Positions 1 to 64,000 of a stretch of 64,000 nucleotides of DNA are shown piece by piece. The stretch is from Candidatus Poribacteria bacterium (GTDB lineage: Bacteria > Poribacteria > WGA-4E > PCPOR2b): NCBI GenBank assembly GCA_022826645.1, contig JAJDUM010000060.1, positions 62,001 to 126,000 on the forward strand. The letters are read 5' to 3'. How positions within the stretch are numbered: position 1 is the stretch's first letter; each line of letters starts with the position of its first letter. The position numbers and the translations under genes are program-made. The notes under the pieces were generated by a model, which saw only the letters and a list, made by a program, of their open reading frames with translations, was not told the origin of the DNA and searched no databases.

Positions 1-619
1 AGATTGCGGGAATGGAAAGCAGAAAAGAGTATTGCGCCGCAGTCTGTGAAGACAGCCCTAATAGCAGTGAAAGAGAAATCGTTGATCCGGATCGAGAGAT
101 TCCGGGAATAATGGCGAGTCCTTGGGCAATCCCAACGAGCGGCGTATGCCACGCTTGTAAAGGAGTTCCTGTTTGCCGCCGCTTTTGTCCGAAACGTGAC
201 AGTTGCAAGATTAGCCCCGTAATAATTAACATACCAGCAACAAGCATCGGTTTGTCAAAGATTGATTCAAGTGTATCTCTGAACAGCAACGCGATCAGAC
301 CGGTAGGAATCGAGCCGAGCAGGAGAAGCCAGATCAGTTTGAGGTGAGGAGTGTTACTGACTGTGAACCGGGGGTGTCGGTAGAAATCTGCTTGAAAGAG
401 CGTGGAAAAACCGGTTCGTATCAACGATCCGATTAACTGATAATATACTATGATGACAGCCCCCAACGTCCCAAAATGGAGCATAACATCAAAAAAAACT
501 TGCGATTCCTTTATCCCCAAGAAACGCTGCATCAGAACTAAGTGACCAGAACTGCTCACTGGCAAGAATTCTGTGATGCCTTGTAAAATTCCAAGCACGA
601 TCGCTTCAAGAATGGTCAT
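1..619 (-). CDS. uppP: Undecaprenyl-diphosphatase UppP (BacA), 3' end cut by window edge
   Basis: Integral membrane enzyme that dephosphorylates undecaprenyl diphosphate to recycle the lipid carrier for peptidoglycan and other envelope polymers. I translated the minus strand by hand from the ATG at 619; the frame is open for 206 codons and runs off the window at base 1. The N-terminus carries the first family signature, with GITEFLPVSSSGH at about residues 14-26, and the second, PGISRSGSTI, lies near residues 170-180. Several hydrophobic segments lie between them. The family is usually about 265-280 residues, so roughly 60-70 residues are missing. No neighbour in the window suggests an operon. 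Identification is secure from the two motifs. Confidence 0.93.
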   Translation of the reverse strand, partial: MTILEAIVLGILQGITEFLPVSSSGHLVLMQRFLGIKESQVFFDVMLHFGTLGAVIIVYYQLIGSLIRTGFSTLFQADFYRHPRFTVSNTPHLKLIWLLLLGSIPTGLIALLFRDTLESIFDKPMLVAGMLIITGLILQLSRFGQKRRQTGTPLQAWHTPLVGIAQGLAIIPGISRSGSTISLSLLLGLSSQTAAQYSFLLSIPAI

Positions 620-1344
620 CCGTACTTCCTAAACCGCCAACAAGCCATTTGAAATCTCTGTTTATTCCGGAGTGTGAGGCGTAAAAGATGTGTTTTTTAG
701 ATCTTACTCCTATCGTATGGCAACGGGAAAAGTCAAGTGGATTGTGATTGAAGATCGTTTTGCAGCATCAAAACCCAGCACACATTGCTATAGGCACGTG
801 CTGCACAAACATGTGAAGAATCGACTTAATAGGAATTATGGTAAAAATTATAATTACTGATACATTTGAATAATAACCACTGGTGCTAGTTTGCAGCTGT
901 TGATAACGTGAAACGTGATGCGTGAAACGTGAAAACTATTGGCTCTTCGGTGCCTTTAGCCCCGGAGGGGCGACATGTGCAGTCAAAGGGTAGAACCAAT
1001 GAGCTACCCTAATGAATCAATGAACGCTTTAACAATGTGGCAAAGACCCTCTCACTAAATAGCACCAAAGGTTAATATGTATACTTATTTGTATTGTTCA
1101 CCATAAAAAGAAGTAAATTAGCCAAAATGGGGCAGGACAATGGAGAATGTTCCCTTGAATGTTACGATATTCTTGAAAAACTTGGATAATGGTAGAAATG
1201 GGATTCATCGCAGATAGGGTAGGGGGTTAATCTGAGGAGATCAACCTGTAGCAGGTTAATTTGAGGAATGATTCGCACATGACCTTGCAAAGGCAATGAA
1301 CCTTTGCAAGGTCTATTGAATTCAATTATTAACTGCACAAGTTG
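620..1344. other. Long intergenic region with small repeats and hairpins
   Basis: This 725-bp stretch holds no convincing gene. Visible structures are a short direct repeat built on cgtgaaacgtga at about 906-934, a GCCCC-GGA-GGGGC hairpin at 959-971, a GGGTAG/CTACCC hairpin at 988-1009, a small AACCTG/CAGGTT hairpin at 1243-1257, and a strong 13-bp hairpin at 1281-1313 described separately. The region is AT-rich between 1075 and 1200. It may be degraded mobile or repeat DNA; no tRNA cloverleaf was apparent. Confidence 0.6.
1281..1313. repeat. Perfect 13-bp hairpin downstream of the moeB/zinc-ribbon genes
   Basis: The arms gaccttgcaaagg (1281-1293) and cctttgcaaggtc (1301-1313) are perfectly complementary around a 7-nt loop. 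The hairpin lies just after the 3' end of the zinc-ribbon gene, where a terminator would be expected, but neither side has a T-run. It could stabilise the 3' end of the transcript or be a dispersed palindromic repeat. Confidence 0.6.
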
Positions 1345-1587
1345 CTATTCGAGGGCTTCTTCCACTGCCTCTGGCAGGGTAACGGTGCTTGGATCCACAT
1401 CAATGGGATATTCGGTGCCATAGGCTTCAACGAGTTCGTCAAATGTTGCGTTATCTACGTTCTCTAGTTCTCCACCGGGACGATTGAGAAAAACACCTTG
1501 GCAGCCATCACAACTCATTAGATCCACATCCGATCGCTCGATCGGGAATTGTGTGAGCGGATTATTACAACTTGGACAAGGAAGCAT
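1345..1587 (-). CDS. Zinc-ribbon protein of the zf-TFIIB type
   Basis: An 80-residue protein with two cysteine pairs, CPSC at residues 4-7 and CDGC at residues 26-29, spaced as in the zf-TFIIB-like zinc ribbon. The C-terminal half is acidic and has no recognisable motif. It starts 62 bp after the stop of the MoeB fusion on the same strand and has no promoter of its own that I can see, so it is probably cotranscribed with moeB. The function of this family is not established; metal binding is inferred from the cysteines. The pairing with a sulfur-activating enzyme may be functional or incidental. Confidence 0.75.
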   Translation of the reverse strand: MLPCPSCNNPLTQFPIERSDVDLMSCDGCQGVFLNRPGGELENVDNATFDELVEAYGTEYPIDVDPSTVTLPEAVEEALE

Positions 1588-1649
1588 AAATTAGATCCTT
1601 TCAAATCGAGGGTTTGCGAAGCACAAAAATGTTACTTACGCTTTATTTT

Positions 1650-2846
1650 TCAGTCGGCAGCAGTTGCAAGTGGTTCGGAATGATCCAATTCGCAAAATTC
1701 GACGTAGTCACTAATCAGTTCAGTAATCCTCGGCTCTTCTCCGCAGATTGGGCAGTTCTTATCCCGATTCACTTTCAGCTCACGAAACTTCATACTGAGT
1801 GCATCATACATTATCAAGCGACCGATGAGAGGTTCGCCAACATCGAGCAACAGTTTAACCGCTTCAGTTGCCATTACAAGACCAATTGTACCCGGGAGCA
1901 CGCCCAGGACACCAGCCTCGTTTCAGCCAGGCACCATGCCAGGCGGCGGCGGCGTTGGATACATGCACCGATAGCACGGTCCATCGTGTGGCTTGAGGAC
2001 GGTTGCCTGCCCTTCAAACTGAAAAATACTGCCGTGTACGATGGGTGTGTCCGTCAGCACTGCGGCATCATTGACCAGATAGCGTGTTGCAAAGTTATCG
2101 CAGCCATCAACGACCAAGTCATACTCGTTAAAGAGATCAATAATGTTGTCTTCTGACAGTCGCATATTGTAGGGAACAACATTGACATCAGGATTCAGGG
2201 AAGCGATTGTTTCAGCCGCAGATTCTGCTTTCGGATTGCCAACAGTCTCTGTGCGGTGGAGAATTTGTCGCTGCAAGTTGCTTAAATCAACGACATCCGA
2301 ATCGACCACGCCGAGCGTACCAACACCTGTCGCCGCAAGATATAGCCCTGCTGGCGAGCCCAAGCCACCTGCTCCAACGAGTAGTACCTTAGCTTCCAGC
2401 AGCTTCGACTGTCCCCTTTCGCCCACTTCAGTCAACATAAAGTGACGGCTGTACCGCTCCAGTTGGTCTGGTGTCATCGTTTTATCTTTGGCTGTCGGGA
2501 GTCCTGCCGCTGACCAGTCTCGATAGCCACCCGCCATGGATACGGAATCCGTGTATCCCAGTTCCTTTAGGGATTTGGCGGCAAGCAAGGATCGCATCCC
2601 TGCGGCACAATAGACGATTACCCTCTTGTCCCGATCTGGCACTTCATCTTCAATCGAGAATTCAAGCATTCCTCGTGTGACATGAACCGCATCGGGGATA
2701 TAGCCCGCTCGATATTCATCTTCATCGCGGACATCAAGCAGTACAACATTGTCCCCGCCTTCCGCTTTCTCTTTCTGAGCTTCTTCAACAGAAACCTCTG
2801 GGATCTCTTTTTTAACTTCTTCGATAATTTGCCCTGTGGATTTCAA
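1650..2846 (-). CDS. moeB: Rhodanese-MoeB/ThiF fusion with in-frame UGA at the catalytic cysteine (candidate selenoprotein)
   Basis: E1-like adenylyltransferase that would activate the C-terminus of a ubiquitin-like sulfur carrier (MoaD or ThiS type), fused to a sulfurtransferase. Read through, the product is 398 residues. An N-terminal rhodanese domain spans about 20-117, with active-site Cys80 in a CAAGMR loop. The ThiF/MoeB domain starts near 125, with the nucleotide loop GAGGLG at 158-163, and zinc cysteines at 291/294 (CYRC) and 365/368 (CPIC). Codon 308 is TGA (1923-1925), exactly where the family has its conserved Cys before the EAGVLG segment, and the frame continues conserved to the normal C-terminus. 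I infer selenocysteine. A nonsense mutation or base error remains possible, in which case this would be two broken pieces (1923-2846 and 1650-1901). The start is TTG with GAGGTG upstream. Confidence 0.85.
1887..1925 (-). promoter_or_regulatory. In-frame UGA codon and bacterial SECIS-like stem-loop
   Basis: The UGA is at 1925-1923 on the minus strand. Starting 12 nt after it, the mRNA can form a 9-bp stem, with positions +12 to +20 pairing +27 to +36 and a single bulged U at +33. The 6-nt apical loop is CGUGCU (plus-strand 1902-1897). The loop has G at its second position, followed by U, and lies about 20 nt from the UGA. That is within the spacing described for bacterial SECIS elements recognised by SelB. 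The bulged U is on the 3' arm, whereas in E. coli fdhF it is on the 5' arm. The pairing is read by hand, not folded by software. Confidence 0.65.
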
Positions 2847-2928
2847 TGCAATTCACCTCATCTGTTCAATAGAATGTAGCAATCTCAGATTGTATTGGTG
2901 GTGGGACTTCGTATTCTTTACGGTTTTC

Positions 2929-2957
2929 ATTATATCACAAGCGGATGGTGCTGTCAA
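2929..2957 (-). promoter_or_regulatory. Perfect consensus sigma-70 promoter for the moeB fusion
   Basis: On the minus strand there is TTGACA (2957-2952), a 17-bp spacer and TATAAT (2934-2929), an exact match to the housekeeping consensus. The start would be near 2922, giving a leader of about 75 nt before the TTG start codon at 2846. Confidence 0.85.
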
Positions 2958-3021
2958 AACTAAATTAAGATGTGATATACTTGTGCGTATACTCATGTTT
3001 GGCGAGCTTATCTGGGAATCC

Positions 3022-3957
3022 ATGGAGGAAAAAGTAGGGCGTGCAGGACGTTCTACAGAGACTGTGCAGAACCCAATTTCTATAGTACTTGTTTTATTTT
3101 CAGCTTTCTTTCACGCGCTATGGAATTACTATGGTAAAGCAAGCCGCTCACCGCAACTGTTTTTCTTCTGGATTGGAATATTTACGGTAAGCGTGGCAGT
3201 CCTATGCTTCGCGTTGCAACTGCCAATCGTTCCAAAACCGGTTTGGATTTATATTATCGCGTCAGGCATCATCCACTTTTTCTACTGGCTATGCTTGAGT
3301 CGCGCCTATATGTCGGGCGAAATCTCTTATGTCTATCCAATAGCCAGGTCTGCCCCCGGATTCATCCCCTTTTTTGCCTTCCTGTTTTTAGATGAGCGGC
3401 TTTCTGCACAGGGACTGGTTGGCATTTTTCTGATCTTATTCTCAATTTATCTGCTTCAGCTGCGGGGTGGTGGACTGACATTCAAGGATTTGCTGGTGTA
3501 CATCAAGCGGCCGGCTTCGGTATGGGCGTTTTCAACGCTCGGCACAGTAATCGCATATTCGCTGATTGACAAGGCTGGGATGTCCGAATTTTATGCCCAT
3601 TCTACCCAACGACACGCTTGGCAACCCGTAAGCTACTTTTTGACAGAAAGTATAATCGCGATGGTATTGTATGGCAGCTATATCATGCTTTGGTTCCCGT
3701 CGCGGGAAATCACAGATATAGGGTGCCAAGAATGGAAAAAGGTTCTCGCAACTGGAGTGCTTTCAATGCTTTCTTACACGATTATCCTTTATGTGTATAT
3801 GACCGAAAGTGTTAGCTACGTGGTCGCGCTCCGACAGTGCTCTGTGATCTTTGCTGTATTGCTCGGTGGCTATTTGCTGAAGGAATCACAAACAAAACTA
3901 CGATTTATGGCGGCGGTGGTGATGGTTATCGGGCTGTTTTTGATTGCGACGGCGTAA
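3022..3957 (+). CDS. EamA/DMT-family membrane transporter
   Basis: A 311-residue polytopic inner-membrane protein with about ten hydrophobic segments in two related halves, typical of the drug/metabolite transporter superfamily. The first half contains a segment resembling the EamA repeat (IARSAPGFIPFFAFLFLDERLS), and the last helices (VVALRQCSVIFAVLLGGYLLKE) match the end of the second repeat. The substrate cannot be told from sequence. The open frame extends upstream to 2836, but that part overlaps the divergent moeB start and promoter, so I prefer the ATG at 3022; 2995 is an alternative. It is divergent from moeB and convergent with the acyltransferase gene, 7 bp from it. Confidence 0.82.
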   Translation: MEEKVGRAGRSTETVQNPISIVLVLFSAFFHALWNYYGKASRSPQLFFFWIGIFTVSVAVLCFALQLPIVPKPVWIYIIASGIIHFFYWLCLSRAYMSGEISYVYPIARSAPGFIPFFAFLFLDERLSAQGLVGIFLILFSIYLLQLRGGGLTFKDLLVYIKRPASVWAFSTLGTVIAYSLIDKAGMSEFYAHSTQRHAWQPVSYFLTESIIAMVLYGSYIMLWFPSREITDIGCQEWKKVLATGVLSMLSYTIILYVYMTESVSYVVALRQCSVIFAVLLGGYLLKESQTKLRFMAAVVMVIGLFLIATA

Positions 3958-3964
3958 AATAGGA

Positions 3965-4906
3965 TTATTCGTGTGCTATACTTCCGCCTATTTTCCGGCT
4001 TTGTCGCTTCATCTGCCATCGTGGATCTGGTTGCGTTTTCCACCGATTGTGTGTCCAGAGCCACTGATCTGGATACCGGCAAATATATGTCTCAAGGATT
4101 TTCAGGATACGCGCGGTATTGGTCTGTACGTCTTGTTCAAGATCATCAGATATTTCTAAGTCAATCTCTGGCGTGATAAGCACATGATGCCGGTCGCCGG
4201 GCTGACGAATAGCCATCGACAAGAGCAGCGGTGCACCCGTTTTTAGCGCGAGTGTTGCAGGTCCGCGAACAGCGGAAGCCTGTTGCCCGAAGAAATCGAC
4301 AAAGACCCCTTCTCGTCCCGCATTCTGATCCGCAAAAAACCCGACAGCATAATTCTCTTTAAGTGCACGGAGCGTTTCCCTGACTGCTTGCCTACGAGTG
4401 ATTAACTTTAAACTGAGCTGTTCTCGATATTGAGAGACAAGCGCGTTAAGGTATCTATTTTTAAGCGGAAATGCAATTGCCTTTGCCTGATTCGGGATGA
4501 GTGCCCCATAGACCATCGCGAGCAGTTCCCAATTCCCAAGGTGGGGCAGAAAGACGATGGCGCCTTTCCCCTTATCCAATGCCTGTATTAAGTGTTCTTT
4601 CCCATCAACGGTTACTTCTTCCCAGACATTGTCGAAAGTCAACTTGGGAAAACGCAGAAATTCGATTGCGGTTTTCCCTACCTGTTGGAAACTTCTACGA
4701 CAAATTTTTGCACGTTCGTCGGTGGACATCGCATCGCCAAACGCAATCTGCAAATTTTTTGAGGCAATGCGCCGGCGTTTCTTTAGAACAAGGTAGAGGA
4801 AGTCTCCCAGACCACTCCCGAGCATCAGGGCATGCCGCTTGGGAAGCCAACGGACGGCTATCCCAAATATACGAATGATAAAAGTAATGAGCCAGTGAAC
4901 AATCAA
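3965..4906 (-). CDS. Lipid A biosynthesis-type (LpxL/HtrB) acyltransferase
   Basis: A 313-residue lysophospholipid acyltransferase-family protein of the kind that transfers a secondary fatty acyl chain to lipid A precursors at the inner membrane. An N-terminal hydrophobic anchor occupies about residues 1-20. The catalytic HX4E motif appears as HLGNWE, with a DQNAGREGVFVDFFG segment further on, as in LpxL/LpxM proteins. Its presence argues for a diderm cell. The start appears to be TTG, 5 bp after the stop of phhB, so the two are probably cotranscribed. The exact acyl chain and acceptor are unknown, and phospholipid or ornithine-lipid acylation cannot be excluded. Confidence 0.85.
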   Translation of the reverse strand: MIVHWLITFIIRIFGIAVRWLPKRHALMLGSGLGDFLYLVLKKRRRIASKNLQIAFGDAMSTDERAKICRRSFQQVGKTAIEFLRFPKLTFDNVWEEVTVDGKEHLIQALDKGKGAIVFLPHLGNWELLAMVYGALIPNQAKAIAFPLKNRYLNALVSQYREQLSLKLITRRQAVRETLRALKENYAVGFFADQNAGREGVFVDFFGQQASAVRGPATLALKTGAPLLLSMAIRQPGDRHHVLITPEIDLEISDDLEQDVQTNTARILKILETYICRYPDQWLWTHNRWKTQPDPRWQMKRQSRKIGGSIAHE

Positions 4907-4911
4907 AATCC

Positions 4912-5196
4912 TTACGCAAGCGCATCGACTTTCTTCGCCAATTCAAAATCCAACGCGCTAATTCCTCCGACATCGTGTGTTGCGAGATCAACTGTCACGC
5001 GGTTATAGACGTTAAACCACTCGGGGTGATGATTCATTGATTCTGCAATCAGGGCAACGCGCGCCATAAAACCGAAGGCTTCTACAAACGAGTCGAATTG
5101 AAATTCCTTGTGCAGCTTTCCATTTTCGACTGTCCACCCCGATATTCTCTCAAGTTCAGTGCTAATTTCTGTGTCCGTTAGTTTTGTGATTGCCAT
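4912..5196 (-). CDS. phhB: 4a-hydroxytetrahydrobiopterin dehydratase (PCD/DCoH)
   Basis: A 94-residue pterin-4a-carbinolamine dehydratase, which dehydrates the 4a-hydroxy pterin formed by aromatic amino acid hydroxylases. It shows the family pattern with the paired histidines NHHPEW near residues 56-61 and a further conserved histidine in VDLATHDVGG. The ATG at 5196 has AGGAG 8 nt upstream and is preferred to the in-frame start at 5235. No pterin-dependent hydroxylase is in the window; many bacteria use this protein in other pterin or molybdopterin contexts. It leads a probable two-gene unit with the acyltransferase. Confidence 0.92.
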   Translation of the reverse strand: MAITKLTDTEISTELERISGWTVENGKLHKEFQFDSFVEAFGFMARVALIAESMNHHPEWFNVYNRVTVDLATHDVGGISALDFELAKKVDALA

Positions 5197-5246
5197 TTCA
5201 CGGTCTCCTAAAAACTGAGTTATTTTAATCCTCACATCCCGATCGC

Positions 5247-5275
5247 ATTGTATTGAGATTTCGGCGTAAAGTCAA
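5247..5275 (-). promoter_or_regulatory. Sigma-70 promoter for phhB
   Basis: The minus strand reads TTGACT (5275-5270), 17 bp, TACAAT (5252-5247). It is back to back with the plus-strand promoter at 5299-5327; the two -35 boxes are only 23 bp apart, so the two genes could share upstream regulation. Confidence 0.75.
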
Positions 5276-5298
5276 GCAAAATTCCAAGATCTCTGCTG

Positions 5299-5327
5299 TT
5301 GACAGAAGATCGTAGTTGATGTATTAT
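5299..5327 (+). promoter_or_regulatory. Sigma-70 promoter for the membrane protein at 5436
   Basis: TTGACA (5299-5304), 17-bp spacer, TATTAT (5322-5327). It is the only near-consensus promoter before the membrane-protein gene, with a leader of about 100 nt. Confidence 0.75.
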
Positions 5328-5435
5328 ATGTTGGTGTATTATGCATAGAAGTTTTAGACGGTTAGAGTCTGATGCACAGTTGGCTGACACCGTGTGCTGG
5401 AAAATTATCCAACAACTGAACAACCGGATAAAAAA

Positions 5436-6611
5436 ATGGCTGAATTGCATTTTGATTTTCGAGATATCTTCCGAGCCGGACGTTACGGGTTCAACCCAAA
5501 GAAGATCTCAGTTCATCTTTTCGGGCTTACCTTCGCTTATCTCATTTACGAAATATTGGTATATGCGAGTTTGTTCATCGCAAGTGAGAGTGGAGCCAAG
5601 CAATTTTGGGATACCTATGCGCTCCTGCCCGTTTGTCCTCTCGTCGACTACGCTTTTGAGGACATAACCATCGGTGCAATGTGGCTCGGCACATTCATCT
5701 TGTTCGTATTCTTTTTCTTGGCGAGCACGATGGTATCGAAAATCACAATAGAGGATCTGCGGGGCGATCACTTTTTTTCTATAACAGCATCTTGGGGGTT
5801 CGTGCGGAAACACTGGAAATCGGTTTTCGGAACGCTTCTGGGTTTGATTGCCATTCTCGTGCTTTTGGCTTTAATACCGATTTGCGTTGGTCTATTGGGA
5901 AAGATTCCGATGGTCGGTCGTGTTATCCTGATGTTCGCATCGATCTTGACCCCTTTCGCCTTCTTTTTAGGTCTACTGATGGCTTATCTTCTTGTTGGTT
6001 TGGGGATAAGTCTGTTTTTCGCCCCCTCTGTGGTTGGCGCTGCGGACTCGGATGCTTTTGAAACAGCGTACCAGCACCTTGCAATGCTTTGGAATCAACC
6101 GTGGAGGGTTTTGATCTACGAGATTTTTTTAGTTGGTGTGAAAGCGATCTGTATCCCGATTTGGGGGATTTTTTGTTTGGCAGGATTTGCCTTAGCAATG
6201 CAGCCAATCTACTTTCTGATCCCTACGGACTTACAGCATATTATGTGGCAGACGGACCGGTGGCTCGGTGGCTCGATTGAGAAACTTAATGCGTTACCAT
6301 ACATGGAACACTTCAGAATATTTGATATTGGTTCTGAGGCGGCTAATTTGCCAATCACGCTTAATGTCGCCGCGATTTTTATGACGTTGTCCCTACTATT
6401 TATCGTAGGTTTGGTTATCGCCTACCTATTTTCGATTGCTTCGGCTGGTAATACCCTCATCTATACGATACTGAGGAGACGAGTTGACGGGGTGAATTTA
6501 TTAGAGGTCGAGGAGGAAACGGAGGTTTTAGACTCTGTTGCTCCGGAAGCACCACCTTCTGAGACACCTGTGAATCCCAATGGAATTGAGACTGAAGAAA
6601 AAGTTCAGTGA
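5436..6611 (+). CDS. Polytopic membrane protein of unknown function
   Basis: A 391-residue protein with about seven or eight hydrophobic segments: near residues 20-45, 80-100, 125-150, 160-200, 225-255 and 310-345. It has an amphipathic N-terminus and a C-terminal cytoplasmic tail rich in Glu and Pro. I do not recognise a family; the layout (long helices, a paired Leu/Ile-rich region, soluble acidic tail) resembles the glycerophosphodiester-phosphodiesterase membrane-domain or DUF975-like proteins, but no motif supports a choice. The ATG at 5436 is preferred to the in-frame start at 5394, because the hydrophobic domain begins soon after it. It lies 89 bp before secA on the same strand and may be cotranscribed with it. 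Confidence 0.7.
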   Translation: MAELHFDFRDIFRAGRYGFNPKKISVHLFGLTFAYLIYEILVYASLFIASESGAKQFWDTYALLPVCPLVDYAFEDITIGAMWLGTFILFVFFFLASTMVSKITIEDLRGDHFFSITASWGFVRKHWKSVFGTLLGLIAILVLLALIPICVGLLGKIPMVGRVILMFASILTPFAFFLGLLMAYLLVGLGISLFFAPSVVGAADSDAFETAYQHLAMLWNQPWRVLIYEIFLVGVKAICIPIWGIFCLAGFALAMQPIYFLIPTDLQHIMWQTDRWLGGSIEKLNALPYMEHFRIFDIGSEAANLPITLNVAAIFMTLSLLFIVGLVIAYLFSIASAGNTLIYTILRRRVDGVNLLEVEEETEVLDSVAPEAPPSETPVNPNGIETEEKVQ

Positions 6612-6700
6612 GATGTAACTAAATCGTGTGCTAAACGTCAAACTTGAATAGAATTAGACAATTTGGAATTTTTCTAAACTGTAAAGGGTGATGATGTTTC

Positions 6701-9625
6701 ATGCTTCAAAAAGTTTTAACCAAGGTTTTCGGCAGTAAACAAGACAGGGACACGAAGTTGCTCCAGCCAATCGTGGACCAGATCAATCAACTGGAGCCGG
6801 AGATGCAGCAATTATCTGATGCTGCCCTCCAATCAAAAACGCCACACTTCCGAGACAGGTTGGACGCTGGAGAATCCCTCGACGATCTTCTGCCCGAAGC
6901 GTTCGCCGTTGTGCGCGAAACCGGTGTGCGAACTTTGAACCAGCGCCACTATGATGTTCAACTCATGGGTGGAATCGTGTTTCATCAAGGCAAAATCGCC
7001 GAAATGAAAACGGGTGAGGGGAAGACACTAACTTCAACGCTCGCCGTTTATCTAAATGCTCTGGCAGGCAAGGGTGTCCACGTCGTGACTGTCAATGATT
7101 ATCTTGCTAAACGCGATGCGGAGTGGATGGGCAAGATCTATACCTTCCTCGGGCTGAGTGTAGGACTAACTTACAATGGGTTGCCCCATAATTTGAAGGC
7201 ATTGGGATATAAATCGGACATTACTTACGGTGTGCACAGTGAATTCGGTTTCGACTACCTATGGGACAATAAGGGGCAAATGCTTGAGGAGAAGGTACAA
7301 CGTGGTCACCATTATGCCATCGTTGATGAAGTCGATAGCATCCTAATCGATGAAGCGCGTACCCCGCTGATTATCGCTGAACCCCAAGGGGAACCGGTCG
7401 AACTCTATAAAAAAATTGACACCGCGGTGCGACGATTACAAAGTGAAAGACATTACGAGCGCGATGAAAAAAGTAGCAAACGCGGCACCGTTGCCCTCAC
7501 TGAAGAGGGGGTAGAAGAAATTGAACGTCTTTTAGGAGTGGAAGATCTCTACGGTCATGAAAGCATGAACTTGGTGCATCACGTCAATCAAGCTTTGATT
7601 GCACACGCCCTCTACAAACGTGACGTAGACTATGTCGTGCAAGGCGGCGAAGTCATCATCGTCGATGAATTTACCGGGCGATTGCAGGAGGGCAGACGGT
7701 TTAATGAAGGTCTTCATCAAGCTCTCGAAGCGAAAGAGCGCGTGCAAATTAAGCAGGAAAACCAAACCGGCGCGTCAATTACTTATCAAAACTATTTTCG
7801 GATGTACGAGAAATTAGCGGGCATGACCGGTACAGCCGAGACTGAAGCTGCCGAATTTGCACACGTTTACGGATTGGATGTCGTCGTTGTCCCCACGAAC
7901 GAACCGATGATTCGGATAGATCACCCGGACGTAATATATAAAGCAGAAGACGCAAAATATCGGGCGGTCTTGGACGACATTATCGAGCAGCATGAGCAGG
8001 GACGCCCCGTGCTTGTCGGTACTATTTCAATCGAAAATTCTGAAAAACTGAGTCAACTGCTCCGCAAGAAACGGCGTGATATCAAACATCAAGTGCTGAA
8101 CGCCAAAGAGCACGCCCATGAAGCGACAATCATTGCCCAAGCGGGTGTACCCGGCAATGTAACAATCGCAACGAATATGGCGGGACGCGGCGTGGATATC
8201 TTGCTCGGTGGCAATCCAGAGGGACTAGCGAGGGAAATTCTTAGGAAGAAGAAAATAGATCCGTCCACTGTTGACGAGGAATCGGCAGATTGGAAGGAGG
8301 CTCTCGCTGAAGCTGAGACTATTTGCGCCCCAAATCGGGAACAGGTACTAAAGGCTGGCGGCTTGCATATTATTGCTACGGAGCGGCATGAAGCACGCCG
8401 GATCGATAACCAGTTGCGTGGTCGTGCGGGACGTCAAGGTGATCCAGGATCCTCTCGCTTCTACCTCTCGCTCCAAGATGACTTGATGCGGAAGTTCGGA
8501 TCTGAACGCTTATCTGGTATCATGGATCGGTTGGGCATGGAAGAAGATATACCGATTGAACACAAAGCTGTAACCAACGCGATTGAAAAAGCACAAAAGC
8601 GGGTTGAGCAGGTCTTCTTCGAAATGCGAAAGAATCGACTCAAGTTTGACGACGTGATGAATTCACAACGTCAAAGCATCTACAGTTTGCGCGATAGTAT
8701 TTTGGAAGGGGAAGACCTCAGAGGGACAATTTGGGAGATGATCGAGAATGTGCTGGATGATTACCTTGAGGAACATCTGCCCGAACATATTAATGACGCG
8801 AGACTTTCCAGCATTCGTCCAGAATTCCAAAATCAGCTAGACAGTAGTGAATCAATCCCAGTAGATTCGCTGCAGGAACTTAGAACCAACGGGTTTGCTC
8901 TGTCCGAAAATGTCACTGTCTCAACGTCTAAAAAGGGCAGCGAATGGTTAATCTCCGATGATGAGGATCAAAGCACATATGTCATTAAAAAAGAGGGAGA
9001 TGAGCTAAATATCTATGACGGCACTATTGAAGGCTTCAAGACTTGGTTGACGAATACCTTCACGATCGATGCGACAGATTTACAGCAGCCGTTGAACATG
9101 GAGCAATCCGAGCTGCGGGACTACCTCCTCAAATCACTACACCAGCTTTATGAACAGCGTGAAGTCGAAATGGGGGCAGAGTTGATGCGTACGCTTGAAC
9201 GCCTCATCCTGCTCGACCGCATCGACCACCACTGGAAAGATCACCTGTACAATATTGACTACATCGAAGAGGGAATTTATCTGCGCGGTTACGCTGGCAA
9301 AGATCCCATTGTCGTTTTCAAGAATGAAGCGTTCAGCATTTTTGAAGCGATGCACCAACGAATTGAAGAGGAGGTCAGCGAATATATCTTCAAAGCGCGT
9401 ATTGAAACTACCTCCCTCCAAAGCGATCGACCTCGGCGAGCTTCCCGTCGGGCAAATGCCGTGAACACGCACGGCACAATTGCGGGAACACTTGATGGGC
9501 AATCAGCGAGCGATTCTGCTGAATTCGCTTCTCGTCAAGCGAGTGGCGAAGTTCCAAAGGTTGGTCGCAATGCTCCTTGTCCCTGCGGAAGCGGCAAAAA
9601 ATACAAAAGGTGTCATGGCCAGTAG
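6701..9625 (+). CDS. secA: Preprotein translocase ATPase SecA
   Basis: Motor ATPase of the Sec pathway; it pushes unfolded preproteins through SecYEG. The 974-residue product has Walker A MKTGEGKT at about 102-109, a DEVD Walker B near 209-212, the preprotein cross-linking region, helicase motifs through [11 protein letters not shown] near 573, the helical scaffold, and a C-terminal SEC-C zinc motif [13 protein letters not shown] at the very end. Compared with the usual 850-900 residues, an extra 70-80 residues sit in the helical wing region at about 700-775. The abundance of exported propeller proteins in the window fits a busy Sec system. Confidence 0.98.
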
Positions 9626-9655
9626 AGCGGAAAGCGTATGAAGAGTTAGATAATC

Positions 9656-9865
9656 ATGGGGGTTCCCTTGAGCGCACAGGAACAAGAAATTAGTAATGAG
9701 TTAATTGAAATTCTCGCATGCCCAGCTTGCAAGGGCGATATTGAGTATAATCAGGAAAATCAGAAGCTGATTTGTATCGGTCAATGCAGGCGGCGTTACC
9801 CAATCCGTGATGGAATTCCAGTTATGCTAATCGGCGAAGCAGAGATGCCGGCAGATGAAACGTAA
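9656..9865 (+). CDS. Trm112/YcaR-like small zinc protein
   Basis: A 69-residue protein of the Trm112p-like (UPF0434) family, with a CPAC pair near residues 22-25, a single Cys at CIGQC and the conserved ending YPIRDGIPVML. In other bacteria the family is often next to lipid A or membrane genes, and in eukaryotes Trm112 activates methyltransferases. A specific partner here is not evident, although a methyltransferase lies 2 kb downstream. It follows secA by 30 bp and precedes sppA closely, so the three are probably in one transcript. Confidence 0.85.
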   Translation: MGVPLSAQEQEISNELIEILACPACKGDIEYNQENQKLICIGQCRRRYPIRDGIPVMLIGEAEMPADET

Positions 9866-9921
9866 CGTTTGGTTAATTGTATACAACCAAGAAACAGGAT
9901 GGGAAATTTAGCAGAAAACTT

Positions 9922-10788
9922 ATGACGCGCAGAAAAAAACTACTCCTCATTTCGATTGTTGGTGTCGGTTTGCTATTCTTTTTATTAATTGCTCGGACCT
10001 TGGTGCGGAGTGCACCCATTGGGGACAAGGTTGCGGTCATTGATGTCACCGGCACTATTTCGCGCACGGAAACAATTATCGATCAGATCCACCAATATCG
10101 CGATGATCAGGGAGTCAAGGCAATCGTTTTGCGTATTAATTCGCCCGGCGGTAGTGTCGCTCCCGTTCAAGAAATCCACAGCGAATTAAAAAAATTGGAA
10201 AAACCGATTGTCGCCTCGATGAGTAGCACTGCTGCGTCCGGCGGATATTATATCGCTGCTATTGCTGACGAAATTCTTGCAAATCCCGGCACCTTGACAG
10301 GGAGCATTGGGGTAATTATGCAGTTTACCAAGCTAAAAGGGCTTTACGAAAAGATTGGTTTAGAACAACAGGTTGTAAAAAGTGGTAAGTTCAAGGATAC
10401 AGGTTCACCTCTGCGTGATTTGACGGACGAAGAACGTGCACTTCTGCAAGCAACACTCGATGATGTTCATAATCAGTTCATTGATGCCGTCTTTGAGGGT
10501 CGTCAGGAACATTTGACGCGTGAGGATGTGGTCGCACTCGCCGACGGGCGAATCTTCTCGGGACAGCAAGCATTGGAGCATAAGTTGGTGGACCAGCTTG
10601 GTAATTTGGCTGATGCAATTGACCGCGCTGGAGAGCTTGGTGGTATTTCGGGGAAGCCGAAAGTAGTTCGTACAAAGCGCAAACCCTCTATGCTTGAGAG
10701 GATGTTAGGTCCTACAGGAAAAGAAAATTTAGATAAATTGCTTGATAGCACCAGTGCCACCTTCCGGTATGAACTTCATATCCAGTGA
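9922..10788 (+). CDS. sppA: Signal peptide peptidase SppA (S49 family)
   Basis: Membrane-anchored serine protease that degrades cleaved signal peptides. One N-terminal transmembrane segment follows a basic MTRRKK start. The conserved INSPGGSV segment and the nucleophile Ser in AASGGYY are present, and the general-base Lys lies in SGKFKD about 50 residues later. It is the short (single-domain) SppA type, about 288 residues. I chose the ATG at 9922; an in-frame TTG at 9877 would add 15 residues but has no better ribosome site. Its position after secA and before the Clp1-like gene fits an export-maintenance role. Confidence 0.92.
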   Translation: MTRRKKLLLISIVGVGLLFFLLIARTLVRSAPIGDKVAVIDVTGTISRTETIIDQIHQYRDDQGVKAIVLRINSPGGSVAPVQEIHSELKKLEKPIVASMSSTAASGGYYIAAIADEILANPGTLTGSIGVIMQFTKLKGLYEKIGLEQQVVKSGKFKDTGSPLRDLTDEERALLQATLDDVHNQFIDAVFEGRQEHLTREDVVALADGRIFSGQQALEHKLVDQLGNLADAIDRAGELGGISGKPKVVRTKRKPSMLERMLGPTGKENLDKLLDSTSATFRYELHIQ

Positions 10789-10828
10789 AATTGTTGTGGG
10801 ATTAATACTCCATGGCTGTATAAAGTAA

Positions 10829-11902
10829 ATGGCAGATCTCTACCAACCGAATCGTGATTGGGATCACCTTGCTCGAAAGGTGGTGCAACCTCAACAGATT
10901 GTATTGGTTATTGGCGCAACGGATGTCGGAAAATCAACATTCTGCCGATTTCTTATTGAACGAGGTGTGACAAGCGGACTGAGGGTTGGCTTCGTTGATG
11001 CGGATGTAGGACAATCGCAGATTGGACCGCCGACTACAATTGGATTGAAGGTCTTTGCACCAGACGATTCGATGGGAAGTGCCGTTCCGAGCGTTCCGTT
11101 CGCGGAACTTGCAGAGATTGATGGCGAACCCGATGCGCTTTACTTCGTCGGCTGGGCTTCACCAGAACGGCACCTACTGCAATGTGTCGCAGGGACACGC
11201 CTGATGGTTGATGCTGCCTTGAAAACGGGCATCGATTTTATTGTGATTGATACAACAGGCTACATAGAAGGGGACACTGCGGTCATTCTCAAACAGCATA
11301 AAATCGAGTTGGTCAAGCCAACGCACCTGATTTGCCTTCATCGATCACGCGAGTTGGACACCATTATTACCCCCTTTGAAGGTAACGATACAATACAGAT
11401 ACATCGTCTTTTGCCGCATAGGAGTGTTACGTCCAAAAGCGATGAATTTCGTCGGAAGTATCGTGAGTCGAGCTTCGCACGCTACTTTTCAGATTGCGTT
11501 CAAGAAATGCTACCTTTTGATCAGATTCGCGGACAAAGAACCCCATTCTTCAACGGGCGACAGGCGAATCTTAAGGAACAAGAAATGCTCTCTAACTTTA
11601 TTGATGACCGTGTTTTTCACGCGGAATGGGGGCATCGATCACTGACGCTAGTTACACCAGATAGACTGCCAAGTTTAACCCAAGCACGACTAAAAAATCA
11701 TTTAAGTTTGAAGAACTTGGTTACTGAAACTCCCCAATACTTTGAACGTTGCTTGGTCGGGCTACTTGATACATCAGGCATGATGATTTCAATTGGATTA
11801 ATCGACGCTGTAGACTACGACGCTAAGCAGTTGAAGATACAGTGCAAGGTAGGAACAGCGACGAAGACAAAGACCATCCAGTTTGGGCGGTATAGAATGT
11901 GA
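10829..11902 (+). CDS. Clp1/Grc3/NOL9-type P-loop polynucleotide 5'-kinase
   Basis: A 357-residue P-loop protein with Walker A GATDVGKST at residues 29-37, the DADVGQSQIGPPTTIGL segment near 56-72 and a DTTGY Walker-B-like segment near 150. These are the marks of the Clp1/NOL9 RNA 5'-hydroxyl kinase family, best known from eukaryotes and archaea. In bacteria homologues are scattered and poorly studied. The C-terminal 120 residues look like the beta-rich domain of the archaeal kinase. It is followed 6 bp later by a methyltransferase gene, suggesting translational coupling. An RNA-end-healing role is inferred. Confidence 0.85.
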   Translation: MADLYQPNRDWDHLARKVVQPQQIVLVIGATDVGKSTFCRFLIERGVTSGLRVGFVDADVGQSQIGPPTTIGLKVFAPDDSMGSAVPSVPFAELAEIDGEPDALYFVGWASPERHLLQCVAGTRLMVDAALKTGIDFIVIDTTGYIEGDTAVILKQHKIELVKPTHLICLHRSRELDTIITPFEGNDTIQIHRLLPHRSVTSKSDEFRRKYRESSFARYFSDCVQEMLPFDQIRGQRTPFFNGRQANLKEQEMLSNFIDDRVFHAEWGHRSLTLVTPDRLPSLTQARLKNHLSLKNLVTETPQYFERCLVGLLDTSGMMISIGLIDAVDYDAKQLKIQCKVGTATKTKTIQFGRYRM

Positions 11903-11908
11903 TGCACA

Positions 11909-12628
11909 ATGTGGGATCAGACCTATCTCCTTTCCGAACTCCCTCCGGCGGCAGAAACAGCAGAAGAGATTGAATTTATTTGTCAATCACTTGAACTTCT
12001 GGAAGGAGCAACTGTTTTAGATCTCTGCTGTGGTCAGGGACGGCATAGTCAAATTTTGGCAGACAAGGGGCTCAAAGTTGTTGGGTTAGATAGCTCCCGT
12101 TTTCTCTTAACGGAGGCACAGAAAAACGGGGCTTTAAGCCAGAGTCACATGCATCTCATTGAAGGTGACACACGCCATATCCCCTTAAAGCCGGCCTGTG
12201 ATGCCGTGATTAATCTCTTTACCAGTTTCGGTTTCTTTGAAGATAGAGATAATCAAACGGTTATAGCAGCGATCGCGGCAGCTCTCAAGCCGAAAGGAAA
12301 ATTTTTGCTGGAGCACTGGAATCCTTATGCGGTGCTTCAATTAGATCAAGCGCGCAATTGGTGGTGGATGTCCGAGTCGCTGTTAGCGCTCGCTGAAGTC
12401 GAATACGATCCTACATCGGGACGGCTCTCCGACCATCGAACAGTAGTAGATCTCTCCACCGGTGTAGTCCAAGAGTCGGTCAATCGCATTCGGTTCTACT
12501 TCCCAACCGAATTGGAAGGGATGTTAGCGTCAGCAGGTTTGAAAGTGTGTGCGATGTACGGCGACTTTGACTGTAGCCCGTTTGTGATAGAGTCGAGGCG
12601 GCTCATAACAATTGCGGAAAAGTGCTAA
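11909..12628 (+). CDS. Class I SAM-dependent methyltransferase
   Basis: A 239-residue methyltransferase with motif I VLDLCCGQGRHS at about residues 36-47, an acidic motif II residue in VVGLDSS, and motif III-IV GDTRHIPLK... DAVINLFTSFGFF. This places it in the Methyltransf_11/25 group. The substrate is not predictable. It begins 6 bp after the Clp1-like gene and ends 2 bp before the ABC exporter start, so the three genes probably form one translational unit. Confidence 0.85.
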   Translation: MWDQTYLLSELPPAAETAEEIEFICQSLELLEGATVLDLCCGQGRHSQILADKGLKVVGLDSSRFLLTEAQKNGALSQSHMHLIEGDTRHIPLKPACDAVINLFTSFGFFEDRDNQTVIAAIAAALKPKGKFLLEHWNPYAVLQLDQARNWWWMSESLLALAEVEYDPTSGRLSDHRTVVDLSTGVVQESVNRIRFYFPTELEGMLASAGLKVCAMYGDFDCSPFVIESRRLITIAEKC

Positions 12629-12630
12629 TA

Positions 12631-14442
12631 ATGTCTACATCCTCGCGTTTCGCAAGGTATTTATCGCCGCATCTCGGTTCAGTTGTATTGGCGGTGGTCT
12701 GTGCACTTGTGATTTCTCTCTGCGAAGCGGGCTACGCTCACATTTTTGGATACACAGTCGAAGCACTCACGCAAATTGTAGCCCAGGATTTTGACGACGG
12801 TCCGATTCATGTTAAATATTTCCATTTTGAACGGGTTCTTGATGGGATCACAATTACTATCACAGATGCGAGTGATACCTTCAGACTGATCGGTTGGATT
12901 TTGTCGAGTATACTCACACTCGTCGTGGTAAAAGGAGGATTTACTTATTGTAACGATTATTTAATGGCGCGCGTTGGGTATCAACTGGTTACCGGAATCC
13001 GGAACGAGTTATACGAAAGAATCCTCTTTGCACCCTTGGGAGTATTGAAGGCACATCGGATGGGGGATTTGATGGCGCGGGTCACAGATGATGTTCGAAC
13101 ATTGCAGTACGCCGTTGGATCAACAGCAAACACCATTCGCGCAGCCGTATGCATCCCTGTATTCGTTTCAGTCATGCTATCCCAAAGTGTAAGGATGACA
13201 ATACTTGCGTTGCTCGTTTTTCCACTGCTTGGCCATCTAATCAACCGTTTTGGACGGCGCATTCGCAGCACCAGCTCAAAAATTCAGCAACAGACTGGGG
13301 ACATCTCCTCGCAACTGAAAGAGACCCTCTTCGGACTTAAAATTATCAAGAGTTTCACTGCGGAGGAGGTAGAACGTAATCGCTTTTTCAAAACAAACCA
13401 GGGACAGTATCGCACTGCTATGCGCCGTGTGCGACTCACAGCGATGCTTCCCCCACTTGTGGAATTTATTAGTGCGATCGGTGTTGCAATTGTGTTCGGG
13501 TTTGGCTGCTGGCAGGTTATTCAAGGGCGACTCGAAATTGGTGGGTTTATTTGGTACATTGGGTTGGCTAGCTTAACGTTTAAGCCGATTAAAACCATCG
13601 GCCTCTTCAACAACATTTTACAGCAGAGTCTCGCTTCCGCCGCCAGAATCTTTTACGTTCTTGATTTTGAGAAAGAGGCGTACAAGCACAAAAGCCGGTT
13701 GAAGCTACGGTCAGTTCGCGGTGAGGTTGAATTTCGGGATGTCTCTTTTGGATATGAGCGTGAACCGGTCGTCAAGCATATCAACTTTCATGCTCAACCG
13801 GGTGAAGTTATTGCGTTGGTGGGTCGGAGTGGTGGCGGAAAAACAACGCTACTCAATCTGCTCTCGCGTTTCTACGATGTAGATTCCGGTGAGATTCTGA
13901 TTGACGGGATTCCTACCCCTGAGATAGCGTTGGAAGACCTTCGACGTCAAATCGCCATTGTGCCGCAAGATACTGTCCTATTCGATGCAACGGTGATGGA
14001 GAACATAATGTACGGCGCGTCGGCGTCGACGCGGGAGGCTGCAATTGAAGCTGCAAAACAAGCAAACGCACATGATTTCATCACTCAAATGCCCAACGGA
14101 TACGAAACACAGATTGGTGAATCTGGAACCAAGTTGTCTACCGGTCAGCAGCAACGCCTCTCGATAGCGCGGGCAATTCTGAAGGGTCCTCCTATCCTTG
14201 TGCTTGATGAAGCCACTTCAGCACTTGATAGTCAATCGGAGGTGCTTGTCCAAGCTTCTCTTGAAAACCTGATGAAAGGTAGAACAACCTTCGTTATCGC
14301 TCATCGGCTTTCGACTGTTGTCCACGCGGATAAAATTCTTGTCCTAGACGATGGACAGATTGTTGAAGGTGGTACACACCAAGAGTTATTAAAAAATGGA
14401 GGTTTATACCAGAAACTGTGCCAGATGCAGTTTCGAGGATGA
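12631..14442 (+). CDS. ABC exporter, MsbA-type half transporter
   Basis: A 603-residue fusion of a six-helix transmembrane domain and an ATPase domain. Walker A is GRSGGGKTT near residue 398, the signature is LSTGQ near 500, Walker B is ILVLDEATSALD, and the switch histidine lies in AHRLST. The length, the order of domains and the long periplasmic loop after the first helix fit the MsbA/lipid-exporter subgroup. Lipid A-core flipping would match the LpxL-like gene nearby, but drug or peptide export is also possible. The ATG at 12631 is chosen over an in-frame GTG at 12622. Confidence 0.9.
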   Translation: MSTSSRFARYLSPHLGSVVLAVVCALVISLCEAGYAHIFGYTVEALTQIVAQDFDDGPIHVKYFHFERVLDGITITITDASDTFRLIGWILSSILTLVVVKGGFTYCNDYLMARVGYQLVTGIRNELYERILFAPLGVLKAHRMGDLMARVTDDVRTLQYAVGSTANTIRAAVCIPVFVSVMLSQSVRMTILALLVFPLLGHLINRFGRRIRSTSSKIQQQTGDISSQLKETLFGLKIIKSFTAEEVERNRFFKTNQGQYRTAMRRVRLTAMLPPLVEFISAIGVAIVFGFGCWQVIQGRLEIGGFIWYIGLASLTFKPIKTIGLFNNILQQSLASAARIFYVLDFEKEAYKHKSRLKLRSVRGEVEFRDVSFGYEREPVVKHINFHAQPGEVIALVGRSGGGKTTLLNLLSRFYDVDSGEILIDGIPTPEIALEDLRRQIAIVPQDTVLFDATVMENIMYGASASTREAAIEAAKQANAHDFITQMPNGYETQIGESGTKLSTGQQQRLSIARAILKGPPILVLDEATSALDSQSEVLVQASLENLMKGRTTFVIAHRLSTVVHADKILVLDDGQIVEGGTHQELLKNGGLYQKLCQMQFRG

Positions 14443-14599
14443 ACCGTGTCAAAGATTCTTGTAAATTATTTTTAAACTGAATCGAAGAAACAACGTCTCA
14501 ATGATGGTCAAATAAATCTAACATTAATTTAGATTTAGGGGTTGACATCAGTATGGAAGACTGTGATAGTATATGCTCCTTTGGGGAAATTTTCGGTGT

Positions 14600-15136
14600 T
14601 CAATCCCAAATTGATTCTTGGAATGCCTTTTTGGTAACTGCCCCTTCTAGGTCAGAAGTTTTATACACAGCTTCTGAAAGATCTACCTCGTATAAATAGG
14701 CACCCTTGAGGTTAGCCCCAAATAGGATTACACCTTTCATTACGGTTTCACCGAAAGTTGCATCTTCGAGGTTGGCGTTTTCAAAACTTGTTAGGCTGCC
14801 AAACGCATCGGAAACGATCCAATTTGGAACACCGATTGTGGCTTTGCGTAAATTTGCACCACGAAAATTTGTGCCAGAAAGCGCCGCACCGCTGAGAAAC
14901 GCGCCTTCAAGGTTTGCCCCTTCGAAGTTAGCGTTGGTTAAATTTGCCCCAACGAGGAAAACGCCTTTCATCGTCGCTCTTTCAAAGTTAGCATTGGACA
15001 GATTTGCGGCGTTGAAGTTCGCTTCCGTTAAATCAGTGGAAGCCCCTGACAGATCAATATCCGTCAAGGCCTCGCCGATAAATGATTCGCCCTGTTGAAG
15101 GCGCCTAAGAACATCAGTTTTGGTAAGTTGATTCAT
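14600..15136 (-). CDS. Pentapeptide-repeat protein
   Basis: A 178-residue protein with about 20 tandem A(D/N)LXX-type pentapeptides, such as ANFNA, ANLSN and ANFEG, interrupted near residues 100-118 by a WIVSDAFGSLTS insert. The repeats should fold into a right-handed quadrilateral beta-helix. The function of such proteins varies (gyrase protection is known for the Qnr/MfpA type) and cannot be assigned. A short N-terminal helix (NQLTKTDVLRRLQQGE) precedes the repeats. The start at 15136 has GGAGG about 8 nt upstream. It is convergent with the ABC exporter and divergent from the sigma factor. Confidence 0.9.
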   Translation of the reverse strand: MNQLTKTDVLRRLQQGESFIGEALTDIDLSGASTDLTEANFNAANLSNANFERATMKGVFLVGANLTNANFEGANLEGAFLSGAALSGTNFRGANLRKATIGVPNWIVSDAFGSLTSFENANLEDATFGETVMKGVILFGANLKGAYLYEVDLSEAVYKTSDLEGAVTKKAFQESIWD

Positions 15137-15453
15137 AGTAACCTCCGCGTCTATAAATGATTATGTAAGTCGTTGAATAAAATTATGTTAATATTCCGTG
15201 TCCATGGCATCAGCAGCTTGCGTGAAAAGCGAAGAGAATTTCTTAGGTTGCAAGGTTGAATACTGATAGGTTGGTACTATTTTCGATGATTAACTTAATT
15301 TTTTCTGATACTTATTATAACATATCACGTTTCATACATCATGTTCATTGTATAAATGTGACTGAATAAATAGCAGGAGATTTATGGATTTTTTGTATAT
15401 TTTTGATCTTTTTAAGATTCGACAGAACTTCGCAGAATGGAGATGAACAAAAA
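15137..15453. other. Divergent upstream region of the sigma-factor gene
   Basis: This 317-bp spacer lies between the divergently read pentapeptide gene and the sigma-factor gene. It is AT-rich and contains one reasonable plus-strand promoter, listed separately. I saw no gene or strong hairpin in it. Confidence 0.5.
15290..15318 (+). promoter_or_regulatory. Possible promoter of the sigma-factor gene
   Basis: TTAACT (15290-15295), 17-bp spacer and TATTAT (15313-15318) give a fair sigma-70 match, with a leader of about 130 nt before the ATG at 15454. Confidence 0.4.
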
Positions 15454-16755
15454 ATGAGTAAAGAACGTAAATTCACACGCAGTGGAGCTGGCGATGAACA
15501 AGCGGAAGAGTTCGTGTTTGAAGACAACGATGAGTTCCGATCAGTACCCACCGATAGAACAAATGAAGTTGCTGAGGAAGAAAGCAGCATTACGGAAGAC
15601 AGCCTGATTCGTTCTTTTCGACAACGCAGTGATGTTGCAGATGGTACCCGAGACGAGGCTTTTTCTTATCTACAGGAGATTGCTCGCACCCCTCTGCTTA
15701 CCCCTGAAGAAGAGGTTGAATTGTTTCAACGGTTTGAAGAGGGAAAGCAGCAGGTAACCGCATTGTTGAATCAGCTGCCAGCTTGTATTTTGGAGGAAGT
15801 ACGTCCAAAAACCGGTCGACGACGCGGTGCCAAACAGAAGGAAGTACACGGAATTTGGTGGAGTCCAATGCACGTTGCTACACTTCTGGAACAGACCCAA
15901 AACGAAATCAAGGCTTATCAAGCGCAGGTTAAGGCAGATGTTACCATGACATCAAGCGCACAGTTTGAAGAGTGTGACCGCCTTGAGACGCTACGGAAAG
16001 ACTTACGCCTTGCTGTTAACATCATCCAAAAAGCGAAACGGCAAATCGTTGAAGCAAACCTACTGCTTGTTGCAAGTATTGCCAAGCAGCATAACTTCAA
16101 CAAATCGTCACTGTCCTTCCTCGACCTGATGCAGGAGGGAAGTGTTGGCTTGATGAAAGCTGTGGAGAAATTTGATCTCGCACGAGGGTATCGCTTCAGC
16201 ACTTACGCAACGTGGTGGATCATGCAAGCAATTAAGCGTGCATTGGATCAGCAGAGCCAGACAATTCGCATCCCCTGTTACGTTGGGGAAACCCGGCGAT
16301 CTATCAAGCAGGCACAAAGCAAGCTCGCCAGGGATCTCGAACGTGAGCCAGGCATCAAAGACATTGCTGAAGCAGTAGGGATGCCTGAAAACCGTGTAAT
16401 CGAAATTCTCCAAAGCACGAAAGGAACGATTTCACTGGATTCACCATTGAGTGAATCTTCACCCGATGCAACAATTTCCGACTTACTAGCTGATGATTCG
16501 CAGGTGACTCCTGAGGAGGAATTGCTCTCTAATTCAGAGAAAGAGTCCCTTGAAAGAGTACTAGACACGCTAGCGGAGCGTGAAACGCTTGTGATCAAGC
16601 TTCGCTACGGTTTGACCGATGGCACGGAGCACACCCTCGCAGAGATTGGGCGAAAACTTGAAATTAGCCGAGAAAGGGTACGCCAAATTGAGGATGAAGC
16701 ACTTCGGAAATTGCGTCATCATACGCGCGTACAATACCTTCAAGAGCTTCTTTAA
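15454..16755 (+). CDS. rpoD: Primary-type RNA polymerase sigma factor (sigma-70 family)
   Basis: A 433-residue sigma factor with region 1.2 (SYLQEIARTPLLTPEEEVELFQ) near residue 65, region 2 near 200-270 with the GSVGLMKAVEKFD and FSTYATWWI signatures, region 3, and a region 4.2 helix-turn-helix (LAEIGRKLEISRERVRQIE) near 395-415. The N-terminus is acidic and lacks a long region 1.1. Regions 2.4 and 4.2 match housekeeping factors, consistent with the TTGACA/TATAAT promoters found here. An RpoS-like alternative factor is possible. The ATG at 15454 has GGAG 11 nt upstream; a frame-open extension to 15403 is unlikely. Confidence 0.92.
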   Translation: MSKERKFTRSGAGDEQAEEFVFEDNDEFRSVPTDRTNEVAEEESSITEDSLIRSFRQRSDVADGTRDEAFSYLQEIARTPLLTPEEEVELFQRFEEGKQQVTALLNQLPACILEEVRPKTGRRRGAKQKEVHGIWWSPMHVATLLEQTQNEIKAYQAQVKADVTMTSSAQFEECDRLETLRKDLRLAVNIIQKAKRQIVEANLLLVASIAKQHNFNKSSLSFLDLMQEGSVGLMKAVEKFDLARGYRFSTYATWWIMQAIKRALDQQSQTIRIPCYVGETRRSIKQAQSKLARDLEREPGIKDIAEAVGMPENRVIEILQSTKGTISLDSPLSESSPDATISDLLADDSQVTPEEELLSNSEKESLERVLDTLAERETLVIKLRYGLTDGTEHTLAEIGRKLEISRERVRQIEDEALRKLRHHTRVQYLQELL

Positions 16756-16871
16756 CTTGCCGAAGGTTTTTTCACCTGTGAAAGACTCTCACCAAAACGG
16801 AGCGTTTTCAAACCTGAAAAGGAAAAAATATTCTCCGTAACGTAACCGTTTCTTGACCTTAACCGGTAAAT

Positions 16872-17663
16872 TTAAACATTGACCGGCTTGCTTGAGTAAC
16901 AATCGATTATCTGTTTTACAAGAGTTGGGTTGCCAGTGAATAGTCCCGTTGGTTGCCCAACTCTTTTTTTGTTATACCTTATTGTCCTACCTACCTTGTC
17001 CCACAAAACGCCGTCCGCTTCACGTAAGATGAGATCACCGGCACAGAAATCCCACTCATTTTTGGGGCGCACGGTAACATAAAGATCACCTGTCCCCGCT
17101 GCGATCTTTGCGAGTTTATAAGTGACACTACCAACATACTGAATTTCTGAGACAAGCGGAATTAGTCCCGCTAGCAACCCTTTTCGGTGTTCCGTTTGGC
17201 TAACTAGCATTGACGCTTGTTTGAGTTCTCGGCATGGGGAACAGTGAATCGGTGTACCGTTACAAAACGCACCACCACCGGTATCAGCGTAGAAAAGTTC
17301 CGCTGTGGCAGGATTGTACAACACACCGACGACTGGTATTCCCTCAACCACGAGCGCAATCGAAATCGCAAATTCGGGGATGCCTGCGATGAACTCCTCG
17401 GTTCCGTCAATGGGATCGATGATCCACACACGGGACTTTGCTAACCGATCTGGAGAATCTTTTGTCTCCTCCGAGAGCCACCCATCGTCAGGAAAAGCAT
17501 GGCAGATGATCTCTTGAATCTGATGATTCGCCATTAGGTCAGCAGTTGTAACGGGATTGTTGGCGCTTTTTTCGCGAATATCGTAGCTGCGCCGATAATA
17601 TCCCATCACGACTTTGCCTGCTTCTTTGGCAGCCTGTATTGCAATTTCAAGGGCTTTCTGCAA
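16872..17663 (-). CDS. Inositol monophosphatase / CysQ-family phosphatase
   Basis: A Mg-dependent phosphatase of the IMPase superfamily, which includes CysQ (3'-phosphoadenosine 5'-phosphate) and histidinol-phosphate phosphatases. The SEET metal loop and the IIDPIDGTEEF motif are visible, as is the C-terminal EWDFCAGDLILREADG motif that supplies the last metal ligand. The open frame extends to 17888 but overlaps the upstream PhyH gene. A TTG at 17663, with AAGGA 8 nt upstream and a typical N-terminus (LQKALEIAIQAAKEAGKV), makes the better start, giving 263 residues. It is probably cotranscribed with the PhyH gene, whose stop lies 31 bp upstream. Confidence 0.85.
   Translation of the reverse strand: MQKALEIAIQAAKEAGKVVMGYYRRSYDIREKSANNPVTTADLMANHQIQEIICHAFPDDGWLSEETKDSPDRLAKSRVWIIDPIDGTEEFIAGIPEFAISIALVVEGIPVVGVLYNPATAELFYADTGGGAFCNGTPIHCSPCRELKQASMLVSQTEHRKGLLAGLIPLVSEIQYVGSVTYKLAKIAAGTGDLYVTVRPKNEWDFCAGDLILREADGVLWDKVGRTIRYNKKRVGQPTGLFTGNPTLVKQIIDCYSSKPVNV
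16921..16970 (+). terminator. Rho-independent terminator for the sigma-factor gene, inside the convergent phosphatase gene
   Basis: A 9-bp stem (agagttggg at 16921-16929 with cccaactct at 16956-16964) is followed directly by a run of T to 16970 on the plus strand. It lies about 165 bp past the sigma-factor stop, and its sequence also encodes the C-terminal end of the convergent minus-strand phosphatase. The 26-nt loop is longer than usual. Confidence 0.65.
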
Positions 17664-17694
17664 CGCGATTTCCTTTGCCTGCCTATTTGTGTGG

Positions 17695-18921
17695 TTACTG
17701 TGACTGCATCCAACCAGCGATGAAGTCTGCAACACTAAAATTGATAGGCATCTCATTGAAGTGATACCGCGACGGACGGTTCTCATATCCGGGAGCAGCA
17801 GCCTCGACATCCGACTGGATGCGGGCATCAACCGGCTTGAACCGATCCCACAAGATTTTCGCCTCTTCGAAAGAAAATCGGTTCGCAAGAGGCAAGCCCC
17901 ACTGGAGCGTTATTGGATGCGATCGAATGATTGAGTCACGGGTTTCCTGTGGTAGGTTACCAAAATCGGGATGTTTACAATCATACACGCGTTTGGCAAT
18001 CTTGCTCAAGTACACTGTCGAGAGCATTTTTCCCTTTTCCCCTCGGCCCGGATGAAGTTTTTCGAGAGCAGCGTGGTAGGCAACGACATCCTTTTCAATA
18101 GCGGCTCGAAGCGTTGACTCGGTGTGCGCTATCATCTGCTCACTGCGCTGTATCCAGTGCTCAAATGTCACTTGAGCAGAAGCTGACAAATACTTCATGT
18201 AGCTTTGATTTTCATACTGGGTGAAAGTTGAAAAGCCGCCGTGAATCGTGCGCCGCATTTTGGTGCTATAATTGCTGCCCCAATGCAAAATCGGCAGAAT
18301 GTAGGCTACCCCATCACCCGCATTTAGGTGCGTCTGAACACCGCTGGGAAAAGGGATATGGCGGTTTGTTCGTAGTAACTCGTTTTCTCGATCTGTGTTG
18401 AGACGTGCGTGGCTGCCGGGCATCACCCATAACACCTCATCATCGTAGAGACAGAGATTCCACTGCACGTATCTGGGACCTCCTTCGATGATATCGTCCA
18501 CATAACCTTGCAACGGGGCACCGTAAGGAGGGTATAAATCGCGGTGCCAATGGGCGGGACCTCGATCTTGGACCGGGTTACACATCAACATCATCTCCGT
18601 AACCGCGGCATCAGATACTCCCAACAGTTCACTGCTGGCACCCTGTGTGTTTTCATGAAGCCAGATCTCCACCGCGCTGGCGGTATCCTCATCTATCAGA
18701 TCTGCAAGCGGATTTCGGTGGAGGAGCAATCGTGGCTGAGCGGACCTCTCCCACTCGCCGCCGGGTGGATCGTCCGGTTTACGTTCCCGCGCCCAGATTG
18801 CTTTTTGTCGCTCAACCAGTATTTCATAGCTTGCGCGCAGCGGATCCAATTCGTCTGCTGGAATGACATTGCGTAGGACAACATACCCGTCCTCAAGAAA
18901 TTGACTACGATCTACTTTCAT
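17695..18921 (-). CDS. Phytanoyl-CoA dioxygenase (PhyH) family oxygenase
   Basis: A 408-residue Fe(II)/2-oxoglutarate-dependent oxygenase. The iron-binding HXD pair is in AHWHRDLY and the distal histidine is probably in RRTIHGGF, followed by Arg for 2-oxoglutarate. It is longer than typical PhyH proteins (about 250-300 residues) because of a helical C-terminal extension with many Arg and Pro. The ATG at 18921 has an AAGGAAGG ribosome site; the frame extends upstream without support. The substrate is unknown; such proteins are abundant in Poribacteria and often sit, as here, with sugar-acid enzymes. Confidence 0.85.
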   Translation of the reverse strand: MKVDRSQFLEDGYVVLRNVIPADELDPLRASYEILVERQKAIWARERKPDDPPGGEWERSAQPRLLLHRNPLADLIDEDTASAVEIWLHENTQGASSELLGVSDAAVTEMMLMCNPVQDRGPAHWHRDLYPPYGAPLQGYVDDIIEGGPRYVQWNLCLYDDEVLWVMPGSHARLNTDRENELLRTNRHIPFPSGVQTHLNAGDGVAYILPILHWGSNYSTKMRRTIHGGFSTFTQYENQSYMKYLSASAQVTFEHWIQRSEQMIAHTESTLRAAIEKDVVAYHAALEKLHPGRGEKGKMLSTVYLSKIAKRVYDCKHPDFGNLPQETRDSIIRSHPITLQWGLPLANRFSFEEAKILWDRFKPVDARIQSDVEAAAPGYENRPSRYHFNEMPINFSVADFIAGWMQSQ

Positions 18922-19043
18922 GACAATCCTTCCTTTCGCTGCGGCTTGCGCACTGTAATTTGTTACGAACTTCAAACAAATTATAAGCAATTGATATTCT
19001 TACGCAGATTGTCGGTTGGCTGACCTATATGGTCAACGAGATC

Positions 19044-20207
19044 TTATCCCCACGGTTGTATCCACTCTTCCTTGATTTCCATGCCAAACCCCGGTGCATC
19101 TGAAGGAATTAAGCAGCCCTCCGTCGGTGTCGTCATGCCGGGAATAGAGCGTACCTCGGAAAGCGGTATGCCGGGATCTGTACCGAGCCAGTATTCTGCC
19201 ATCGGCGATTCGGGCAGTGCCATAGCGAAATGCTGACCAAAAGGTGTATTCCCACCGCCGTGTGGGATTGATACGATGCCTGCCGCTTCAGCGATGGTGT
19301 ATATCTTGATCGCCTCGGAAAGTCCGCCACACCACTTAAGATCAGGTTGTACGACATCCACGCACCGGTGCTCTACGAGCTGCCGAAACGCATGCCGCCC
19401 GTGGTGGTCTTCGCCGGTGGCGAGTGGCATCCAAGGCACCGATTTCTTCAACTCTATGTGCCCCTCAAGGTCTGTTGGGATTAAGGGCTCTTCCAGCCAT
19501 CGCATCCGGAAGGGGCGCAGCCGTTCAGCGATTTGTACGGCGAACTCCACGTTATATGACATAACCGCATTGAGCATTAATTCGGCGTTAGAACCGATCG
19601 TTTCTCTCGCCACCGCAAGTTTCTCCTCGACCAGATTCAATCCCTCAATACCCATCTCGTAATGCGCCGGGTTTGTGACTTTGAAAGCCTTGAAACCGAG
19701 TTCCATACTCCAGTCGAGATCATCGCCTGTGGCATAGAGTTTTATTTTATCTCGGCACGGTCCGCCAAGCAGTCGATATACAGGTAAATCCAGCAGTTTT
19801 CCCTTGAGATCCCATAATGCCAGATCTATGCCGCTCTGCGCCACCGCAGCATGGCCTGCCGCCCCAAGTCGCTGCATCGAACGCCACATTAGATCGTTGA
19901 GATATTCAGTGGCAAGGCAATCTCGACCTTCCAACAGCGGCGCAAAGGTTTGATCAATCAATACTGCTACAGAATCACCAAAACTACACGCTCCCAAGCC
20001 CCACGTCCCATCTTCGGCAGTGATCTGCACCCATACCTGTCCACCGCCCATACCAGGCATTTGGCTTGGTAATCGGGAAAACTCTGGATATTTATTGATA
20101 GGTAGGGCACGTGGCGCACTTCGATTCCACGTCGGACGGCGCGGCTTAGTTTTTGGCGGGGTGCGTGGGATGTTTACGTTGACAGCACGAATTTCTTTAA
20201 TTTTCAT
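19044..20207 (-). CDS. Enolase-superfamily sugar-acid dehydratase, L-rhamnonate dehydratase-like, with a substituted metal ligand
   Basis: A 387-residue mandelate racemase/muconate lactonizing enzyme homologue. The length and the QVWVQITAEDGTWGLG and GGLSEAIKIYTIAEAAG segments resemble L-rhamnonate dehydratase (RhmD). Two metal-ligand glutamates are seen in WLEEPL and TGEDHHGRH, and the catalytic His in PHGGG. The first metal ligand, normally Asp in the LMLD segment, is Asn (LMLNAVMS). The substrate may therefore differ or the activity may be reduced. It is followed by the PhyH and phosphatase genes on the same strand, and the Gfo/Idh/MocA gene lies upstream, consistent with a sugar-acid catabolic unit. 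Confidence 0.85.
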   Translation of the reverse strand: MKIKEIRAVNVNIPRTPPKTKPRRPTWNRSAPRALPINKYPEFSRLPSQMPGMGGGQVWVQITAEDGTWGLGACSFGDSVAVLIDQTFAPLLEGRDCLATEYLNDLMWRSMQRLGAAGHAAVAQSGIDLALWDLKGKLLDLPVYRLLGGPCRDKIKLYATGDDLDWSMELGFKAFKVTNPAHYEMGIEGLNLVEEKLAVARETIGSNAELMLNAVMSYNVEFAVQIAERLRPFRMRWLEEPLIPTDLEGHIELKKSVPWMPLATGEDHHGRHAFRQLVEHRCVDVVQPDLKWCGGLSEAIKIYTIAEAAGIVSIPHGGGNTPFGQHFAMALPESPMAEYWLGTDPGIPLSEVRSIPGMTTPTEGCLIPSDAPGFGMEIKEEWIQPWG

Positions 20208-20306
20208 AAGAAACCTCTAAGCACCATATCAATGGGCTGGTACGGAAGAATAGTCGTTGTTTCCTACTGACATATCTCAATGGTGAGGTTAGGTGAGTTC
20301 GTTATT

Positions 20307-21347
20307 CTACGTTGCGGGTTTGGCAGGCTTGCCTGTCCGTGCCGATTCGTGCAAAGCGACTATCGCTGCTACGTTTTTCCAACTGTCTGCCAACGAAATT
20401 ACCGGTTCGGTTCCATCCAGAACATTCTCCACCATCGAATCTACCTCGCATTGATAGGCGTTGATATTCTCATACGTCTTCGTATCGGTCGTCCGCCCGT
20501 CCATGCTGTCGCTGAAGGTTGATATTCCTTCGGCATCACCACTGCGCGTCACCTGCACATTGGCCGAAGCACCAATATGATTAACCCATGGTATATCTGC
20601 ATAAATCCTTCCCTCAGTGCCGAGAAAGTCTGCCTCAATATGGGGAAATGACTGGAAGCTAGAGAAAAAGTGAACGAGTGTACCAGTGGGAAATTGCATC
20701 TGTGCTGAGAAACTGAGATCGACACCGCTGTCGCCGCTGACCTGATACGCACTGACCTCAACCGGCTCCGCTTGTAGCACCGTGCGCGCAAAGCTCACGC
20801 AATAACTACCCAAGTCCCACAATGAACCTCCACCCATATTCATATCCAGTCGGATATCTCCCGGATTTTCAAGTGTGAACGCGAAAACGCCGCGGATCAG
20901 ACGGATATCACCTATAGCTCTGTTGGCAACCAACTTGCGCAGATATCGGGTCTGCGGATGGAAACGCATCATTGCCGCTTCCTGTATGATGACCCCATTT
21001 CTCTCAGCTACCTGTGCCATACGCACGACCTCTTCGGTCGTGATGGCAATCGGTTTTTCGCACAGGACATGTTTTCCTGCTTCCACACACTTGAGCGCCC
21101 ACTCAGTGTGCAGATGATTGGGTAGGGAGAGGTAAATCATGTTGATTGTTGGATCAGCAAGCATTTGCTCATAGGTGCCGTAGGCGTGAGGAATGTCCCA
21201 CTGTTTGGCAAAAGCCTGTGCCCGGTCCTTACTACGACTTGCCACGGCCAAGAGTTCGCTCCGCTCTGAATCACGGATGGCGGGAATCAACCGCTCATTG
21301 ATTCGGGCGGTGCTTAACAATCCCCAACATGCTCGCTTCTCTGCCAT
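20307..21347 (-). CDS. Gfo/Idh/MocA-family NAD(P)-dependent oxidoreductase
   Basis: A 346-residue sugar or inositol dehydrogenase homologue. The N-terminal Rossmann fold begins GLLSTARINERLIPAI at about residues 9-24, and the EKPIAIT signature, with the catalytic Lys, is near residue 97. The C-terminal alpha/beta domain carries a GGGSLWDLGSYCV segment with the substrate-site Asp. It probably oxidises a sugar or sugar acid before dehydration by the neighbouring enolase-type enzymes. It lies 99 bp upstream of the RhmD-like gene and 80 bp after the PhyH gene, all on the minus strand. Confidence 0.9.
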   Translation of the reverse strand: MAEKRACWGLLSTARINERLIPAIRDSERSELLAVASRSKDRAQAFAKQWDIPHAYGTYEQMLADPTINMIYLSLPNHLHTEWALKCVEAGKHVLCEKPIAITTEEVVRMAQVAERNGVIIQEAAMMRFHPQTRYLRKLVANRAIGDIRLIRGVFAFTLENPGDIRLDMNMGGGSLWDLGSYCVSFARTVLQAEPVEVSAYQVSGDSGVDLSFSAQMQFPTGTLVHFFSSFQSFPHIEADFLGTEGRIYADIPWVNHIGASANVQVTRSGDAEGISTFSDSMDGRTTDTKTYENINAYQCEVDSMVENVLDGTEPVISLADSWKNVAAIVALHESARTGKPAKPAT

Positions 21348-21427
21348 GACTCGCTCCTCGTTGATCCATCCCCATTAGGATCGAGATAGAAAACAACCTG
21401 TGATCCGGCTATTGAGACAAGTCGGTA

Positions 21428-22147
21428 TTAGCCCTCGATCACGTGTCGGTTCATTGCTTGGACCTCTGGTGGCATCCGGTCGCGCACACCTCTCTGCATT
21501 AGATACCATCCTCCGGCTGCTGGGTCCATCCATGAGGCGTGAAATCCGCTTGATACACCCATGCGATGCTTGTCCGCAGTGATGTTGGCTCCCCCTCGAT
21601 GCCAAATAGCTCCGTGAAAGATCACAATGGAACCCGCGGGACCTTCAGCGGTTACCAGATGGTTGTAATTCACCCCAGATCGTGGGGTTCGACGGGCATG
21701 ATGGCTGAAAGGCATCACCTGTGTGGCACCGTTCTCGATCGTAAAATCGGTCAACATCCAGATACAGTTGACGAGAAAGCAGGCGTCCGGTATCGCCAAG
21801 CCGGATTGCGGAAACCAGCCGATTGGTACATCTGCATGAAGATTCTGTGCTTCTGCCCCCGGCTTAATCCACCGTGCACCGACTTCTGCCATCTGGAAGC
21901 CGGGACCCAACATGTGCGTTGCCAACTCCAAGTACACCGGATGGGTAACGAGCGGAATGAACGTATCCTGGTCATCGTAATTGAACACGCCACGCAGGTT
22001 CTGATTTGGCATATCCTTATCTGGCTGCTGACGCATGATTTCCATCAAACGGTTTGACATGAGGGCTGCCTGATCGGTGGGAATCAGGTTATGTATAATG
22101 ACGAAGCCGTATTCTTCTAGCTCGACTTTCAACTGCTCAACGTCCAT
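21428..22147 (-). CDS. Phytanoyl-CoA dioxygenase (PhyH) family oxygenase
   Basis: A 239-residue Fe(II)/2-oxoglutarate oxygenase of standard PhyH size. The iron ligands appear as HAD in NLHADVPIG and as a distal His in IVIFHGAIWHRGG, with an Arg in the KHRMGVSSGF segment that would bind 2-oxoglutarate. It is the first gene of a minus-strand run (PhyH, Gfo/Idh/MocA, RhmD-like, PhyH, phosphatase) and has a good promoter upstream. The substrate is unknown. Confidence 0.87.
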   Translation of the reverse strand: MDVEQLKVELEEYGFVIIHNLIPTDQAALMSNRLMEIMRQQPDKDMPNQNLRGVFNYDDQDTFIPLVTHPVYLELATHMLGPGFQMAEVGARWIKPGAEAQNLHADVPIGWFPQSGLAIPDACFLVNCIWMLTDFTIENGATQVMPFSHHARRTPRSGVNYNHLVTAEGPAGSIVIFHGAIWHRGGANITADKHRMGVSSGFHASWMDPAAGGWYLMQRGVRDRMPPEVQAMNRHVIEG

Positions 22148-22209
22148 ACGTTTTTTCTCTCCGTTGTAGCCTTAATGCCTGCGATCTTCTTCATAAGATA
22201 CCTGAGAGG

Positions 22210-22239
22210 AGTCTACCACATACCGACAATCGGGGTCAA
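22210..22239 (-). promoter_or_regulatory. Sigma-70 promoter for the PhyH-led catabolic run
   Basis: The minus strand reads TTGACC (22239-22234), an 18-bp spacer and TAGACT (22215-22210), about 60 bp before the PhyH start at 22147. Confidence 0.65.
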
Positions 22240-22426
22240 TCCTTTTATGTTGACGCGAATTGTGCATCTCAGTTACAATGTCCCATTAATTTATGATCAG
22301 ACCTTATCTTTTTATAATAAGGGATTAGGGTGTATCCCGATAGCAAAGCAGCCGTTAGAGAAATAAAATAACATTGTATAGCCCAATCTGCCCAAACTAT
22401 CCACTCCAAAAAAGGAGAACTTAATC

Positions 22427-23416
22427 ATGAATCAGTCGCAACAAGGAAAAGCAAAAATGCACGTGGGCGTTCAAGGTATAGGGACATCAAAGCCAGAGCT
22501 GGAATTTCTCGTCCGACACGGCGTGACACACATGGATGCCTCCGTTGAAAATACAGAGGCAGAAACGCTGCTCCGACATAAGGAAGAAGCCGCAGCCGAA
22601 GGCGTTAGCCTTGAGATGATTCATATCGGACTACCGCAGAGTATCACTCTTGCTCAAGACCCACAGCGTGACCGAGACCTCGATGCAGTTTGCGAAACTA
22701 TTGAAAATGCAGGCAAAGCTGGACTCCGTGGATTAAACTATAACTTCTGCATTGTTCAGCATCAACGGACGGATAGCACACCCGGACGGGGTGGAACTAC
22801 ATATAGCACCTTTGATATGTCAAAGTTCGACAATGAAACGCTGACTGAAGCGGGTCGGGTAACCCGGGACGAAGCGTTTGATCGGGTTGCCTATTATCTG
22901 GAGCGGGTCCTCCCTGTGGCAGAGGCGAACAACGTGCAGATGGCTTGTCACCTCAATGATCCCCCGGCACCGGTTTTGAAGGGCGTAGAACGGTGGAACT
23001 ACCCGGTTTTTGAAGGACTGAAACGTTTCGTGGAGTTAGTCGACAGCCCCTGCCATGGATTCAACTTTTGTTGTGGAACAGCTTCGGAAGGATTAGAAAA
23101 TCCAGGTGAAGAACTGTACGAGATTGTGCGATACTTCGGAGAACAAGGGAAGCTGTTTAATATCCATTTTCGCAACATCCGCGGTGGGCTACACAACTTT
23201 CAGGAGGTTTGGCCCGACGAAGGTGATGTAGACATGCACAAAGTAGCACAAGTGCTTGCAGATGTAGGATACCCCTACATGCTGATGCCCGACCATGCGC
23301 CGCATCATCCGGATGATGCTTCGCCTCCGGGGGTTTCAGGTCGAGTGCGGCAGGCGTGGGCGTTTCAGTTCGGCTATATCATTGCGCTCATCCAAGCGGT
23401 GAATGCCGCAGCATAG
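22427..23416 (+). CDS. Mannonate dehydratase (UxuA)-like TIM-barrel protein
   Basis: A 329-residue protein of the xylose-isomerase-like/mannonate dehydratase family. The C-terminal half has the UxuA-like metal and catalytic segments NFCCGTASEG, FNIHFRNIRG, a GDVDM motif and LMPDHAPHH. The real UxuA family dehydrates D-mannonate to 2-keto-3-deoxygluconate. Here the N-terminal region is divergent, so the substrate may be a related sugar acid. GGAG lies 9 nt before the ATG. It is divergent from the PhyH-led run, and a TATAAT at 22313-22318 may be its -10 box, but no clear -35 is seen. Confidence 0.8.
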   Translation: MNQSQQGKAKMHVGVQGIGTSKPELEFLVRHGVTHMDASVENTEAETLLRHKEEAAAEGVSLEMIHIGLPQSITLAQDPQRDRDLDAVCETIENAGKAGLRGLNYNFCIVQHQRTDSTPGRGGTTYSTFDMSKFDNETLTEAGRVTRDEAFDRVAYYLERVLPVAEANNVQMACHLNDPPAPVLKGVERWNYPVFEGLKRFVELVDSPCHGFNFCCGTASEGLENPGEELYEIVRYFGEQGKLFNIHFRNIRGGLHNFQEVWPDEGDVDMHKVAQVLADVGYPYMLMPDHAPHHPDDASPPGVSGRVRQAWAFQFGYIIALIQAVNAAA

Positions 23417-23510
23417 TATATGAAAGCTAAAGAAGCCATCTTGTGTAGCACCCGTTTATCACGGTAGTTTTAGTCGCACGTCGTTTACGACGCACAAAAG
23501 GAGATTTTTA

Positions 23511-24278
23511 ATGTACAGAACTGTTGTTTTTGTCTTAGCAGCACTCTTAACACTCTCATTAGCAACCATAGTAGACGCAGAAATGTCTGAAGAAGCCAAG
23601 ATGGGACGGGAACTCTTCAGTGACCCGTCTTTTGGTGGGACGCTTGATCCCGCTAAAGCCAGTGGGCTCTCCTGCTCAGATTGCCACGCAGATTTTGATG
23701 AAGCAACCAACCCCGACGGTCGAATACGGGCGGGACACAGCATTATCGGTGTACCGCATCGTGGCACGGCAAAAGGTGGGATGATTACAGCGGATATCTT
23801 CGCACGTTCTGCCGGCGGTGGTGGCTTCTGCTATCAGCATTTTCTGCAGAAAGTTCCTTCCAATAAAGTCGATCCGACTGCAATACCAGAGGACCAAGCT
23901 GCAGCTCTGATGGCTTATTTCGAGCATGTCTCCGGAGATAACAAGGGACCTCAGTTCCAAATTACAATGCTGGATAAAGATGCTGCGAGTGCAGCTGCGG
24001 ATAAGATTCTTGCGATGGAGGGTGATGCACAGAGAGGTTGGAAATTGTATGGTCAGGCATGCAATGTCTGCCACCCAACTGCTAAAAAGTCGGGTATCGG
24101 TTCCCAACTTGTCAAAAGGAGACCGCCGCGAGATTTAGAGAAACGTAAGCATCAAATCGCCGCTTATATCCGCAAGGGTGGCTTTATAATGCCCTTCTTC
24201 AGCGAGGATCGATTGTCAGACCAAGACATCGCTGACATCGTTGCATTTGTCGCTAAATTAACCGAAGAGAAGAAATAG
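23511..24278 (+). CDS. Exported di-heme cytochrome c
   Basis: A 255-residue protein with a cleavable signal peptide (hydrophobic residues 4-22, likely cut after VDA) and two heme c attachment sites, CSDCH at 55-59 and CNVCH near 184-188. The two heme halves are separated by a linker of about 110 residues. Candidate Met ligands occur in the second half (FIMPFF). Electron transfer in the periplasm is expected; a partner is not in the window. AGGAG lies 9 nt before the ATG. The C-terminal segment LSDQDIADIVAFVAKL is the usual last helix of a class I cytochrome. Confidence 0.88.
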   Translation: MYRTVVFVLAALLTLSLATIVDAEMSEEAKMGRELFSDPSFGGTLDPAKASGLSCSDCHADFDEATNPDGRIRAGHSIIGVPHRGTAKGGMITADIFARSAGGGGFCYQHFLQKVPSNKVDPTAIPEDQAAALMAYFEHVSGDNKGPQFQITMLDKDAASAAADKILAMEGDAQRGWKLYGQACNVCHPTAKKSGIGSQLVKRRPPRDLEKRKHQIAAYIRKGGFIMPFFSEDRLSDQDIADIVAFVAKLTEEKK

Positions 24279-24383
24279 AGGTGTATCATCACGCGGATGA
24301 GTAATCCATTTAATAGCGTGAGTGATAGAGCACTCATCTCCCGTGCTGCGATCTTTTGAGGAATAATTGGCAGGTAGTTTGTT

Positions 24384-25154
24384 CTAAGTTTTCGAGGGCT
24401 TTGAGGTTTTCATAAATTGCTGAAACAGACTCTGGGCTTCGGTGTTCATCTGATCTTCATTTTCTGCCTCGGTCGATGAGGAAGGTTGTGAAGCATCTGT
24501 TTCTTGTGAGTGTGTATCGCTCGCTTGGGTGGGTGTTGTTTGTGAAGCCCGGTTTTTTCTTAGCCGGTTGTTTTCTACTGCTAATCGTTGGATCTGTTTT
24601 TCTTGCGCTTCTAATTGCGTTCCGTATTCGTTCAAGATTCTTTGTGCTGCATGAAGTTCCCGCTGCAAGGTGTCAACGTGATTTTCTAAACTGGTCACGG
24701 CATCAACAAGCACTTGAGGAATCCGTGTCTTCTGTTCCCGTGAGAGTGTTGCGACCAGAGGTCGGGCACGGTTAATCGGAGGAGACACGCCAAGCGAATT
24801 AATCTCGTATAATCCTGACTTTAATCCCTTATGCTTAAAAAAAGAGATTTTTACGGTAATTTGTTGTCCAAGTTGTAGCTGCGAAAGACGTTGACTAATG
24901 TTCCGAACTACCGAGTCGTTGTGTCCGACGGTCCCTCTCCCACTGTGACGGTTTAATTGGCGGAGGTAGCGCGTCATAATCTTCACCTCCGCAATTGTTC
25001 GCGTAATTGGATCTGTTGTTAAAACGCCATCTGTCTCTGAGTCCGGATGAACGATCGCCATAGGAACGTCACCGTTGTCCGCTTGCGTTTCCATCGTCCA
25101 TTCCGTATCTGTTATTTTCTTGCAAGAAACAAGAAAGTGATATTGCGTTGCCAT
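24384..25154 (-). CDS. Hypothetical protein with central coiled coil
   Basis: A 256-residue protein without a signal peptide or membrane segment. The N-terminal 140 residues look like a beta-rich globular domain. A coiled coil rich in Leu/Gln/Glu occupies about residues 148-205. The C-terminal 50 residues are low-complexity (Thr, Ser, Gln, Glu, Pro). I do not recognise the family. AAAGGG precedes the ATG. A TATAAT-like box is found upstream within a GTGTA/TACAC inverted repeat at about 25215-25230, but the -35 is weak. Confidence 0.65.
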   Translation of the reverse strand: MATQYHFLVSCKKITDTEWTMETQADNGDVPMAIVHPDSETDGVLTTDPITRTIAEVKIMTRYLRQLNRHSGRGTVGHNDSVVRNISQRLSQLQLGQQITVKISFFKHKGLKSGLYEINSLGVSPPINRARPLVATLSREQKTRIPQVLVDAVTSLENHVDTLQRELHAAQRILNEYGTQLEAQEKQIQRLAVENNRLRKNRASQTTPTQASDTHSQETDASQPSSSTEAENEDQMNTEAQSLFQQFMKTSKPSKT

Positions 25155-25291
25155 TTTTCCCTTTCCAACCGTTATTCTGATTTCGGAAAGAATTTAGTTG
25201 TTCTGGCAAAGACCGTGTACAATTATACACCGCCCTCGGGGTGCCAGCCGCCCCCATTAATAGGTCGTAGCGTACAAATCCCAGCTACGGC

Positions 25292-26125
25292 TCACTTTTG
25301 CTCTTCCACGCTTGACTGCGCGTTGAGACTCCAATCATATTCCAAATATTGAATCTCGACTTCTTCTTCTTTGAGAAATGCTGCGTCCACCTCCGGAAGA
25401 TATTCCGAAATGAAGTTGATGACGGTGCCGTGGGTGTCCTCAAAGTCTTCCGTGTACCACTCAAAAATCTGCGAAAGGTGCAGTACACCGTTTTCACGAT
25501 CTAAACGTACTTTTTCTGGATTATTGATGAAATTCGCCGTGGCATTGTCGAGCCGTTTTTCAAGTGTTTCTGGGACGAACGCTCGACTTTCCAAGATGGG
25601 GCATCCCAGCGACGCACAAACCAGCGCGAAATGGACGCGTGGGTCACTAAAATCATATCTAATAATATCGTGCTCGATGTTGTCCAAGGTATAGCTACGC
25701 CCACCAACTTGGAACTTGATACGAGAAAAGAAGCCACCGAATAGCTTGACCTTACGCACACTTGTCGTTGGGTAGTGGTCCAAGACGCCCTTGATTGTCA
25801 ATGCGTTGTAGGCGTTAATCCAAAAAGCGAGTCCAGTTTGAAAAGTTGCTTTATCGCTGGGCGCGTTCACGGCAAGTAGATTCAGATAGGATTCTAACGT
25901 TCCTGAATCGCTTTTGAGCCCAGCGTAGTCGACCAACCCTTGTGGATTGACATATTTTCGCAAAACTTGGTCAAATAGTTCGTGGCTAAATTCGCTGTTG
26001 GTTTTGGTTGCCTGCACCTCTTTTCCACTCGGCTCTCCACTTTCAATCCGATTGGGATACAGAAACCATGTACCTAAACATAAAACAGTGACCCCGCCAA
26101 TTAACCAATGTATCGTAGATCTCAT
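25292..26125 (-). CDS. DUF547-domain exported protein
   Basis: A 277-residue protein with an N-terminal signal-anchor (hydrophobic residues 7-23) and a DUF547 domain from about residue 50. Conserved segments include FWINAYNALTIKGV, DNIEHDIIR and HFALVCASLGCPIL, with a Cys pair in CASLGC that marks this family. The biochemical role of DUF547 is not established, but a papain-like or transglutaminase-like fold has been suggested. It starts 11 bp after the stop of the mandelate-racemase homologue and is probably cotranscribed with it. Confidence 0.87.
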   Translation of the reverse strand: MRSTIHWLIGGVTVLCLGTWFLYPNRIESGEPSGKEVQATKTNSEFSHELFDQVLRKYVNPQGLVDYAGLKSDSGTLESYLNLLAVNAPSDKATFQTGLAFWINAYNALTIKGVLDHYPTTSVRKVKLFGGFFSRIKFQVGGRSYTLDNIEHDIIRYDFSDPRVHFALVCASLGCPILESRAFVPETLEKRLDNATANFINNPEKVRLDRENGVLHLSQIFEWYTEDFEDTHGTVINFISEYLPEVDAAFLKEEEVEIQYLEYDWSLNAQSSVEEQK

Positions 26126-26136
26126 CGTATTCTATC

Positions 26137-27231
26137 CTATGAAGCATACTTCTCTAGGACGGTTCGATCAATCTCAATTCCCAATCCCGGTTCCTGCGGG
26201 ACAGCTACATAGCCTTCAACTGCTTGAATCGGCACTTTAGCAAGATCGGTGCGTAAGCGGTTTTCGGTCATATCGAATTCAAACAACGAAGGGATGGGGT
26301 TTAACGCCTGCGGTGCATCTGGGATCGTTGCTTGCCAGTGCAATGTGGCAGCGAGACGGATGCTGCTGCCCCACATGTGGGGGAGTACGCGGAGATGGTT
26401 GGCGCTCGCCATTGCCGCGACCTTACGGCATTCAGTGAATCCACCCGCGATGCTAATATCGGGTTGCACGATGTCATATCCACGCTTTTGGATCAGGTCT
26501 CGAAACGCCCACCGTCCTTGTAAGCCTTCACCGCCCGCAATTCGCATATTGAGTGCCCTGCGAATTTCGACATAACCTTCCACATCATTTGTCGTGATAG
26601 GTTCTTCGTACCAGAAGAGATCATTTTCGGCGATTTTCTGTCCAACGTCAATCGCTGTCCCAACATCATAACCGCAATTGGCATCAACCGCAAGAATAAT
26701 CTCATCTCCGATTGCTTTGCGCACAGCGGCAACGTTTTTGACATCGTAGGCTTCCCCAAACCCGACCTTCATTTTCATGGCAGAAAACCCTTGATCAACG
26801 TAACCCTTTGCCTCGTCCATCAAGGCTTGGGTGATGTCGGGTACATCCTTTTTGAAAAGCCCTGTGGCATAGGCAGGAATTTGGTTTCTGAACGCACCGC
26901 CGAGGAGGCGATAAATGGGCTGATTCAACGCTTTCCCCACGATATCCCACAGCGCGATGTCTACTCCACTTATGGCAGCGGCACTGCTCCCACCACGTTG
27001 GTGCATCGTATTCCAGATGACCTCTATATCAAACGGATCTTCTCCAATCAGGCATGCATCAATTGCGGCTTGCGATGGCGTACTTGTACCTTCGCCCCAA
27101 CCGGTAATGCCACCATCGGTGCAAATCTCCACGATACCAGCATGCCGTGCCTTTGACCACGACCGGGCATTTGCAAAAGGTTCGATTAAGGGATAACTGA
27201 GATTGTAGGTTTTAACTTCGGTAATTTTCAT
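26137..27231 (-). CDS. Mandelate racemase / muconate lactonizing enzyme family protein
   Basis: A 364-residue enolase-superfamily enzyme with an intact active site. It has a KXK motif (AMKMKVG), metal ligands in VDANCGY, WYEEPI and GGEGL, and a catalytic His in LPHMWGSS. The KXK-plus-His arrangement points to the mandelate racemase subgroup, whose members are mostly sugar-acid dehydratases. The precise substrate is unknown. The ATG at 27231 is preferred because of AAGGAAAG just upstream; a start at 27243 is also in frame. Confidence 0.9.
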   Translation of the reverse strand: MKITEVKTYNLSYPLIEPFANARSWSKARHAGIVEICTDGGITGWGEGTSTPSQAAIDACLIGEDPFDIEVIWNTMHQRGGSSAAAISGVDIALWDIVGKALNQPIYRLLGGAFRNQIPAYATGLFKKDVPDITQALMDEAKGYVDQGFSAMKMKVGFGEAYDVKNVAAVRKAIGDEIILAVDANCGYDVGTAIDVGQKIAENDLFWYEEPITTNDVEGYVEIRRALNMRIAGGEGLQGRWAFRDLIQKRGYDIVQPDISIAGGFTECRKVAAMASANHLRVLPHMWGSSIRLAATLHWQATIPDAPQALNPIPSLFEFDMTENRLRTDLAKVPIQAVEGYVAVPQEPGLGIEIDRTVLEKYAS

Positions 27232-27342
27232 GCTTTCCTTCAAACACGATATATGATGGGTAGACTTTTTGGATTAAGGTCAGATATTCTGAGACTGTTC
27301 CGCCTTGACAGCTTTAGTTAGTCCGTCTGAGAGAATCGCGCC

Positions 27343-27351
27343 ATTATAGCA
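27343..27351 (-). promoter_or_regulatory. Extended -10 promoter for the mandelate-racemase homologue
   Basis: On the minus strand TGCTATAAT (27351-27343) is a perfect extended -10 element, about 110 bp upstream of the ATG at 27231. No good -35 is present, as expected for extended -10 promoters. The 27232-27452 spacer holds nothing else obvious. Confidence 0.55.
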
Positions 27352-27452
27352 TAGGTGTGTATCGAAAGCGACTACCAAGTTCAAACTGAATATGGAACGA
27401 TGGGTGAAAGTTATACTAACCCTCGCTCAATGCAAGCGCGATAGTGCCTGCA

Positions 27453-29345
27453 TCACCTCATCTCATCTAAGAAGGGATTGTCCGCATCGTAGTAATAGGC
27501 GACCTCCTCAACAGAGATTTGGCTTTCTTTGGTCAGCCGCAGTGGGGAAGCGAACTGCTCAATAACCCCCTTTTGCGCCAGCCATTCACATAGAAATCCA
27601 ACCCAAGCCTGCCGCACCCCGAAATGGTCACTCAATTCGGTGGCGGTGCGCGTACCGCCTGCACTCGCTAAGAAATCGAAAAGTGGTTGAAAAAGGGAGA
27701 AGGTCTGATCTTCCAGATAACGATCAATAATCTCAAGTGCGACGCGAACTGTCTTCTCATCCTTCTCCTTATTTATTAGATCCGTAAACACCGCGTCAAA
27801 GAAATCAGGATTGTGCACCTTAGCTTGATAAATGGCTTTCCGCTTAGGTACTTCCCCGTGCATGATTGTCTCAACCCGCGCTAATTGCTCAACCACAAGC
27901 ATGATGTACAAAAAACAGTAATTGAAATCCTTTTTCAGGTAGAACCACTTCTCTGCCTTTGTCAATAGCGCGAAGATACCATTTCCGGCGTTCATAAATT
28001 GCGTTTCTCGGTCTCTTTGACCAATGTGCTTCAGGTTGCTATGCCACTCCTCAATAACTTCATCTCTGGAAAATAGAACCTGACTTCTGGCGAGAATCGA
28101 ATGCAACTCACTTCCCTGCAACCCACCTTCGAGGATCTGTTTGTACCGTTTCTGCGGATGCATCGTCACATTAATATTCACACCGTTTTCTACCAGACTG
28201 TAGTGTTCATCGAATTTTGCGTCGTCACGCCCAACGAGGAGGAAGTTGACATCGGTATGTTCCCAAACGTTATCCTCTGCGAGGTTACTGGTGAGAATCG
28301 CGGCGATGATATACCGATCCTCCTTGATTTTATCAATGAAGGTATCCGCTGCCTCCATAATGTCTGGATGGACATCTTTCTTCAATCTCGGGGGAGGCAC
28401 TTCATCCAAGGAGGCAGCTGCCTCTTTGTCGTAATAGTAGGTGGCTTCTTCTATCTCTACCTGACTTCTCAGCGTGAGTGTAACAGGAGTAGACACCCGC
28501 TGGATGATCCCCTTTCTTGCTAACCATTCATAGGCAGCATCAAGGCGGTTTTCACCAATCTTCTTTTGGAAGTAGCTATTCAATTCCGTTGTCGATCGGG
28601 GTCCGTGCGCTTCGGCTAAGAAATCCAGGATCGGTTGAAAGATAAATAGTTTATCGTCGAGGTAGGCATTGATGGTATTCAGCGTATTTTGGATAACCGC
28701 CTCATTTTTCTTACAATTGATCAGATTTGAGTAGGTGATGCGGAAGAAATCGGGATTATATTCAAGTGCGGGCTGAATGACTTCTCGCGACGGCACCTCA
28801 TCATTTAGGATCACCTCGATTCTCGCCAAGCTTTCCACCGTGCGTAGGATGGACAGAAAGCTATAGTTGAGGTCTCTGTTGACATAAAACTGCTTTTCGG
28901 CATATTTCAATGTAGGGAGCAATCCTGCTGCAACAATGAGGAGTTGGAGCGCCCTATCCCTCGCACCGATGTTATGTAGGTTGGCGTTTTGATACCATCT
29001 CTTGACTGATTCATCGCTGCAGAAAAGGAGGGTACTATGGGAAAAGAATGAGTGATCGAACGAACCTTGCAGGGCTGCTTCCTGCCACTGCCTTAATTGA
29101 CCTCTTGGAACGACTTCCGCATGGATGTTGACATCGTTTTCTGATAGGGTGTAACCTCTGGGGTCACCTTTGCCCTCCCTTTGGACGAGCAGGAGGTCGA
29201 TGTCGGACTTGTCCCATACTTGGTCGTAGGACATACTACCACACAGAATGGCAGCAATGATATTCCGATCCTTCTCGATCTTTGTGACGAGGGAATCTAA
29301 CGCCTCACGATAGCGTTTTTCAACAGCGGCTTGTGATTCCATCAT
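27453..29345 (-). CDS. Tandem-duplicated nucleotidyltransferase-like protein, second copy degenerate
   Basis: A 630-residue protein made of two homologous halves of about 315 residues. Each half has a Pol-beta-type nucleotidyltransferase core, a helical region (AEKQFYVNRDLNYSFL and AEKWFYLKKDFNYCFL) and a winged-helix-like end with a final EE(A/V)xYYYD segment. The first half keeps the GS motif (CGS at 35-37) and the two metal Asp (SDID, 48 and 50). In the second half GS is SN (about 355-356) and DID is DVN (about 367-369), so that copy should not bind metal. The product resembles an antibiotic-type or regulatory nucleotidyltransferase, and the substrate is unknown. GGAGACCGTCAA precedes the start. 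Confidence 0.8.
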   Translation of the reverse strand: MMESQAAVEKRYREALDSLVTKIEKDRNIIAAILCGSMSYDQVWDKSDIDLLLVQREGKGDPRGYTLSENDVNIHAEVVPRGQLRQWQEAALQGSFDHSFFSHSTLLFCSDESVKRWYQNANLHNIGARDRALQLLIVAAGLLPTLKYAEKQFYVNRDLNYSFLSILRTVESLARIEVILNDEVPSREVIQPALEYNPDFFRITYSNLINCKKNEAVIQNTLNTINAYLDDKLFIFQPILDFLAEAHGPRSTTELNSYFQKKIGENRLDAAYEWLARKGIIQRVSTPVTLTLRSQVEIEEATYYYDKEAAASLDEVPPPRLKKDVHPDIMEAADTFIDKIKEDRYIIAAILTSNLAEDNVWEHTDVNFLLVGRDDAKFDEHYSLVENGVNINVTMHPQKRYKQILEGGLQGSELHSILARSQVLFSRDEVIEEWHSNLKHIGQRDRETQFMNAGNGIFALLTKAEKWFYLKKDFNYCFLYIMLVVEQLARVETIMHGEVPKRKAIYQAKVHNPDFFDAVFTDLINKEKDEKTVRVALEIIDRYLEDQTFSLFQPLFDFLASAGGTRTATELSDHFGVRQAWVGFLCEWLAQKGVIEQFASPLRLTKESQISVEEVAYYYDADNPFLDEMR

Positions 29346-29693
29346 TTGACGGTCTCCTTTCCAGATGGCATTTCAATATAGCACATATATGTGAAGTGTT
29401 CAAGAAAAATCTAAGGACATTCACTGAGCGTAGCGAGTGTAGCATTTCTGCGACGATAGTGTGGCATAGTTTCGACAATTCCTTTGTTAGTACGACATTT
29501 CTTTTGAGATGCGGCTTCATATCAGAACCGGCTGGAAAGTCGTCCGGAGAGAGCATTCGCCAACGAATCCGGTTTTTTCCACAATCCCCTCAAGTGATTC
29601 GAGATGACTGTGGCATCTAAATTGCGCATGTGATTGATGAGCGGGTAATTTTCATCTGACAGCAATTGTTGGGAAACAAAGGAGGTAGGGTAG
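29346..29693. other. Intergenic region between the nucleotidyltransferase and propeller genes
   Basis: This 348-bp divergent spacer contains the minus-strand promoter at 29375-29403 and AGGAGG at about 29680 for the plus-strand propeller gene. Nothing else in it is convincing. Confidence 0.45.
29375..29403 (-). promoter_or_regulatory. Promoter of the duplicated nucleotidyltransferase with an operator-like palindrome
   Basis: The minus strand reads TTGAAC (29403-29398), 17 bp, TATATT (29380-29375), about 30 bp before the start codon. The spacer contains the perfect 12-bp palindrome cacatatatgtg (29382-29393), placed where a repressor would block RNA polymerase. Confidence 0.65.
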
Positions 29694-30650
29694 ATGCAAC
29701 GGAAACATAACCTCGCATATTTCATTTTCGCTTTGGGTCTGACGCTGCTGATGATAGGTGTTGATGCACAGGCACAAATTGCCTTTGCATCTAATAGGGA
29801 GGGGAACTTTGAAATTTACGCGATGGATACCGATGGGAAGAATCCACGAAGACTCACAGACAATCCCGCGATTGACTGGGATCCATCTTGGTCTCCCGAC
29901 GGTAAACGGATTGTCTTTTCGTCTGAGAAGGGTGAAAGCGGGTGGGATATCGACATCTATGTGATAGATGCCGATGGAAGGACTCTTCAAAAACTCACAA
30001 ACAATCGCCTGATTGACCGTTTTCCCTCGTGGTCTCCTGACGGTGAACGCATTGTCTTTTCCTCTAGTAGGGGTGCCTTTTGGTGGGAAACAGACATCTA
30101 TGTGATGGATGCCGATGGGGGGAACGCAGTCAAACTCACAAACGACCCCGAAGGTGACAATTCTCCTTCATGGTCTCCTGATGGAGAACGCATTGCCTTT
30201 GTGTCCTATAGAGACGAGAATGCTGAGATTTACGTGATAGACGCCGACGGAGGAAATCCTCGAAGGCTCACCAGAAACCCCGGTTCTGACTGGACTCCCT
30301 CATGGTCGCCTGACGGTGAGCATATTGCTTTCGCGTCTGAGAGGGAGGGGAACTTGGATATTTACGTGATGGATACCGATGGGAAGAATCTTCAAAGACT
30401 GACCAAAAACCTCGGTAATGCTTGGAATCCCTCGTGGTCCCCTGACGGCGAACGCATTACTTTCACGTCTAATGGGAATGGGAACAATGATATCTACGTA
30501 ATGAACGTCAACAGGAAGATTCCTCAAAACCTCACCGCAAAGTTTTTGGAACAGGACGTCTCTCCTGTGTGGTTTCGTCCGCCTCTTGTTGTTGCTCCCG
30601 CGGATAGGACATTCACGATGTGGGGATGGCTCAAACAGGTTGTTCGATAA
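29694..30650 (+). CDS. Exported TolB-like beta-propeller protein
   Basis: A 318-residue protein with a signal peptide (likely cut after AQA at about residue 27) followed by six TolB/PD40-type repeats, each with the core WSPDGxxIxF and the I(Y/D)VMDxDG turn. It should form a six-bladed propeller outside the cytoplasm. The C-terminus is RTFTMWGWLKQVVR, similar to the LWGKVK tail of the six-gene array at 49.8-56.4 kb. The ligand or partner is unknown; it may bind protein or polysaccharide. AGGAGG lies 10 nt before the ATG. Confidence 0.87.
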   Translation: MQRKHNLAYFIFALGLTLLMIGVDAQAQIAFASNREGNFEIYAMDTDGKNPRRLTDNPAIDWDPSWSPDGKRIVFSSEKGESGWDIDIYVIDADGRTLQKLTNNRLIDRFPSWSPDGERIVFSSSRGAFWWETDIYVMDADGGNAVKLTNDPEGDNSPSWSPDGERIAFVSYRDENAEIYVIDADGGNPRRLTRNPGSDWTPSWSPDGEHIAFASEREGNLDIYVMDTDGKNLQRLTKNLGNAWNPSWSPDGERITFTSNGNGNNDIYVMNVNRKIPQNLTAKFLEQDVSPVWFRPPLVVAPADRTFTMWGWLKQVVR

Positions 30651-30670
30651 CCGTCGCGGATTGGGACGAA

Positions 30671-30695
30671 GGTTGGCTAGGAAGCCTACCCAACC
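30671..30695. repeat. Hairpin after the propeller gene
   Basis: An 11-bp stem with one mismatch (ggttggctagg with cctacccaacc, loop aag) lies 20 bp after the stop of the preceding gene. Without a T-run it is only a possible terminator. Confidence 0.45.
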
Positions 30696-30774
30696 AACTA
30701 TTGGGTAAGATAAGAAGTTCGACTGACTGGAATAGAAAGTATTCCCCTTCCACTTCAAAAAGGAGGATCACCCC

Positions 30775-32736
30775 ATGAAAAGGGAGCTGTTTTTCAAGTT
30801 TAGCTTGTTATTCGTTTTTGCTCTGTTTCTACAGGACAGCTTTGCCCAAGATTCTCCGCAATGGCGTTTACCCGAGAATGTCAAAGCGCGCCTCGGTAAA
30901 GGCAGGATAAGTGAGTTTCAGTATTCTCCGGACGGGACACGTCTCGCTGTCGCTGGCTCCACCGGGATTTGGCTCTATGATACGGCAACCCTCCAAGAGA
31001 TTGACCTATTTACTGAGCATACAGATTGGGTCGCTAGCCTCGCCTTCAGCCCTGATGGACGAACTCTCGCTGGCGGTGAGGGACGGGAGTACCCGATTAT
31101 CCGTCTGTGGGATGTTGCCACGGGTGAACACAAACAGATCCTCACAGGGCATGGAGATTGGATAACTAGCCTCGCCTTTAGCCCGGACGGGAAAACGCTG
31201 GCAAGTGGAAGTAGGGGTCAGACCATCCGTCTGTGGGATGTCGCTACGGGTGAACACAAGTGGACGTTTGACGAGCCTAGGTCTTGGGTTTATAACATCG
31301 CGTTTAGTCCGGATGGAGGGACGATAGCAGCTGGATATTCAGACGGTACGTTGCGACTGTGGGAGGTCGCAACGGGTAAACATAAATGGACAAACGGCCA
31401 TCCAACCGCAATCTATAGCATCGCGTTCAGTCCAGATGGACGCACACTGGCAAGTGGAAGCTATGACGAGACCATCCGTCTATGGAATGCCGTAACAGGT
31501 GAACGCAAACTGACCCTCACCGGACATACAGATAGAGTCCCTAGCGTTGCGTTCAGCCCAGATGGGGAAACATTGGCAAGTGGAAGTTGGGATGGCACGT
31601 TGCGGCTATGGGATGTCGCAGCGGGTAAGCACAAGCAGATAATCAGACAGCCGGGTTTGGTCTATAATGTTATGTTCAGTCCAGATGGGAAGACACTTGC
31701 GAGTGACGGGGAGGAGGGATTGTATCTGTGGAATGTCGCAACAGGTGAACAGCAGGGGGCGATCATGGGGCATGTGTCTGGTATCTCTAGTGTTGCGTTC
31801 AGTCCAGATGGCCAGACACTAGCAAGTGCGAAGGAGGATGGTGCGGTGTATCTTTGGGATGGGATGACGGGAAGGTACAAGCGGGCCCTCACCGGGCATA
31901 CGGATAGAGCCACTAGCGTAGCGTTCAGTCCAGATGGGAAGACGTTAGCAAGTGGGGGTAGTGACAATACCGTTCGCTTGTGGGATCTCGCTACAAGCGC
32001 ACAGAAGTTGACAATTAGGCAGACGTCTTTTGTTGGCCCCGTGGCATTTAGTCCGGATGGAAAGACATTAGCGAGTGACAACGATAATATAGTGCATCTA
32101 TGGGATGTTATGACAGGTGAACACAAGCAAGCATTCGCTGGGCACACGGGAGGGATCCAGAGCCTTGCGTTTAGTCCGGATGGAGAGACGCTGGCAAGTG
32201 GGGATTGGAACGGTACTATCCGTCTGTGGGAGGTCGCTACAGGTGAACAGAAGGAGACCCTCTTCGCCCAAGGTTCGACTATCTGGAGCCTCGTATTTAG
32301 TCCAGATGGAAACACGCTCGCAAGTGCGGGTAGTCGAGAGATTCGTCTGTGGGACACCGTGACAGGCGAACAGAAGGGGACACTGACTGGGCATGGGGAT
32401 GATGTCTTGAGCCTTGCGTTTAGCCCGGATGGACGGACGCTCGCTAGTGGCGGGGGACAACGTGGCGCGAGGCGATGGGACTATACCCTCCGTTTGTGGG
32501 ATGTCACCACAGGTGTCTCCAAGGGAACACTCACGGGGCATACGTGGACTGTCACTAGCCTTGCGTTCAGCCCGGATGGGGAGACGCTGGCAAGCGGGAG
32601 TGGGGATGGCACGGTGCTCCTGTGGAAACTCCCGCCCACAAGGGAACATAAGCGCAGATTTACAGGGCACACGGATTGGATTTGGAGCGTAGCATACAGC
32701 CCAGATGGACGTACCCTAGCAACTCAGTCGAGATGA
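30775..32736 (+). CDS. Exported WD40-repeat protein, N-terminal part of a frameshifted gene
   Basis: A signal peptide (hydrophobic residues 8-22, cut near SFA) is followed by 15 WD-like repeats, each carrying (A/V)FSPDGxTLASG and (V/I)RLWD. The frame ends at a TGA at 32734-32736 within the fifteenth repeat. The same repeat continues in the +1 frame after about 32723. The expected LATGS-RDETVRLW segment can be restored by adding two bases near 32721, so this and the next entry are one gene of about 1,120 codons. AGGAGG precedes the ATG. Whether the shift is natural decay, an assembly error or programmed slippage cannot be told. Confidence 0.85.
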   Translation: MKRELFFKFSLLFVFALFLQDSFAQDSPQWRLPENVKARLGKGRISEFQYSPDGTRLAVAGSTGIWLYDTATLQEIDLFTEHTDWVASLAFSPDGRTLAGGEGREYPIIRLWDVATGEHKQILTGHGDWITSLAFSPDGKTLASGSRGQTIRLWDVATGEHKWTFDEPRSWVYNIAFSPDGGTIAAGYSDGTLRLWEVATGKHKWTNGHPTAIYSIAFSPDGRTLASGSYDETIRLWNAVTGERKLTLTGHTDRVPSVAFSPDGETLASGSWDGTLRLWDVAAGKHKQIIRQPGLVYNVMFSPDGKTLASDGEEGLYLWNVATGEQQGAIMGHVSGISSVAFSPDGQTLASAKEDGAVYLWDGMTGRYKRALTGHTDRATSVAFSPDGKTLASGGSDNTVRLWDLATSAQKLTIRQTSFVGPVAFSPDGKTLASDNDNIVHLWDVMTGEHKQAFAGHTGGIQSLAFSPDGETLASGDWNGTIRLWEVATGEQKETLFAQGSTIWSLVFSPDGNTLASAGSREIRLWDTVTGEQKGTLTGHGDDVLSLAFSPDGRTLASGGGQRGARRWDYTLRLWDVTTGVSKGTLTGHTWTVTSLAFSPDGETLASGSGDGTVLLWKLPPTREHKRRFTGHTDWIWSVAYSPDGRTLATQSR

Positions 32737-32746
32737 GACCGTTCGG

Positions 32747-34141
32747 TTGTGGGACGCGATCACAGGTGCACACACGCGCACCTTCACAATGAACACGTCT
32801 TGGGTCTGGGACGTAGCATTTAGTCCGGATGGACACCTTCTAGCAGGTGTGAGTGATAACGAGATCCACCTGTGGGATGCTGTGACGGGTGAACGGAAAG
32901 GGATTCTCATCGGGCATACGGACGTGGTCAATGATGTGGCGTTCAGTCCGGATGGACGCACGTTGGCAAGTGGAGATTCAGACAATACTATCCGTTTGTG
33001 GGATGTCACAACGGGTGAACACCAGCGCATTCTCACCGAACATACGGGTTGGGTTGATAGTGTCGCATTCAGTCCGGATGGACGTACGCTGGTGAGTGGT
33101 GGGGGTTGGTGGGATAAGACTATCCATCTGTGGGAGGTTGTGACAGGTGAACAGAAGGGAACCTTCACCGGGCATACGGGTGGGGTCAGTGACGTAGCGT
33201 TCAGTCCGGATGGACGGATCCTGGCAAGTAGCAGTTATGACTATACCAACCGTCTATGGGATGTCATCACGGGTGAGCACATCCGTACCTTCACCGGGCA
33301 TAGGGATGGGGTCATTAGTATCGCATTCAGTCCAGATGGAAAGACACTGGCAACTGGGAGTTATGATGAGACCACCCGTCTATGGGATGTCGCCACAGGT
33401 GAACAGAAGGAGACTCTTGCCGGACATACGGGTTGGATCGGCAGCATAGCGTTCAGCCCGGATGGACGGATGCTGGCGACCGGGAGTGAGGATGGCACGT
33501 TGCTCCTGTGGGAACTCCCGCCCACAACGGTATTCGGAGATGTCAACCGCGATGGCGTGGTGAACCTCCAAGATTTGACACATGTTAGTTCAAACTTTGG
33601 GAGGATAGGACAGAACGATGTCGATCTTAACGGGGATGGCGTGGTCAATATTCTGGATCTCGTCACGGTTGCCGGGGCGATAGGGGAGATCGCGGCGGCA
33701 CCTTCCGCACGTCCCACGGCCCTTGGTGCCCTCACCGCGGCGGAGGTTCGGGGTTGGCTCACTCAAACGCAGGGGTTAGATCCCACGGATCTAAGATTGC
33801 GAAGGGGAATTTTCTTCCTTGAGCAGCTCCTCGCTGCGTTGATACCAAAAGAAACAGGACTGTTGCCTAACTATCCGAATCCGTTCAATCCAGAGACGTG
33901 GATACCGTATCACCTTGCGCATGCCTCCCATGTGACACTCACAATCTACGACGCAACAGGTGCGATGGTGCGTCAATTAGATCTGGGGCATCAGCCAACA
34001 GGATTCTATACTGCTCGGAATCGTGCAGCGTATTGGGATGGACGCAACGGAACCGGCGAATTGGTCGCAAGCGGTATCTACTTTTATCAGTTCCGGGCGG
34101 GGGATTATACCCCTACCAGACGGATGGTGATTGTTAAATAG
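32747..34141 (+). CDS. WD40-repeat protein, C-terminal part with dockerin-like and FlgD-like tail
   Basis: The second part of the frameshifted gene starts within a WD repeat and adds six more, making about 21 in all, which would suit three seven-bladed propellers. Two EF-hand-like dockerin repeats follow near residues 263-300 (DVNRDGVVNLQDL and DLNGDGVVNILDL). After a linker comes a FlgD-like/type-A sorting tail (LLPNYPNPFNPETWIPY... YWDGRNGTGELVASGIYFYQ), a tail very common on secreted Poribacteria proteins. It probably directs or anchors the protein at the cell surface. There is no start codon context at 32747. Confidence 0.85.
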   Translation: MWDAITGAHTRTFTMNTSWVWDVAFSPDGHLLAGVSDNEIHLWDAVTGERKGILIGHTDVVNDVAFSPDGRTLASGDSDNTIRLWDVTTGEHQRILTEHTGWVDSVAFSPDGRTLVSGGGWWDKTIHLWEVVTGEQKGTFTGHTGGVSDVAFSPDGRILASSSYDYTNRLWDVITGEHIRTFTGHRDGVISIAFSPDGKTLATGSYDETTRLWDVATGEQKETLAGHTGWIGSIAFSPDGRMLATGSEDGTLLLWELPPTTVFGDVNRDGVVNLQDLTHVSSNFGRIGQNDVDLNGDGVVNILDLVTVAGAIGEIAAAPSARPTALGALTAAEVRGWLTQTQGLDPTDLRLRRGIFFLEQLLAALIPKETGLLPNYPNPFNPETWIPYHLAHASHVTLTIYDATGAMVRQLDLGHQPTGFYTARNRAAYWDGRNGTGELVASGIYFYQFRAGDYTPTRRMVIVK

Positions 34142-34197
34142 TACCGCAAATTGGGGAGAAGCAAGAGGTTTCCTATTGTCTAAGTTTCAACCGAAGC

Positions 34198-35250
34198 TCA
34201 AAACTTGCCATCCCGCACTTCAAATTTCGTTGGTTTTCCAAGGGTCAGTCCCCCGATTTCTACCCAGTGCGCCACCCACTGTACCATCTGCTCAAGTGAA
34301 ATTCGCGGATAACCGAAAAGCTGATGGCACCGAGCGGCATTGTTCAGGAGTGCCGTATTTGCCTCTGTCCCCTCAAAGATAGGTACTTTCCCGAAAATTT
34401 CACCGAACCGTGTGGCAAGCCAGCGAATTGAGATAATTTCTGGGCCCGTGAGATTGAGAACAATCGGCGGATTTTGGCAGTGCATGAGACTGCGCAGTAC
34501 AACCGCGTTTGCATCTCCTTGCCAGATGACGTTGGCGGCTCCCATGGTTACATCTACCGTGCTCTCGCTGTAAACCTTTTCTGCAATGTCCATCAGGATG
34601 CCATACCGCAAATCGATGGCATAGTTCAAACGGAGAATTGCAAGGGGTGTACCGAATTGATTCGCAGCGTACTCAAACACTCGCTCACGACCGAGACAGG
34701 ACTGTGCATATTCACCGATAGGTTCTACAAGGTGTGTTTCTGTCGCGCCGCCGTGGGAAATAGGTGTTAGCGGGTAGACATTTCCTGTCGAAAAAACGAC
34801 GACACGCGAATTTCGATATTTTTCGGCAATCCGTCCGGGCATATATGTATTCATCGCCCACGTTAGAGGCTCATTTCCTGTGGAGCCAAATTTCCTGCCC
34901 GCCATGAAAACCGTATTCGGGACATCTGGCAATGCTTGCAACTCCGTTTCGTTGAGTAGATCACATACGATGGTCTCAATACCTGCTTGATTCAGATCTG
35001 CCCGCAAGTCCGGTGCTGAGAAGCGGGATACGCCAATTACCTTCTTGCTTGAACCCGATTCGTCGATAGCGCGTTTTGCCAGCTTTGCCAGTGTCGGTCC
35101 CATCTTCCCACCCACGCCGAGTATAAGGAGATCACCCGTCATTTTCTCCATTGCTTCAATGACCTCTGGCGTAGGTCGAGACATCACTTCCTCAAGCTGC
35201 TCTGAATCCCTGATATATTGGGGCTGTGATATTGTTTTTATTGTACTCAT
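34198..35250 (-). CDS. NAD-dependent epimerase/dehydratase family protein, catalytic Lys replaced by Cys
   Basis: A 350-residue extended short-chain dehydrogenase homologue. The Rossmann loop is LILGVGGKMGPTLAKLA at about residues 41-57, and the nucleotide-sugar-type core is FSTGNVYP. The usual YXXXK pair reads YAQSC, with Cys in place of the catalytic Lys (codon TGT on the minus strand near 34699). The family may have lost or changed its activity. The ATG at 35250 lies 5 bp after the stop of the DUF58 gene, with GGAAG upstream, and is better supported than the longer frame starting at 35328. Confidence 0.82.
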   Translation of the reverse strand: MSTIKTISQPQYIRDSEQLEEVMSRPTPEVIEAMEKMTGDLLILGVGGKMGPTLAKLAKRAIDESGSSKKVIGVSRFSAPDLRADLNQAGIETIVCDLLNETELQALPDVPNTVFMAGRKFGSTGNEPLTWAMNTYMPGRIAEKYRNSRVVVFSTGNVYPLTPISHGGATETHLVEPIGEYAQSCLGRERVFEYAANQFGTPLAILRLNYAIDLRYGILMDIAEKVYSESTVDVTMGAANVIWQGDANAVVLRSLMHCQNPPIVLNLTGPEIISIRWLATRFGEIFGKVPIFEGTEANTALLNNAARCHQLFGYPRISLEQMVQWVAHWVEIGGLTLGKPTKFEVRDGKF

Positions 35251-35254
35251 ACTC

Positions 35255-36145
35255 TTACTTCCGTCGTGAAAGATAAGACGACAGCGCATAATCGAACGGT
35301 GTTGCTGTGTCGATTTGCACATAGTCAATTAAACTGGCACCACACCCCCGGCGATAGGCTTGAATGAAATCGTTCAGCTGTTCCAGATAACCAGCTTTGA
35401 GTGCCTCCGCCTGCGTTGAGAGCGTGTTATCTGTTTCCACGTCACGAAAAACAATCGGACCTTCAAAAGGGAATGTCATCTCAGCTTTATCGAGCAGATG
35501 AAACACGATGACCTCGTGCTTGCGGTGACGAAAATGCTTGAGGGCAGAGAGAACTTCTGACGGTTGATCTAGAAGATCGGAAATCACGATGACCAACCCA
35601 CGACGAATAATCCGTTTGGCAAGTTCGTTAAAAGTAGCACTGATGCTCGTTTCCTCGCCCGGCTGAATGCTTTCTAAGGTGGACATGATAGCGTGCAGGT
35701 GGGTCGCAGCACCGCGCGGGGGAATGTATTCCCTGATATGTGTGTCAAAGACCGCTAAACCTGCGGAGTCCCGCTGCTTGAGCATGAGGTACGTCAACGA
35801 GGCGGCGAGATAACAGGCGTATTCAAATTTGGTGATGCCGCTGTCATCATATTTGTAGTTCATTGATCCGCTGGCATCAAGCAGAATATAGGCGCGGAGA
35901 TTGGTTTCCTCCTCAAACTTCTTGATGTAGTAACGATCGGATTTGCCATACACCTTCCAATCGATATAACGGATCGCGTCGCCGGGCATGTATTGGCGGT
36001 GCTCTGCGAACTCAACGCTGAAGCCCTGATACGGGCTCTTGTGTCGTCCCGTGATAAAACCCTCCACAACAAGGCGAGCGACTAACTCCATGCCGCCGAG
36101 TCGGGAAAGGGCTGTGGGATCTAAGTAACGGTGAGATGTTCTCAT
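35255..36145 (-). CDS. DUF58 (MoxR-associated vWA-like) protein
   Basis: A 296-residue protein with the DUF58 core: YMPGDAIRYIDWKVYG near residue 52, then a vWA-like fold with a MIDAS-type motif LLDASGSM near residue 88. Such proteins are usually encoded next to a MoxR AAA+ ATPase and other vWA proteins in metal-loading or envelope systems, but no MoxR gene is visible here. It is the second-to-last gene of a minus-strand run (sulfatase-like, MetH domain, DUF58, epimerase). Confidence 0.9.
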   Translation of the reverse strand: MRTSHRYLDPTALSRLGGMELVARLVVEGFITGRHKSPYQGFSVEFAEHRQYMPGDAIRYIDWKVYGKSDRYYIKKFEEETNLRAYILLDASGSMNYKYDDSGITKFEYACYLAASLTYLMLKQRDSAGLAVFDTHIREYIPPRGAATHLHAIMSTLESIQPGEETSISATFNELAKRIIRRGLVIVISDLLDQPSEVLSALKHFRHRKHEVIVFHLLDKAEMTFPFEGPIVFRDVETDNTLSTQAEALKAGYLEQLNDFIQAYRRGCGASLIDYVQIDTATPFDYALSSYLSRRK

Positions 36146-36179
36146 AGCTTCTCTGTTCTCTTAGGGCTGGTCCCTAAAG

Positions 36180-37010
36180 TCAAGATGATTGCACGTTGAA
36201 TATCCTTGCCTCTGGATGAGCTACAATAATTGCAGCGACCGAATTTTTAGGCGTCAGTTGAAATTCATCAGAAAGGTCAACGCCAATTCGCTCCGGCTCA
36301 AGCAGCCGCCAGACTTCGGCAAGTGCTGTTATGTCCGGACAGGCAGCATCTCCGAACCGAAAACGTGCCCCCTGATAGCTTCCGTGAAATAGATCGAGGA
36401 CATACGGACTATCTTCTGCAGCAATGTCAAGTTCAAGGCGAATCTGCCTGTGGGCATACTCTTCCAGTGCCTCAGTCGTCTCGATGGCCATTCCACGCAG
36501 ATGCAGGTGTCTCCCTTCATTGCCTTCAGCCATAACCTGCTGCATAACCTCTGTGATTGCGGATCCAATCGTGACAAGCTGAAATGCCACAACGTCCATC
36601 TGAAGGGAATCAACACTGGCAAAGTAATCGGTAATGCAGCGTCGTTCCTCGGTATGCGTCTGACGGGGGAAGGTGAAACGGACCCATTCGGTTTGGGAAT
36701 CAGCGTGGTAGACAATGAGGTCGTCGCCATCCGACTGGGCATAAAAATAACCGTACACCACCAACGGACGTAACCAATCGTTATCCATGCAGAGCTGCTT
36801 GTAGTGCTGGTATACTGGAACGATCTCTCGTTCAATGAAGCGGTCATACTCGTGTTGTGCCGTGCCTTGCTGGCGGCGATAGCCCCATTGAACACGAAAC
36901 AGTACCACAGGGTTGATATAGTTGTAGACCTGTTCCAACGAAATATCGGTGACGACCCTTGCGCCGTAGAATGGCGGTCTCGGAATGGGGAATTGAGAAA
37001 CAAACTGCAA
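36180..37010 (-). CDS. Stand-alone methionine synthase (MetH) reactivation domain-like protein
   Basis: A 276-residue protein that matches the C-terminal AdoMet-binding activation domain of cobalamin-dependent methionine synthase. The pattern YGARVV... YINPVVLFRVQWG at the start, LRPLVVYGYFYAQSDGD near residue 80, CITDYFASVDS with DVVAFQLVTIGS near 127-147, and the AACPDITALAEVWRLLEPERIGV plus NSVAAIIVAHPEARIF ending all follow the family. In MetH the equivalent of GYP in the AdoMet-binding RPAxGYP segment is FGD here. The rest of MetH is absent, so it may act in trans on a separate MetH or on another corrinoid protein. Confidence 0.78.
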   Translation of the reverse strand: MQFVSQFPIPRPPFYGARVVTDISLEQVYNYINPVVLFRVQWGYRRQQGTAQHEYDRFIEREIVPVYQHYKQLCMDNDWLRPLVVYGYFYAQSDGDDLIVYHADSQTEWVRFTFPRQTHTEERRCITDYFASVDSLQMDVVAFQLVTIGSAITEVMQQVMAEGNEGRHLHLRGMAIETTEALEEYAHRQIRLELDIAAEDSPYVLDLFHGSYQGARFRFGDAACPDITALAEVWRLLEPERIGVDLSDEFQLTPKNSVAAIIVAHPEARIFNVQSS

Positions 37011-37053
37011 GATGCAAATCCTTCCTTATTTTTTAGGAATTAACAACCGTTTT

Positions 37054-38424
37054 CTACTCCACTCGCCCCGAAGCCAATTCGTATTTTCCTTGAATCCCCT
37101 TGATCGCCGTTGCACTTCCGTGCCTCCAGAAATAATTCCCGAACTGCGATGCCAAACGGATAGCCTCATCCGACTGCTGATCAATGAGATTGTTCCGCTC
37201 ACGTGGGTCTTCGATGAGATTATAGAGTTCGTCAGGCTCGCCTTCAGGTCGCTGGATGTAGCTCCATGTCGCATCCCGAATGCACCGATCTGCGCCCTCA
37301 TGGTATCCCGTGATGATAGTGTCACGATGCGAGTCGCTATCCCCATTGAGAACGTTAAGGAAACTGTCTCCGTGCATTGATGAGATGTTATTGTCGAATC
37401 CGAGTGCCTCAAGCACTGTTGGAAGAAAGTCTTGGAACTGTATGATTGCACCCGTTCGGCGTGCGCCTTCACCCTTCGGCAAACGTACCATAAAGGGAAT
37501 CTTGAGAAGTTCGTTATACATCCGATCGGCACCTTTGAGGAACTTCCCGTGATCGCCGAGGGGATGCCCGTGATCTGCGAGCAGGAAGATTAACGAATCG
37601 TCGTAATACCCAAGCTGCTTCAACTGATCAAAAAGCCGACCAAGACAATGATCCACAAAAGCCGCCTCACCAGCGTAAAGCCCTTGGATGTGCTTAATCT
37701 CCGCATCGCTCGCCCAATCGCTTGCCATGCCGCCCATCGGCATAACGATACGGGGTCCACTGTAATCTGAATCGGTATAGGTATCCCACGGATCCGGTGG
37801 ATCCCACGGTTCGTGCGGATCAAAGGAATCGATCCAGAGGAAGATCTTCTCATGTGGACGGTTGTCCTCAAGCCACTCAACTGCTTCGTCCACCACCGTA
37901 TGTGGAAACCAATCCTCGGGACCTGCGAACTGGTCGGTATTCGCCAGAAACTGAGTGATACGATTGCGCCACTGTTGGGGGAAATTCTCGTTTATATAGT
38001 CATTGAGGTTTCGCTTTAGTGGAGCGGACACATACGGGTCGTACTCCTGTCCACGGATCCAACGGTAGGAATGGAAGTCACGGTGGAAGTTCATTCTCGG
38101 CGCACGGTAGTGATAGGTATCTGAAATGAGTCCAGAAACGTATCCCTCTTGACTCAAGATCTGTGCCATTGCCACATCTTCCGGAGTTAACGGCTGCCAA
38201 GGGCGATATGGGAGTGTCCGCTGTCCCGTCATCAGTTGAGTGCGGATTGGGATTGTGGGTAAGGCTTCCGGGTAGGCGTTGTCGAAGACGACACACTCTT
38301 CCGCGAACTGGTCGATGTTGGGGGTTTGACACGGCGCAATGCCTTCAAACACGCTGGCACCTTTGTGGTAGGTGCTGACGTGGTCCTGACGAAAACTATC
38401 CAGTACAATAACGATAAGATTCAT
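37054..38424 (-). CDS. Sulfatase-superfamily protein with Thr in place of the formylglycine residue
   Basis: A 456-residue alkaline phosphatase/arylsulfatase-superfamily protein. The metal ligands are seen in VLDSFRQDH near residues 8-15 and in LLADHGHPLGDHG near 290. The nucleophile motif, normally C/S-X-P-X-R, reads TIPIR at residues 57-61, with Thr where the Cys or Ser that becomes formylglycine should be. It cannot be matured as a normal sulfatase; Thr is the nucleophile in phosphodiesterases and LtaS-type members of the same superfamily. There is no signal peptide. The ATG at 38424 has GGAGG 10 nt upstream, so the longer frame to 38550 is not used. Confidence 0.85.
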   Translation of the reverse strand: MNLIVIVLDSFRQDHVSTYHKGASVFEGIAPCQTPNIDQFAEECVVFDNAYPEALPTIPIRTQLMTGQRTLPYRPWQPLTPEDVAMAQILSQEGYVSGLISDTYHYRAPRMNFHRDFHSYRWIRGQEYDPYVSAPLKRNLNDYINENFPQQWRNRITQFLANTDQFAGPEDWFPHTVVDEAVEWLEDNRPHEKIFLWIDSFDPHEPWDPPDPWDTYTDSDYSGPRIVMPMGGMASDWASDAEIKHIQGLYAGEAAFVDHCLGRLFDQLKQLGYYDDSLIFLLADHGHPLGDHGKFLKGADRMYNELLKIPFMVRLPKGEGARRTGAIIQFQDFLPTVLEALGFDNNISSMHGDSFLNVLNGDSDSHRDTIITGYHEGADRCIRDATWSYIQRPEGEPDELYNLIEDPRERNNLIDQQSDEAIRLASQFGNYFWRHGSATAIKGIQGKYELASGRVE

Positions 38425-38473
38425 ATAATAATGCCCTCCAAGTTCCATAGCTGCAATGTTTAACTGCGGCTTC

Positions 38474-38502
38474 ATTCTATCACAATCGGTTGTGTGCGAC
38501 AA
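38474..38502 (-). promoter_or_regulatory. Promoter of the sulfatase-like gene
   Basis: The minus strand reads TTGTCG (38502-38497), 17 bp, TAGAAT (38479-38474). The spacer includes an inverted repeat CACAA/TTGTG. It is about 50 bp before the ATG at 38424. Confidence 0.55.
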
Positions 38503-38578
38503 GCGTTTTTTCGTAACGTATATCACAGGGACGTAATCTATTGCGCTCACAGGTTTTCGCAGAAACCGGTCGTCCCTG

Positions 38579-38607
38579 TTGACAAACCTAATCCGTCAGA
38601 CTATAAT
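38579..38607 (+). promoter_or_regulatory. Perfect consensus sigma-70 promoter for the ribokinase operon
   Basis: TTGACA (38579-38584), a 17-bp spacer and TATAAT (38602-38607) match the consensus exactly, 56 bp upstream of the ribokinase start. It is divergent from the sulfatase-like promoter about 77 bp away. Confidence 0.85.
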
Positions 38608-38663
38608 CTACTCAGTTTCGTCGTTGCATAGGTATAAACATGCCACCGGTAGAAGGGATGGAA

Positions 38664-39608
38664 ATGAACAAACAGAATCCAAAGGTTGTGGTTGTGGGAA
38701 GTTTTAATATGGATCTTGTGGTCAAAGCGGGACGGCGTCCAGAAACAGGCGAGACGCTCATGGGGAAAGAGTTTGGCATGTTTATCGGGGGAAAAGGGAG
38801 CAATCAGGCGATCGCTGCCGCACGCTTGGGATCAGATGTGACGATGATCGGTAGACTCGGAAGCGATCTCTTTGGAGACACGTTAATGGCTGCCCACGCC
38901 GAGGAGGGAATCCACACGGATTATGTCATCCGAGATACGGAGGTCGGCACCGGTGTTGCGTCGATATGGGTTGACGCTGATGGTGATAATAGTATCATGC
39001 TTGTCCCGCAAGCCAATATGCGTCTGAGTATTGGGGATATAGAGCGGGCTTCTGAATCAATCGCTGCTGCGGATGTACTCTTGCTACAGTTGGAAGTCCC
39101 GATTACCGCTTCCCAACGCGCTGCAGAGATCGCGAAATCTAACGGCGCAATGGTGGTGCTTAATCCTGCCCCGGCACAGGAATTGCCGGATAACTTTTTG
39201 GCGCAGGTGGATATTCTCACGCCTAACGAGGTGGAAACTGAATCACTATCAGGTATCAAGGTCCACTCGTTAGCGGACGCAGAACGCGCGGCCAAAGTGT
39301 TGTTGGACAAAGGACTCTCTGCTGTGATTTTGACGCTCGGCGAGCGAGGCGCGCTACTGTTGACATCCGATCTGACGCAACAGGTTCCAGCCTACGCTGT
39401 CAAGGCAGTAGATACTACCGCAGCGGGGGATGCCTTCTGCGGTGCGTTCGCAACGGGAATCGCACGGGGTGAAAACTTTGTTGAAGCAGTTGCTTTCGCC
39501 AATGTCGCAGGTACATTAGCAGTTACAGTGCTCGGTGCAGCCCCATCAATGCCAACTGCAGCGCAGGTTGATGCATTTCGTGGCAGCCACAATGAAACGC
39601 AACGTTGA
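38664..39608 (+). CDS. rbsK: Ribokinase (PfkB family)
   Basis: A 314-residue sugar kinase that phosphorylates ribose or a related sugar at O5. The N-terminal signature NMDLVVKAGRRPETGETLMG and the GGKGSNQAIAAARLG glycine-rich segment near residue 43 are typical, as is the C-terminal DTTAAGDAFCGAFATG motif with the catalytic Asp near residue 254. The ATG at 38664 is preferred because of AAGGGATGG just upstream; in-frame ATGs exist at 38640 and 38658. It is the first gene of a plus-strand group under a strong promoter. Confidence 0.9.
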   Translation: MNKQNPKVVVVGSFNMDLVVKAGRRPETGETLMGKEFGMFIGGKGSNQAIAAARLGSDVTMIGRLGSDLFGDTLMAAHAEEGIHTDYVIRDTEVGTGVASIWVDADGDNSIMLVPQANMRLSIGDIERASESIAAADVLLLQLEVPITASQRAAEIAKSNGAMVVLNPAPAQELPDNFLAQVDILTPNEVETESLSGIKVHSLADAERAAKVLLDKGLSAVILTLGERGALLLTSDLTQQVPAYAVKAVDTTAAGDAFCGAFATGIARGENFVEAVAFANVAGTLAVTVLGAAPSMPTAAQVDAFRGSHNETQR

Positions 39609-39654
39609 ACTTTCAAACTCTAACTTTTCTGGAAGGATCATCAGGAGGCGTTAT

Positions 39655-41322
39655 ATGAACGGTGCACACTGGTTGGTTCAAACACTTCAGCAGCGAGGCG
39701 TGGAATACGTCTTCGCGCTTTGCGGCAATGGGCTTAAACCGTTTCTCGACGCATGCGTAGATTTGCAGATGCCGGTGGTTGACGTACGAAACGAACAATC
39801 CGCCGCATATATGGCGGATACATGGGGACGGATGACCAAACGGATTGGAGTAGTCGCCGTGAGTGCGGGACCGGGACACACGAACACCCTTACCGGACTC
39901 GCGAACGCCTTCTGGGATGGTGGCCCCATGCTCCTGATTAGCGGCTGTGCCACGACAGATACACGCGGTATGGGGCATTTCCAAGAACTGGATCAGGTGG
40001 GCATGGCGGCACCCGTTTGTAAATATGCTCGGTTTGTTGATCGCATCGATGTCTTGGAGCACGAATTTACCAATGCACTGGGGGCATCATTCGCCGGTCG
40101 TCCGGGTCCGGTGCACTTGACTATACCTAGTGATGTATTTAGTGCACAGATGCCGCATTCAGCCATTGCTCGTTTGCAGGAGACTCCATCCACGATTACC
40201 TACATCGACCCACAAGCCCCCGGCGATCCAAATCTGATCGGTGATGCTGTTGAACAGTTATGTAATGCGGAACGTCCTGCTATCATTGTGGGCAACGGAG
40301 CGTTCTACGCTGATGCTGGTGATGCACTTGCTCAATTTGCTGGTCTAACGCATATTCCGATTTTTTCAAATATGTGGTCGCGGGGGTGCATTGAGACACC
40401 TTTGGATGCGTATGTCGGTACAACCTTCGGTGGCGAGACCAACGGCGCATTTGCCAATCTCTCGGAGGTTGATATCGCACTGGTGTTGGGAGCGGGGATT
40501 GACTACCGGGTGGGGTATGGTCGTCCTCCCGTTTTTTCTGAATCGGTTCGTTTTATCCGTGTTGATGTTGATCCGAATGAGCTATCAAAGACGATTGAGC
40601 CGGAGATTGGAATTGTCGGCGACCCACGGTCTGTTCTTGAAGGACTGAACGATGCAGGAAAACGCCATAGGTGGAATCATCAGGCGTGGCTGGCAAAGAT
40701 ACGCCGAAGCCGTGAAGCATTGCTGGCGAAGTGGGTAACACGCGGGCATGCGGACGTAACTCCGCTCCCCTCAATACGAATCTGTCGGGAGATTCAGCCA
40801 TTTCTGGATCAGGACGTGACTTTTCTGCTTGATGGCGGAAACATCGGACGTTGGGCACACATGACCCTCTGGAATCGTCATCCAGCGCACTGGTTCACCT
40901 GCGGTGCAAGCGGGATTGTCGGTTGGGGTGTGCCGGGTGCAGTCGCCGCAAAGTTAGCGAGACCTGACAAACCGGTACTGCTCTTGAGCGGTGATGGTTC
41001 AGCGGGCTTTACGATTACGGAAATCGAAACGGCGTTACGGTTCAATACACCTTATGTCGCCGTCGTTGCACACGATAGGGCGTGGGGTATAGAAGCAGAC
41101 TCTCGCGCGCCAGAGCGTCGCATGGGAACAGTGTTCGGCGAAATCCGCTTTGACCGTGTTGCCGAAGCACTTGGTGGGAAGGGGGTATACATTGAGCATC
41201 CCACTCAACTTGCGCCGGCGATTGAGCAGGGGTTAGCTGCGGATACAGTCACCTTTATCCATGTCCCAACGGAGCTTGGGGGAATTGGGTATCTTGATGG
41301 GCAATATACGGAGGCGGAGTAA
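39655..41322 (+). CDS. Thiamine diphosphate-dependent enzyme, acetolactate synthase-like
   Basis: A 555-residue ThDP enzyme with three domains: Pyr (catalytic Glu in VRNEQSAAYMA near residue 49), central and PP. The PP-domain metal motif starts GDGSAGFTITEIE near residue 449. The usual N-D/N-X-A-W end of the motif is AHDRAWG, with His where the metal-binding Asn is expected. The overall pattern resembles acetolactate synthase large subunit, benzoylformate decarboxylase and similar carboligases; no regulatory subunit is next to it, so the substrate is open. AGGAGG lies 8 nt before the ATG. A hairpin lies after the gene. Confidence 0.87.
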   Translation: MNGAHWLVQTLQQRGVEYVFALCGNGLKPFLDACVDLQMPVVDVRNEQSAAYMADTWGRMTKRIGVVAVSAGPGHTNTLTGLANAFWDGGPMLLISGCATTDTRGMGHFQELDQVGMAAPVCKYARFVDRIDVLEHEFTNALGASFAGRPGPVHLTIPSDVFSAQMPHSAIARLQETPSTITYIDPQAPGDPNLIGDAVEQLCNAERPAIIVGNGAFYADAGDALAQFAGLTHIPIFSNMWSRGCIETPLDAYVGTTFGGETNGAFANLSEVDIALVLGAGIDYRVGYGRPPVFSESVRFIRVDVDPNELSKTIEPEIGIVGDPRSVLEGLNDAGKRHRWNHQAWLAKIRRSREALLAKWVTRGHADVTPLPSIRICREIQPFLDQDVTFLLDGGNIGRWAHMTLWNRHPAHWFTCGASGIVGWGVPGAVAAKLARPDKPVLLLSGDGSAGFTITEIETALRFNTPYVAVVAHDRAWGIEADSRAPERRMGTVFGEIRFDRVAEALGGKGVYIEHPTQLAPAIEQGLAADTVTFIHVPTELGGIGYLDGQYTEAE

Positions 41323-41385
41323 AACAATAGATGGACGTATCCTGAAGAGCAAAGCACAACAAGTAGATTAAAATTTGGCCACGTG

Positions 41386-41411
41386 ATGCGTAAACGACTC
41401 CTCTTACGCAT
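41386..41411. repeat. ATGCGTAA/TTACGCAT hairpin after the ThDP gene
   Basis: A perfect 8-bp stem with a 10-nt loop lies 63 bp after the ThDP gene stop. It is part of a short tract with repeated tgcgtaa words. It may end the upstream transcript before the dapA promoter, but lacks a T-run. Confidence 0.5.
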
Positions 41412-41427
41412 TGCGTAAATATTGAGA

Positions 41428-41456
41428 TTGACACGCTGACTGGGATCGGTTAAAAT
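41428..41456 (+). promoter_or_regulatory. Sigma-70 promoter for dapA
   Basis: TTGACA (41428-41433), 17-bp spacer, TAAAAT (41451-41456). This gives dapA its own start with a leader of about 100 nt. I see no lysine riboswitch in that leader. Confidence 0.75.
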
Positions 41457-41562
41457 AAGCCCAATTTAAACACCGAGTTGTTTGAGGGTCAATACTGAAA
41501 GAGTTGAAAGGTTAGTAAAATTTACTCACCAAAACACCACCCTGACTCTAAGGAGGCAAAAA

Positions 41563-42441
41563 ATGTTTGAAGGATCCTTTGTCGCACTCGTGACACCATT
41601 CAAAGATGACGAATCTCTTGATGAAGCTAAACTTAAAGAACTGATCGAATTCCAGATCGATGGAGGCACGCACGGGATCGTTCCCTGTGGCACGACTGGT
41701 GAGTCTCCCTCCCTGTCAGAAGAGGAACATGACCGTGTGATAGAAATCACGGTTGATACGGTCAATGGTCGCGTACCAATCATTGCAGGAACGGGATCCA
41801 ATTCGACGGCGCGGACCCTGCGATCTACGGAACACGCAAAAGCTGCTGGTGCCGATGCTGCGCTTATCGTGACACCGTACTATAACAAACCCAATCAACA
41901 GGGATTGTACGCACATTACATGAAAATTGCCGAAAGCGTTGACCTCCCCATTATTATCTACAACGTTCCCGGTCGTTGTGGGACGGACATTCTTTCGGAC
42001 ACCGTCGCCCGACTTGCCGAACACCCGAATATCGTAGGACTCAAAGAGGCAACCGGCGAACTGAAACGTGCTAGCGAAGTGGTATCCATGTGTCCCGATG
42101 ATTTTGTCGTGCTTTCGGGTGATGACATCAATACTTTACCAATCCTCTCCGTCGGTGGAAAAGGCGTAATCTCGGTCGTTGCAAATGTGGATCCTGCTGA
42201 TATCGCTGAAACGTGCAACGCCTTCAAAGCGGGTAATATAGAACTCGCTCGAAAACTCCACTATAAAACCATGCAGTTAGCGGTGGACCTCTTTATAGAG
42301 ACGAATCCCATTCCCGCGAAAACAGCCCTCATGATGATGGGAAAACTTAACGGCCAGCTGCGGCTCCCGCTTGCACCGCTCACACCCGCCAATGAAGAGG
42401 CATTGCGTCAGACACTGAAGGACGCGGGCTTGATTAACTAG
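41563..42441 (+). CDS. dapA: 4-hydroxy-tetrahydrodipicolinate synthase
   Basis: A 292-residue class I aldolase-type TIM barrel that condenses pyruvate and aspartate semialdehyde in the lysine and diaminopimelate pathway. The Thr pair in CGTTGESPSLS (near residues 42-52), the catalytic Tyr in IIYNVPGR and the Schiff-base Lys in VGLKEATG are all present. AAGGAGG lies 6 nt before the ATG at 41563, which is preferred over the longer frame from 41482. Related lyases (N-acetylneuraminate, 2-keto-3-deoxygluconate) share the fold, but the GTTGE and YNVPGR motifs fit DapA best. The closely following aldo-keto reductase may be cotranscribed. Confidence 0.93.
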   Translation: MFEGSFVALVTPFKDDESLDEAKLKELIEFQIDGGTHGIVPCGTTGESPSLSEEEHDRVIEITVDTVNGRVPIIAGTGSNSTARTLRSTEHAKAAGADAALIVTPYYNKPNQQGLYAHYMKIAESVDLPIIIYNVPGRCGTDILSDTVARLAEHPNIVGLKEATGELKRASEVVSMCPDDFVVLSGDDINTLPILSVGGKGVISVVANVDPADIAETCNAFKAGNIELARKLHYKTMQLAVDLFIETNPIPAKTALMMMGKLNGQLRLPLAPLTPANEEALRQTLKDAGLIN

Positions 42442-42532
42442 CAATCCTTCAACTGTGGTTTGTATCCTGTTGGTCGATGTTGGAAAATCGACTGACAGGC
42501 TATTTGACGGCTCGTCAATCGGAGGAGCAGCA

Positions 42533-43477
42533 ATGCAATATCGTGGTTTGGGAGCGACAGGTTTGACCGTTTCCGAGATCGGCATGGGAACATGGGAACT
42601 CGGCGGGCGAGAATGGGGTGATATAGACGACGCTGCGGCCATCCGTTTGCTTCAACATGCGTATGAACAGGGGGTTACTCTGTACGATACCGCCGATCAG
42701 TACGGCGGTGGTCGCTCTGAACGATTGCTCGGACAGGCTTTCGCTAACTTGCAAGACGCGGTGGTTATCGCCACGAAGGTCGGCTATGAAATAGACTCCG
42801 ATGGCTGGGTGAGTCAGGGGTGGGAACAACGACCATCATTTAACACTTCCCGCGACTACATTCGCACCGCTGTGGAGGGGAGTCTACAACGCTTGGGACG
42901 CGAAACGATAGACACCTACCAATTTCACGCGCCTCCGGCTCCCGAACAGTGGGATGAAGCGTTCGAGACAATGGAACAACTCAAGGCTGAAGGGAAGATA
43001 CGTTTTTACGGTATGGCTCTCGGTAGTGAGGAACAAGCGCTAAAAGCAGTTGAGGAAACCGGCATCTCCACAATGATGCTGACCTACAACATCCTGAATC
43101 AATCGATGGCTGAGACGGTGCTGCCGGCAGCACAATCCAAAGGTGTAGGGGTTATCGTCCGACAGCCGCTCGCATCGGGGCTGCTGTCCGGACAATTGAC
43201 ATTGGACACGAAGTTTGCCGCCAACGACCATCGCAAACTCTGGTCCTCCGAACAGTTGCGCGATGACCTGCAAAAGGTGGACATCGTCAAAGCAATTGTC
43301 GGTGACGCAACCGAGACACTCCCCCAAGCCGCCCTTAAATTTATCCTTGCCCATCCAGCCGTCAGCGCGGTTGTCCCTGGCATGATGACGACCGCACAGG
43401 TAGACGATGGCGTTTCCACAGCTGATTTACCTGCGCTGCCGCCGTACATTTTGCAGCGATTACAGAACGAATTCTAA
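42533..43477 (+). CDS. Aldo/keto reductase
   Basis: A 314-residue NADP(H)-dependent aldo-keto reductase. The catalytic Asp and Tyr appear in LYDTADQYGGGRSE near residues 44-57, the Lys in VVIATKVGYE and the His in YQFHAPP. The MQYRGLGATGLTVSEIGMG start is typical. The substrate is unknown. The GGAGG site 6 nt before the ATG at 42533 supports this start over 42455. It is followed 33 bp later by the histidine kinase gene. Confidence 0.92.
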   Translation: MQYRGLGATGLTVSEIGMGTWELGGREWGDIDDAAAIRLLQHAYEQGVTLYDTADQYGGGRSERLLGQAFANLQDAVVIATKVGYEIDSDGWVSQGWEQRPSFNTSRDYIRTAVEGSLQRLGRETIDTYQFHAPPAPEQWDEAFETMEQLKAEGKIRFYGMALGSEEQALKAVEETGISTMMLTYNILNQSMAETVLPAAQSKGVGVIVRQPLASGLLSGQLTLDTKFAANDHRKLWSSEQLRDDLQKVDIVKAIVGDATETLPQAALKFILAHPAVSAVVPGMMTTAQVDDGVSTADLPALPPYILQRLQNEF

Positions 43478-43510
43478 TACCAAGATGTGTGCACATTGTC
43501 ATCACGTCCT

Positions 43511-45139
43511 ATGGTCATGAATCGCCTGAAGTTTCAACGCAAGCTGCTGATTCTTTTTGTGGGAATGGCACTGCTACCCACTGCTGTCCTCGTTTTCGTC
43601 TCCTACCATCTTATTAGTCGAAGCGTGGAGCGTTGGGCAAATCACCAAATTGCGTTAACGCTTACGAACTCCGCAGCAATTATTGAAGGTGCCAGTGAAA
43701 TCGCCCACACGCTCGAACTCTATGAGAACCTACCCCTGACGGACACCGCTGAACTTTTGGCGGTTGATGAGGACTTGGTTGTCGTATTGGATGATTTTGA
43801 CCCGGAAGCTGTCAAGATCCGAGCCACCGCACTCGCGGATACCTACGGTGATTACCTCATCGCCATCTACGGCTGGGACGGCCATCTCGTTTTTAGCACT
43901 AATCCGAATCACCCACCCGAAACACTCACCACTCTTTTGGGTCCGTTGGAGGCGTTACCTGATGCTCCAACCATCTCAGACGAATTGGCAGACCAAGGTT
44001 TTTTGATTTGTGGTGTACCAATCTTCTCAGAGGATGGGACGAAACGCTTGGGGGCGGTAGTGGTTGGGAAATCTATGGCATTGACGCTCGCCCAAATGCG
44101 AACCCAGATGTCAGCCATCCAAAATAAACTCAGTCCTCTGGAAACAGATCTCAATGCGGAAGGGACCGCATATCGTCGAACGGAGCGAGATGCAACGATT
44201 ATTGCCCTGTTGATTACGGCAGCACTGATTGTCATCGTCGCCCTTTTTGTGAGCAAGGTTCTCGCAAAAGGGGTTAACACCCCAATCCGATCCCTTGTTA
44301 CCGGCACAGAAGAAATCTCCAAGGGAAACCTTGACTATCAGGTGGCGGTGCAAACTGATGATGAGTTCGCTCTCTTAGCCGGTGCTTTCAACCGGATGGT
44401 CTCTGATCTGAAAGCACGCACTGAGGAGTTAAGGCGCGCGGAAAAAATCGCGGCGTGGCAGGATATTGCACAGAAGTTAGCGCATGAGATCAAGAATCCA
44501 TTAACCCCGATTCAGTTGTCGGCGGAACGTTTGCAGCGTCGTTACCGTAATAACCCTGATGATCTCTCCGAACTGTTGGAACGCTGCACGCAAACGATTA
44601 TCGCCGAAGTTGAAGGGTTGCGACGGTTACTCGATGAGTTTTCCGTGCTCGCTCAGATGCCCGCCCCGGAACTCTCCCCCGTGGACCTGCGTGAGACGCT
44701 TGATGCGACGTTAGCACTCTTCGACGAATTTCCCAACCATATCAATTGTCAAATCAACTTTCCCGCTAATCTTCCTACCGTTACGGCGGATGCAGATCAC
44801 CTCAAGCGTGCATACCTCAACCTTATCAATAATGCCATTGAAGCGATGTCGGAGGAAGGGGAGAAGAAAGGGTGCTTGGCAATTCGCGCTTTTGTATCAA
44901 CAGACGGATCCAAAGTGTTCGTACAATTCGCCGATACTGGACCGGGCATGTCTGCTGAAGTTCGACCGAAACTGTTCACCCCGCATGTTTCCACCAAGCG
45001 GGATGGGATGGGACTCGGATTGGCAATTGTCAAAAAGGTGATGACGGATCTCGGCGGGGATATTCGGCTTGAGGACACCCAACCCAATCAGGTTGGTGCA
45101 ACCTTCACCCTGTGGCTGAGAGCAATTGCGAAGGATTGA
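43511..45139 (+). CDS. NtrY-like sensor histidine kinase
   Basis: A 542-residue membrane kinase with TM1 near residues 13-35, a periplasmic sensing region of about 190 residues, TM2 near 227-250, a HAMP domain, and a HisKA helix with the phosphorylated His in KLAHEIKNPLTPIQL near residue 327. This H-box resembles NtrY. The HATPase domain has the N box YLNLINNAIEAM, the G1 box DTGPGMS and the G2 box GMGLGLAIVKKVM. No response regulator is adjacent, so it is an orphan within this window. The start is ambiguous between 43511 and 43517. No promoter is seen, so it may be read through from dapA. Confidence 0.9.
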   Translation: MVMNRLKFQRKLLILFVGMALLPTAVLVFVSYHLISRSVERWANHQIALTLTNSAAIIEGASEIAHTLELYENLPLTDTAELLAVDEDLVVVLDDFDPEAVKIRATALADTYGDYLIAIYGWDGHLVFSTNPNHPPETLTTLLGPLEALPDAPTISDELADQGFLICGVPIFSEDGTKRLGAVVVGKSMALTLAQMRTQMSAIQNKLSPLETDLNAEGTAYRRTERDATIIALLITAALIVIVALFVSKVLAKGVNTPIRSLVTGTEEISKGNLDYQVAVQTDDEFALLAGAFNRMVSDLKARTEELRRAEKIAAWQDIAQKLAHEIKNPLTPIQLSAERLQRRYRNNPDDLSELLERCTQTIIAEVEGLRRLLDEFSVLAQMPAPELSPVDLRETLDATLALFDEFPNHINCQINFPANLPTVTADADHLKRAYLNLINNAIEAMSEEGEKKGCLAIRAFVSTDGSKVFVQFADTGPGMSAEVRPKLFTPHVSTKRDGMGLGLAIVKKVMTDLGGDIRLEDTQPNQVGATFTLWLRAIAKD

Positions 45140-45171
45140 GTTTGCATGATGGAGGGGAAAATATCTAACGT

Positions 45172-45201
45172 TTGATACTAATCTGCGTTATCATGTATAC
45201 T
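45172..45201 (+). promoter_or_regulatory. Promoter of the HsdR-N-like nuclease gene
   Basis: TTGATA (45172-45177), an 18-bp spacer, TATACT (45196-45201), followed by GGAGG just before the ATG at 45226. The leader would be under 20 nt. Confidence 0.6.
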
Positions 45202-45225
45202 GGACTTTAATTATGGAGGTAAAAA

Positions 45226-46281
45226 ATGTCTGATAAATTGCTGGAAGTTATAGAAGACTTACAGTCAGATGAGAACTTAAACTCCCTTAGCGAAGCTGAT
45301 ATAAGCCTAGGTGTTATTCTGAGAATATTGGATGCGCTGAGTTGGAGCACATATAATCGCCGAGAAGTAAGTCCTGAATATTCTGTAGAAAACAGATGGG
45401 TAGACTATGCTTTGTTGATCGGCAACACACCACAGATATTCATTGAAGTGAAAAAAGGGGGTGAACCGCTGGAAAGACACCAAGAACAACTTCTAGATTA
45501 CGCTTTTAGACAGGGTGTTAAAGTTGCAATACTTACCAACGGCGCAACTTGGTGGTTTTATCTGCCGCTTCGAGCGGTAAGTTGGGAACAGAGAAAAGTC
45601 GCTACTGTGGAACTGGATAAACAGGACAAGGGGGAGATTGCCCAAAAATTGGTGAATCTTCTCGGTAAAGAAAATGTGAGATCTGGGAAAGCTGTCCAAA
45701 ACGCAGAAGTTCTTTACAAGAAGCGTCAAAGTTCGGCGACCTTACCGGAGGCGTGGAATCAGCTAATGAGTGAGCCGGACGGTTTGCTTATGGAACTCCT
45801 TGCAGAAAAGACAGAGGAATTATGTGGGCATAAGCCAGATAAGCACGAAGTAGAGCAATTTCTGCTGGCACATCTTCAAGATATAAGGATAACGAAGTCC
45901 CCAGATCCTATTTCCCCCAAACCAAAACCTCAGAAAGACACGAAACGCAAGGCATTTACAGTTACGAAACCCACGGCGTTTACGTTTAACGGACACAGAG
46001 AAGAGGTTTCGTCGTGGAAGGAAATGATACTCAAATTATGTAAGATACTGTATGCCGATCACGCGGATTTTGAGCAACGGGTATTAGAGATAAAAGGAAG
46101 CAGAGGTCGCCGCTTCTTTTCAAGAAATGCTGACGATGTTCAGGAAGGTTTGGAGATAAATGGAACAGGTATTTATGTTGACACCTTCCTCGATGCTGAA
46201 TGGGCTAAAAGATTCGCGGAAAAGATTATCACCGAATTTGGGTATGGTAAAGGCAGCCTGTCATTTGAGGTGCGTCAGTAA
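45226..46281 (+). CDS. Orphan HsdR N-terminal-type PD-(D/E)XK nuclease-like protein
   Basis: A 351-residue protein whose N-terminal 150 residues match the type I restriction enzyme R N-terminal domain. The catalytic Asp is at 60 (RWVDYALL), and EVK at 74-76 completes the D...EXK motif, with a following LERHQEQLLDYA helix and AILTNGATWWFY strand. A linker rich in Pro/Lys (about 225-245) leads to a C-terminal domain of about 100 residues ending EINGTGIYVDTFLDAEWAKRFAEKIITEFGYG, a domain also seen at the end of other HsdR-N proteins. There is no helicase domain and no methylase or specificity gene nearby. A defence or DNA-repair nuclease is likely. Confidence 0.82.
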   Translation: MSDKLLEVIEDLQSDENLNSLSEADISLGVILRILDALSWSTYNRREVSPEYSVENRWVDYALLIGNTPQIFIEVKKGGEPLERHQEQLLDYAFRQGVKVAILTNGATWWFYLPLRAVSWEQRKVATVELDKQDKGEIAQKLVNLLGKENVRSGKAVQNAEVLYKKRQSSATLPEAWNQLMSEPDGLLMELLAEKTEELCGHKPDKHEVEQFLLAHLQDIRITKSPDPISPKPKPQKDTKRKAFTVTKPTAFTFNGHREEVSSWKEMILKLCKILYADHADFEQRVLEIKGSRGRRFFSRNADDVQEGLEINGTGIYVDTFLDAEWAKRFAEKIITEFGYGKGSLSFEVRQ

Positions 46282-46392
46282 ACATCAACGCTCAGATTGT
46301 CTATACTACCTTTCCTTGACAAATCACATGATACAAACAAGGTGGAAATCTCATAGAGGTCAACAATCGAGCTTGACAAAAAGGAAGAAAAC

Positions 46393-47778
46393 ATGATTGA
46401 TAAGCAATATCTCTTGAGCGATGAGGCGATGCAGGATTTCATCATCAACGGATATGTGGTGGTGAAACCATCGCTCTCTCCAAATTTCCACAAATCTGTT
46501 TTCCAACAAACGTTAGCGTTGATTGAAAAAGGAGAGCAGTTGGGGAATAATCTGCTGCTGCCCAAAGTCCCCATGCTTCAGCAGGTGTTCGACGATCCAG
46601 CAGTGCATGGTGCGCTCACCAGCATTTTGGGACAAAACTATGTCATGAATCAACACCGCGCGTGCCACTATCATCCGCCAGGAAGCAAGGCGCAAGATTG
46701 GCATAAAGATTATCCGTTGGGCGGGAATGTACGATATCACCGGACGCGATTAGCGATGGCTTTTTATTATCCACAGGATGTTACCAAAGATATGGGTCCC
46801 ACGGCGATTCAGCCCGCCACGCAGTACTACATGACCCCATCGGAGGATGCCGGGTTATCTCTTTGTGGTGATGCCGGCACAGTGACAATCGTGCACTATG
46901 AACTCTGGCATCGAGCTACGGAGAATCTAAGTAACAGAATCCGATTCATGCTGAAGTTTCTCTTTTGTCGAACAGAGGAGCCTCAACAGCCCTCATGGAA
47001 TGCAGAAAATCCAAATTGGGAATCTAATCAGACCGCTCCTGCCGAACATCAAGCGATATGGGACCATCTTTGGAAATGGTATCATGGAGTGCAAAACGGG
47101 GCGATGGATCCGACAGCAGTATTGCCCCCCAATGACCTTTCAGAATTGATGCGGGGGTTGCAGGACGGGCTAAACCATGAAAATGAGGCAACGCGTCTCA
47201 ACGCGGCTTATGTGTTGGGGAACATTGGTGAACCCGCGATACCAACATTGATAGAAGCATTACAACAAGAATCGAAAGCGGCTTGGAATCGAAACCTGGA
47301 CCGTGGAGACTTCACCAATCCGAGTCAACTTGATTCTATCTATGGGTTGGCTGCTGTAGGCGAACCTGCTGTGCCTGCACTGACTGACGCGTTGGCTGAT
47401 GCGGACTGGTGGACGCGTGCAGGGGCTGCTGCCGCGTTGGGGTGTATGGGTGAACCTGCACACGGTGCCGTGCCCGCATTAGTCGCGGCGTTGAAGGATG
47501 ATTCGGAGTGGGTTCGTCGGAATGCGGCGGATACACTAGGGAATATCGGTCCGTCGGCTCGGTCGGCTGTGCCAGCACTGATCGAGGCATTGGGGGATGA
47601 CAGACCGGTATCGCGTTGGTCTCTCTCGGATTCGCCGTTGCGGGAAAACGCTACGATCGCATTAGCGAAGATGGGGAAACTCCCTCAGAGTGCCATTCCT
47701 GTAATGGAAGAAGCATTGCAAGATGAGAATCAGTACATCCGCTCATGGGCTGCCATTGCTTTGGAGCAATGTACCTAA
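46393..47778 (+). CDS. PhyH dioxygenase fused to HEAT repeats
   Basis: A 461-residue two-part protein. The N-terminal 250 residues are a phytanoyl-CoA dioxygenase domain with the iron HXD in QDWHKDYPLG near residue 99-101, a distal His in TIVHYELWHRAT and an Arg further on. From about residue 260 come four or five HEAT/PBS-lyase-type repeats (NAAYVLGNIGEPAIPTLIEAL, AAAALGCMGEPAHGAVPALVAAL, NAADTLGNIGPSARSAVPALIEAL), which form a solenoid for protein binding. The fusion suggests the oxygenase acts on, or is brought to, a protein partner. The stop codon overlaps that of the convergent SgrR-like gene by 2 bp within four shared bases. Confidence 0.88.
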   Translation: MIDKQYLLSDEAMQDFIINGYVVVKPSLSPNFHKSVFQQTLALIEKGEQLGNNLLLPKVPMLQQVFDDPAVHGALTSILGQNYVMNQHRACHYHPPGSKAQDWHKDYPLGGNVRYHRTRLAMAFYYPQDVTKDMGPTAIQPATQYYMTPSEDAGLSLCGDAGTVTIVHYELWHRATENLSNRIRFMLKFLFCRTEEPQQPSWNAENPNWESNQTAPAEHQAIWDHLWKWYHGVQNGAMDPTAVLPPNDLSELMRGLQDGLNHENEATRLNAAYVLGNIGEPAIPTLIEALQQESKAAWNRNLDRGDFTNPSQLDSIYGLAAVGEPAVPALTDALADADWWTRAGAAAALGCMGEPAHGAVPALVAALKDDSEWVRRNAADTLGNIGPSARSAVPALIEALGDDRPVSRWSLSDSPLRENATIALAKMGKLPQSAIPVMEEALQDENQYIRSWAAIALEQCT

Positions 47779-49394
47779 CTTGACTGATGGCGTTCGACGG
47801 TGACTTGGTTCATATTTTGAAGCAAATCAAGGAGACTGGTGAGGTTATCGTCGAACTGGATTTCTAACGGCGAGACTGTGTATTCAAAACAGGGTGCCAG
47901 TAGAATCACCGCGAAGTCTTCCTGTAGGAGGTTCAGCACGCGTCGTCCAATCCTTCTTCTTGATGCCATGTTCGTTGTTTGGTCAAGTTGAGAGAGCAGC
48001 GCATCCACTTGGGGATTGGTGTATTCAAAAAAGTTGTACTTCCCATCGGAATGAAAAAACCATGACAGGCGGTTGTACTCCAAACCCAAAAAGAGTTGAG
48101 TTAAAAAGGCCTCCGCCTCTTCCCGCATCTCTCCTTTGACAGAGATAGGATTCACCACAGTGGACCCCGCTGATCGTCCAATGAGATGAGCCAAGTGGTG
48201 TAACGTCCCTCCCGCAGGGTGCTCCACCCTCGAACAGGCTACCCGAATATCAAGGGGCTGAGAAGACGGTACAATCTCCGGTTCCTCAGCGCCTTCGCCC
48301 ACGCTCAGATAAAAGTTGATTGCTCGATAATCAATAGATTGTTTCAGCAAACTACAGTTCCGTTTATCTGAGAAGAGACCGTGCTGATTATTAAGAACTA
48401 GGGCGTAGTAGTTATCTTGAAAAAAGGGCCACTGTTGACAAGGTGCTGTCGTTGAAAATTGGTAGAGCGGCTGCAGCGCATGGATATAGAGATAGAGCAG
48501 ATCAATTGTCCCATCTTCGAGTGCCTTAACGGCATTGGCGGGTCGTGTGAAACGTTTCACGGTCAACCAATCGATACAGGTATTCTCGCCACGATAATAA
48601 TCTGGATTGTGCTCGAAGTAAAGGGTCATGATATCTGGACGGAAACGCTTTAGTTGATAGGCACCAGAAGTCACGCTATAGGGTTGGGTTGAGTGGGAAG
48701 GGAGCGGACAGATATAGCGTAGCCAAAAGGGAAAGAGCGCCTCTGCTTGAGACAGTCGAATGCGGAGTTGTGTCTTGCCGTCGGGTTTAATCTCTGTGAT
48801 AATCGGAGCGATACGGCTTGCAGAAAACGCTTCGGTGACCTCTTCAAAAGTAATCGGCTTCCCATCGCTCCAACGAAGATCCTCTCTCAAGGTCAACTGC
48901 CACTCCGCATGTCCTTTCACCGCTTCACAACCGATTGCAAGCCGTTCTTCGATCTCTCCGTTTTGGTAGGACATCAGGAGGGGATCATAGCATAGGAACT
49001 GAAGCCAAGAAAACAGCATCGGGTCCGGTCGGTCTAAAGATCCCATTTCGATGTCCGTTAATTCCCCGATTTCGAGCCAACTCAGAGGTGTCCACTCGTC
49101 GGGGTGTTTGATACGCAGGCTTCCTGTATAGGAGATGCCGATTTGCTTTTGAAAGTGTTGGGCAATCTCCTGCTGATCGGGTGCCCACTGATTCAGCAGT
49201 GATAGCAGAAATTGCACCTGTGCTGGTTGCAGGGAGGGCTTGGTCAACTGGTGTCTGAGAAGGTTCACCTCTTTTTTGCAGCGTCTGACGTGCCGTGACG
49301 AAATTCCGATTCCCTCAGCAATCTCTGCGTCGCTGGCTTGGGAGTGCTGCTCTTGATAAGCAATAAGTTTGAGGAGCGTATCGACTTTGGACAT
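47775..49394 (-). CDS. SgrR-family transcriptional regulator with solute-binding domain
   Basis: A 539-residue protein with an N-terminal winged helix-turn-helix (DAEIAEGIGISSRHVRRCKKEVNLL near residues 22-46) fused to an SBP_bac_5 periplasmic-binding-type domain, as in SgrR/YbaE. The binding domain's core segments LREDLRWSDGKPITFEEV and SGAYQLKRF are clear. SgrR of E. coli senses sugar-phosphate stress, and this homologue presumably binds a sugar or peptide in the cytoplasm. I use the ATG at 49394; the frame is open to 49571, which would add 59 residues. It is divergent from the propeller array, with a perfect inverted repeat between them. Confidence 0.85.
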   Translation of the reverse strand: MSKVDTLLKLIAYQEQHSQASDAEIAEGIGISSRHVRRCKKEVNLLRHQLTKPSLQPAQVQFLLSLLNQWAPDQQEIAQHFQKQIGISYTGSLRIKHPDEWTPLSWLEIGELTDIEMGSLDRPDPMLFSWLQFLCYDPLLMSYQNGEIEERLAIGCEAVKGHAEWQLTLREDLRWSDGKPITFEEVTEAFSASRIAPIITEIKPDGKTQLRIRLSQAEALFPFWLRYICPLPSHSTQPYSVTSGAYQLKRFRPDIMTLYFEHNPDYYRGENTCIDWLTVKRFTRPANAVKALEDGTIDLLYLYIHALQPLYQFSTTAPCQQWPFFQDNYYALVLNNQHGLFSDKRNCSLLKQSIDYRAINFYLSVGEGAEEPEIVPSSQPLDIRVACSRVEHPAGGTLHHLAHLIGRSAGSTVVNPISVKGEMREEAEAFLTQLFLGLEYNRLSWFFHSDGKYNFFEYTNPQVDALLSQLDQTTNMASRRRIGRRVLNLLQEDFAVILLAPCFEYTVSPLEIQFDDNLTSLLDLLQNMNQVTVERHQSS

Positions 49395-49622
49395 TTGTGC
49401 ACCTGCCAATTCAGTCCCATCTTTGGAAGCACCTTCCCACAAATAGGGCAACTCACCCGATATCAGTGACCGATTTTTTAGACATTTCTGGTTTTTGTCA
49501 ACGGTGATCTGTATAGGAACAGCGTTTCGACAACCCTCCATGTCAAGAGGACACTGATTGCCTCCCTCCAAAACAGTTCACAGTATAAACCTCCTTGCTT
49601 TCGATTTGCAACTAGTTTTTGA

Positions 49623-49651
49623 GAAGTATGGACATATCATGTCCATACTTC
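49623..49651. promoter_or_regulatory. Perfect 13-bp inverted repeat, candidate operator of the SgrR-like regulator
   Basis: The arms gaagtatggacat (49623-49635) and atgtccatacttc (49639-49651) are perfectly complementary with a 3-bp spacer. The element lies in the divergent space between the SgrR-like gene and the propeller array, about 40 bp upstream of a TATAAT box. It is sized like a dimeric operator, although an RNA hairpin function is also possible. Confidence 0.65.
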
Positions 49652-49691
49652 CAAAAGGGACTGGATTTTCAGTGTGATTGGTTGGTATGCT

Positions 49692-49697
49692 TATAAT
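49692..49697 (+). promoter_or_regulatory. -10 box of the propeller-array promoter
   Basis: A perfect TATAAT lies 85 bp before the first array gene. The -35 at the right spacing is poor, which would fit a promoter that needs an activator bound at the inverted repeat 40 bp upstream. Confidence 0.5.
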
Positions 49698-49781
49698 CAC
49701 AATAGGGACAGGTAGGTCTTTGAGCCGATTCCACGGTTCATATTCGCCTAACTTTGAGCGTATGGATAAAGGAGGAAGACA

Positions 49782-50876
49782 ATGAAACTCGGATGGTTCA
49801 AACGACAGATACAAGCCTGCCACCTTCACGGTGGACTTTTAATGCTCGCTGCGTGTTTTCTCTTGGCATCAGCAAGTCTGCTGCAAGCTGCTGACGCAAG
49901 GATTGCCTTTATGTCCACCCGCAACTCAAATAATGGCGAAATCTTCCTGATGAATCCTGATGGAAAAAGAGTTCGGCAACTTACCAGACACCTTCAATAT
50001 GACAGCGCACCTGCTTGGTCTCCTGATGGGAAGAAAATCACCTTTGCATCATTTCGAGATTTACACAAGCCGAAAGGAATAATTTTCGCTGAGATTTATG
50101 TGATGAATCCCGATGGGACTAATCCCATTAACCTGACTCAATCACCAAAAAGAGCAGACTTTAGTTCTTCTTGGTCTCCGGACGGAAAACAGATTGCCTT
50201 TACATCTGATGAGGGTTTCAAGTGGGATGGTAGTGGTGGATCCCGTCGGAATATTTGGGTGATGGATGCTAATGGAGGGAACCCACGTAACTTAACCAAC
50301 CATGAAGCCCTAGACTCATCTCCGGATTGGTCACCGGACGGAATGCAGATTGCATTTGAATCTAACCGGGACGGAGGTTGGGAAGTCGATTTCTGGAAAG
50401 CACCTTCGGACATCTATGTCATGACCCTTGACGGTGCAAATCTTATCAATCTCACCAACCACCCGGCCGCAGATGGTAGTCCTGATTGGTCACCGGACGG
50501 AAATCGGATTGCATTTGCATCTAACCGGGACGGTGACGACAATAAGGAAATCTATGTGATGAATGCTGATGGGACAAATCCCATTAACCTCACCAATCAC
50601 CCGGCCGCAGATGGTAGTCCTGATTGGTCACCGGACGGAAATCAGATTGTATTTGTATCTAACCGGGACGGAGATTGGGAAAGAAATCCCAAAGATAATT
50701 GGGACGTCTTTGTGATGAACGCTGACGGGACTAACCCCATTAACCTCACCAATAATCGCGCATGGGATAGTAGTCCTGCATGGGAACCGGTACCAAACTT
50801 GAGCGTTACCTCAAAGGGGAAATTGGCAACTTTATGGGGAAAAGTCAAGCGCGGCAATACCTACGGAGTCAGGTAG
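49782..50876 (+). CDS. Exported TolB-like propeller, array member 1 (subfamily A)
   Basis: A 364-residue protein with a long basic N-region and a signal peptide (core about 17-33, cut near LQA), then five TolB/PD40 repeats plus closing strands, consistent with a six-bladed propeller. Repeats have the pattern WSPDGxxIAFxSxRD followed by IYVMxxDGTNPINLTNHPA. Subfamily A is marked by STRNSNNGEIFLMNPDGKRVRQLTRH and an NIWVMDANGG third repeat. The C-terminus ends KLATLWGKVKRGNTYGVR. The ribosome site AGGAGG is shared with the whole array. The function is unknown; surface binding or sensing is inferred. Confidence 0.87.
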   Translation: MKLGWFKRQIQACHLHGGLLMLAACFLLASASLLQAADARIAFMSTRNSNNGEIFLMNPDGKRVRQLTRHLQYDSAPAWSPDGKKITFASFRDLHKPKGIIFAEIYVMNPDGTNPINLTQSPKRADFSSSWSPDGKQIAFTSDEGFKWDGSGGSRRNIWVMDANGGNPRNLTNHEALDSSPDWSPDGMQIAFESNRDGGWEVDFWKAPSDIYVMTLDGANLINLTNHPAADGSPDWSPDGNRIAFASNRDGDDNKEIYVMNADGTNPINLTNHPAADGSPDWSPDGNQIVFVSNRDGDWERNPKDNWDVFVMNADGTNPINLTNNRAWDSSPAWEPVPNLSVTSKGKLATLWGKVKRGNTYGVR

Positions 50877-50917
50877 AATCTGTGAGAAACTTAGCAGATA
50901 GATAAAGGAGGAAAACG

Positions 50918-52018
50918 ATGAAACTCGCATGGCTCAAACGAAAGATACAAGCCTGCTATCTGCGTAGTGGGCTCTTGGTTCTCGCGGTGAACCTTCTCTT
51001 GGTATCGGCAAGTCTGACACAAGCCGCTAACACAAGGATTGCCTTTATGTCCACCCGCAGCGAAAGGAATGGCGAAATTTTCGTGATGAACCCCGATGGA
51101 AAACGAGTTCGTCGTCTCACCAGACATCCTCAATACGATACGGTGCCCGCTTGGTCCCCTGATGGTCAGAAAATTACCTTCATGTCATTCCGGGATGAGC
51201 ACCGAATTGAAGCAGGGGGAATAATCCTTGGTGATATTTATGTGATGAACGCCGATGGGACCAATCCTGTTAACCTGACTCAATCAGTAGAAAGACCAGA
51301 GAGTATTTCCTCTTGGTCGCCGGACGGAAAACAGATTGCCTTCAGATCTGCCAAGTACTTCAGGTGGGATAATCTTTTCCACTCGGACATTTGGGTGATG
51401 GATGCAGACGGCGGTAATCCCCGTAACCTGACCAACCATCATGCCCAAGATACATCTCCGGATTGGTCTCCGGATGGAACGCAGATTGCTTTCCACTCTG
51501 ACCGCAACAGAGATTGGGAATTCGAGGTCCAAGGCAAGAATTGGGAAGTCTATGTGATGAACACTGACGGGGCAAACCTCATCAATCTCACCAATCACCC
51601 CGCTGGAGATGGTCAACCGGATTGGTCGCCAGACGGAAGACAGATTGCATTCACTTCTGATCGTGATAGAAAAGATGCCGACGACGAAAACACGGAGGTC
51701 TATGTAATGAATGCTGACGGTACTAATCCCATCAACCTCACCAATCACCCCGCTGCGGACGGTCGACCCGATTGGTCACCGGATGGAAGACAGATTGCAT
51801 TCACTTCTGATCGTGACAGAAACGATGACGGCACCAAAAACAGAGAAATCTATGTGATGAACGCTGATGGAACCAACCCTATTAACACCACCAATCACCC
51901 AGCTAACGATAGTAGCCCCTCATGGGGATCTGTCCGTTCCCTAGGTGTTTCTTCTGAAGGGAGATTGGTCACTTTATGGGGAAAAGTCAAGCGCGGCAAT
52001 ACCTACGGAGTGAGGTAG
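50918..52018 (+). CDS. Exported TolB-like propeller, array member 2 (subfamily A)
   Basis: A 366-residue paralogue of member 1, 41 bp after it, with the same signal peptide type and the same repeat order. Its third repeat keeps the DIWVMDADGG form of subfamily A. The last two repeats carry charged inserts (DRDRKDADDENTEVYVM and DRDRNDDGTKNREIYVM), where surface loops would be. The C-terminal tail is RLVTLWGKVKRGNTYGVR. The gap before it and the first 10 codons are nearly the same as in member 3, pointing to recent duplication. Confidence 0.87.
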   Translation: MKLAWLKRKIQACYLRSGLLVLAVNLLLVSASLTQAANTRIAFMSTRSERNGEIFVMNPDGKRVRRLTRHPQYDTVPAWSPDGQKITFMSFRDEHRIEAGGIILGDIYVMNADGTNPVNLTQSVERPESISSWSPDGKQIAFRSAKYFRWDNLFHSDIWVMDADGGNPRNLTNHHAQDTSPDWSPDGTQIAFHSDRNRDWEFEVQGKNWEVYVMNTDGANLINLTNHPAGDGQPDWSPDGRQIAFTSDRDRKDADDENTEVYVMNADGTNPINLTNHPAADGRPDWSPDGRQIAFTSDRDRNDDGTKNREIYVMNADGTNPINTTNHPANDSSPSWGSVRSLGVSSEGRLVTLWGKVKRGNTYGVR

Positions 52019-52059
52019 AATCTGTGAGAAACTTGGCAGATAGATAAAGGAGGAAAACG

Positions 52060-53094
52060 ATGAAACACGCATCGCTCAAACGAAGAATACAACCCTGCTA
52101 CCTCCATAAAGGCCTTTTTGCTCTCGCTGTAAACCTTCTCTTAACATCAATAAGTTTGGCACAACTCGCTGACACAAGGATTGCCTTCATGTCGGGTTGG
52201 GATACCGAAATTTTCGTGATGAACCCCGACGGAGAACAAATTCACCAACTCACTGACGATCCAAAATATGATGGCGATCCCGCTTGGTCCCCTGATGGGA
52301 AGCGGATTACCTTTATGTCATATCGGGATCTGAAACAAATTCCTGAGCGTGGGGTTATTCGCGGTGAAATCTATGTGATGAACGCTGACGGCACCAATCC
52401 CATCAATCTGACTCGATCTGTAGAAAAAGCGGAGAGGGTTTCCACCTGGTCCCCGGATGGAAGACAGATTGCTTTTACATCAGCTGAACTATTCAATGGG
52501 CATACCCTCGTCAACTCGGATATTTTCGTGATGGCTGTCGATGGAGGGGATCCCATTAACCTCACCAATCATGACGCCCTAGATCAAACGCCGGATTGGT
52601 CGCCAAATGGGAACTGGATTGCCTTCTCCTCTAATCGTGATGGAAACTGGGAAATCTACCTGATGAACGCTGATGGCACAAACCCTACTAATATCACCAA
52701 TCATCCCGCGAAAGATGGCAGACCGGATTGGTCGCCGGACAGGAATCAAATTGCATTTACTTCTGACCGTGACGGCAACTTAGAAATCTATATAATGAAC
52801 GCTGATGGGACTAACGCCATTAACCTAACCAATCACCCGGCTGAAGACAATCGGTCCTCTTGGTCGCCGGATGGAACACGGATTGCCTTCGATTCTAACC
52901 GGGATGACCCACTCGGGGACATCTATGTGATGAAAGCCGATGGGACGAATCTCATTAACATCACCCAGAACCCCGATGATTGGGACCTTTCCCCCTCATG
53001 GGGACCTGCTTCCGCCTTAAGTACTGCCTCAAAAGGAAAATTGGCAACCGTATGGGGAAATGTCAAGCGCACGGGCACCCACAGAGTAAGGTAG
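52060..53094 (+). CDS. Exported TolB-like propeller, array member 3 (subfamily B)
   Basis: A 344-residue paralogue of subfamily B, recognised by the RIPERGVIRGEIYVMN-type second repeat and the SAELFNGHTLVNSDIFVM third repeat. Two of its repeats have lost the standard core (WSPNGNWIAF and WSPDRNQIAF), so this copy may be drifting. The C-terminal tail is KLATVWGNVKRTGTHRVR, also altered. Signal peptide and ribosome site are as in the other members. Confidence 0.85.
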   Translation: MKHASLKRRIQPCYLHKGLFALAVNLLLTSISLAQLADTRIAFMSGWDTEIFVMNPDGEQIHQLTDDPKYDGDPAWSPDGKRITFMSYRDLKQIPERGVIRGEIYVMNADGTNPINLTRSVEKAERVSTWSPDGRQIAFTSAELFNGHTLVNSDIFVMAVDGGDPINLTNHDALDQTPDWSPNGNWIAFSSNRDGNWEIYLMNADGTNPTNITNHPAKDGRPDWSPDRNQIAFTSDRDGNLEIYIMNADGTNAINLTNHPAEDNRSSWSPDGTRIAFDSNRDDPLGDIYVMKADGTNLINITQNPDDWDLSPSWGPASALSTASKGKLATVWGNVKRTGTHRVR

Positions 53095-53129
53095 AATTTG
53101 CGATGGACTTAACATAAAGGAGGAAAACG

Positions 53130-54170
53130 ATGAAGCTCGCATCGCTCAAACAGAAGATACAAGCCTGCTGTCTTCGTGGTGGGTTTGTGGTGCTCACCGT
53201 GAGTTTTCTCTTGGCATCAACCAGTTTAGCACAACTTGCTGATACAAGGATTGCCTTTGCGTCTGACCGTAACTTGGATTGGGAGGCAGAAATTTACCTG
53301 ATAAACCCTAATGGGAAACAAATTCAACAGCTCACTGAACAACCTAAAGGTGATACCGAGCCTGCTTGGTCCCCTGATGGGAAACAGATCACCTTCGTGT
53401 CATATCGAGATCTGGCACGAATTCCTAAACGTGGAATTCTTCGTGGGGAAATCTATCTGATGAATGCCGATGGCACCAATCCTATTAATCTGACTCAATC
53501 ACCAAGAAGAGCGGATGGTCATTCTTCTTGGTCTCCGGACGGAAAGCAGGTTGCCTTTACATCGGCGGAACCCCTCAATGAGGACACTCTCGCTGACTCG
53601 GATATTTTCGTGATGGATGCAGATGGGGGCAATCCCATTAACATCACCAACCATGATGCCCTAGACCAGACTCCAGATTGGTCTCCAGACGGGAATAGAA
53701 TTGCATTTTCCTCTAGTCGTGATGGAAACTGGGAAATTTACTTAATGAACACTGATGGGACTAATCCCATCAACCTGACCAATCACCCGGCGAAAGAGGG
53801 TAGACCCGATTGGTCTCCAGACGGGGAGCAGATTGCATTCACCTCTGACCGCGACAATAATTTAGAAATCTACCTGATGAATGCTGACGGGACAAACCCC
53901 ATTAACCTTACCCAACACCCCGCTGAAGACGATCGGTCCTCTTGGTCGCCAGATGGAACACGGATTGCTTTTGAATCTTACCGGGACGAAAACTGGGAAA
54001 TCTATGTGATGAATGCTGATGGTGCAAATCCCATTAACCTCACCCAACACCCTGACTGGGACTATAGTCCGTCGTGGGGACCCGCCCTCACTTTAAGTGT
54101 TTCTCCAGGCGGTAAATTGGCGACCTTATGGGGGAAAGTCAAGCATGTCAATACCTACGGTGGAAGGTAG
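53130..54170 (+). CDS. Exported TolB-like propeller, array member 4 (subfamily B)
   Basis: A 346-residue subfamily B paralogue with five well-kept WSPDG repeats and a signal peptide cut near AQL. The second and third repeats read RIPKRGILRGEIYLMN and SAEPLNEDTLADSDIFVM. The tail is KLATLWGKVKHVNTYGGR. It follows member 3 by 35 bp, a gap of the short class used before B members and the pseudogene, and precedes an A member by 41 bp. Confidence 0.87.
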   Translation: MKLASLKQKIQACCLRGGFVVLTVSFLLASTSLAQLADTRIAFASDRNLDWEAEIYLINPNGKQIQQLTEQPKGDTEPAWSPDGKQITFVSYRDLARIPKRGILRGEIYLMNADGTNPINLTQSPRRADGHSSWSPDGKQVAFTSAEPLNEDTLADSDIFVMDADGGNPINITNHDALDQTPDWSPDGNRIAFSSSRDGNWEIYLMNTDGTNPINLTNHPAKEGRPDWSPDGEQIAFTSDRDNNLEIYLMNADGTNPINLTQHPAEDDRSSWSPDGTRIAFESYRDENWEIYVMNADGANPINLTQHPDWDYSPSWGPALTLSVSPGGKLATLWGKVKHVNTYGGR

Positions 54171-54211
54171 AATCTATGGAGAACTTGGCAAATAAATAAA
54201 GGAGGGAAAGG

Positions 54212-55276
54212 ATGAAAGTCACATTGCTGAAATCGCGGAGGGGGACGTGTTACCCGCATATCGGGCTTTTGGTGTTTGCCGTGCACCTTTTCTTAGCATT
54301 GGCAAGTCGTGCACAGCTTAATGACACAAGGATTGTCTTTATGTCCAATCGCAGCGGGAATAGCGAAATTTACCTGATAAATCCCGATGGAAAGCGACTT
54401 CGCCGACTCACGAAACACCCTCAATATGACAGCGCACCCACCTGGTCTCCTGATGGGCAGAAGATTACCTTTTCGTCATTTCGAGATATGAATCGATTTC
54501 GGGGCAGGGGACCGATTCTTGGTGAGATTTACCTGATGAACCCCGATGGTACTCATCCTATTAACTTAACTCAAGGGGTAGAAAGAGCGGATGGTCATTC
54601 TTCCTGGTCTCCGGATGGCAAACAGATTGCCTTTGCATCATCCGAGCGTTTTCAATGGCCTTGGGATATTTGGGTAATGGATGCAGATGGAAGCAATCCC
54701 CATAACCTGACCAACCATTACGCCCAAGACCGGAGTCCTGATTGGTCACCGGATGGGAATAGGATTGCATTTGAGTCTGATCGCAACAAGGATTGGGAAT
54801 TTGAGTTCCAAGCGAATTGGGAAGTTTATGTGATGAACGCTGATGGGACTAACCCCATTAATCTCACCAATCACCCTGCTGGAGATGGTAGAGCGGATTG
54901 GTCGCCAGATGGAAATCAAATTGTCTTCGCCTCTAATCGTGACGGAAACTTGGAAGTCTATATGATGAATGCTGACGGGACTAACCCCATTAACCTCACC
55001 AATCACCCTGCTGGAGACTATAGTCCTGATTGGTCGCCGGATGGGAGACAGATTGCATTCTCGACTACTCGTGATAGAAAAGATGACGATGACAAAAACG
55101 TAGAGATCTATGTCATGAACGCTGATGGGACTAACCCCATTAACCTGACCAATCACCCAGCTATAGACAATAGTGCCTCATGGGGATCTATCCGTCCTTT
55201 AGATGTTTCTTCAAACGGAAGATTGGTGACCCTATGGGGAGGAATTAAACGCAGCAATACCTACGGAGCGAAGTAA
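54212..55276 (+). CDS. Exported TolB-like propeller, array member 5 (subfamily A)
   Basis: A 354-residue subfamily A paralogue: SNRSGNSEIYLINPDGKRLRRLTKH in the first repeat, a FRGRGPILGEIYLMN second repeat and DIWVMDADGSNPHNLTNH in the third. A longer loop (RNKDWEFEFQANWEVYVMN) is shared with member 2. The tail is RLVTLWGGIKRSNTYGAK. The start of the coding region (MKVTLLKSRRG) resembles those of member 6 and of the pseudogene at 56418 more than those of members 1-4. Confidence 0.87.
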   Translation: MKVTLLKSRRGTCYPHIGLLVFAVHLFLALASRAQLNDTRIVFMSNRSGNSEIYLINPDGKRLRRLTKHPQYDSAPTWSPDGQKITFSSFRDMNRFRGRGPILGEIYLMNPDGTHPINLTQGVERADGHSSWSPDGKQIAFASSERFQWPWDIWVMDADGSNPHNLTNHYAQDRSPDWSPDGNRIAFESDRNKDWEFEFQANWEVYVMNADGTNPINLTNHPAGDGRADWSPDGNQIVFASNRDGNLEVYMMNADGTNPINLTNHPAGDYSPDWSPDGRQIAFSTTRDRKDDDDKNVEIYVMNADGTNPINLTNHPAIDNSASWGSIRPLDVSSNGRLVTLWGGIKRSNTYGAK

Positions 55277-55311
55277 AGTGTGGAAGGTACTTAGCATAAA
55301 GGAGGAAAACG

Positions 55312-56382
55312 ATGAAGCGCACATTGCTCAAGCAAAAGACACAACCCTGCTATTTTCGCCATGGGCTGTTGGTTCTCGCTGTGTGCTTTTTCTTCACATC
55401 GGTAAGTCTGGCGCAAGCTGCTGATACAACGATTGTCTTTGTGTCCGAGCGTGGCTGGGATTGGCCCGCAGAACAGGATTGGAATAGAGAAATTTACCTG
55501 ATGAACCCTAACGGGAAACAGATCCGACGGCTCACTGAACAACCGAAAAATGACTTCGAGCCCGCTTGGTCCCCGGACGGGAAGCAGATTACCTTTGTGT
55601 CATATCGGGATTTAGAACAAGTCCCTAAAGGGGAAATCCATCGTGGGGACATCTATCTGATGAATGCCGATGGCTCAAATCCTATCAACCTGACTCAATC
55701 ACCGGAAAGGGTGGACGGAGTTTCCTCTTGGTCGCCGGACGGGGGGCAGATTGCATTTACATCATCTGAACTCTTGAATGAGAACATTCTTGCCAATTCG
55801 GATATTTTTGTGATGGATGCAGATGGCGCCAATCCCATTAACCTCACCAACCATGATGCGCTAAACCAAACTCCAGATTGGTCCCCAGACGGGAATCGGA
55901 TTGCATTCTCCTCTAACCGTGATGGCAATTGGGAAATCCACGTGATGAACGCTGATGGAGCTAATCCCATAAATCTCACCAATCATCCAGCGAGAGACGG
56001 TAGACCGGATTGGTCGCCGGACGGGCAACAGATTGCATTTACCTCTGACCGCGATGGTAACTTAGAAATCTATGTGATGAACGCTGACGGAGCCAACCCC
56101 ATAAACCTCACCCAACACCCAGCTGAAGACAATCACGCTTCTTGGTCACCAGATGGAGCGCGGATTGCTTTTGACTCTGACCGGGATCGTGACCGCGACC
56201 GAAACTGGGAAATCTATGTGATGAACGCTGATGGGACTAATCCTATCAACCTCACCCAACACCGTGATCCGGACTTTAACCCTTCGTGGGGATCTGCTTC
56301 TACGTTAAGCATTTCCACAAAAGAGAGATTGGCGATTTTATGGGGAAAAGTCAAGCGCAGTAACACCTACGGAATAAGGTAG
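55312..56382 (+). CDS. Exported TolB-like propeller, array member 6 (subfamily B)
   Basis: A 356-residue subfamily B paralogue with five WSPDG repeats, a first repeat enlarged by a Trp-rich insert (SERGWDWPAEQDWNREIYLMN) and a last repeat with an Arg/Asp-rich loop (SDRDRDRDRNWEIYVMN) that probably arose by short-repeat expansion. The third repeat SSELLNENILANSDIFVM is close to member 4. The tail is RLAILWGKVKRSNTYGIR. It is the last intact array member. Confidence 0.87.
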   Translation: MKRTLLKQKTQPCYFRHGLLVLAVCFFFTSVSLAQAADTTIVFVSERGWDWPAEQDWNREIYLMNPNGKQIRRLTEQPKNDFEPAWSPDGKQITFVSYRDLEQVPKGEIHRGDIYLMNADGSNPINLTQSPERVDGVSSWSPDGGQIAFTSSELLNENILANSDIFVMDADGANPINLTNHDALNQTPDWSPDGNRIAFSSNRDGNWEIHVMNADGANPINLTNHPARDGRPDWSPDGQQIAFTSDRDGNLEIYVMNADGANPINLTQHPAEDNHASWSPDGARIAFDSDRDRDRDRNWEIYVMNADGTNPINLTQHRDPDFNPSWGSASTLSISTKERLAILWGKVKRSNTYGIR

Positions 56383-56417
56383 AATTTACGATCAACTAAG
56401 CATAAGGGAGGAAAACA

Positions 56418-57480
56418 ATGAAAGCCACATTGCTGAAACACAGGCTAAAGAGAGGATTTTTCATAAAAAAACGGTTTTATGGCTACATTTTTGTGATGAT
56501 AGGGGTGCTTTGCGTGGCAGGTTGTGGCAGCGACGACGAGGTTCTCTCGCCTGAGAATACTGATTCCGTTGTTGCGATTCCCCCAAACGGTAGCGTCATC
56601 GCCCCAGACACAACCATAACCGTGACCTTTGACACTGCGCCCGATGATGTTGCCGTTAATCTAGGTACAGCAATCGCCACCGATCAAGCGGTGAAGATCT
56701 CTGGTCCCTTCTCGAGGGTCCGTTGAAACTCACGCTCACCTGGAAAGATGGTTTCCGTGCGCTGAACTATACGGTCAAAGTCCTAGAGCCCCCAGTCCCT
56801 GTCGCACCTGCGGGGATGGTGCAAATTCCCAAGGGCGAGTTTCAGATGGGAGGCAACACGTGGGAGGCGGAAAACGATGAAAAACCGGTGCATAGGGCAT
56901 ACGTTAATGCGTTCTTTATGGATGAATATGAGGTTACCAATTTAGAGTATCAGAAATTCGTTCTTGCCAACCCGAACTGGCAGAAAGATCAGATTGATGA
57001 GAGATTCCACGATGGAAACTATTTGCAACACTGGAATGGGAATGACTATCCCAATGAGAAATCGAACCACCCGGTTGTCTATGTGAGTTGGTATGCGGCG
57101 ATGGCTTACGCGAAATGGGCGGGGAAACGGCTGCCCACGGAGGCGGAGTGGGAGCGTGCAGCGCGGGGTGGGTTGTCTAACCGAAAGTATCCGTGGGGCA
57201 ATAGTATTGATCCCGGTAAAGCCAACTACGGCAATAACGTGATGAGTATAAAAAGAATTCCTACTCTAGGTCTCGCCTTAGCAGCCATAGGAATCCGCTA
57301 TATGGTGGGAAAAGCATTAATTGGCTTCTGAATAATTTCACAGATATTACAACATTGCGCGTATTGCGCGGTGGCTCGTGGGGCAGTGGTCCATCGCTTG
57401 TGCGGGTTGCTAACCGCAACGGGGGTTCACCGACGTTTGCGGATAATCGGAGCGGTTTTCGTTGTGTGAAGGATCGGTAA
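56418..57480 (+). pseudogene. Decayed formylglycine-generating-enzyme-like (SUMF1/FGE-sulfatase domain) lipoprotein
   Basis: The start shares the array's ribosome site and MKATLLKHR leader. A lipobox-like VAGC and an Ig-like segment (VAIPPNGSVIAPDTTITVTF) follow. One indel near 56713 shifts into a second frame carrying the FGE-like core ([63 protein letters not shown]). A further loss near 57240-57320 moves to a third frame ending LRVLRGGSWGSG...GFRCVKDR at 57480. Three frames and a lost central block make it non-functional as written. Confidence 0.85.
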
Positions 57481-57570
57481 CCCCTTAAATCTCTACTGTT
57501 TCGGATCTTGTAGCTGCTGCTTTATGTATTCTCTCATTCGGTTTCTGACGTTTTGGGGTGAGTGAAGGTT

Positions 57571-57598
57571 GTAGGGAACAACGATCGTTGTTCCCTAC
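57571..57598. repeat. Perfect 28-bp palindrome
   Basis: A loop-free palindrome made of two 14-bp arms, gtagggaacaacga and its complement, lies between the pseudogene and the convergent propeller gene. It could be a bidirectional terminator hairpin without T-tract, a protein-binding site or a repeat element. Confidence 0.6.
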
Positions 57599-57659
57599 CT
57601 TACCATGTCAAAAGAACTAGGGCCTGTATCCATAAAGCATAATGTGAGGGATCAGTGGC

Positions 57660-59390
57660 CTATCGAATAATATGCACCCGATTTCCGCCTCGGAGTGTCT
57701 CATCTGGCATCGCGATCGGTGTTTCGATGAGGGCGATGAACCGTCCGTCCGCGCTGATGTCGATGGTGTCGTAGGGGAGCTGCCCCTCCGTGCGATAGGT
57801 GTAGAGATATTTGGAGAGCCCACCTCCCTCAGCGGTGAGATCAAAGACAGAAACGCCGTGAAGTTGGTCCTCAACGTTTTGTCCCCGCTTGGACACGCTG
57901 ATAACGGCATATCGTCCGGTTCCATCAACTCCGAGATCTTGAGGCATGTTCTCCAACGTCCACTGCCACACCTTCTCCCCCGACCACCCATGAGCAAACA
58001 GGGTCATCCCATTCGGGTGGGCTGAAGGCGGTCGTTGTGCGCCTTTTTGCAGATGGTACGGGATAAAGGTGGTGCCGGTCACAAAGAGTGCGAAGTCGTT
58101 GGTAGCACTGATTGTTCCATTGGTGGCAATGATAGGAATGCCGCTGACTTCGAGCGGTGTCGTGAGGTTTGTTTCCCAGAGCGGCTTGATTCCTCCCGGT
58201 TCTGGTGCTGTATTGAAAATAAATGCTCGCCCATCGTCCGTTGTGACATTGATGAACCCTCCATCGGGTGAGGCACTCACTCCACGCCAGAACGTCACCT
58301 CCTCAAAGTATGGTTTAAGTGGATCGAAGGTATATTCCCACGCTGTTTCGCCTGTTTCCCCGTCAATGACATACAACGTGCCGGATCTGAAACCCCCGGT
58401 GTCTCCACCGCCCCTGACGTAACTGAGGGTTGCGACTGTTTTTACATCACGGCTATAATCAAACCAACTGATGGTCATCGGAAGGGCTTGATCGGGGGGC
58501 CACTTCCATTTGACTGCCCCCGTTTCCCCATCGAAACGGTAGAGTTGAGCCTTTTTTAAGGCTAAACCCTCCTTTGTCCAAGAGTGATTTCCCGCCACAA
58601 GCAGGTCGCCCTCCTCCGTTGTCGAGATTCGATAAGGTCCCGGGTATTGCACCCATGCGTACACATCGTCCGGATTCTGTGGGATTGAGGTGTCGATATC
58701 ATCTGCCATGCGGTACTTCCATAACAGTGTAGGTTTTGTCGCTGAGAGATCGTAGGCGTAGATGAAGCCGTCAGGGGATTGCTCACCGATATAGAAACGC
58801 TTGCCATCTGGACTGAAAGCTGCATGTTTGGCGTAGCCTTCGGAGATGCGTGTCTTCCAGATTCGATCTCCTGTGAGTGGGTTGATAATTGCCACATGTC
58901 CGGCGTTTGTTCCAACCGCGAGTTGCTCACCATTGGAGGAAAAAGCAACGGTTGTCGGTTTTGCTGGATTTTGCAGGTTCGCTAGCAGCGACAGCGGCTC
59001 CTCTAATTCGACAGTACGGATACGATAAGGAAGTGGTTTGAGTGGCGCAGTGGTGTTTACCTCAAATAACCTGTCGTCAATCCATCGCAGCACGATATGG
59101 TACTGTGTTTGAGGTTTCCAATCGTAGGTTGCGAGGGCGCGCTGGTCGTCGATCCAAGAAGGGACGAGCTCCTCCGCAGGTTCGGACGCTCCACGTATAA
59201 CCAAACTTGGTGATGGGTGCAAGGGATCCTGTTGATTTTTTGTCTTGAGGCGTTCTTCCAGTTCAATAACAATGCCGTCTCGTACAAAAATAACGGATCC
59301 CTTGAGGGGTTCTGCCGCAGTGTTGATTGGGACAAGAACGAAAAACAGTAAACCAAGAAATATGCTCGATCGTAAACTTTGTATTTTCAT
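57660..59390 (-). CDS. Exported PQQ/WD-like beta-propeller protein
   Basis: A 576-residue protein with a signal peptide (hydrophobic residues 10-22, cut near NTAAEP). An N-terminal Ig-like domain of about 110 residues is followed by a propeller from about 130 to the end, with PQQ-like blades (GHVAIINPLTGDRIWKTRI, GTLYVIDGETGETAWEYTF) and WD-like FSPDGKRFYIG segments. Metal or PQQ binding residues are not evident. It follows the membrane lipoprotein by 42 bp, with GGAGG before the ATG, so the two are probably an operon. Confidence 0.85.
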   Translation of the reverse strand: MKIQSLRSSIFLGLLFFVLVPINTAAEPLKGSVIFVRDGIVIELEERLKTKNQQDPLHPSPSLVIRGASEPAEELVPSWIDDQRALATYDWKPQTQYHIVLRWIDDRLFEVNTTAPLKPLPYRIRTVELEEPLSLLANLQNPAKPTTVAFSSNGEQLAVGTNAGHVAIINPLTGDRIWKTRISEGYAKHAAFSPDGKRFYIGEQSPDGFIYAYDLSATKPTLLWKYRMADDIDTSIPQNPDDVYAWVQYPGPYRISTTEEGDLLVAGNHSWTKEGLALKKAQLYRFDGETGAVKWKWPPDQALPMTISWFDYSRDVKTVATLSYVRGGGDTGGFRSGTLYVIDGETGETAWEYTFDPLKPYFEEVTFWRGVSASPDGGFINVTTDDGRAFIFNTAPEPGGIKPLWETNLTTPLEVSGIPIIATNGTISATNDFALFVTGTTFIPYHLQKGAQRPPSAHPNGMTLFAHGWSGEKVWQWTLENMPQDLGVDGTGRYAVISVSKRGQNVEDQLHGVSVFDLTAEGGGLSKYLYTYRTEGQLPYDTIDISADGRFIALIETPIAMPDETLRGGNRVHIIR

Positions 59391-59432
59391 AAAATACCTC
59401 CATTAAATTGAATAGGTTGGAACATCCCGATA

Positions 59433-61430
59433 TCATTCTGCAACCCGCCACAGACCCGCCCCCAATCGCCTTCCGAGAAGAACACCGATAAATGTATAAG
59501 TAAAACCGTCGACCAAGATCCGTGTCAGGATATACCAATCCGCGTAGAAGAGGCGGTAGAGTGTCATGCTCAGTTGGAAGTCAATGTAGACAGTGAGCGC
59601 ATCGCATAAGCCGAAGATTAACGCCAAGGTCAGCAGGCTCGCCCCTCCAATTGCCCCGGAATCCAAAGTAATTTTCCGCGCTATTTGAAAACCGACTTCA
59701 AGTAGCAGCACCGCGGTGACAGCATGAAGCAGTATGGTGGGTGTGAGTAGCCCCAGCGTGACTCCTCCCAACAGGAGGCGAACTGCGGTAACGAGCGTAA
59801 TCACCCCAAATTTGGGGATGAGCATCAGCAGCGTTGTCAGCAACGCGTAGTATAGCATCTCATTGATGAGTCCTGTGACCAGAGATGAGATGGGACCGAG
59901 TAGGGCAGAGATCAGGTTGGTCAACAGGGTTGATGGGACGTTGACGGCAATAAATATCGTTGTGCCAAACAGAGAGATGAGGATCAGCTGCTTGGTTGAA
60001 AACCGGGTGAACAGTTGTGAGTGAAAACAGAGTAGCAATCCAATTCCTAATCCTGTCACAACGGTTACAAGGCTAGTGACAAGCAGCGCGTGGAGATTGG
60101 GTGTCACAATCAACAGAGGTCGCGTGGCGCGGAGAGCGGTTGCGTCGCTTCCCCAAATTTTCACTTCGATTGCGCGCTCATATTGCCCCGCCCCAATGAA
60201 ATCTTGATGCTGTTGGGACAGTGGATTGAGATAGATGGGCAGAGGAACGGGGGTAGTACTTTCTCCCGCCAAACTGACAAATGCAAGGCTGCGATCCGTG
60301 CCGGCGTTGACTGCATCCGGAGGAGACAGAAAAGGAACCGGCTCCCCGTTCTCTGTATCGCGATTCATTGATGCCACAATCGCGTGAACCGTCTCCCTCC
60401 CCTGATTGTGGATGTGAACCGTTTGATAAGCGACGGGCTCAAATTCATCCGTCGGGCTGGATTTTGCGCCAAACCATTTGCCGAGTCCCCCCAAGAGTGG
60501 ACGTGGATAGGAAATCGTATTTGGTCGTCTGCGAGGATCAGAAATACCGCTTAGATCTGTCGGCATTATAATATCTTCAATTCGTAGTTGCCCCGCAATT
60601 TCATTGAGAGTGGCAGAACGCAAGGGGGTGGTCACACTCCGTTCCCACCGATCTCCCAATGCATTTTTTAAAAACACGTGTCCGCGGATCTGTGTACCTC
60701 TGGGGAGTGGTTCAGTTGGGATTTTTAAGGTCAACTGACTGTACCAGACCTCTGATTCGACTGTGAATTTTCCTGATGAACGGTAAGATAGGACATCCTC
60801 TCCGATTGCACTAGAATTCGGAGCAGCCTCCTTCATCTCACTATCCCATACTGGGTTATGTGGTAACACTTGAAATGATGCCGGAACCTGAAGCACGACA
60901 TTAAAGGAGACGGGTGCCTCCAAGCCATTTCGGACTAGCACGGTTGCGGTCATCTCGACACCTTGCAAGACCAGCGATGCATTTTGAGTGGAGGCTGCTG
61001 TTGATACATCTAAGTTTGTCTCAACAGCCTTGTTCACCTCAATTGTGCCGTAAGGGATGGCAATCTCAATCGTCCCGCGCGGATCGGTTTGGGGTGCCTG
61101 CACCGTTTGAGTGGTAGATTCACCATTCTGATATATCACTTCAAACTGATACGTTTGACCCTTTTCCCATCGAAAGTAAAGGGACTCGGTGCTGCGTGCA
61201 TACCCTCCGAGATTGAGTTGAGCGACTAACCTGTCTTCCGGATCGAGGACGGTGACTTTTTGGACATTTTCTCGAATTGTAACGTCAAATTTAATTTGTG
61301 CACCGAGCGAAAAAAAGGTGACAGTCCATGAAATCGGAACTTGTTCACCGCTTTTCGGCGTACAAGCAAGATAACAGAAACAGAAGAGCAGGGATAGGAG
61401 ACGTGAAATGTAAGAGATATGAGGGTTCAA
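59433..61430 (-). CDS. Membrane lipoprotein with Ig-like and polytopic C-terminal domain
   Basis: A 665-residue protein with an N-terminal signal and lipobox (YLAC, Cys near residue 23). An all-beta extracytoplasmic region of about 400 residues follows, then a C-terminal hydrophobic domain from about residue 435 to the end with about eight membrane segments. I do not recognise a family for either region. The start appears to be TTG without a clear ribosome site, and no Met follows in the signal peptide, so the first residues are uncertain. It is cotranscribed with the PQQ-like propeller gene, which may be its soluble partner. Confidence 0.7.
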   Translation of the reverse strand: MNPHISYISRLLSLLFCFCYLACTPKSGEQVPISWTVTFFSLGAQIKFDVTIRENVQKVTVLDPEDRLVAQLNLGGYARSTESLYFRWEKGQTYQFEVIYQNGESTTQTVQAPQTDPRGTIEIAIPYGTIEVNKAVETNLDVSTAASTQNASLVLQGVEMTATVLVRNGLEAPVSFNVVLQVPASFQVLPHNPVWDSEMKEAAPNSSAIGEDVLSYRSSGKFTVESEVWYSQLTLKIPTEPLPRGTQIRGHVFLKNALGDRWERSVTTPLRSATLNEIAGQLRIEDIIMPTDLSGISDPRRRPNTISYPRPLLGGLGKWFGAKSSPTDEFEPVAYQTVHIHNQGRETVHAIVASMNRDTENGEPVPFLSPPDAVNAGTDRSLAFVSLAGESTTPVPLPIYLNPLSQQHQDFIGAGQYERAIEVKIWGSDATALRATRPLLIVTPNLHALLVTSLVTVVTGLGIGLLLCFHSQLFTRFSTKQLILISLFGTTIFIAVNVPSTLLTNLISALLGPISSLVTGLINEMLYYALLTTLLMLIPKFGVITLVTAVRLLLGGVTLGLLTPTILLHAVTAVLLLEVGFQIARKITLDSGAIGGASLLTLALIFGLCDALTVYIDFQLSMTLYRLFYADWYILTRILVDGFTYTFIGVLLGRRLGAGLWRVAE

Positions 61431-61817
61431 GGATTTTTAGAGTGATGGTTCAAAAGATAATCGAACCGAATTAGAGATTAAGAGCCTGTTTGAAAAGTCA
61501 TTTGATACGGTTAGGACTTATGCAGTTGGTTCATAAGTCCCCCTGATAAGGGGGATTTAGGGGGTTAAAAATAAAAAAACCTCGCTCTGCGTACTAAATT
61601 TGCGTAAGTCCTGTCTTTTTAAAAGAGGTTCTAAGAATTTTGTTGTGGGAGAAAATCGCTGAAAACCAATCGTCATTATGATTCACTCAAGAGATAAAAC
61701 TCAGGAGGGGTCTAGGACTACTGGAGATTTGTTGTTACCCTGTCACGCCAGAACTCCAAGCCCCCATTGCTTTTCTGCCACATATATTCTCTGCGCTTTT
61801 GTGTCTCGGTGGTTCAA
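61431..61817. other. Intergenic region with a MITE-like insertion
   Basis: This 387-bp spacer contains the nested mobile-element remnant at 61485-61632, described separately. From 61633 to 61817 I see nothing but ordinary spacer sequence. Confidence 0.5.
61485..61632. mobile_element. MITE-like element: IS-end remnant with an inner AGGACTTA element
   Basis: Bases 61485-61512 match the transposase end of the IS at 63131-63158 in 27 of 28 positions, including the codons for the last residues and stop. Bases 61613-61632 resemble that end in inverted orientation. Between them, 61513-61612 is a 100-bp unit with terminal inverted repeats aggacttatgca/tgcgtaagtcct (11 of 12) and an inner CCCCCT-GATA-AGGGGG hairpin at 61539-61554. 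This looks like a small non-autonomous element sitting inside, or bounded by, IS5-type ends. Confidence 0.6.
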
Positions 61818-63008
61818 TTAGGACAGATGTCTAGCTTGTGGTATAGGCGATGGTAAATCGTGGAACAGATGCTTTAAAATAGCATCAACAACTATCTCAT
61901 GGGCTCGGACAACAATCAGATCCATATATTGGCTATGTGCAAACATCTCTTGCGCGTGATGTTTCAGAGATGCGATTGTTGGCAGATCTGCAGGACACAT
62001 CTCGGCGAGAAAAGCGTGAGCGGCTGACCGGGATTCACGGACCTGTTGGCGTAGCTCTCCAAATCTGGGTGTGAGTGCCCACGCGTGGCGAATTTGCGCA
62101 CTGATGGTTTCAATCGGGAAACTCGTTGCCAACCGTTGAGCGACTCGTTCGATGACGTCTCTTGGTATACCACGTATCCCTTGAACTACAGTGGCAGGCG
62201 GGGCGTGAAAATCCCAAACAATTCTAAAAAACGCCAAGAGCTTCAAAACGTAGTATGTGAAATCGATCTGCCACCAATGGAACCCTTGTCGGGTTGAACT
62301 TTGAAAGTAATGGTGGTTGTTGTGCCAGCCTTCACCAAAGGTGATGAGTGCCAGAAACCAGTTGTTGCGCGAGTCATCCCCAGTGACATAAGACTGTCTG
62401 CCGATAAGGTGAGCCAGCGAGTTAATCGCAAATGTGCAGTGAAAGAGGAGCATCGTACTGATGAAGAAACCGACAACCAAGCCAGACCAACCGGAAACCA
62501 ACCACACCCCGACTCCCAACAGCACTGCTGGTACGTGTTTGTACTTGTTGAGCCAAACGAGCTCAGGAAATTTCATGAAATCTTTTATCAGGTTGTAGTC
62601 TGCTTCACTCTGGGTTGGTGAAAAAATCCAACCGAAGTGGGCAAACCAGAAACCGTGTTGAAGTGGCGAGTGTACGTCTTGTGGGGTGTCGGAGTATTTA
62701 TGATGTTTTCGATGGTGGGCTGCCCACCAAAGCGCGCCTTGTTGTGCTGATGATTGTGCAACGAACGCGAGCAAGAATTGGAATATACGGCTGGTTTTGA
62801 AAGAACGATGTGAAAAATATCGATGATAGCCGCCTGTAATGGCGAACATCCGGATGGCGTACAATACACCACAAAGCATAAGGTCTGAAGCCTGAAAACC
62901 GGTCCAGATGACCGCAAAGCAGGCTAGATGAACGAGTGCGAAAGGGATGACTGCGGGGTAGATGATGTCAGTTTCATCGGCATGACGCGCAGGATTAGGG
63001 AAAGACAT
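61818..63008 (-). CDS. Acyl-CoA delta-9 fatty acid desaturase
   Basis: A 396-residue membrane di-iron desaturase that introduces a double bond into acyl-CoA. All three histidine boxes are present: HRYFSH at 62-67, HHRKHH at 98-103 and HNNHH at 229-233, between four hydrophobic stretches. The last 120 residues form a soluble, Arg- and His-rich extension not found in minimal desaturases, with some helical periodicity. AAGGAA lies 15 nt before the ATG. It would work with a cytochrome b5 or ferredoxin donor not found in the window. Confidence 0.92.
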   Translation of the reverse strand: MSFPNPARHADETDIIYPAVIPFALVHLACFAVIWTGFQASDLMLCGVLYAIRMFAITGGYHRYFSHRSFKTSRIFQFLLAFVAQSSAQQGALWWAAHHRKHHKYSDTPQDVHSPLQHGFWFAHFGWIFSPTQSEADYNLIKDFMKFPELVWLNKYKHVPAVLLGVGVWLVSGWSGLVVGFFISTMLLFHCTFAINSLAHLIGRQSYVTGDDSRNNWFLALITFGEGWHNNHHYFQSSTRQGFHWWQIDFTYYVLKLLAFFRIVWDFHAPPATVVQGIRGIPRDVIERVAQRLATSFPIETISAQIRHAWALTPRFGELRQQVRESRSAAHAFLAEMCPADLPTIASLKHHAQEMFAHSQYMDLIVVRAHEIVVDAILKHLFHDLPSPIPQARHLS

Positions 63009-63130
63009 TTATAATTATATTCCTTTTTTTATTTTTTGTGAGTGGGTACGCCGTTACCATTCTGGGCTGTTAAGGATGGTGAGGGGCAACATCGCCCAAG
63101 TGGTTCCATGTAACGTGGGCATCTTAAGAA

Positions 63131-64000
63131 CCTGTTTTAAAAGTCATTTGATACGGTTTCGCATCAAGTAAATAGAAGCAATGTAGACCATAGCCTCAGC
63201 GGTCTCAGCGGAGCGCTCATAGTCCAAAGTCAATCGGCGAAACCAACCGAACCAAGAAAAGGTTCGCTCCACAACCCAACGCAATGGGACGACCACAAAC
63301 CCCGATTGCCCAACCGGTGGAGCGATGTCCAATTGACACTGATGCGTCAAATATAACCAGTCGCCTAATTTTCCACGATAGCCAGCATCAGCACAGACTA
63401 ACTGAATCGTTATCTGCCAATTAAAGACCTCGTTTAGTAAGTCTATTGCAACTTGATTATCACTGACATTGGCATCCGTGACCTTGACTCCCAATAGAAT
63501 GCCAATCGTATCGGTGACTATATGGCGTTTACGCCCTTTGACTTTCTTATGTGCATCAAATCCTCTACTATTTGCCAGTTCGGTCGTCTTGACCGATTGG
63601 CTGTCAATAATAGCTACTGTTGGTGAGGGAGTTTTGCCAATATCACTACGGGTTTGCTCGTGCAGTGCCTGATGAATCATAACCCATGTGCCTAAAGTTT
63701 GCCACTTTCTGAAGTGGGAATAAACCGTTTGCCACGGTGGCATCTGATGAGGTAGCATGCGCCACTGACACCCTGATTTGACTATATAGAAAATGGCGTT
63801 GATTATTGAGCGCATCTCCCATTTGAGAGGTCTACTTATTGGCGAAGGTTTTGGCAAATAGGGTAACAGTTTGTCTCACTGGGCATCGCTCAAATCAGTA
63901 GGATACTTTGTTGTAGTCATATTTATGCCTTTCATTAGCTCAGTATGTTACTGCTCCAATGGTTTAACATAAACATTAACTCTTGAGTAGACTTTTTTCT
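63131..64000 (-). mobile_element. IS5-family insertion sequence, right end beyond the window
   Basis: The left terminal sequence begins cctgttttaaaagtca at 63131 and includes the transposase stop codon. The other end should be the inverted complement; gacttttttct at 63990-64000 looks like its beginning, so the element is a little over 870 bp and runs off the window. It encodes one DDE transposase. A copy of the left 28 bp is at 61485-61512. Confidence 0.8.
63144..63920 (-). pseudogene. IS5-family DDE transposase interrupted by an in-frame TGA at a Trp codon
   Basis: The frame from the ATG at 63920 gives MTTTKYPTDLSDAQ, then TGA (63878-63876), then DKLLPYLP and on to the end, 258 codons in all. 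Relatives have Trp after the DLSDAQ-type segment, so TGG has become TGA. The rest is intact: the DUF4096-like N-terminal domain (SGCQWRMLPHQMPPWQTVY), and the DDE residues in AIIDSQSVKT, CADAGYRG and VVERTFSWFGWF. Internal initiation at the TTG at 63857 could still give a shortened product. Confidence 0.82.

Follow-up and report, generated by a model that had tools for sequence, protein, structure and literature searches.

E1-like enzymes that load sulfur carriers are regarded as relatives of the ancestors of ubiquitin activation. To what extent the loop cysteine of the E1 domain acts in catalysis or in protection is not agreed for every such enzyme. In Uba4/MOCS3, as in the protein described here, an E1 domain with a crossover-loop residue and a rhodanese share one chain, but there the rhodanese is C-terminal rather than N-terminal and the loop residue is Cys rather than selenocysteine (Sec). 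Mycobacterial MoeZR is likewise an E1-type enzyme for sulfur carriers and, unlike our protein, a Cys enzyme with a C-terminal rhodanese. MoeZR serves both MoaD and CysO carriers (PMC3227635), and in Uba4 the adenylated carrier is transferred to C202 as a thioester before the persulfide on the rhodanese residue C397 attacks it (PMC7527816).

MoeB-type selenoproteins were reported from marine metagenomes in 2005 (11 sequences, Sargasso Sea; PMC1088965) and 2008 (19 sequences, GOS data; PMC2398784), so the kind is already known; both papers bear out what the sequence-only reading of this DNA had suggested. The 2005 paper describes SECIS-like stem-loops in all its new families (PMC1088965), and MoeB selenoprotein rows appear in the tables of reviews from 2022 and 2026 (PMC9312934, PMC13188914). 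Compared by description, these proteins (COG0476, pfam05237/PF00899) resemble ours in having a MoeB/ThiF domain with Sec, but the 2026 table apparently lists one Sec, and the accessible text mentions no rhodanese together with MoeB. Rhodanese selenoproteins (forms 1-5 of the 2026 review) carry Sec in the rhodanese domain, whereas our rhodanese keeps Cys; four of the homologues seen appear to combine a Sec-rhodanese with a Sec-E1 in a single polypeptide. Neither a double-Sec rhodanese-E1 nor a Poribacteria gene of this kind was found in the titles and abstract openings listed by our searches of the open-licence PMC literature. As far as these searches show, what is new here is the order-wide use of a Sec-E1, together with four relatives that have a second UGA at the rhodanese catalytic cysteine; this double-Sec form looks like a new variant.

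The window, i.e. the whole stretch of 64,000 nucleotides analysed, lies on contig C26 of a 6.04-Mb draft genome (127 contigs, 94.4% complete) of Candidatus Poribacteria, a sponge-symbiont group; the nearest named relatives are Candidatus Poribacteria as well. On the minus strand, positions 1650..2846 encode a predicted rhodanese-MoeB/ThiF selenoprotein of 398 residues, read through one UGA, with a TTG start at 2846 and a terminating TGA at 1650-1652. As to the placement of the start, most relatives match from residues 1-3 onward, and a Shine-Dalgarno-like TGAGGTGAA can be read in the sequence before the TTG (2852..2860, minus strand). A perfect promoter had been cited as an argument against decay: TTGACA-17-TATAAT does match at 12 of 12 positions (2929..2957, minus strand), but the whole scan gave 3 such sites and shuffled sequences 2.7, and we regard it as a consensus match and not as evidence of function.

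The N-terminal rhodanese domain spans residues 23-114 (2505..2780, minus strand; PF00581) and the ThiF/MoeB E1-like adenylation domain residues 132-366 (1749..2453, minus strand; PF00899, 283.7 bits, above the Pfam gathering score). The best full-length family match in NCBIfam is NF006444 (PRK08762, molybdopterin-synthase adenylyltransferase MoeB), with 543.8 bits against a cut-off of 449 over residues 6-386, while moeB proper (TIGR02355) scores 218.3 bits, below its cut-off of 376.55. NF006444 shares with our protein its nature as a full-length MoeB family, but neither the name nor the kind of this family points to Sec. The predicted fold (pLDDT 88.8) has its best PDB matches in ThiF, MoeB and Uba4, with TM by target of 0.94-0.96 for ThiF and MoeB; the least certain inner stretch of the model is 301-310, the loop holding residue 308, fitting a mobile loop. 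Membership among the E1 enzymes is marked by a paired CxxC occurring twice: across 42 sequences C291 and C294 are invariant, and C365 and C368 are present in at least 90%. We take these four cysteines to be zinc ligands. The last pair is the CPIC that had been noted downstream of the UGA near the C-terminus, and it is present in the translation. In one copy from the same order (L165, 1983-2228, minus strand), NWPVG stands in place of CPxC, which means that not every copy has the second pair of cysteines.

Codon 308 (1923..1925, minus strand) is the in-frame UGA, and frame reading and homologue alignment predict selenocysteine there, in the E1 crossover loop. As the sequence-only reading had stated, this TGA is the sole stop between the TTG and the terminator, and it takes the place of a conserved cysteine: VPG-U-NEAGVLG aligns with the Cys of E. 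coli MoeB and ThiF and of Chaetomium Uba4, which precedes the AGV/AGI segment and in Uba4 is C202. Relatives were sought in 97 genomes, 72 of which (G000-G071) belong to the same genus, family or order. Among the matches listed (to E about 3e-46), 67 of these 72 order genomes hold a copy with exactly one stop, a TGA; 64 copies are near full-length, two are N-terminally cut (G061, G070) and one is a contig-edge fragment (G005). Among the matches listed for the 72 genomes, every rhodanese-E1 copy contains a stop, and those matches that contain none start no earlier than query residue 111, i.e. without the rhodanese. At the same depth of E about 3e-46, where short fragments may be missed, no copy is among the matches listed for G012, G057, G063, G065 and G066.

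Homologues had been proposed as the arbiter of codon 308, and they carry TGA or TGC/TGT throughout; the single exception is L143, which has GGC and, at about 30% identity, is a paralogue. The 80 named fetched loci divide into 58 with TGA and 22 with a Cys codon; with duplicates kept, the 146 loci that contain the site give 110 TGA, 26 TGC, 9 TGT and 1 GGC. After duplicates, L010 and L138 (both Cys), L143 (GGC) and L168 (a TGA fragment) were left out, 110 distinct homologues remain (77 TGA, 33 TGC/TGT, 0 other). These loci represent the best matches listed rather than a random sample, with the codon read in fetched loci only. Outside Poribacteria, the records with UGA copies are titled Tectomicrobia, Entotheonella, Nitrospinota, Proteobacteria, Deltaproteobacteria, Brocadiia or Planctomycetota; such titles are partly misleading, since L086, L088, L089, L090 and L096 fall into one phylum in the genome search. 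Further UGA copies were found in the phylum of L110. A quick tree places 76 of the 77 UGA rows in one group (support 87) and L185, on a long branch, among the Cys rows; on this tree the predicted history of Sec and Cys is one of two changes, one of them forced by well-supported branches.

A sequencing error or a decaying pseudogene as the origin of the stop is so improbable as to be negligible, and we rejected both: nothing was found in their favour. Against them stand a single TGA in the listed copies of 67 of 72 order genomes, TGA at codon 308 in the fetched loci read, its occurrence in further phyla, and purifying selection up- and downstream of the UGA. Over residues 325-386, 600 comparisons of randomly paired UGA copies, with duplicates retained, give pN 0.197 and pS 0.734, which indicates protein-level selection on the part after the UGA. 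Genome-wide recoding of UGA was unsupported, as the gene itself ends in TGA and the UGA of codon 308 swaps only with Cys codons. The UGA is more than a product of chance: both the order and further phyla preserve it, and close homologues that lack it have a Cys codon instead. Taken with the hairpin, the synonymous diversity and the selenium genes described below, this makes the window gene very probably a working selenoprotein. UGA-containing genes of this kind are easily misannotated as truncated.

Directly after the UGA lies a SECIS-like hairpin in which 19 pairs, interrupted by two single-base bulges, close the loop CGUGCU (1876..1921, minus strand), delimited by its fold and by synonymous constraint; its uninterrupted apical part, a 6-bp stem with the loop, occupies 1891-1908 on the same strand. 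The 50 nt from the UGA have a minimum-energy fold of -22.1 kcal/mol, a single hairpin, at z -3.49 against dinucleotide shuffles, a value that depends on how the stretch is cut (z weakens to -2.64 with 60 nt and to -1.17 with 43 nt). A 9-bp stem with a 6-nt loop had been described as starting 12 nt after the UGA, which is right within a base: the stem has 8 pairs with one bulge from 12 nt after the UGA, or 9 from 11 nt if U15-A39 is included. The 2026 review gives, for bacterial SECIS elements, a loop of 3-9 nt with G in the first two places, a stem of 4-16 bp, a spacing of 16-37 nt and an MFE of at most -7.5 (PMC13188914). Folding, the check that had been suggested for this hairpin, places it within these limits (stem 6, loop CGUGCU, spacing 20 nt, -8.5 kcal/mol) when applied by a script that accepts bulge-free stems only.

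The same limits hold for 62 of the 67 distinct segments after UGA compared with 13 of the 33 at Cys codons; the five remaining UGA segments fail the -7.5 limit. Outside Poribacteria, 16 of 16 UGA segments lie within them (p 2.5e-5 vs Cys, indicative only as the sequences are related). Synonymous diversity separates the two states as well. In 65 UGA copies, the eight lowest of 254 sliding segments (codons 125-384) all start at codons 309-316, whereas in 22 Cys copies the segment starting at codon 312 ranks 243rd of 254, i.e. near the highest; judged from the alignment, the constraint after the UGA is that which would be expected of a SECIS. When the folding energy of 51 nt was compared with that of synonymous recodings, UGA and Cys copies scored alike (mean z -0.90 and -0.89, respectively); a bias of the peptide GVLGVLPG towards palindromes rich in G+C may be the reason. 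The apical fold alone does separate them (mean z -1.57 for UGA and -0.28 for Cys copies); this measure and the published limits were chosen after the whole-region folding test had failed. Stem length separates UGA from Cys copies little, and GT at nt 25-26 is present in all copies of both kinds. In a fixed register, covariation analysis revealed no compensatory pair change. By eye, L133 and similar copies keep the stem through a one-base register shift.

A search of the source genome for the selenocysteine genes, as had been proposed, recovered selA, selB, selC and selD, all over their curated cut-offs. Contig C2 holds selA (599 bits), selB (368.8 bits) and a tRNA-Sec (76.6 bits) within 3.5 kb, and ARAGORN calls this tRNA SeC with the anticodon tca (UCA). 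The selD gene (367 bits; contig C13, positions 2928-3848, locus L127 of genome G000) contains one in-frame TGA, which makes SelD another probable selenoprotein. As the tRNA-Sec family model rings in 14 of 14 control genomes at a loose threshold, only strong hits were counted. Such a hit is missing in 6 of the 67 UGA genomes of the order, and those six are assemblies of 140-530 contigs. Outside Poribacteria, tRNA-Sec was detected in 10 of 10 UGA and 13 of 22 Cys genomes of a first set (at least 67 bits), and in 4 of 7 UGA and 10 of 11 Cys genomes of an added set (E 1e-9). Taken together (14/17 UGA, 23/33 Cys), its presence outside Poribacteria does not differ between Sec and Cys states (p 0.5).

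These searches also bear on whether the UGA might be read through without selenium, by Cys or another non-Sec suppressor, or serve as a regulated truncation. Translation might conceivably stop in the loop to give a 307-residue product, and three UGA genomes outside Poribacteria (G259, G371, G407) show no tRNA-Sec hit at E 1e-9; set against this, the source genome has a dedicated Sec system, the sequence after the UGA is under SECIS-like constraint, and the UGA swaps only with Cys codons. We consider such a reading highly improbable.

We judge it probable that the gene encodes a functional selenoprotein E1 with its own rhodanese, although Sec insertion is inferred, as are the selenoester and the relay, both modelled on Uba4. 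SelA, SelB, tRNA-Sec and SelD would decode codon 308 as selenocysteine, guided by the hairpin that follows it. The E1 domain would then, as in Uba4, adenylate the C-terminal glycine of a MoaD/ThiS/CysO-like carrier, and Sec308 in the crossover loop would accept the activated carrier as a selenoester. The relay would be completed by the persulfide of rhodanese Cys80, which would attack the selenoester and release the carrier as a thiocarboxylate. With selenium, residue 308 would be a stronger nucleophile and would recover more readily once oxidised, and a lineage that keeps Sec at this loop residue suggests that one of these properties matters for fitness. A selenoester on any E1 did not turn up in our searches of the open-licence PMC literature.

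Sec308 might instead be inserted but act mainly as protection against oxidation or self-conjugation, with no obligatory selenoester and the persulfide attacking the acyl-adenylate directly. The equivalent cysteine of E. coli MoeB is reportedly not essential, which counts for this alternative, and so do five Planctomycetota copies (L109, L110, L176, L177, L180) that keep Sec308 despite Asp at codon 80 (YDAGGNRSL). The Uba4 study provides an argument for each side: C202 limits self-conjugation under oxidation, yet Uba4 does form the thioester (PMC7527816). As residue 308 is moreover Cys or Sec in 110 of the 110 distinct homologues counted, we regard a mainly protective role as unlikely and prefer the selenoester relay. 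Since the Asp80 copies, a clade neighbouring the double-Sec forms, lack the rhodanese cysteine but retain Sec308, natural variants can separate the two sites; with Cys, Sec, double-Sec and Sec-with-Asp forms all occurring in nature, the question of catalysis or protection is testable by a single-atom change.

In the window gene, codon alignment places TGT at codon 80 (2607..2609, minus strand), which, from what we know of the rhodanese family, is presumably the catalytic cysteine. Four UGA copies have a second in-frame TGA exactly at this codon: L091 (1223-2368), from a record titled Deltaproteobacteria, and L181 (215-1339), L183 (1501-2634) and L184 (1501-2622), from genomes of the Planctomycetota phylum search. 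Their codon-80 segments lie within the SECIS limits in three of four cases, the fourth missing by 0.1 kcal/mol, compared with 3 of 98 Cys80 segments (p 0.0005), and the codon-80 loop of L091, CGUGCU, is the same as the codon-308 loop of the window gene. The four copies are 58-76% identical to one another; on the tree, L091 stands apart from the other three with modest support, a placement that fits two putative gains of the codon-80 UGA. A strong tRNA-Sec hit was obtained in two of the four genomes (G101, which holds L091, and G209) and was not found in the other two (G259, G371).

Judged from their codons and hairpins, some relatives thus appear to carry selenium at both active sites of the enzyme. 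We tentatively suggest, as a possibility we would put somewhat short of even, that the family includes a two-selenium relay, in which Sec80 and Sec308 of L091, L181, L183 and L184, each with its own hairpin, would act in a Sec-to-Sec transfer to the ubiquitin-like carrier via a selenoester. If so, sulfur, or conceivably selenium, would move from Sec to Sec to carrier. The phylum of L089 (Tectomicrobia group) also has free-standing rhodaneses (L139, L140, L141, L144, L148) in which TGA occupies the position of the catalytic cysteine.

Downstream of the window gene lies a gene for a small Zn-ribbon (TFIIB-type) protein (1345..1587, minus strand; PF13453), perhaps co-transcribed with the rhodanese-E1 gene; a TFIIB-type Zn-ribbon gene is near 34 of the 70 UGA copies examined. 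No shared partner gene was seen by eye in the ORFs around 13 loci, and tblastn with source-genome proteins, which may miss short carriers, detected no carrier gene beside UGA copies at 70 loci. The source genome encodes four ThiS/MoaD-family carriers, none beside the window gene; by names read from translations, their contexts comprise CysK-, CysH- and JAB-like genes, ThiO/ThiG, MoaE, and a xanthine-dehydrogenase-like gene. The four are a CysO-like carrier on contig C117, ThiS on C29, MoaD on C102 and a ThiS-like protein on C43. It also encodes a second E1, of the Cys type and without rhodanese. On its contig C117 (G000, 41000-45500; L170), a cluster of CysK, CysH, a CysO-like carrier, JAB and NIL was observed, with no E1 seen in these 4.5 kb; one of the two E1 enzymes of the source genome may serve it. 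By tblastn, neither CysK- nor CysO-like neighbours were found at 22 other Cys loci or the 70 UGA loci. At the Cys-type Planctomycetota loci examined, a CysK-like neighbour is present in 8 of 8 cases and a CysO-like neighbour in 6 of 8; from this neighbourhood, part of the family may work in cysteine synthesis by way of a protein thiocarboxylate.
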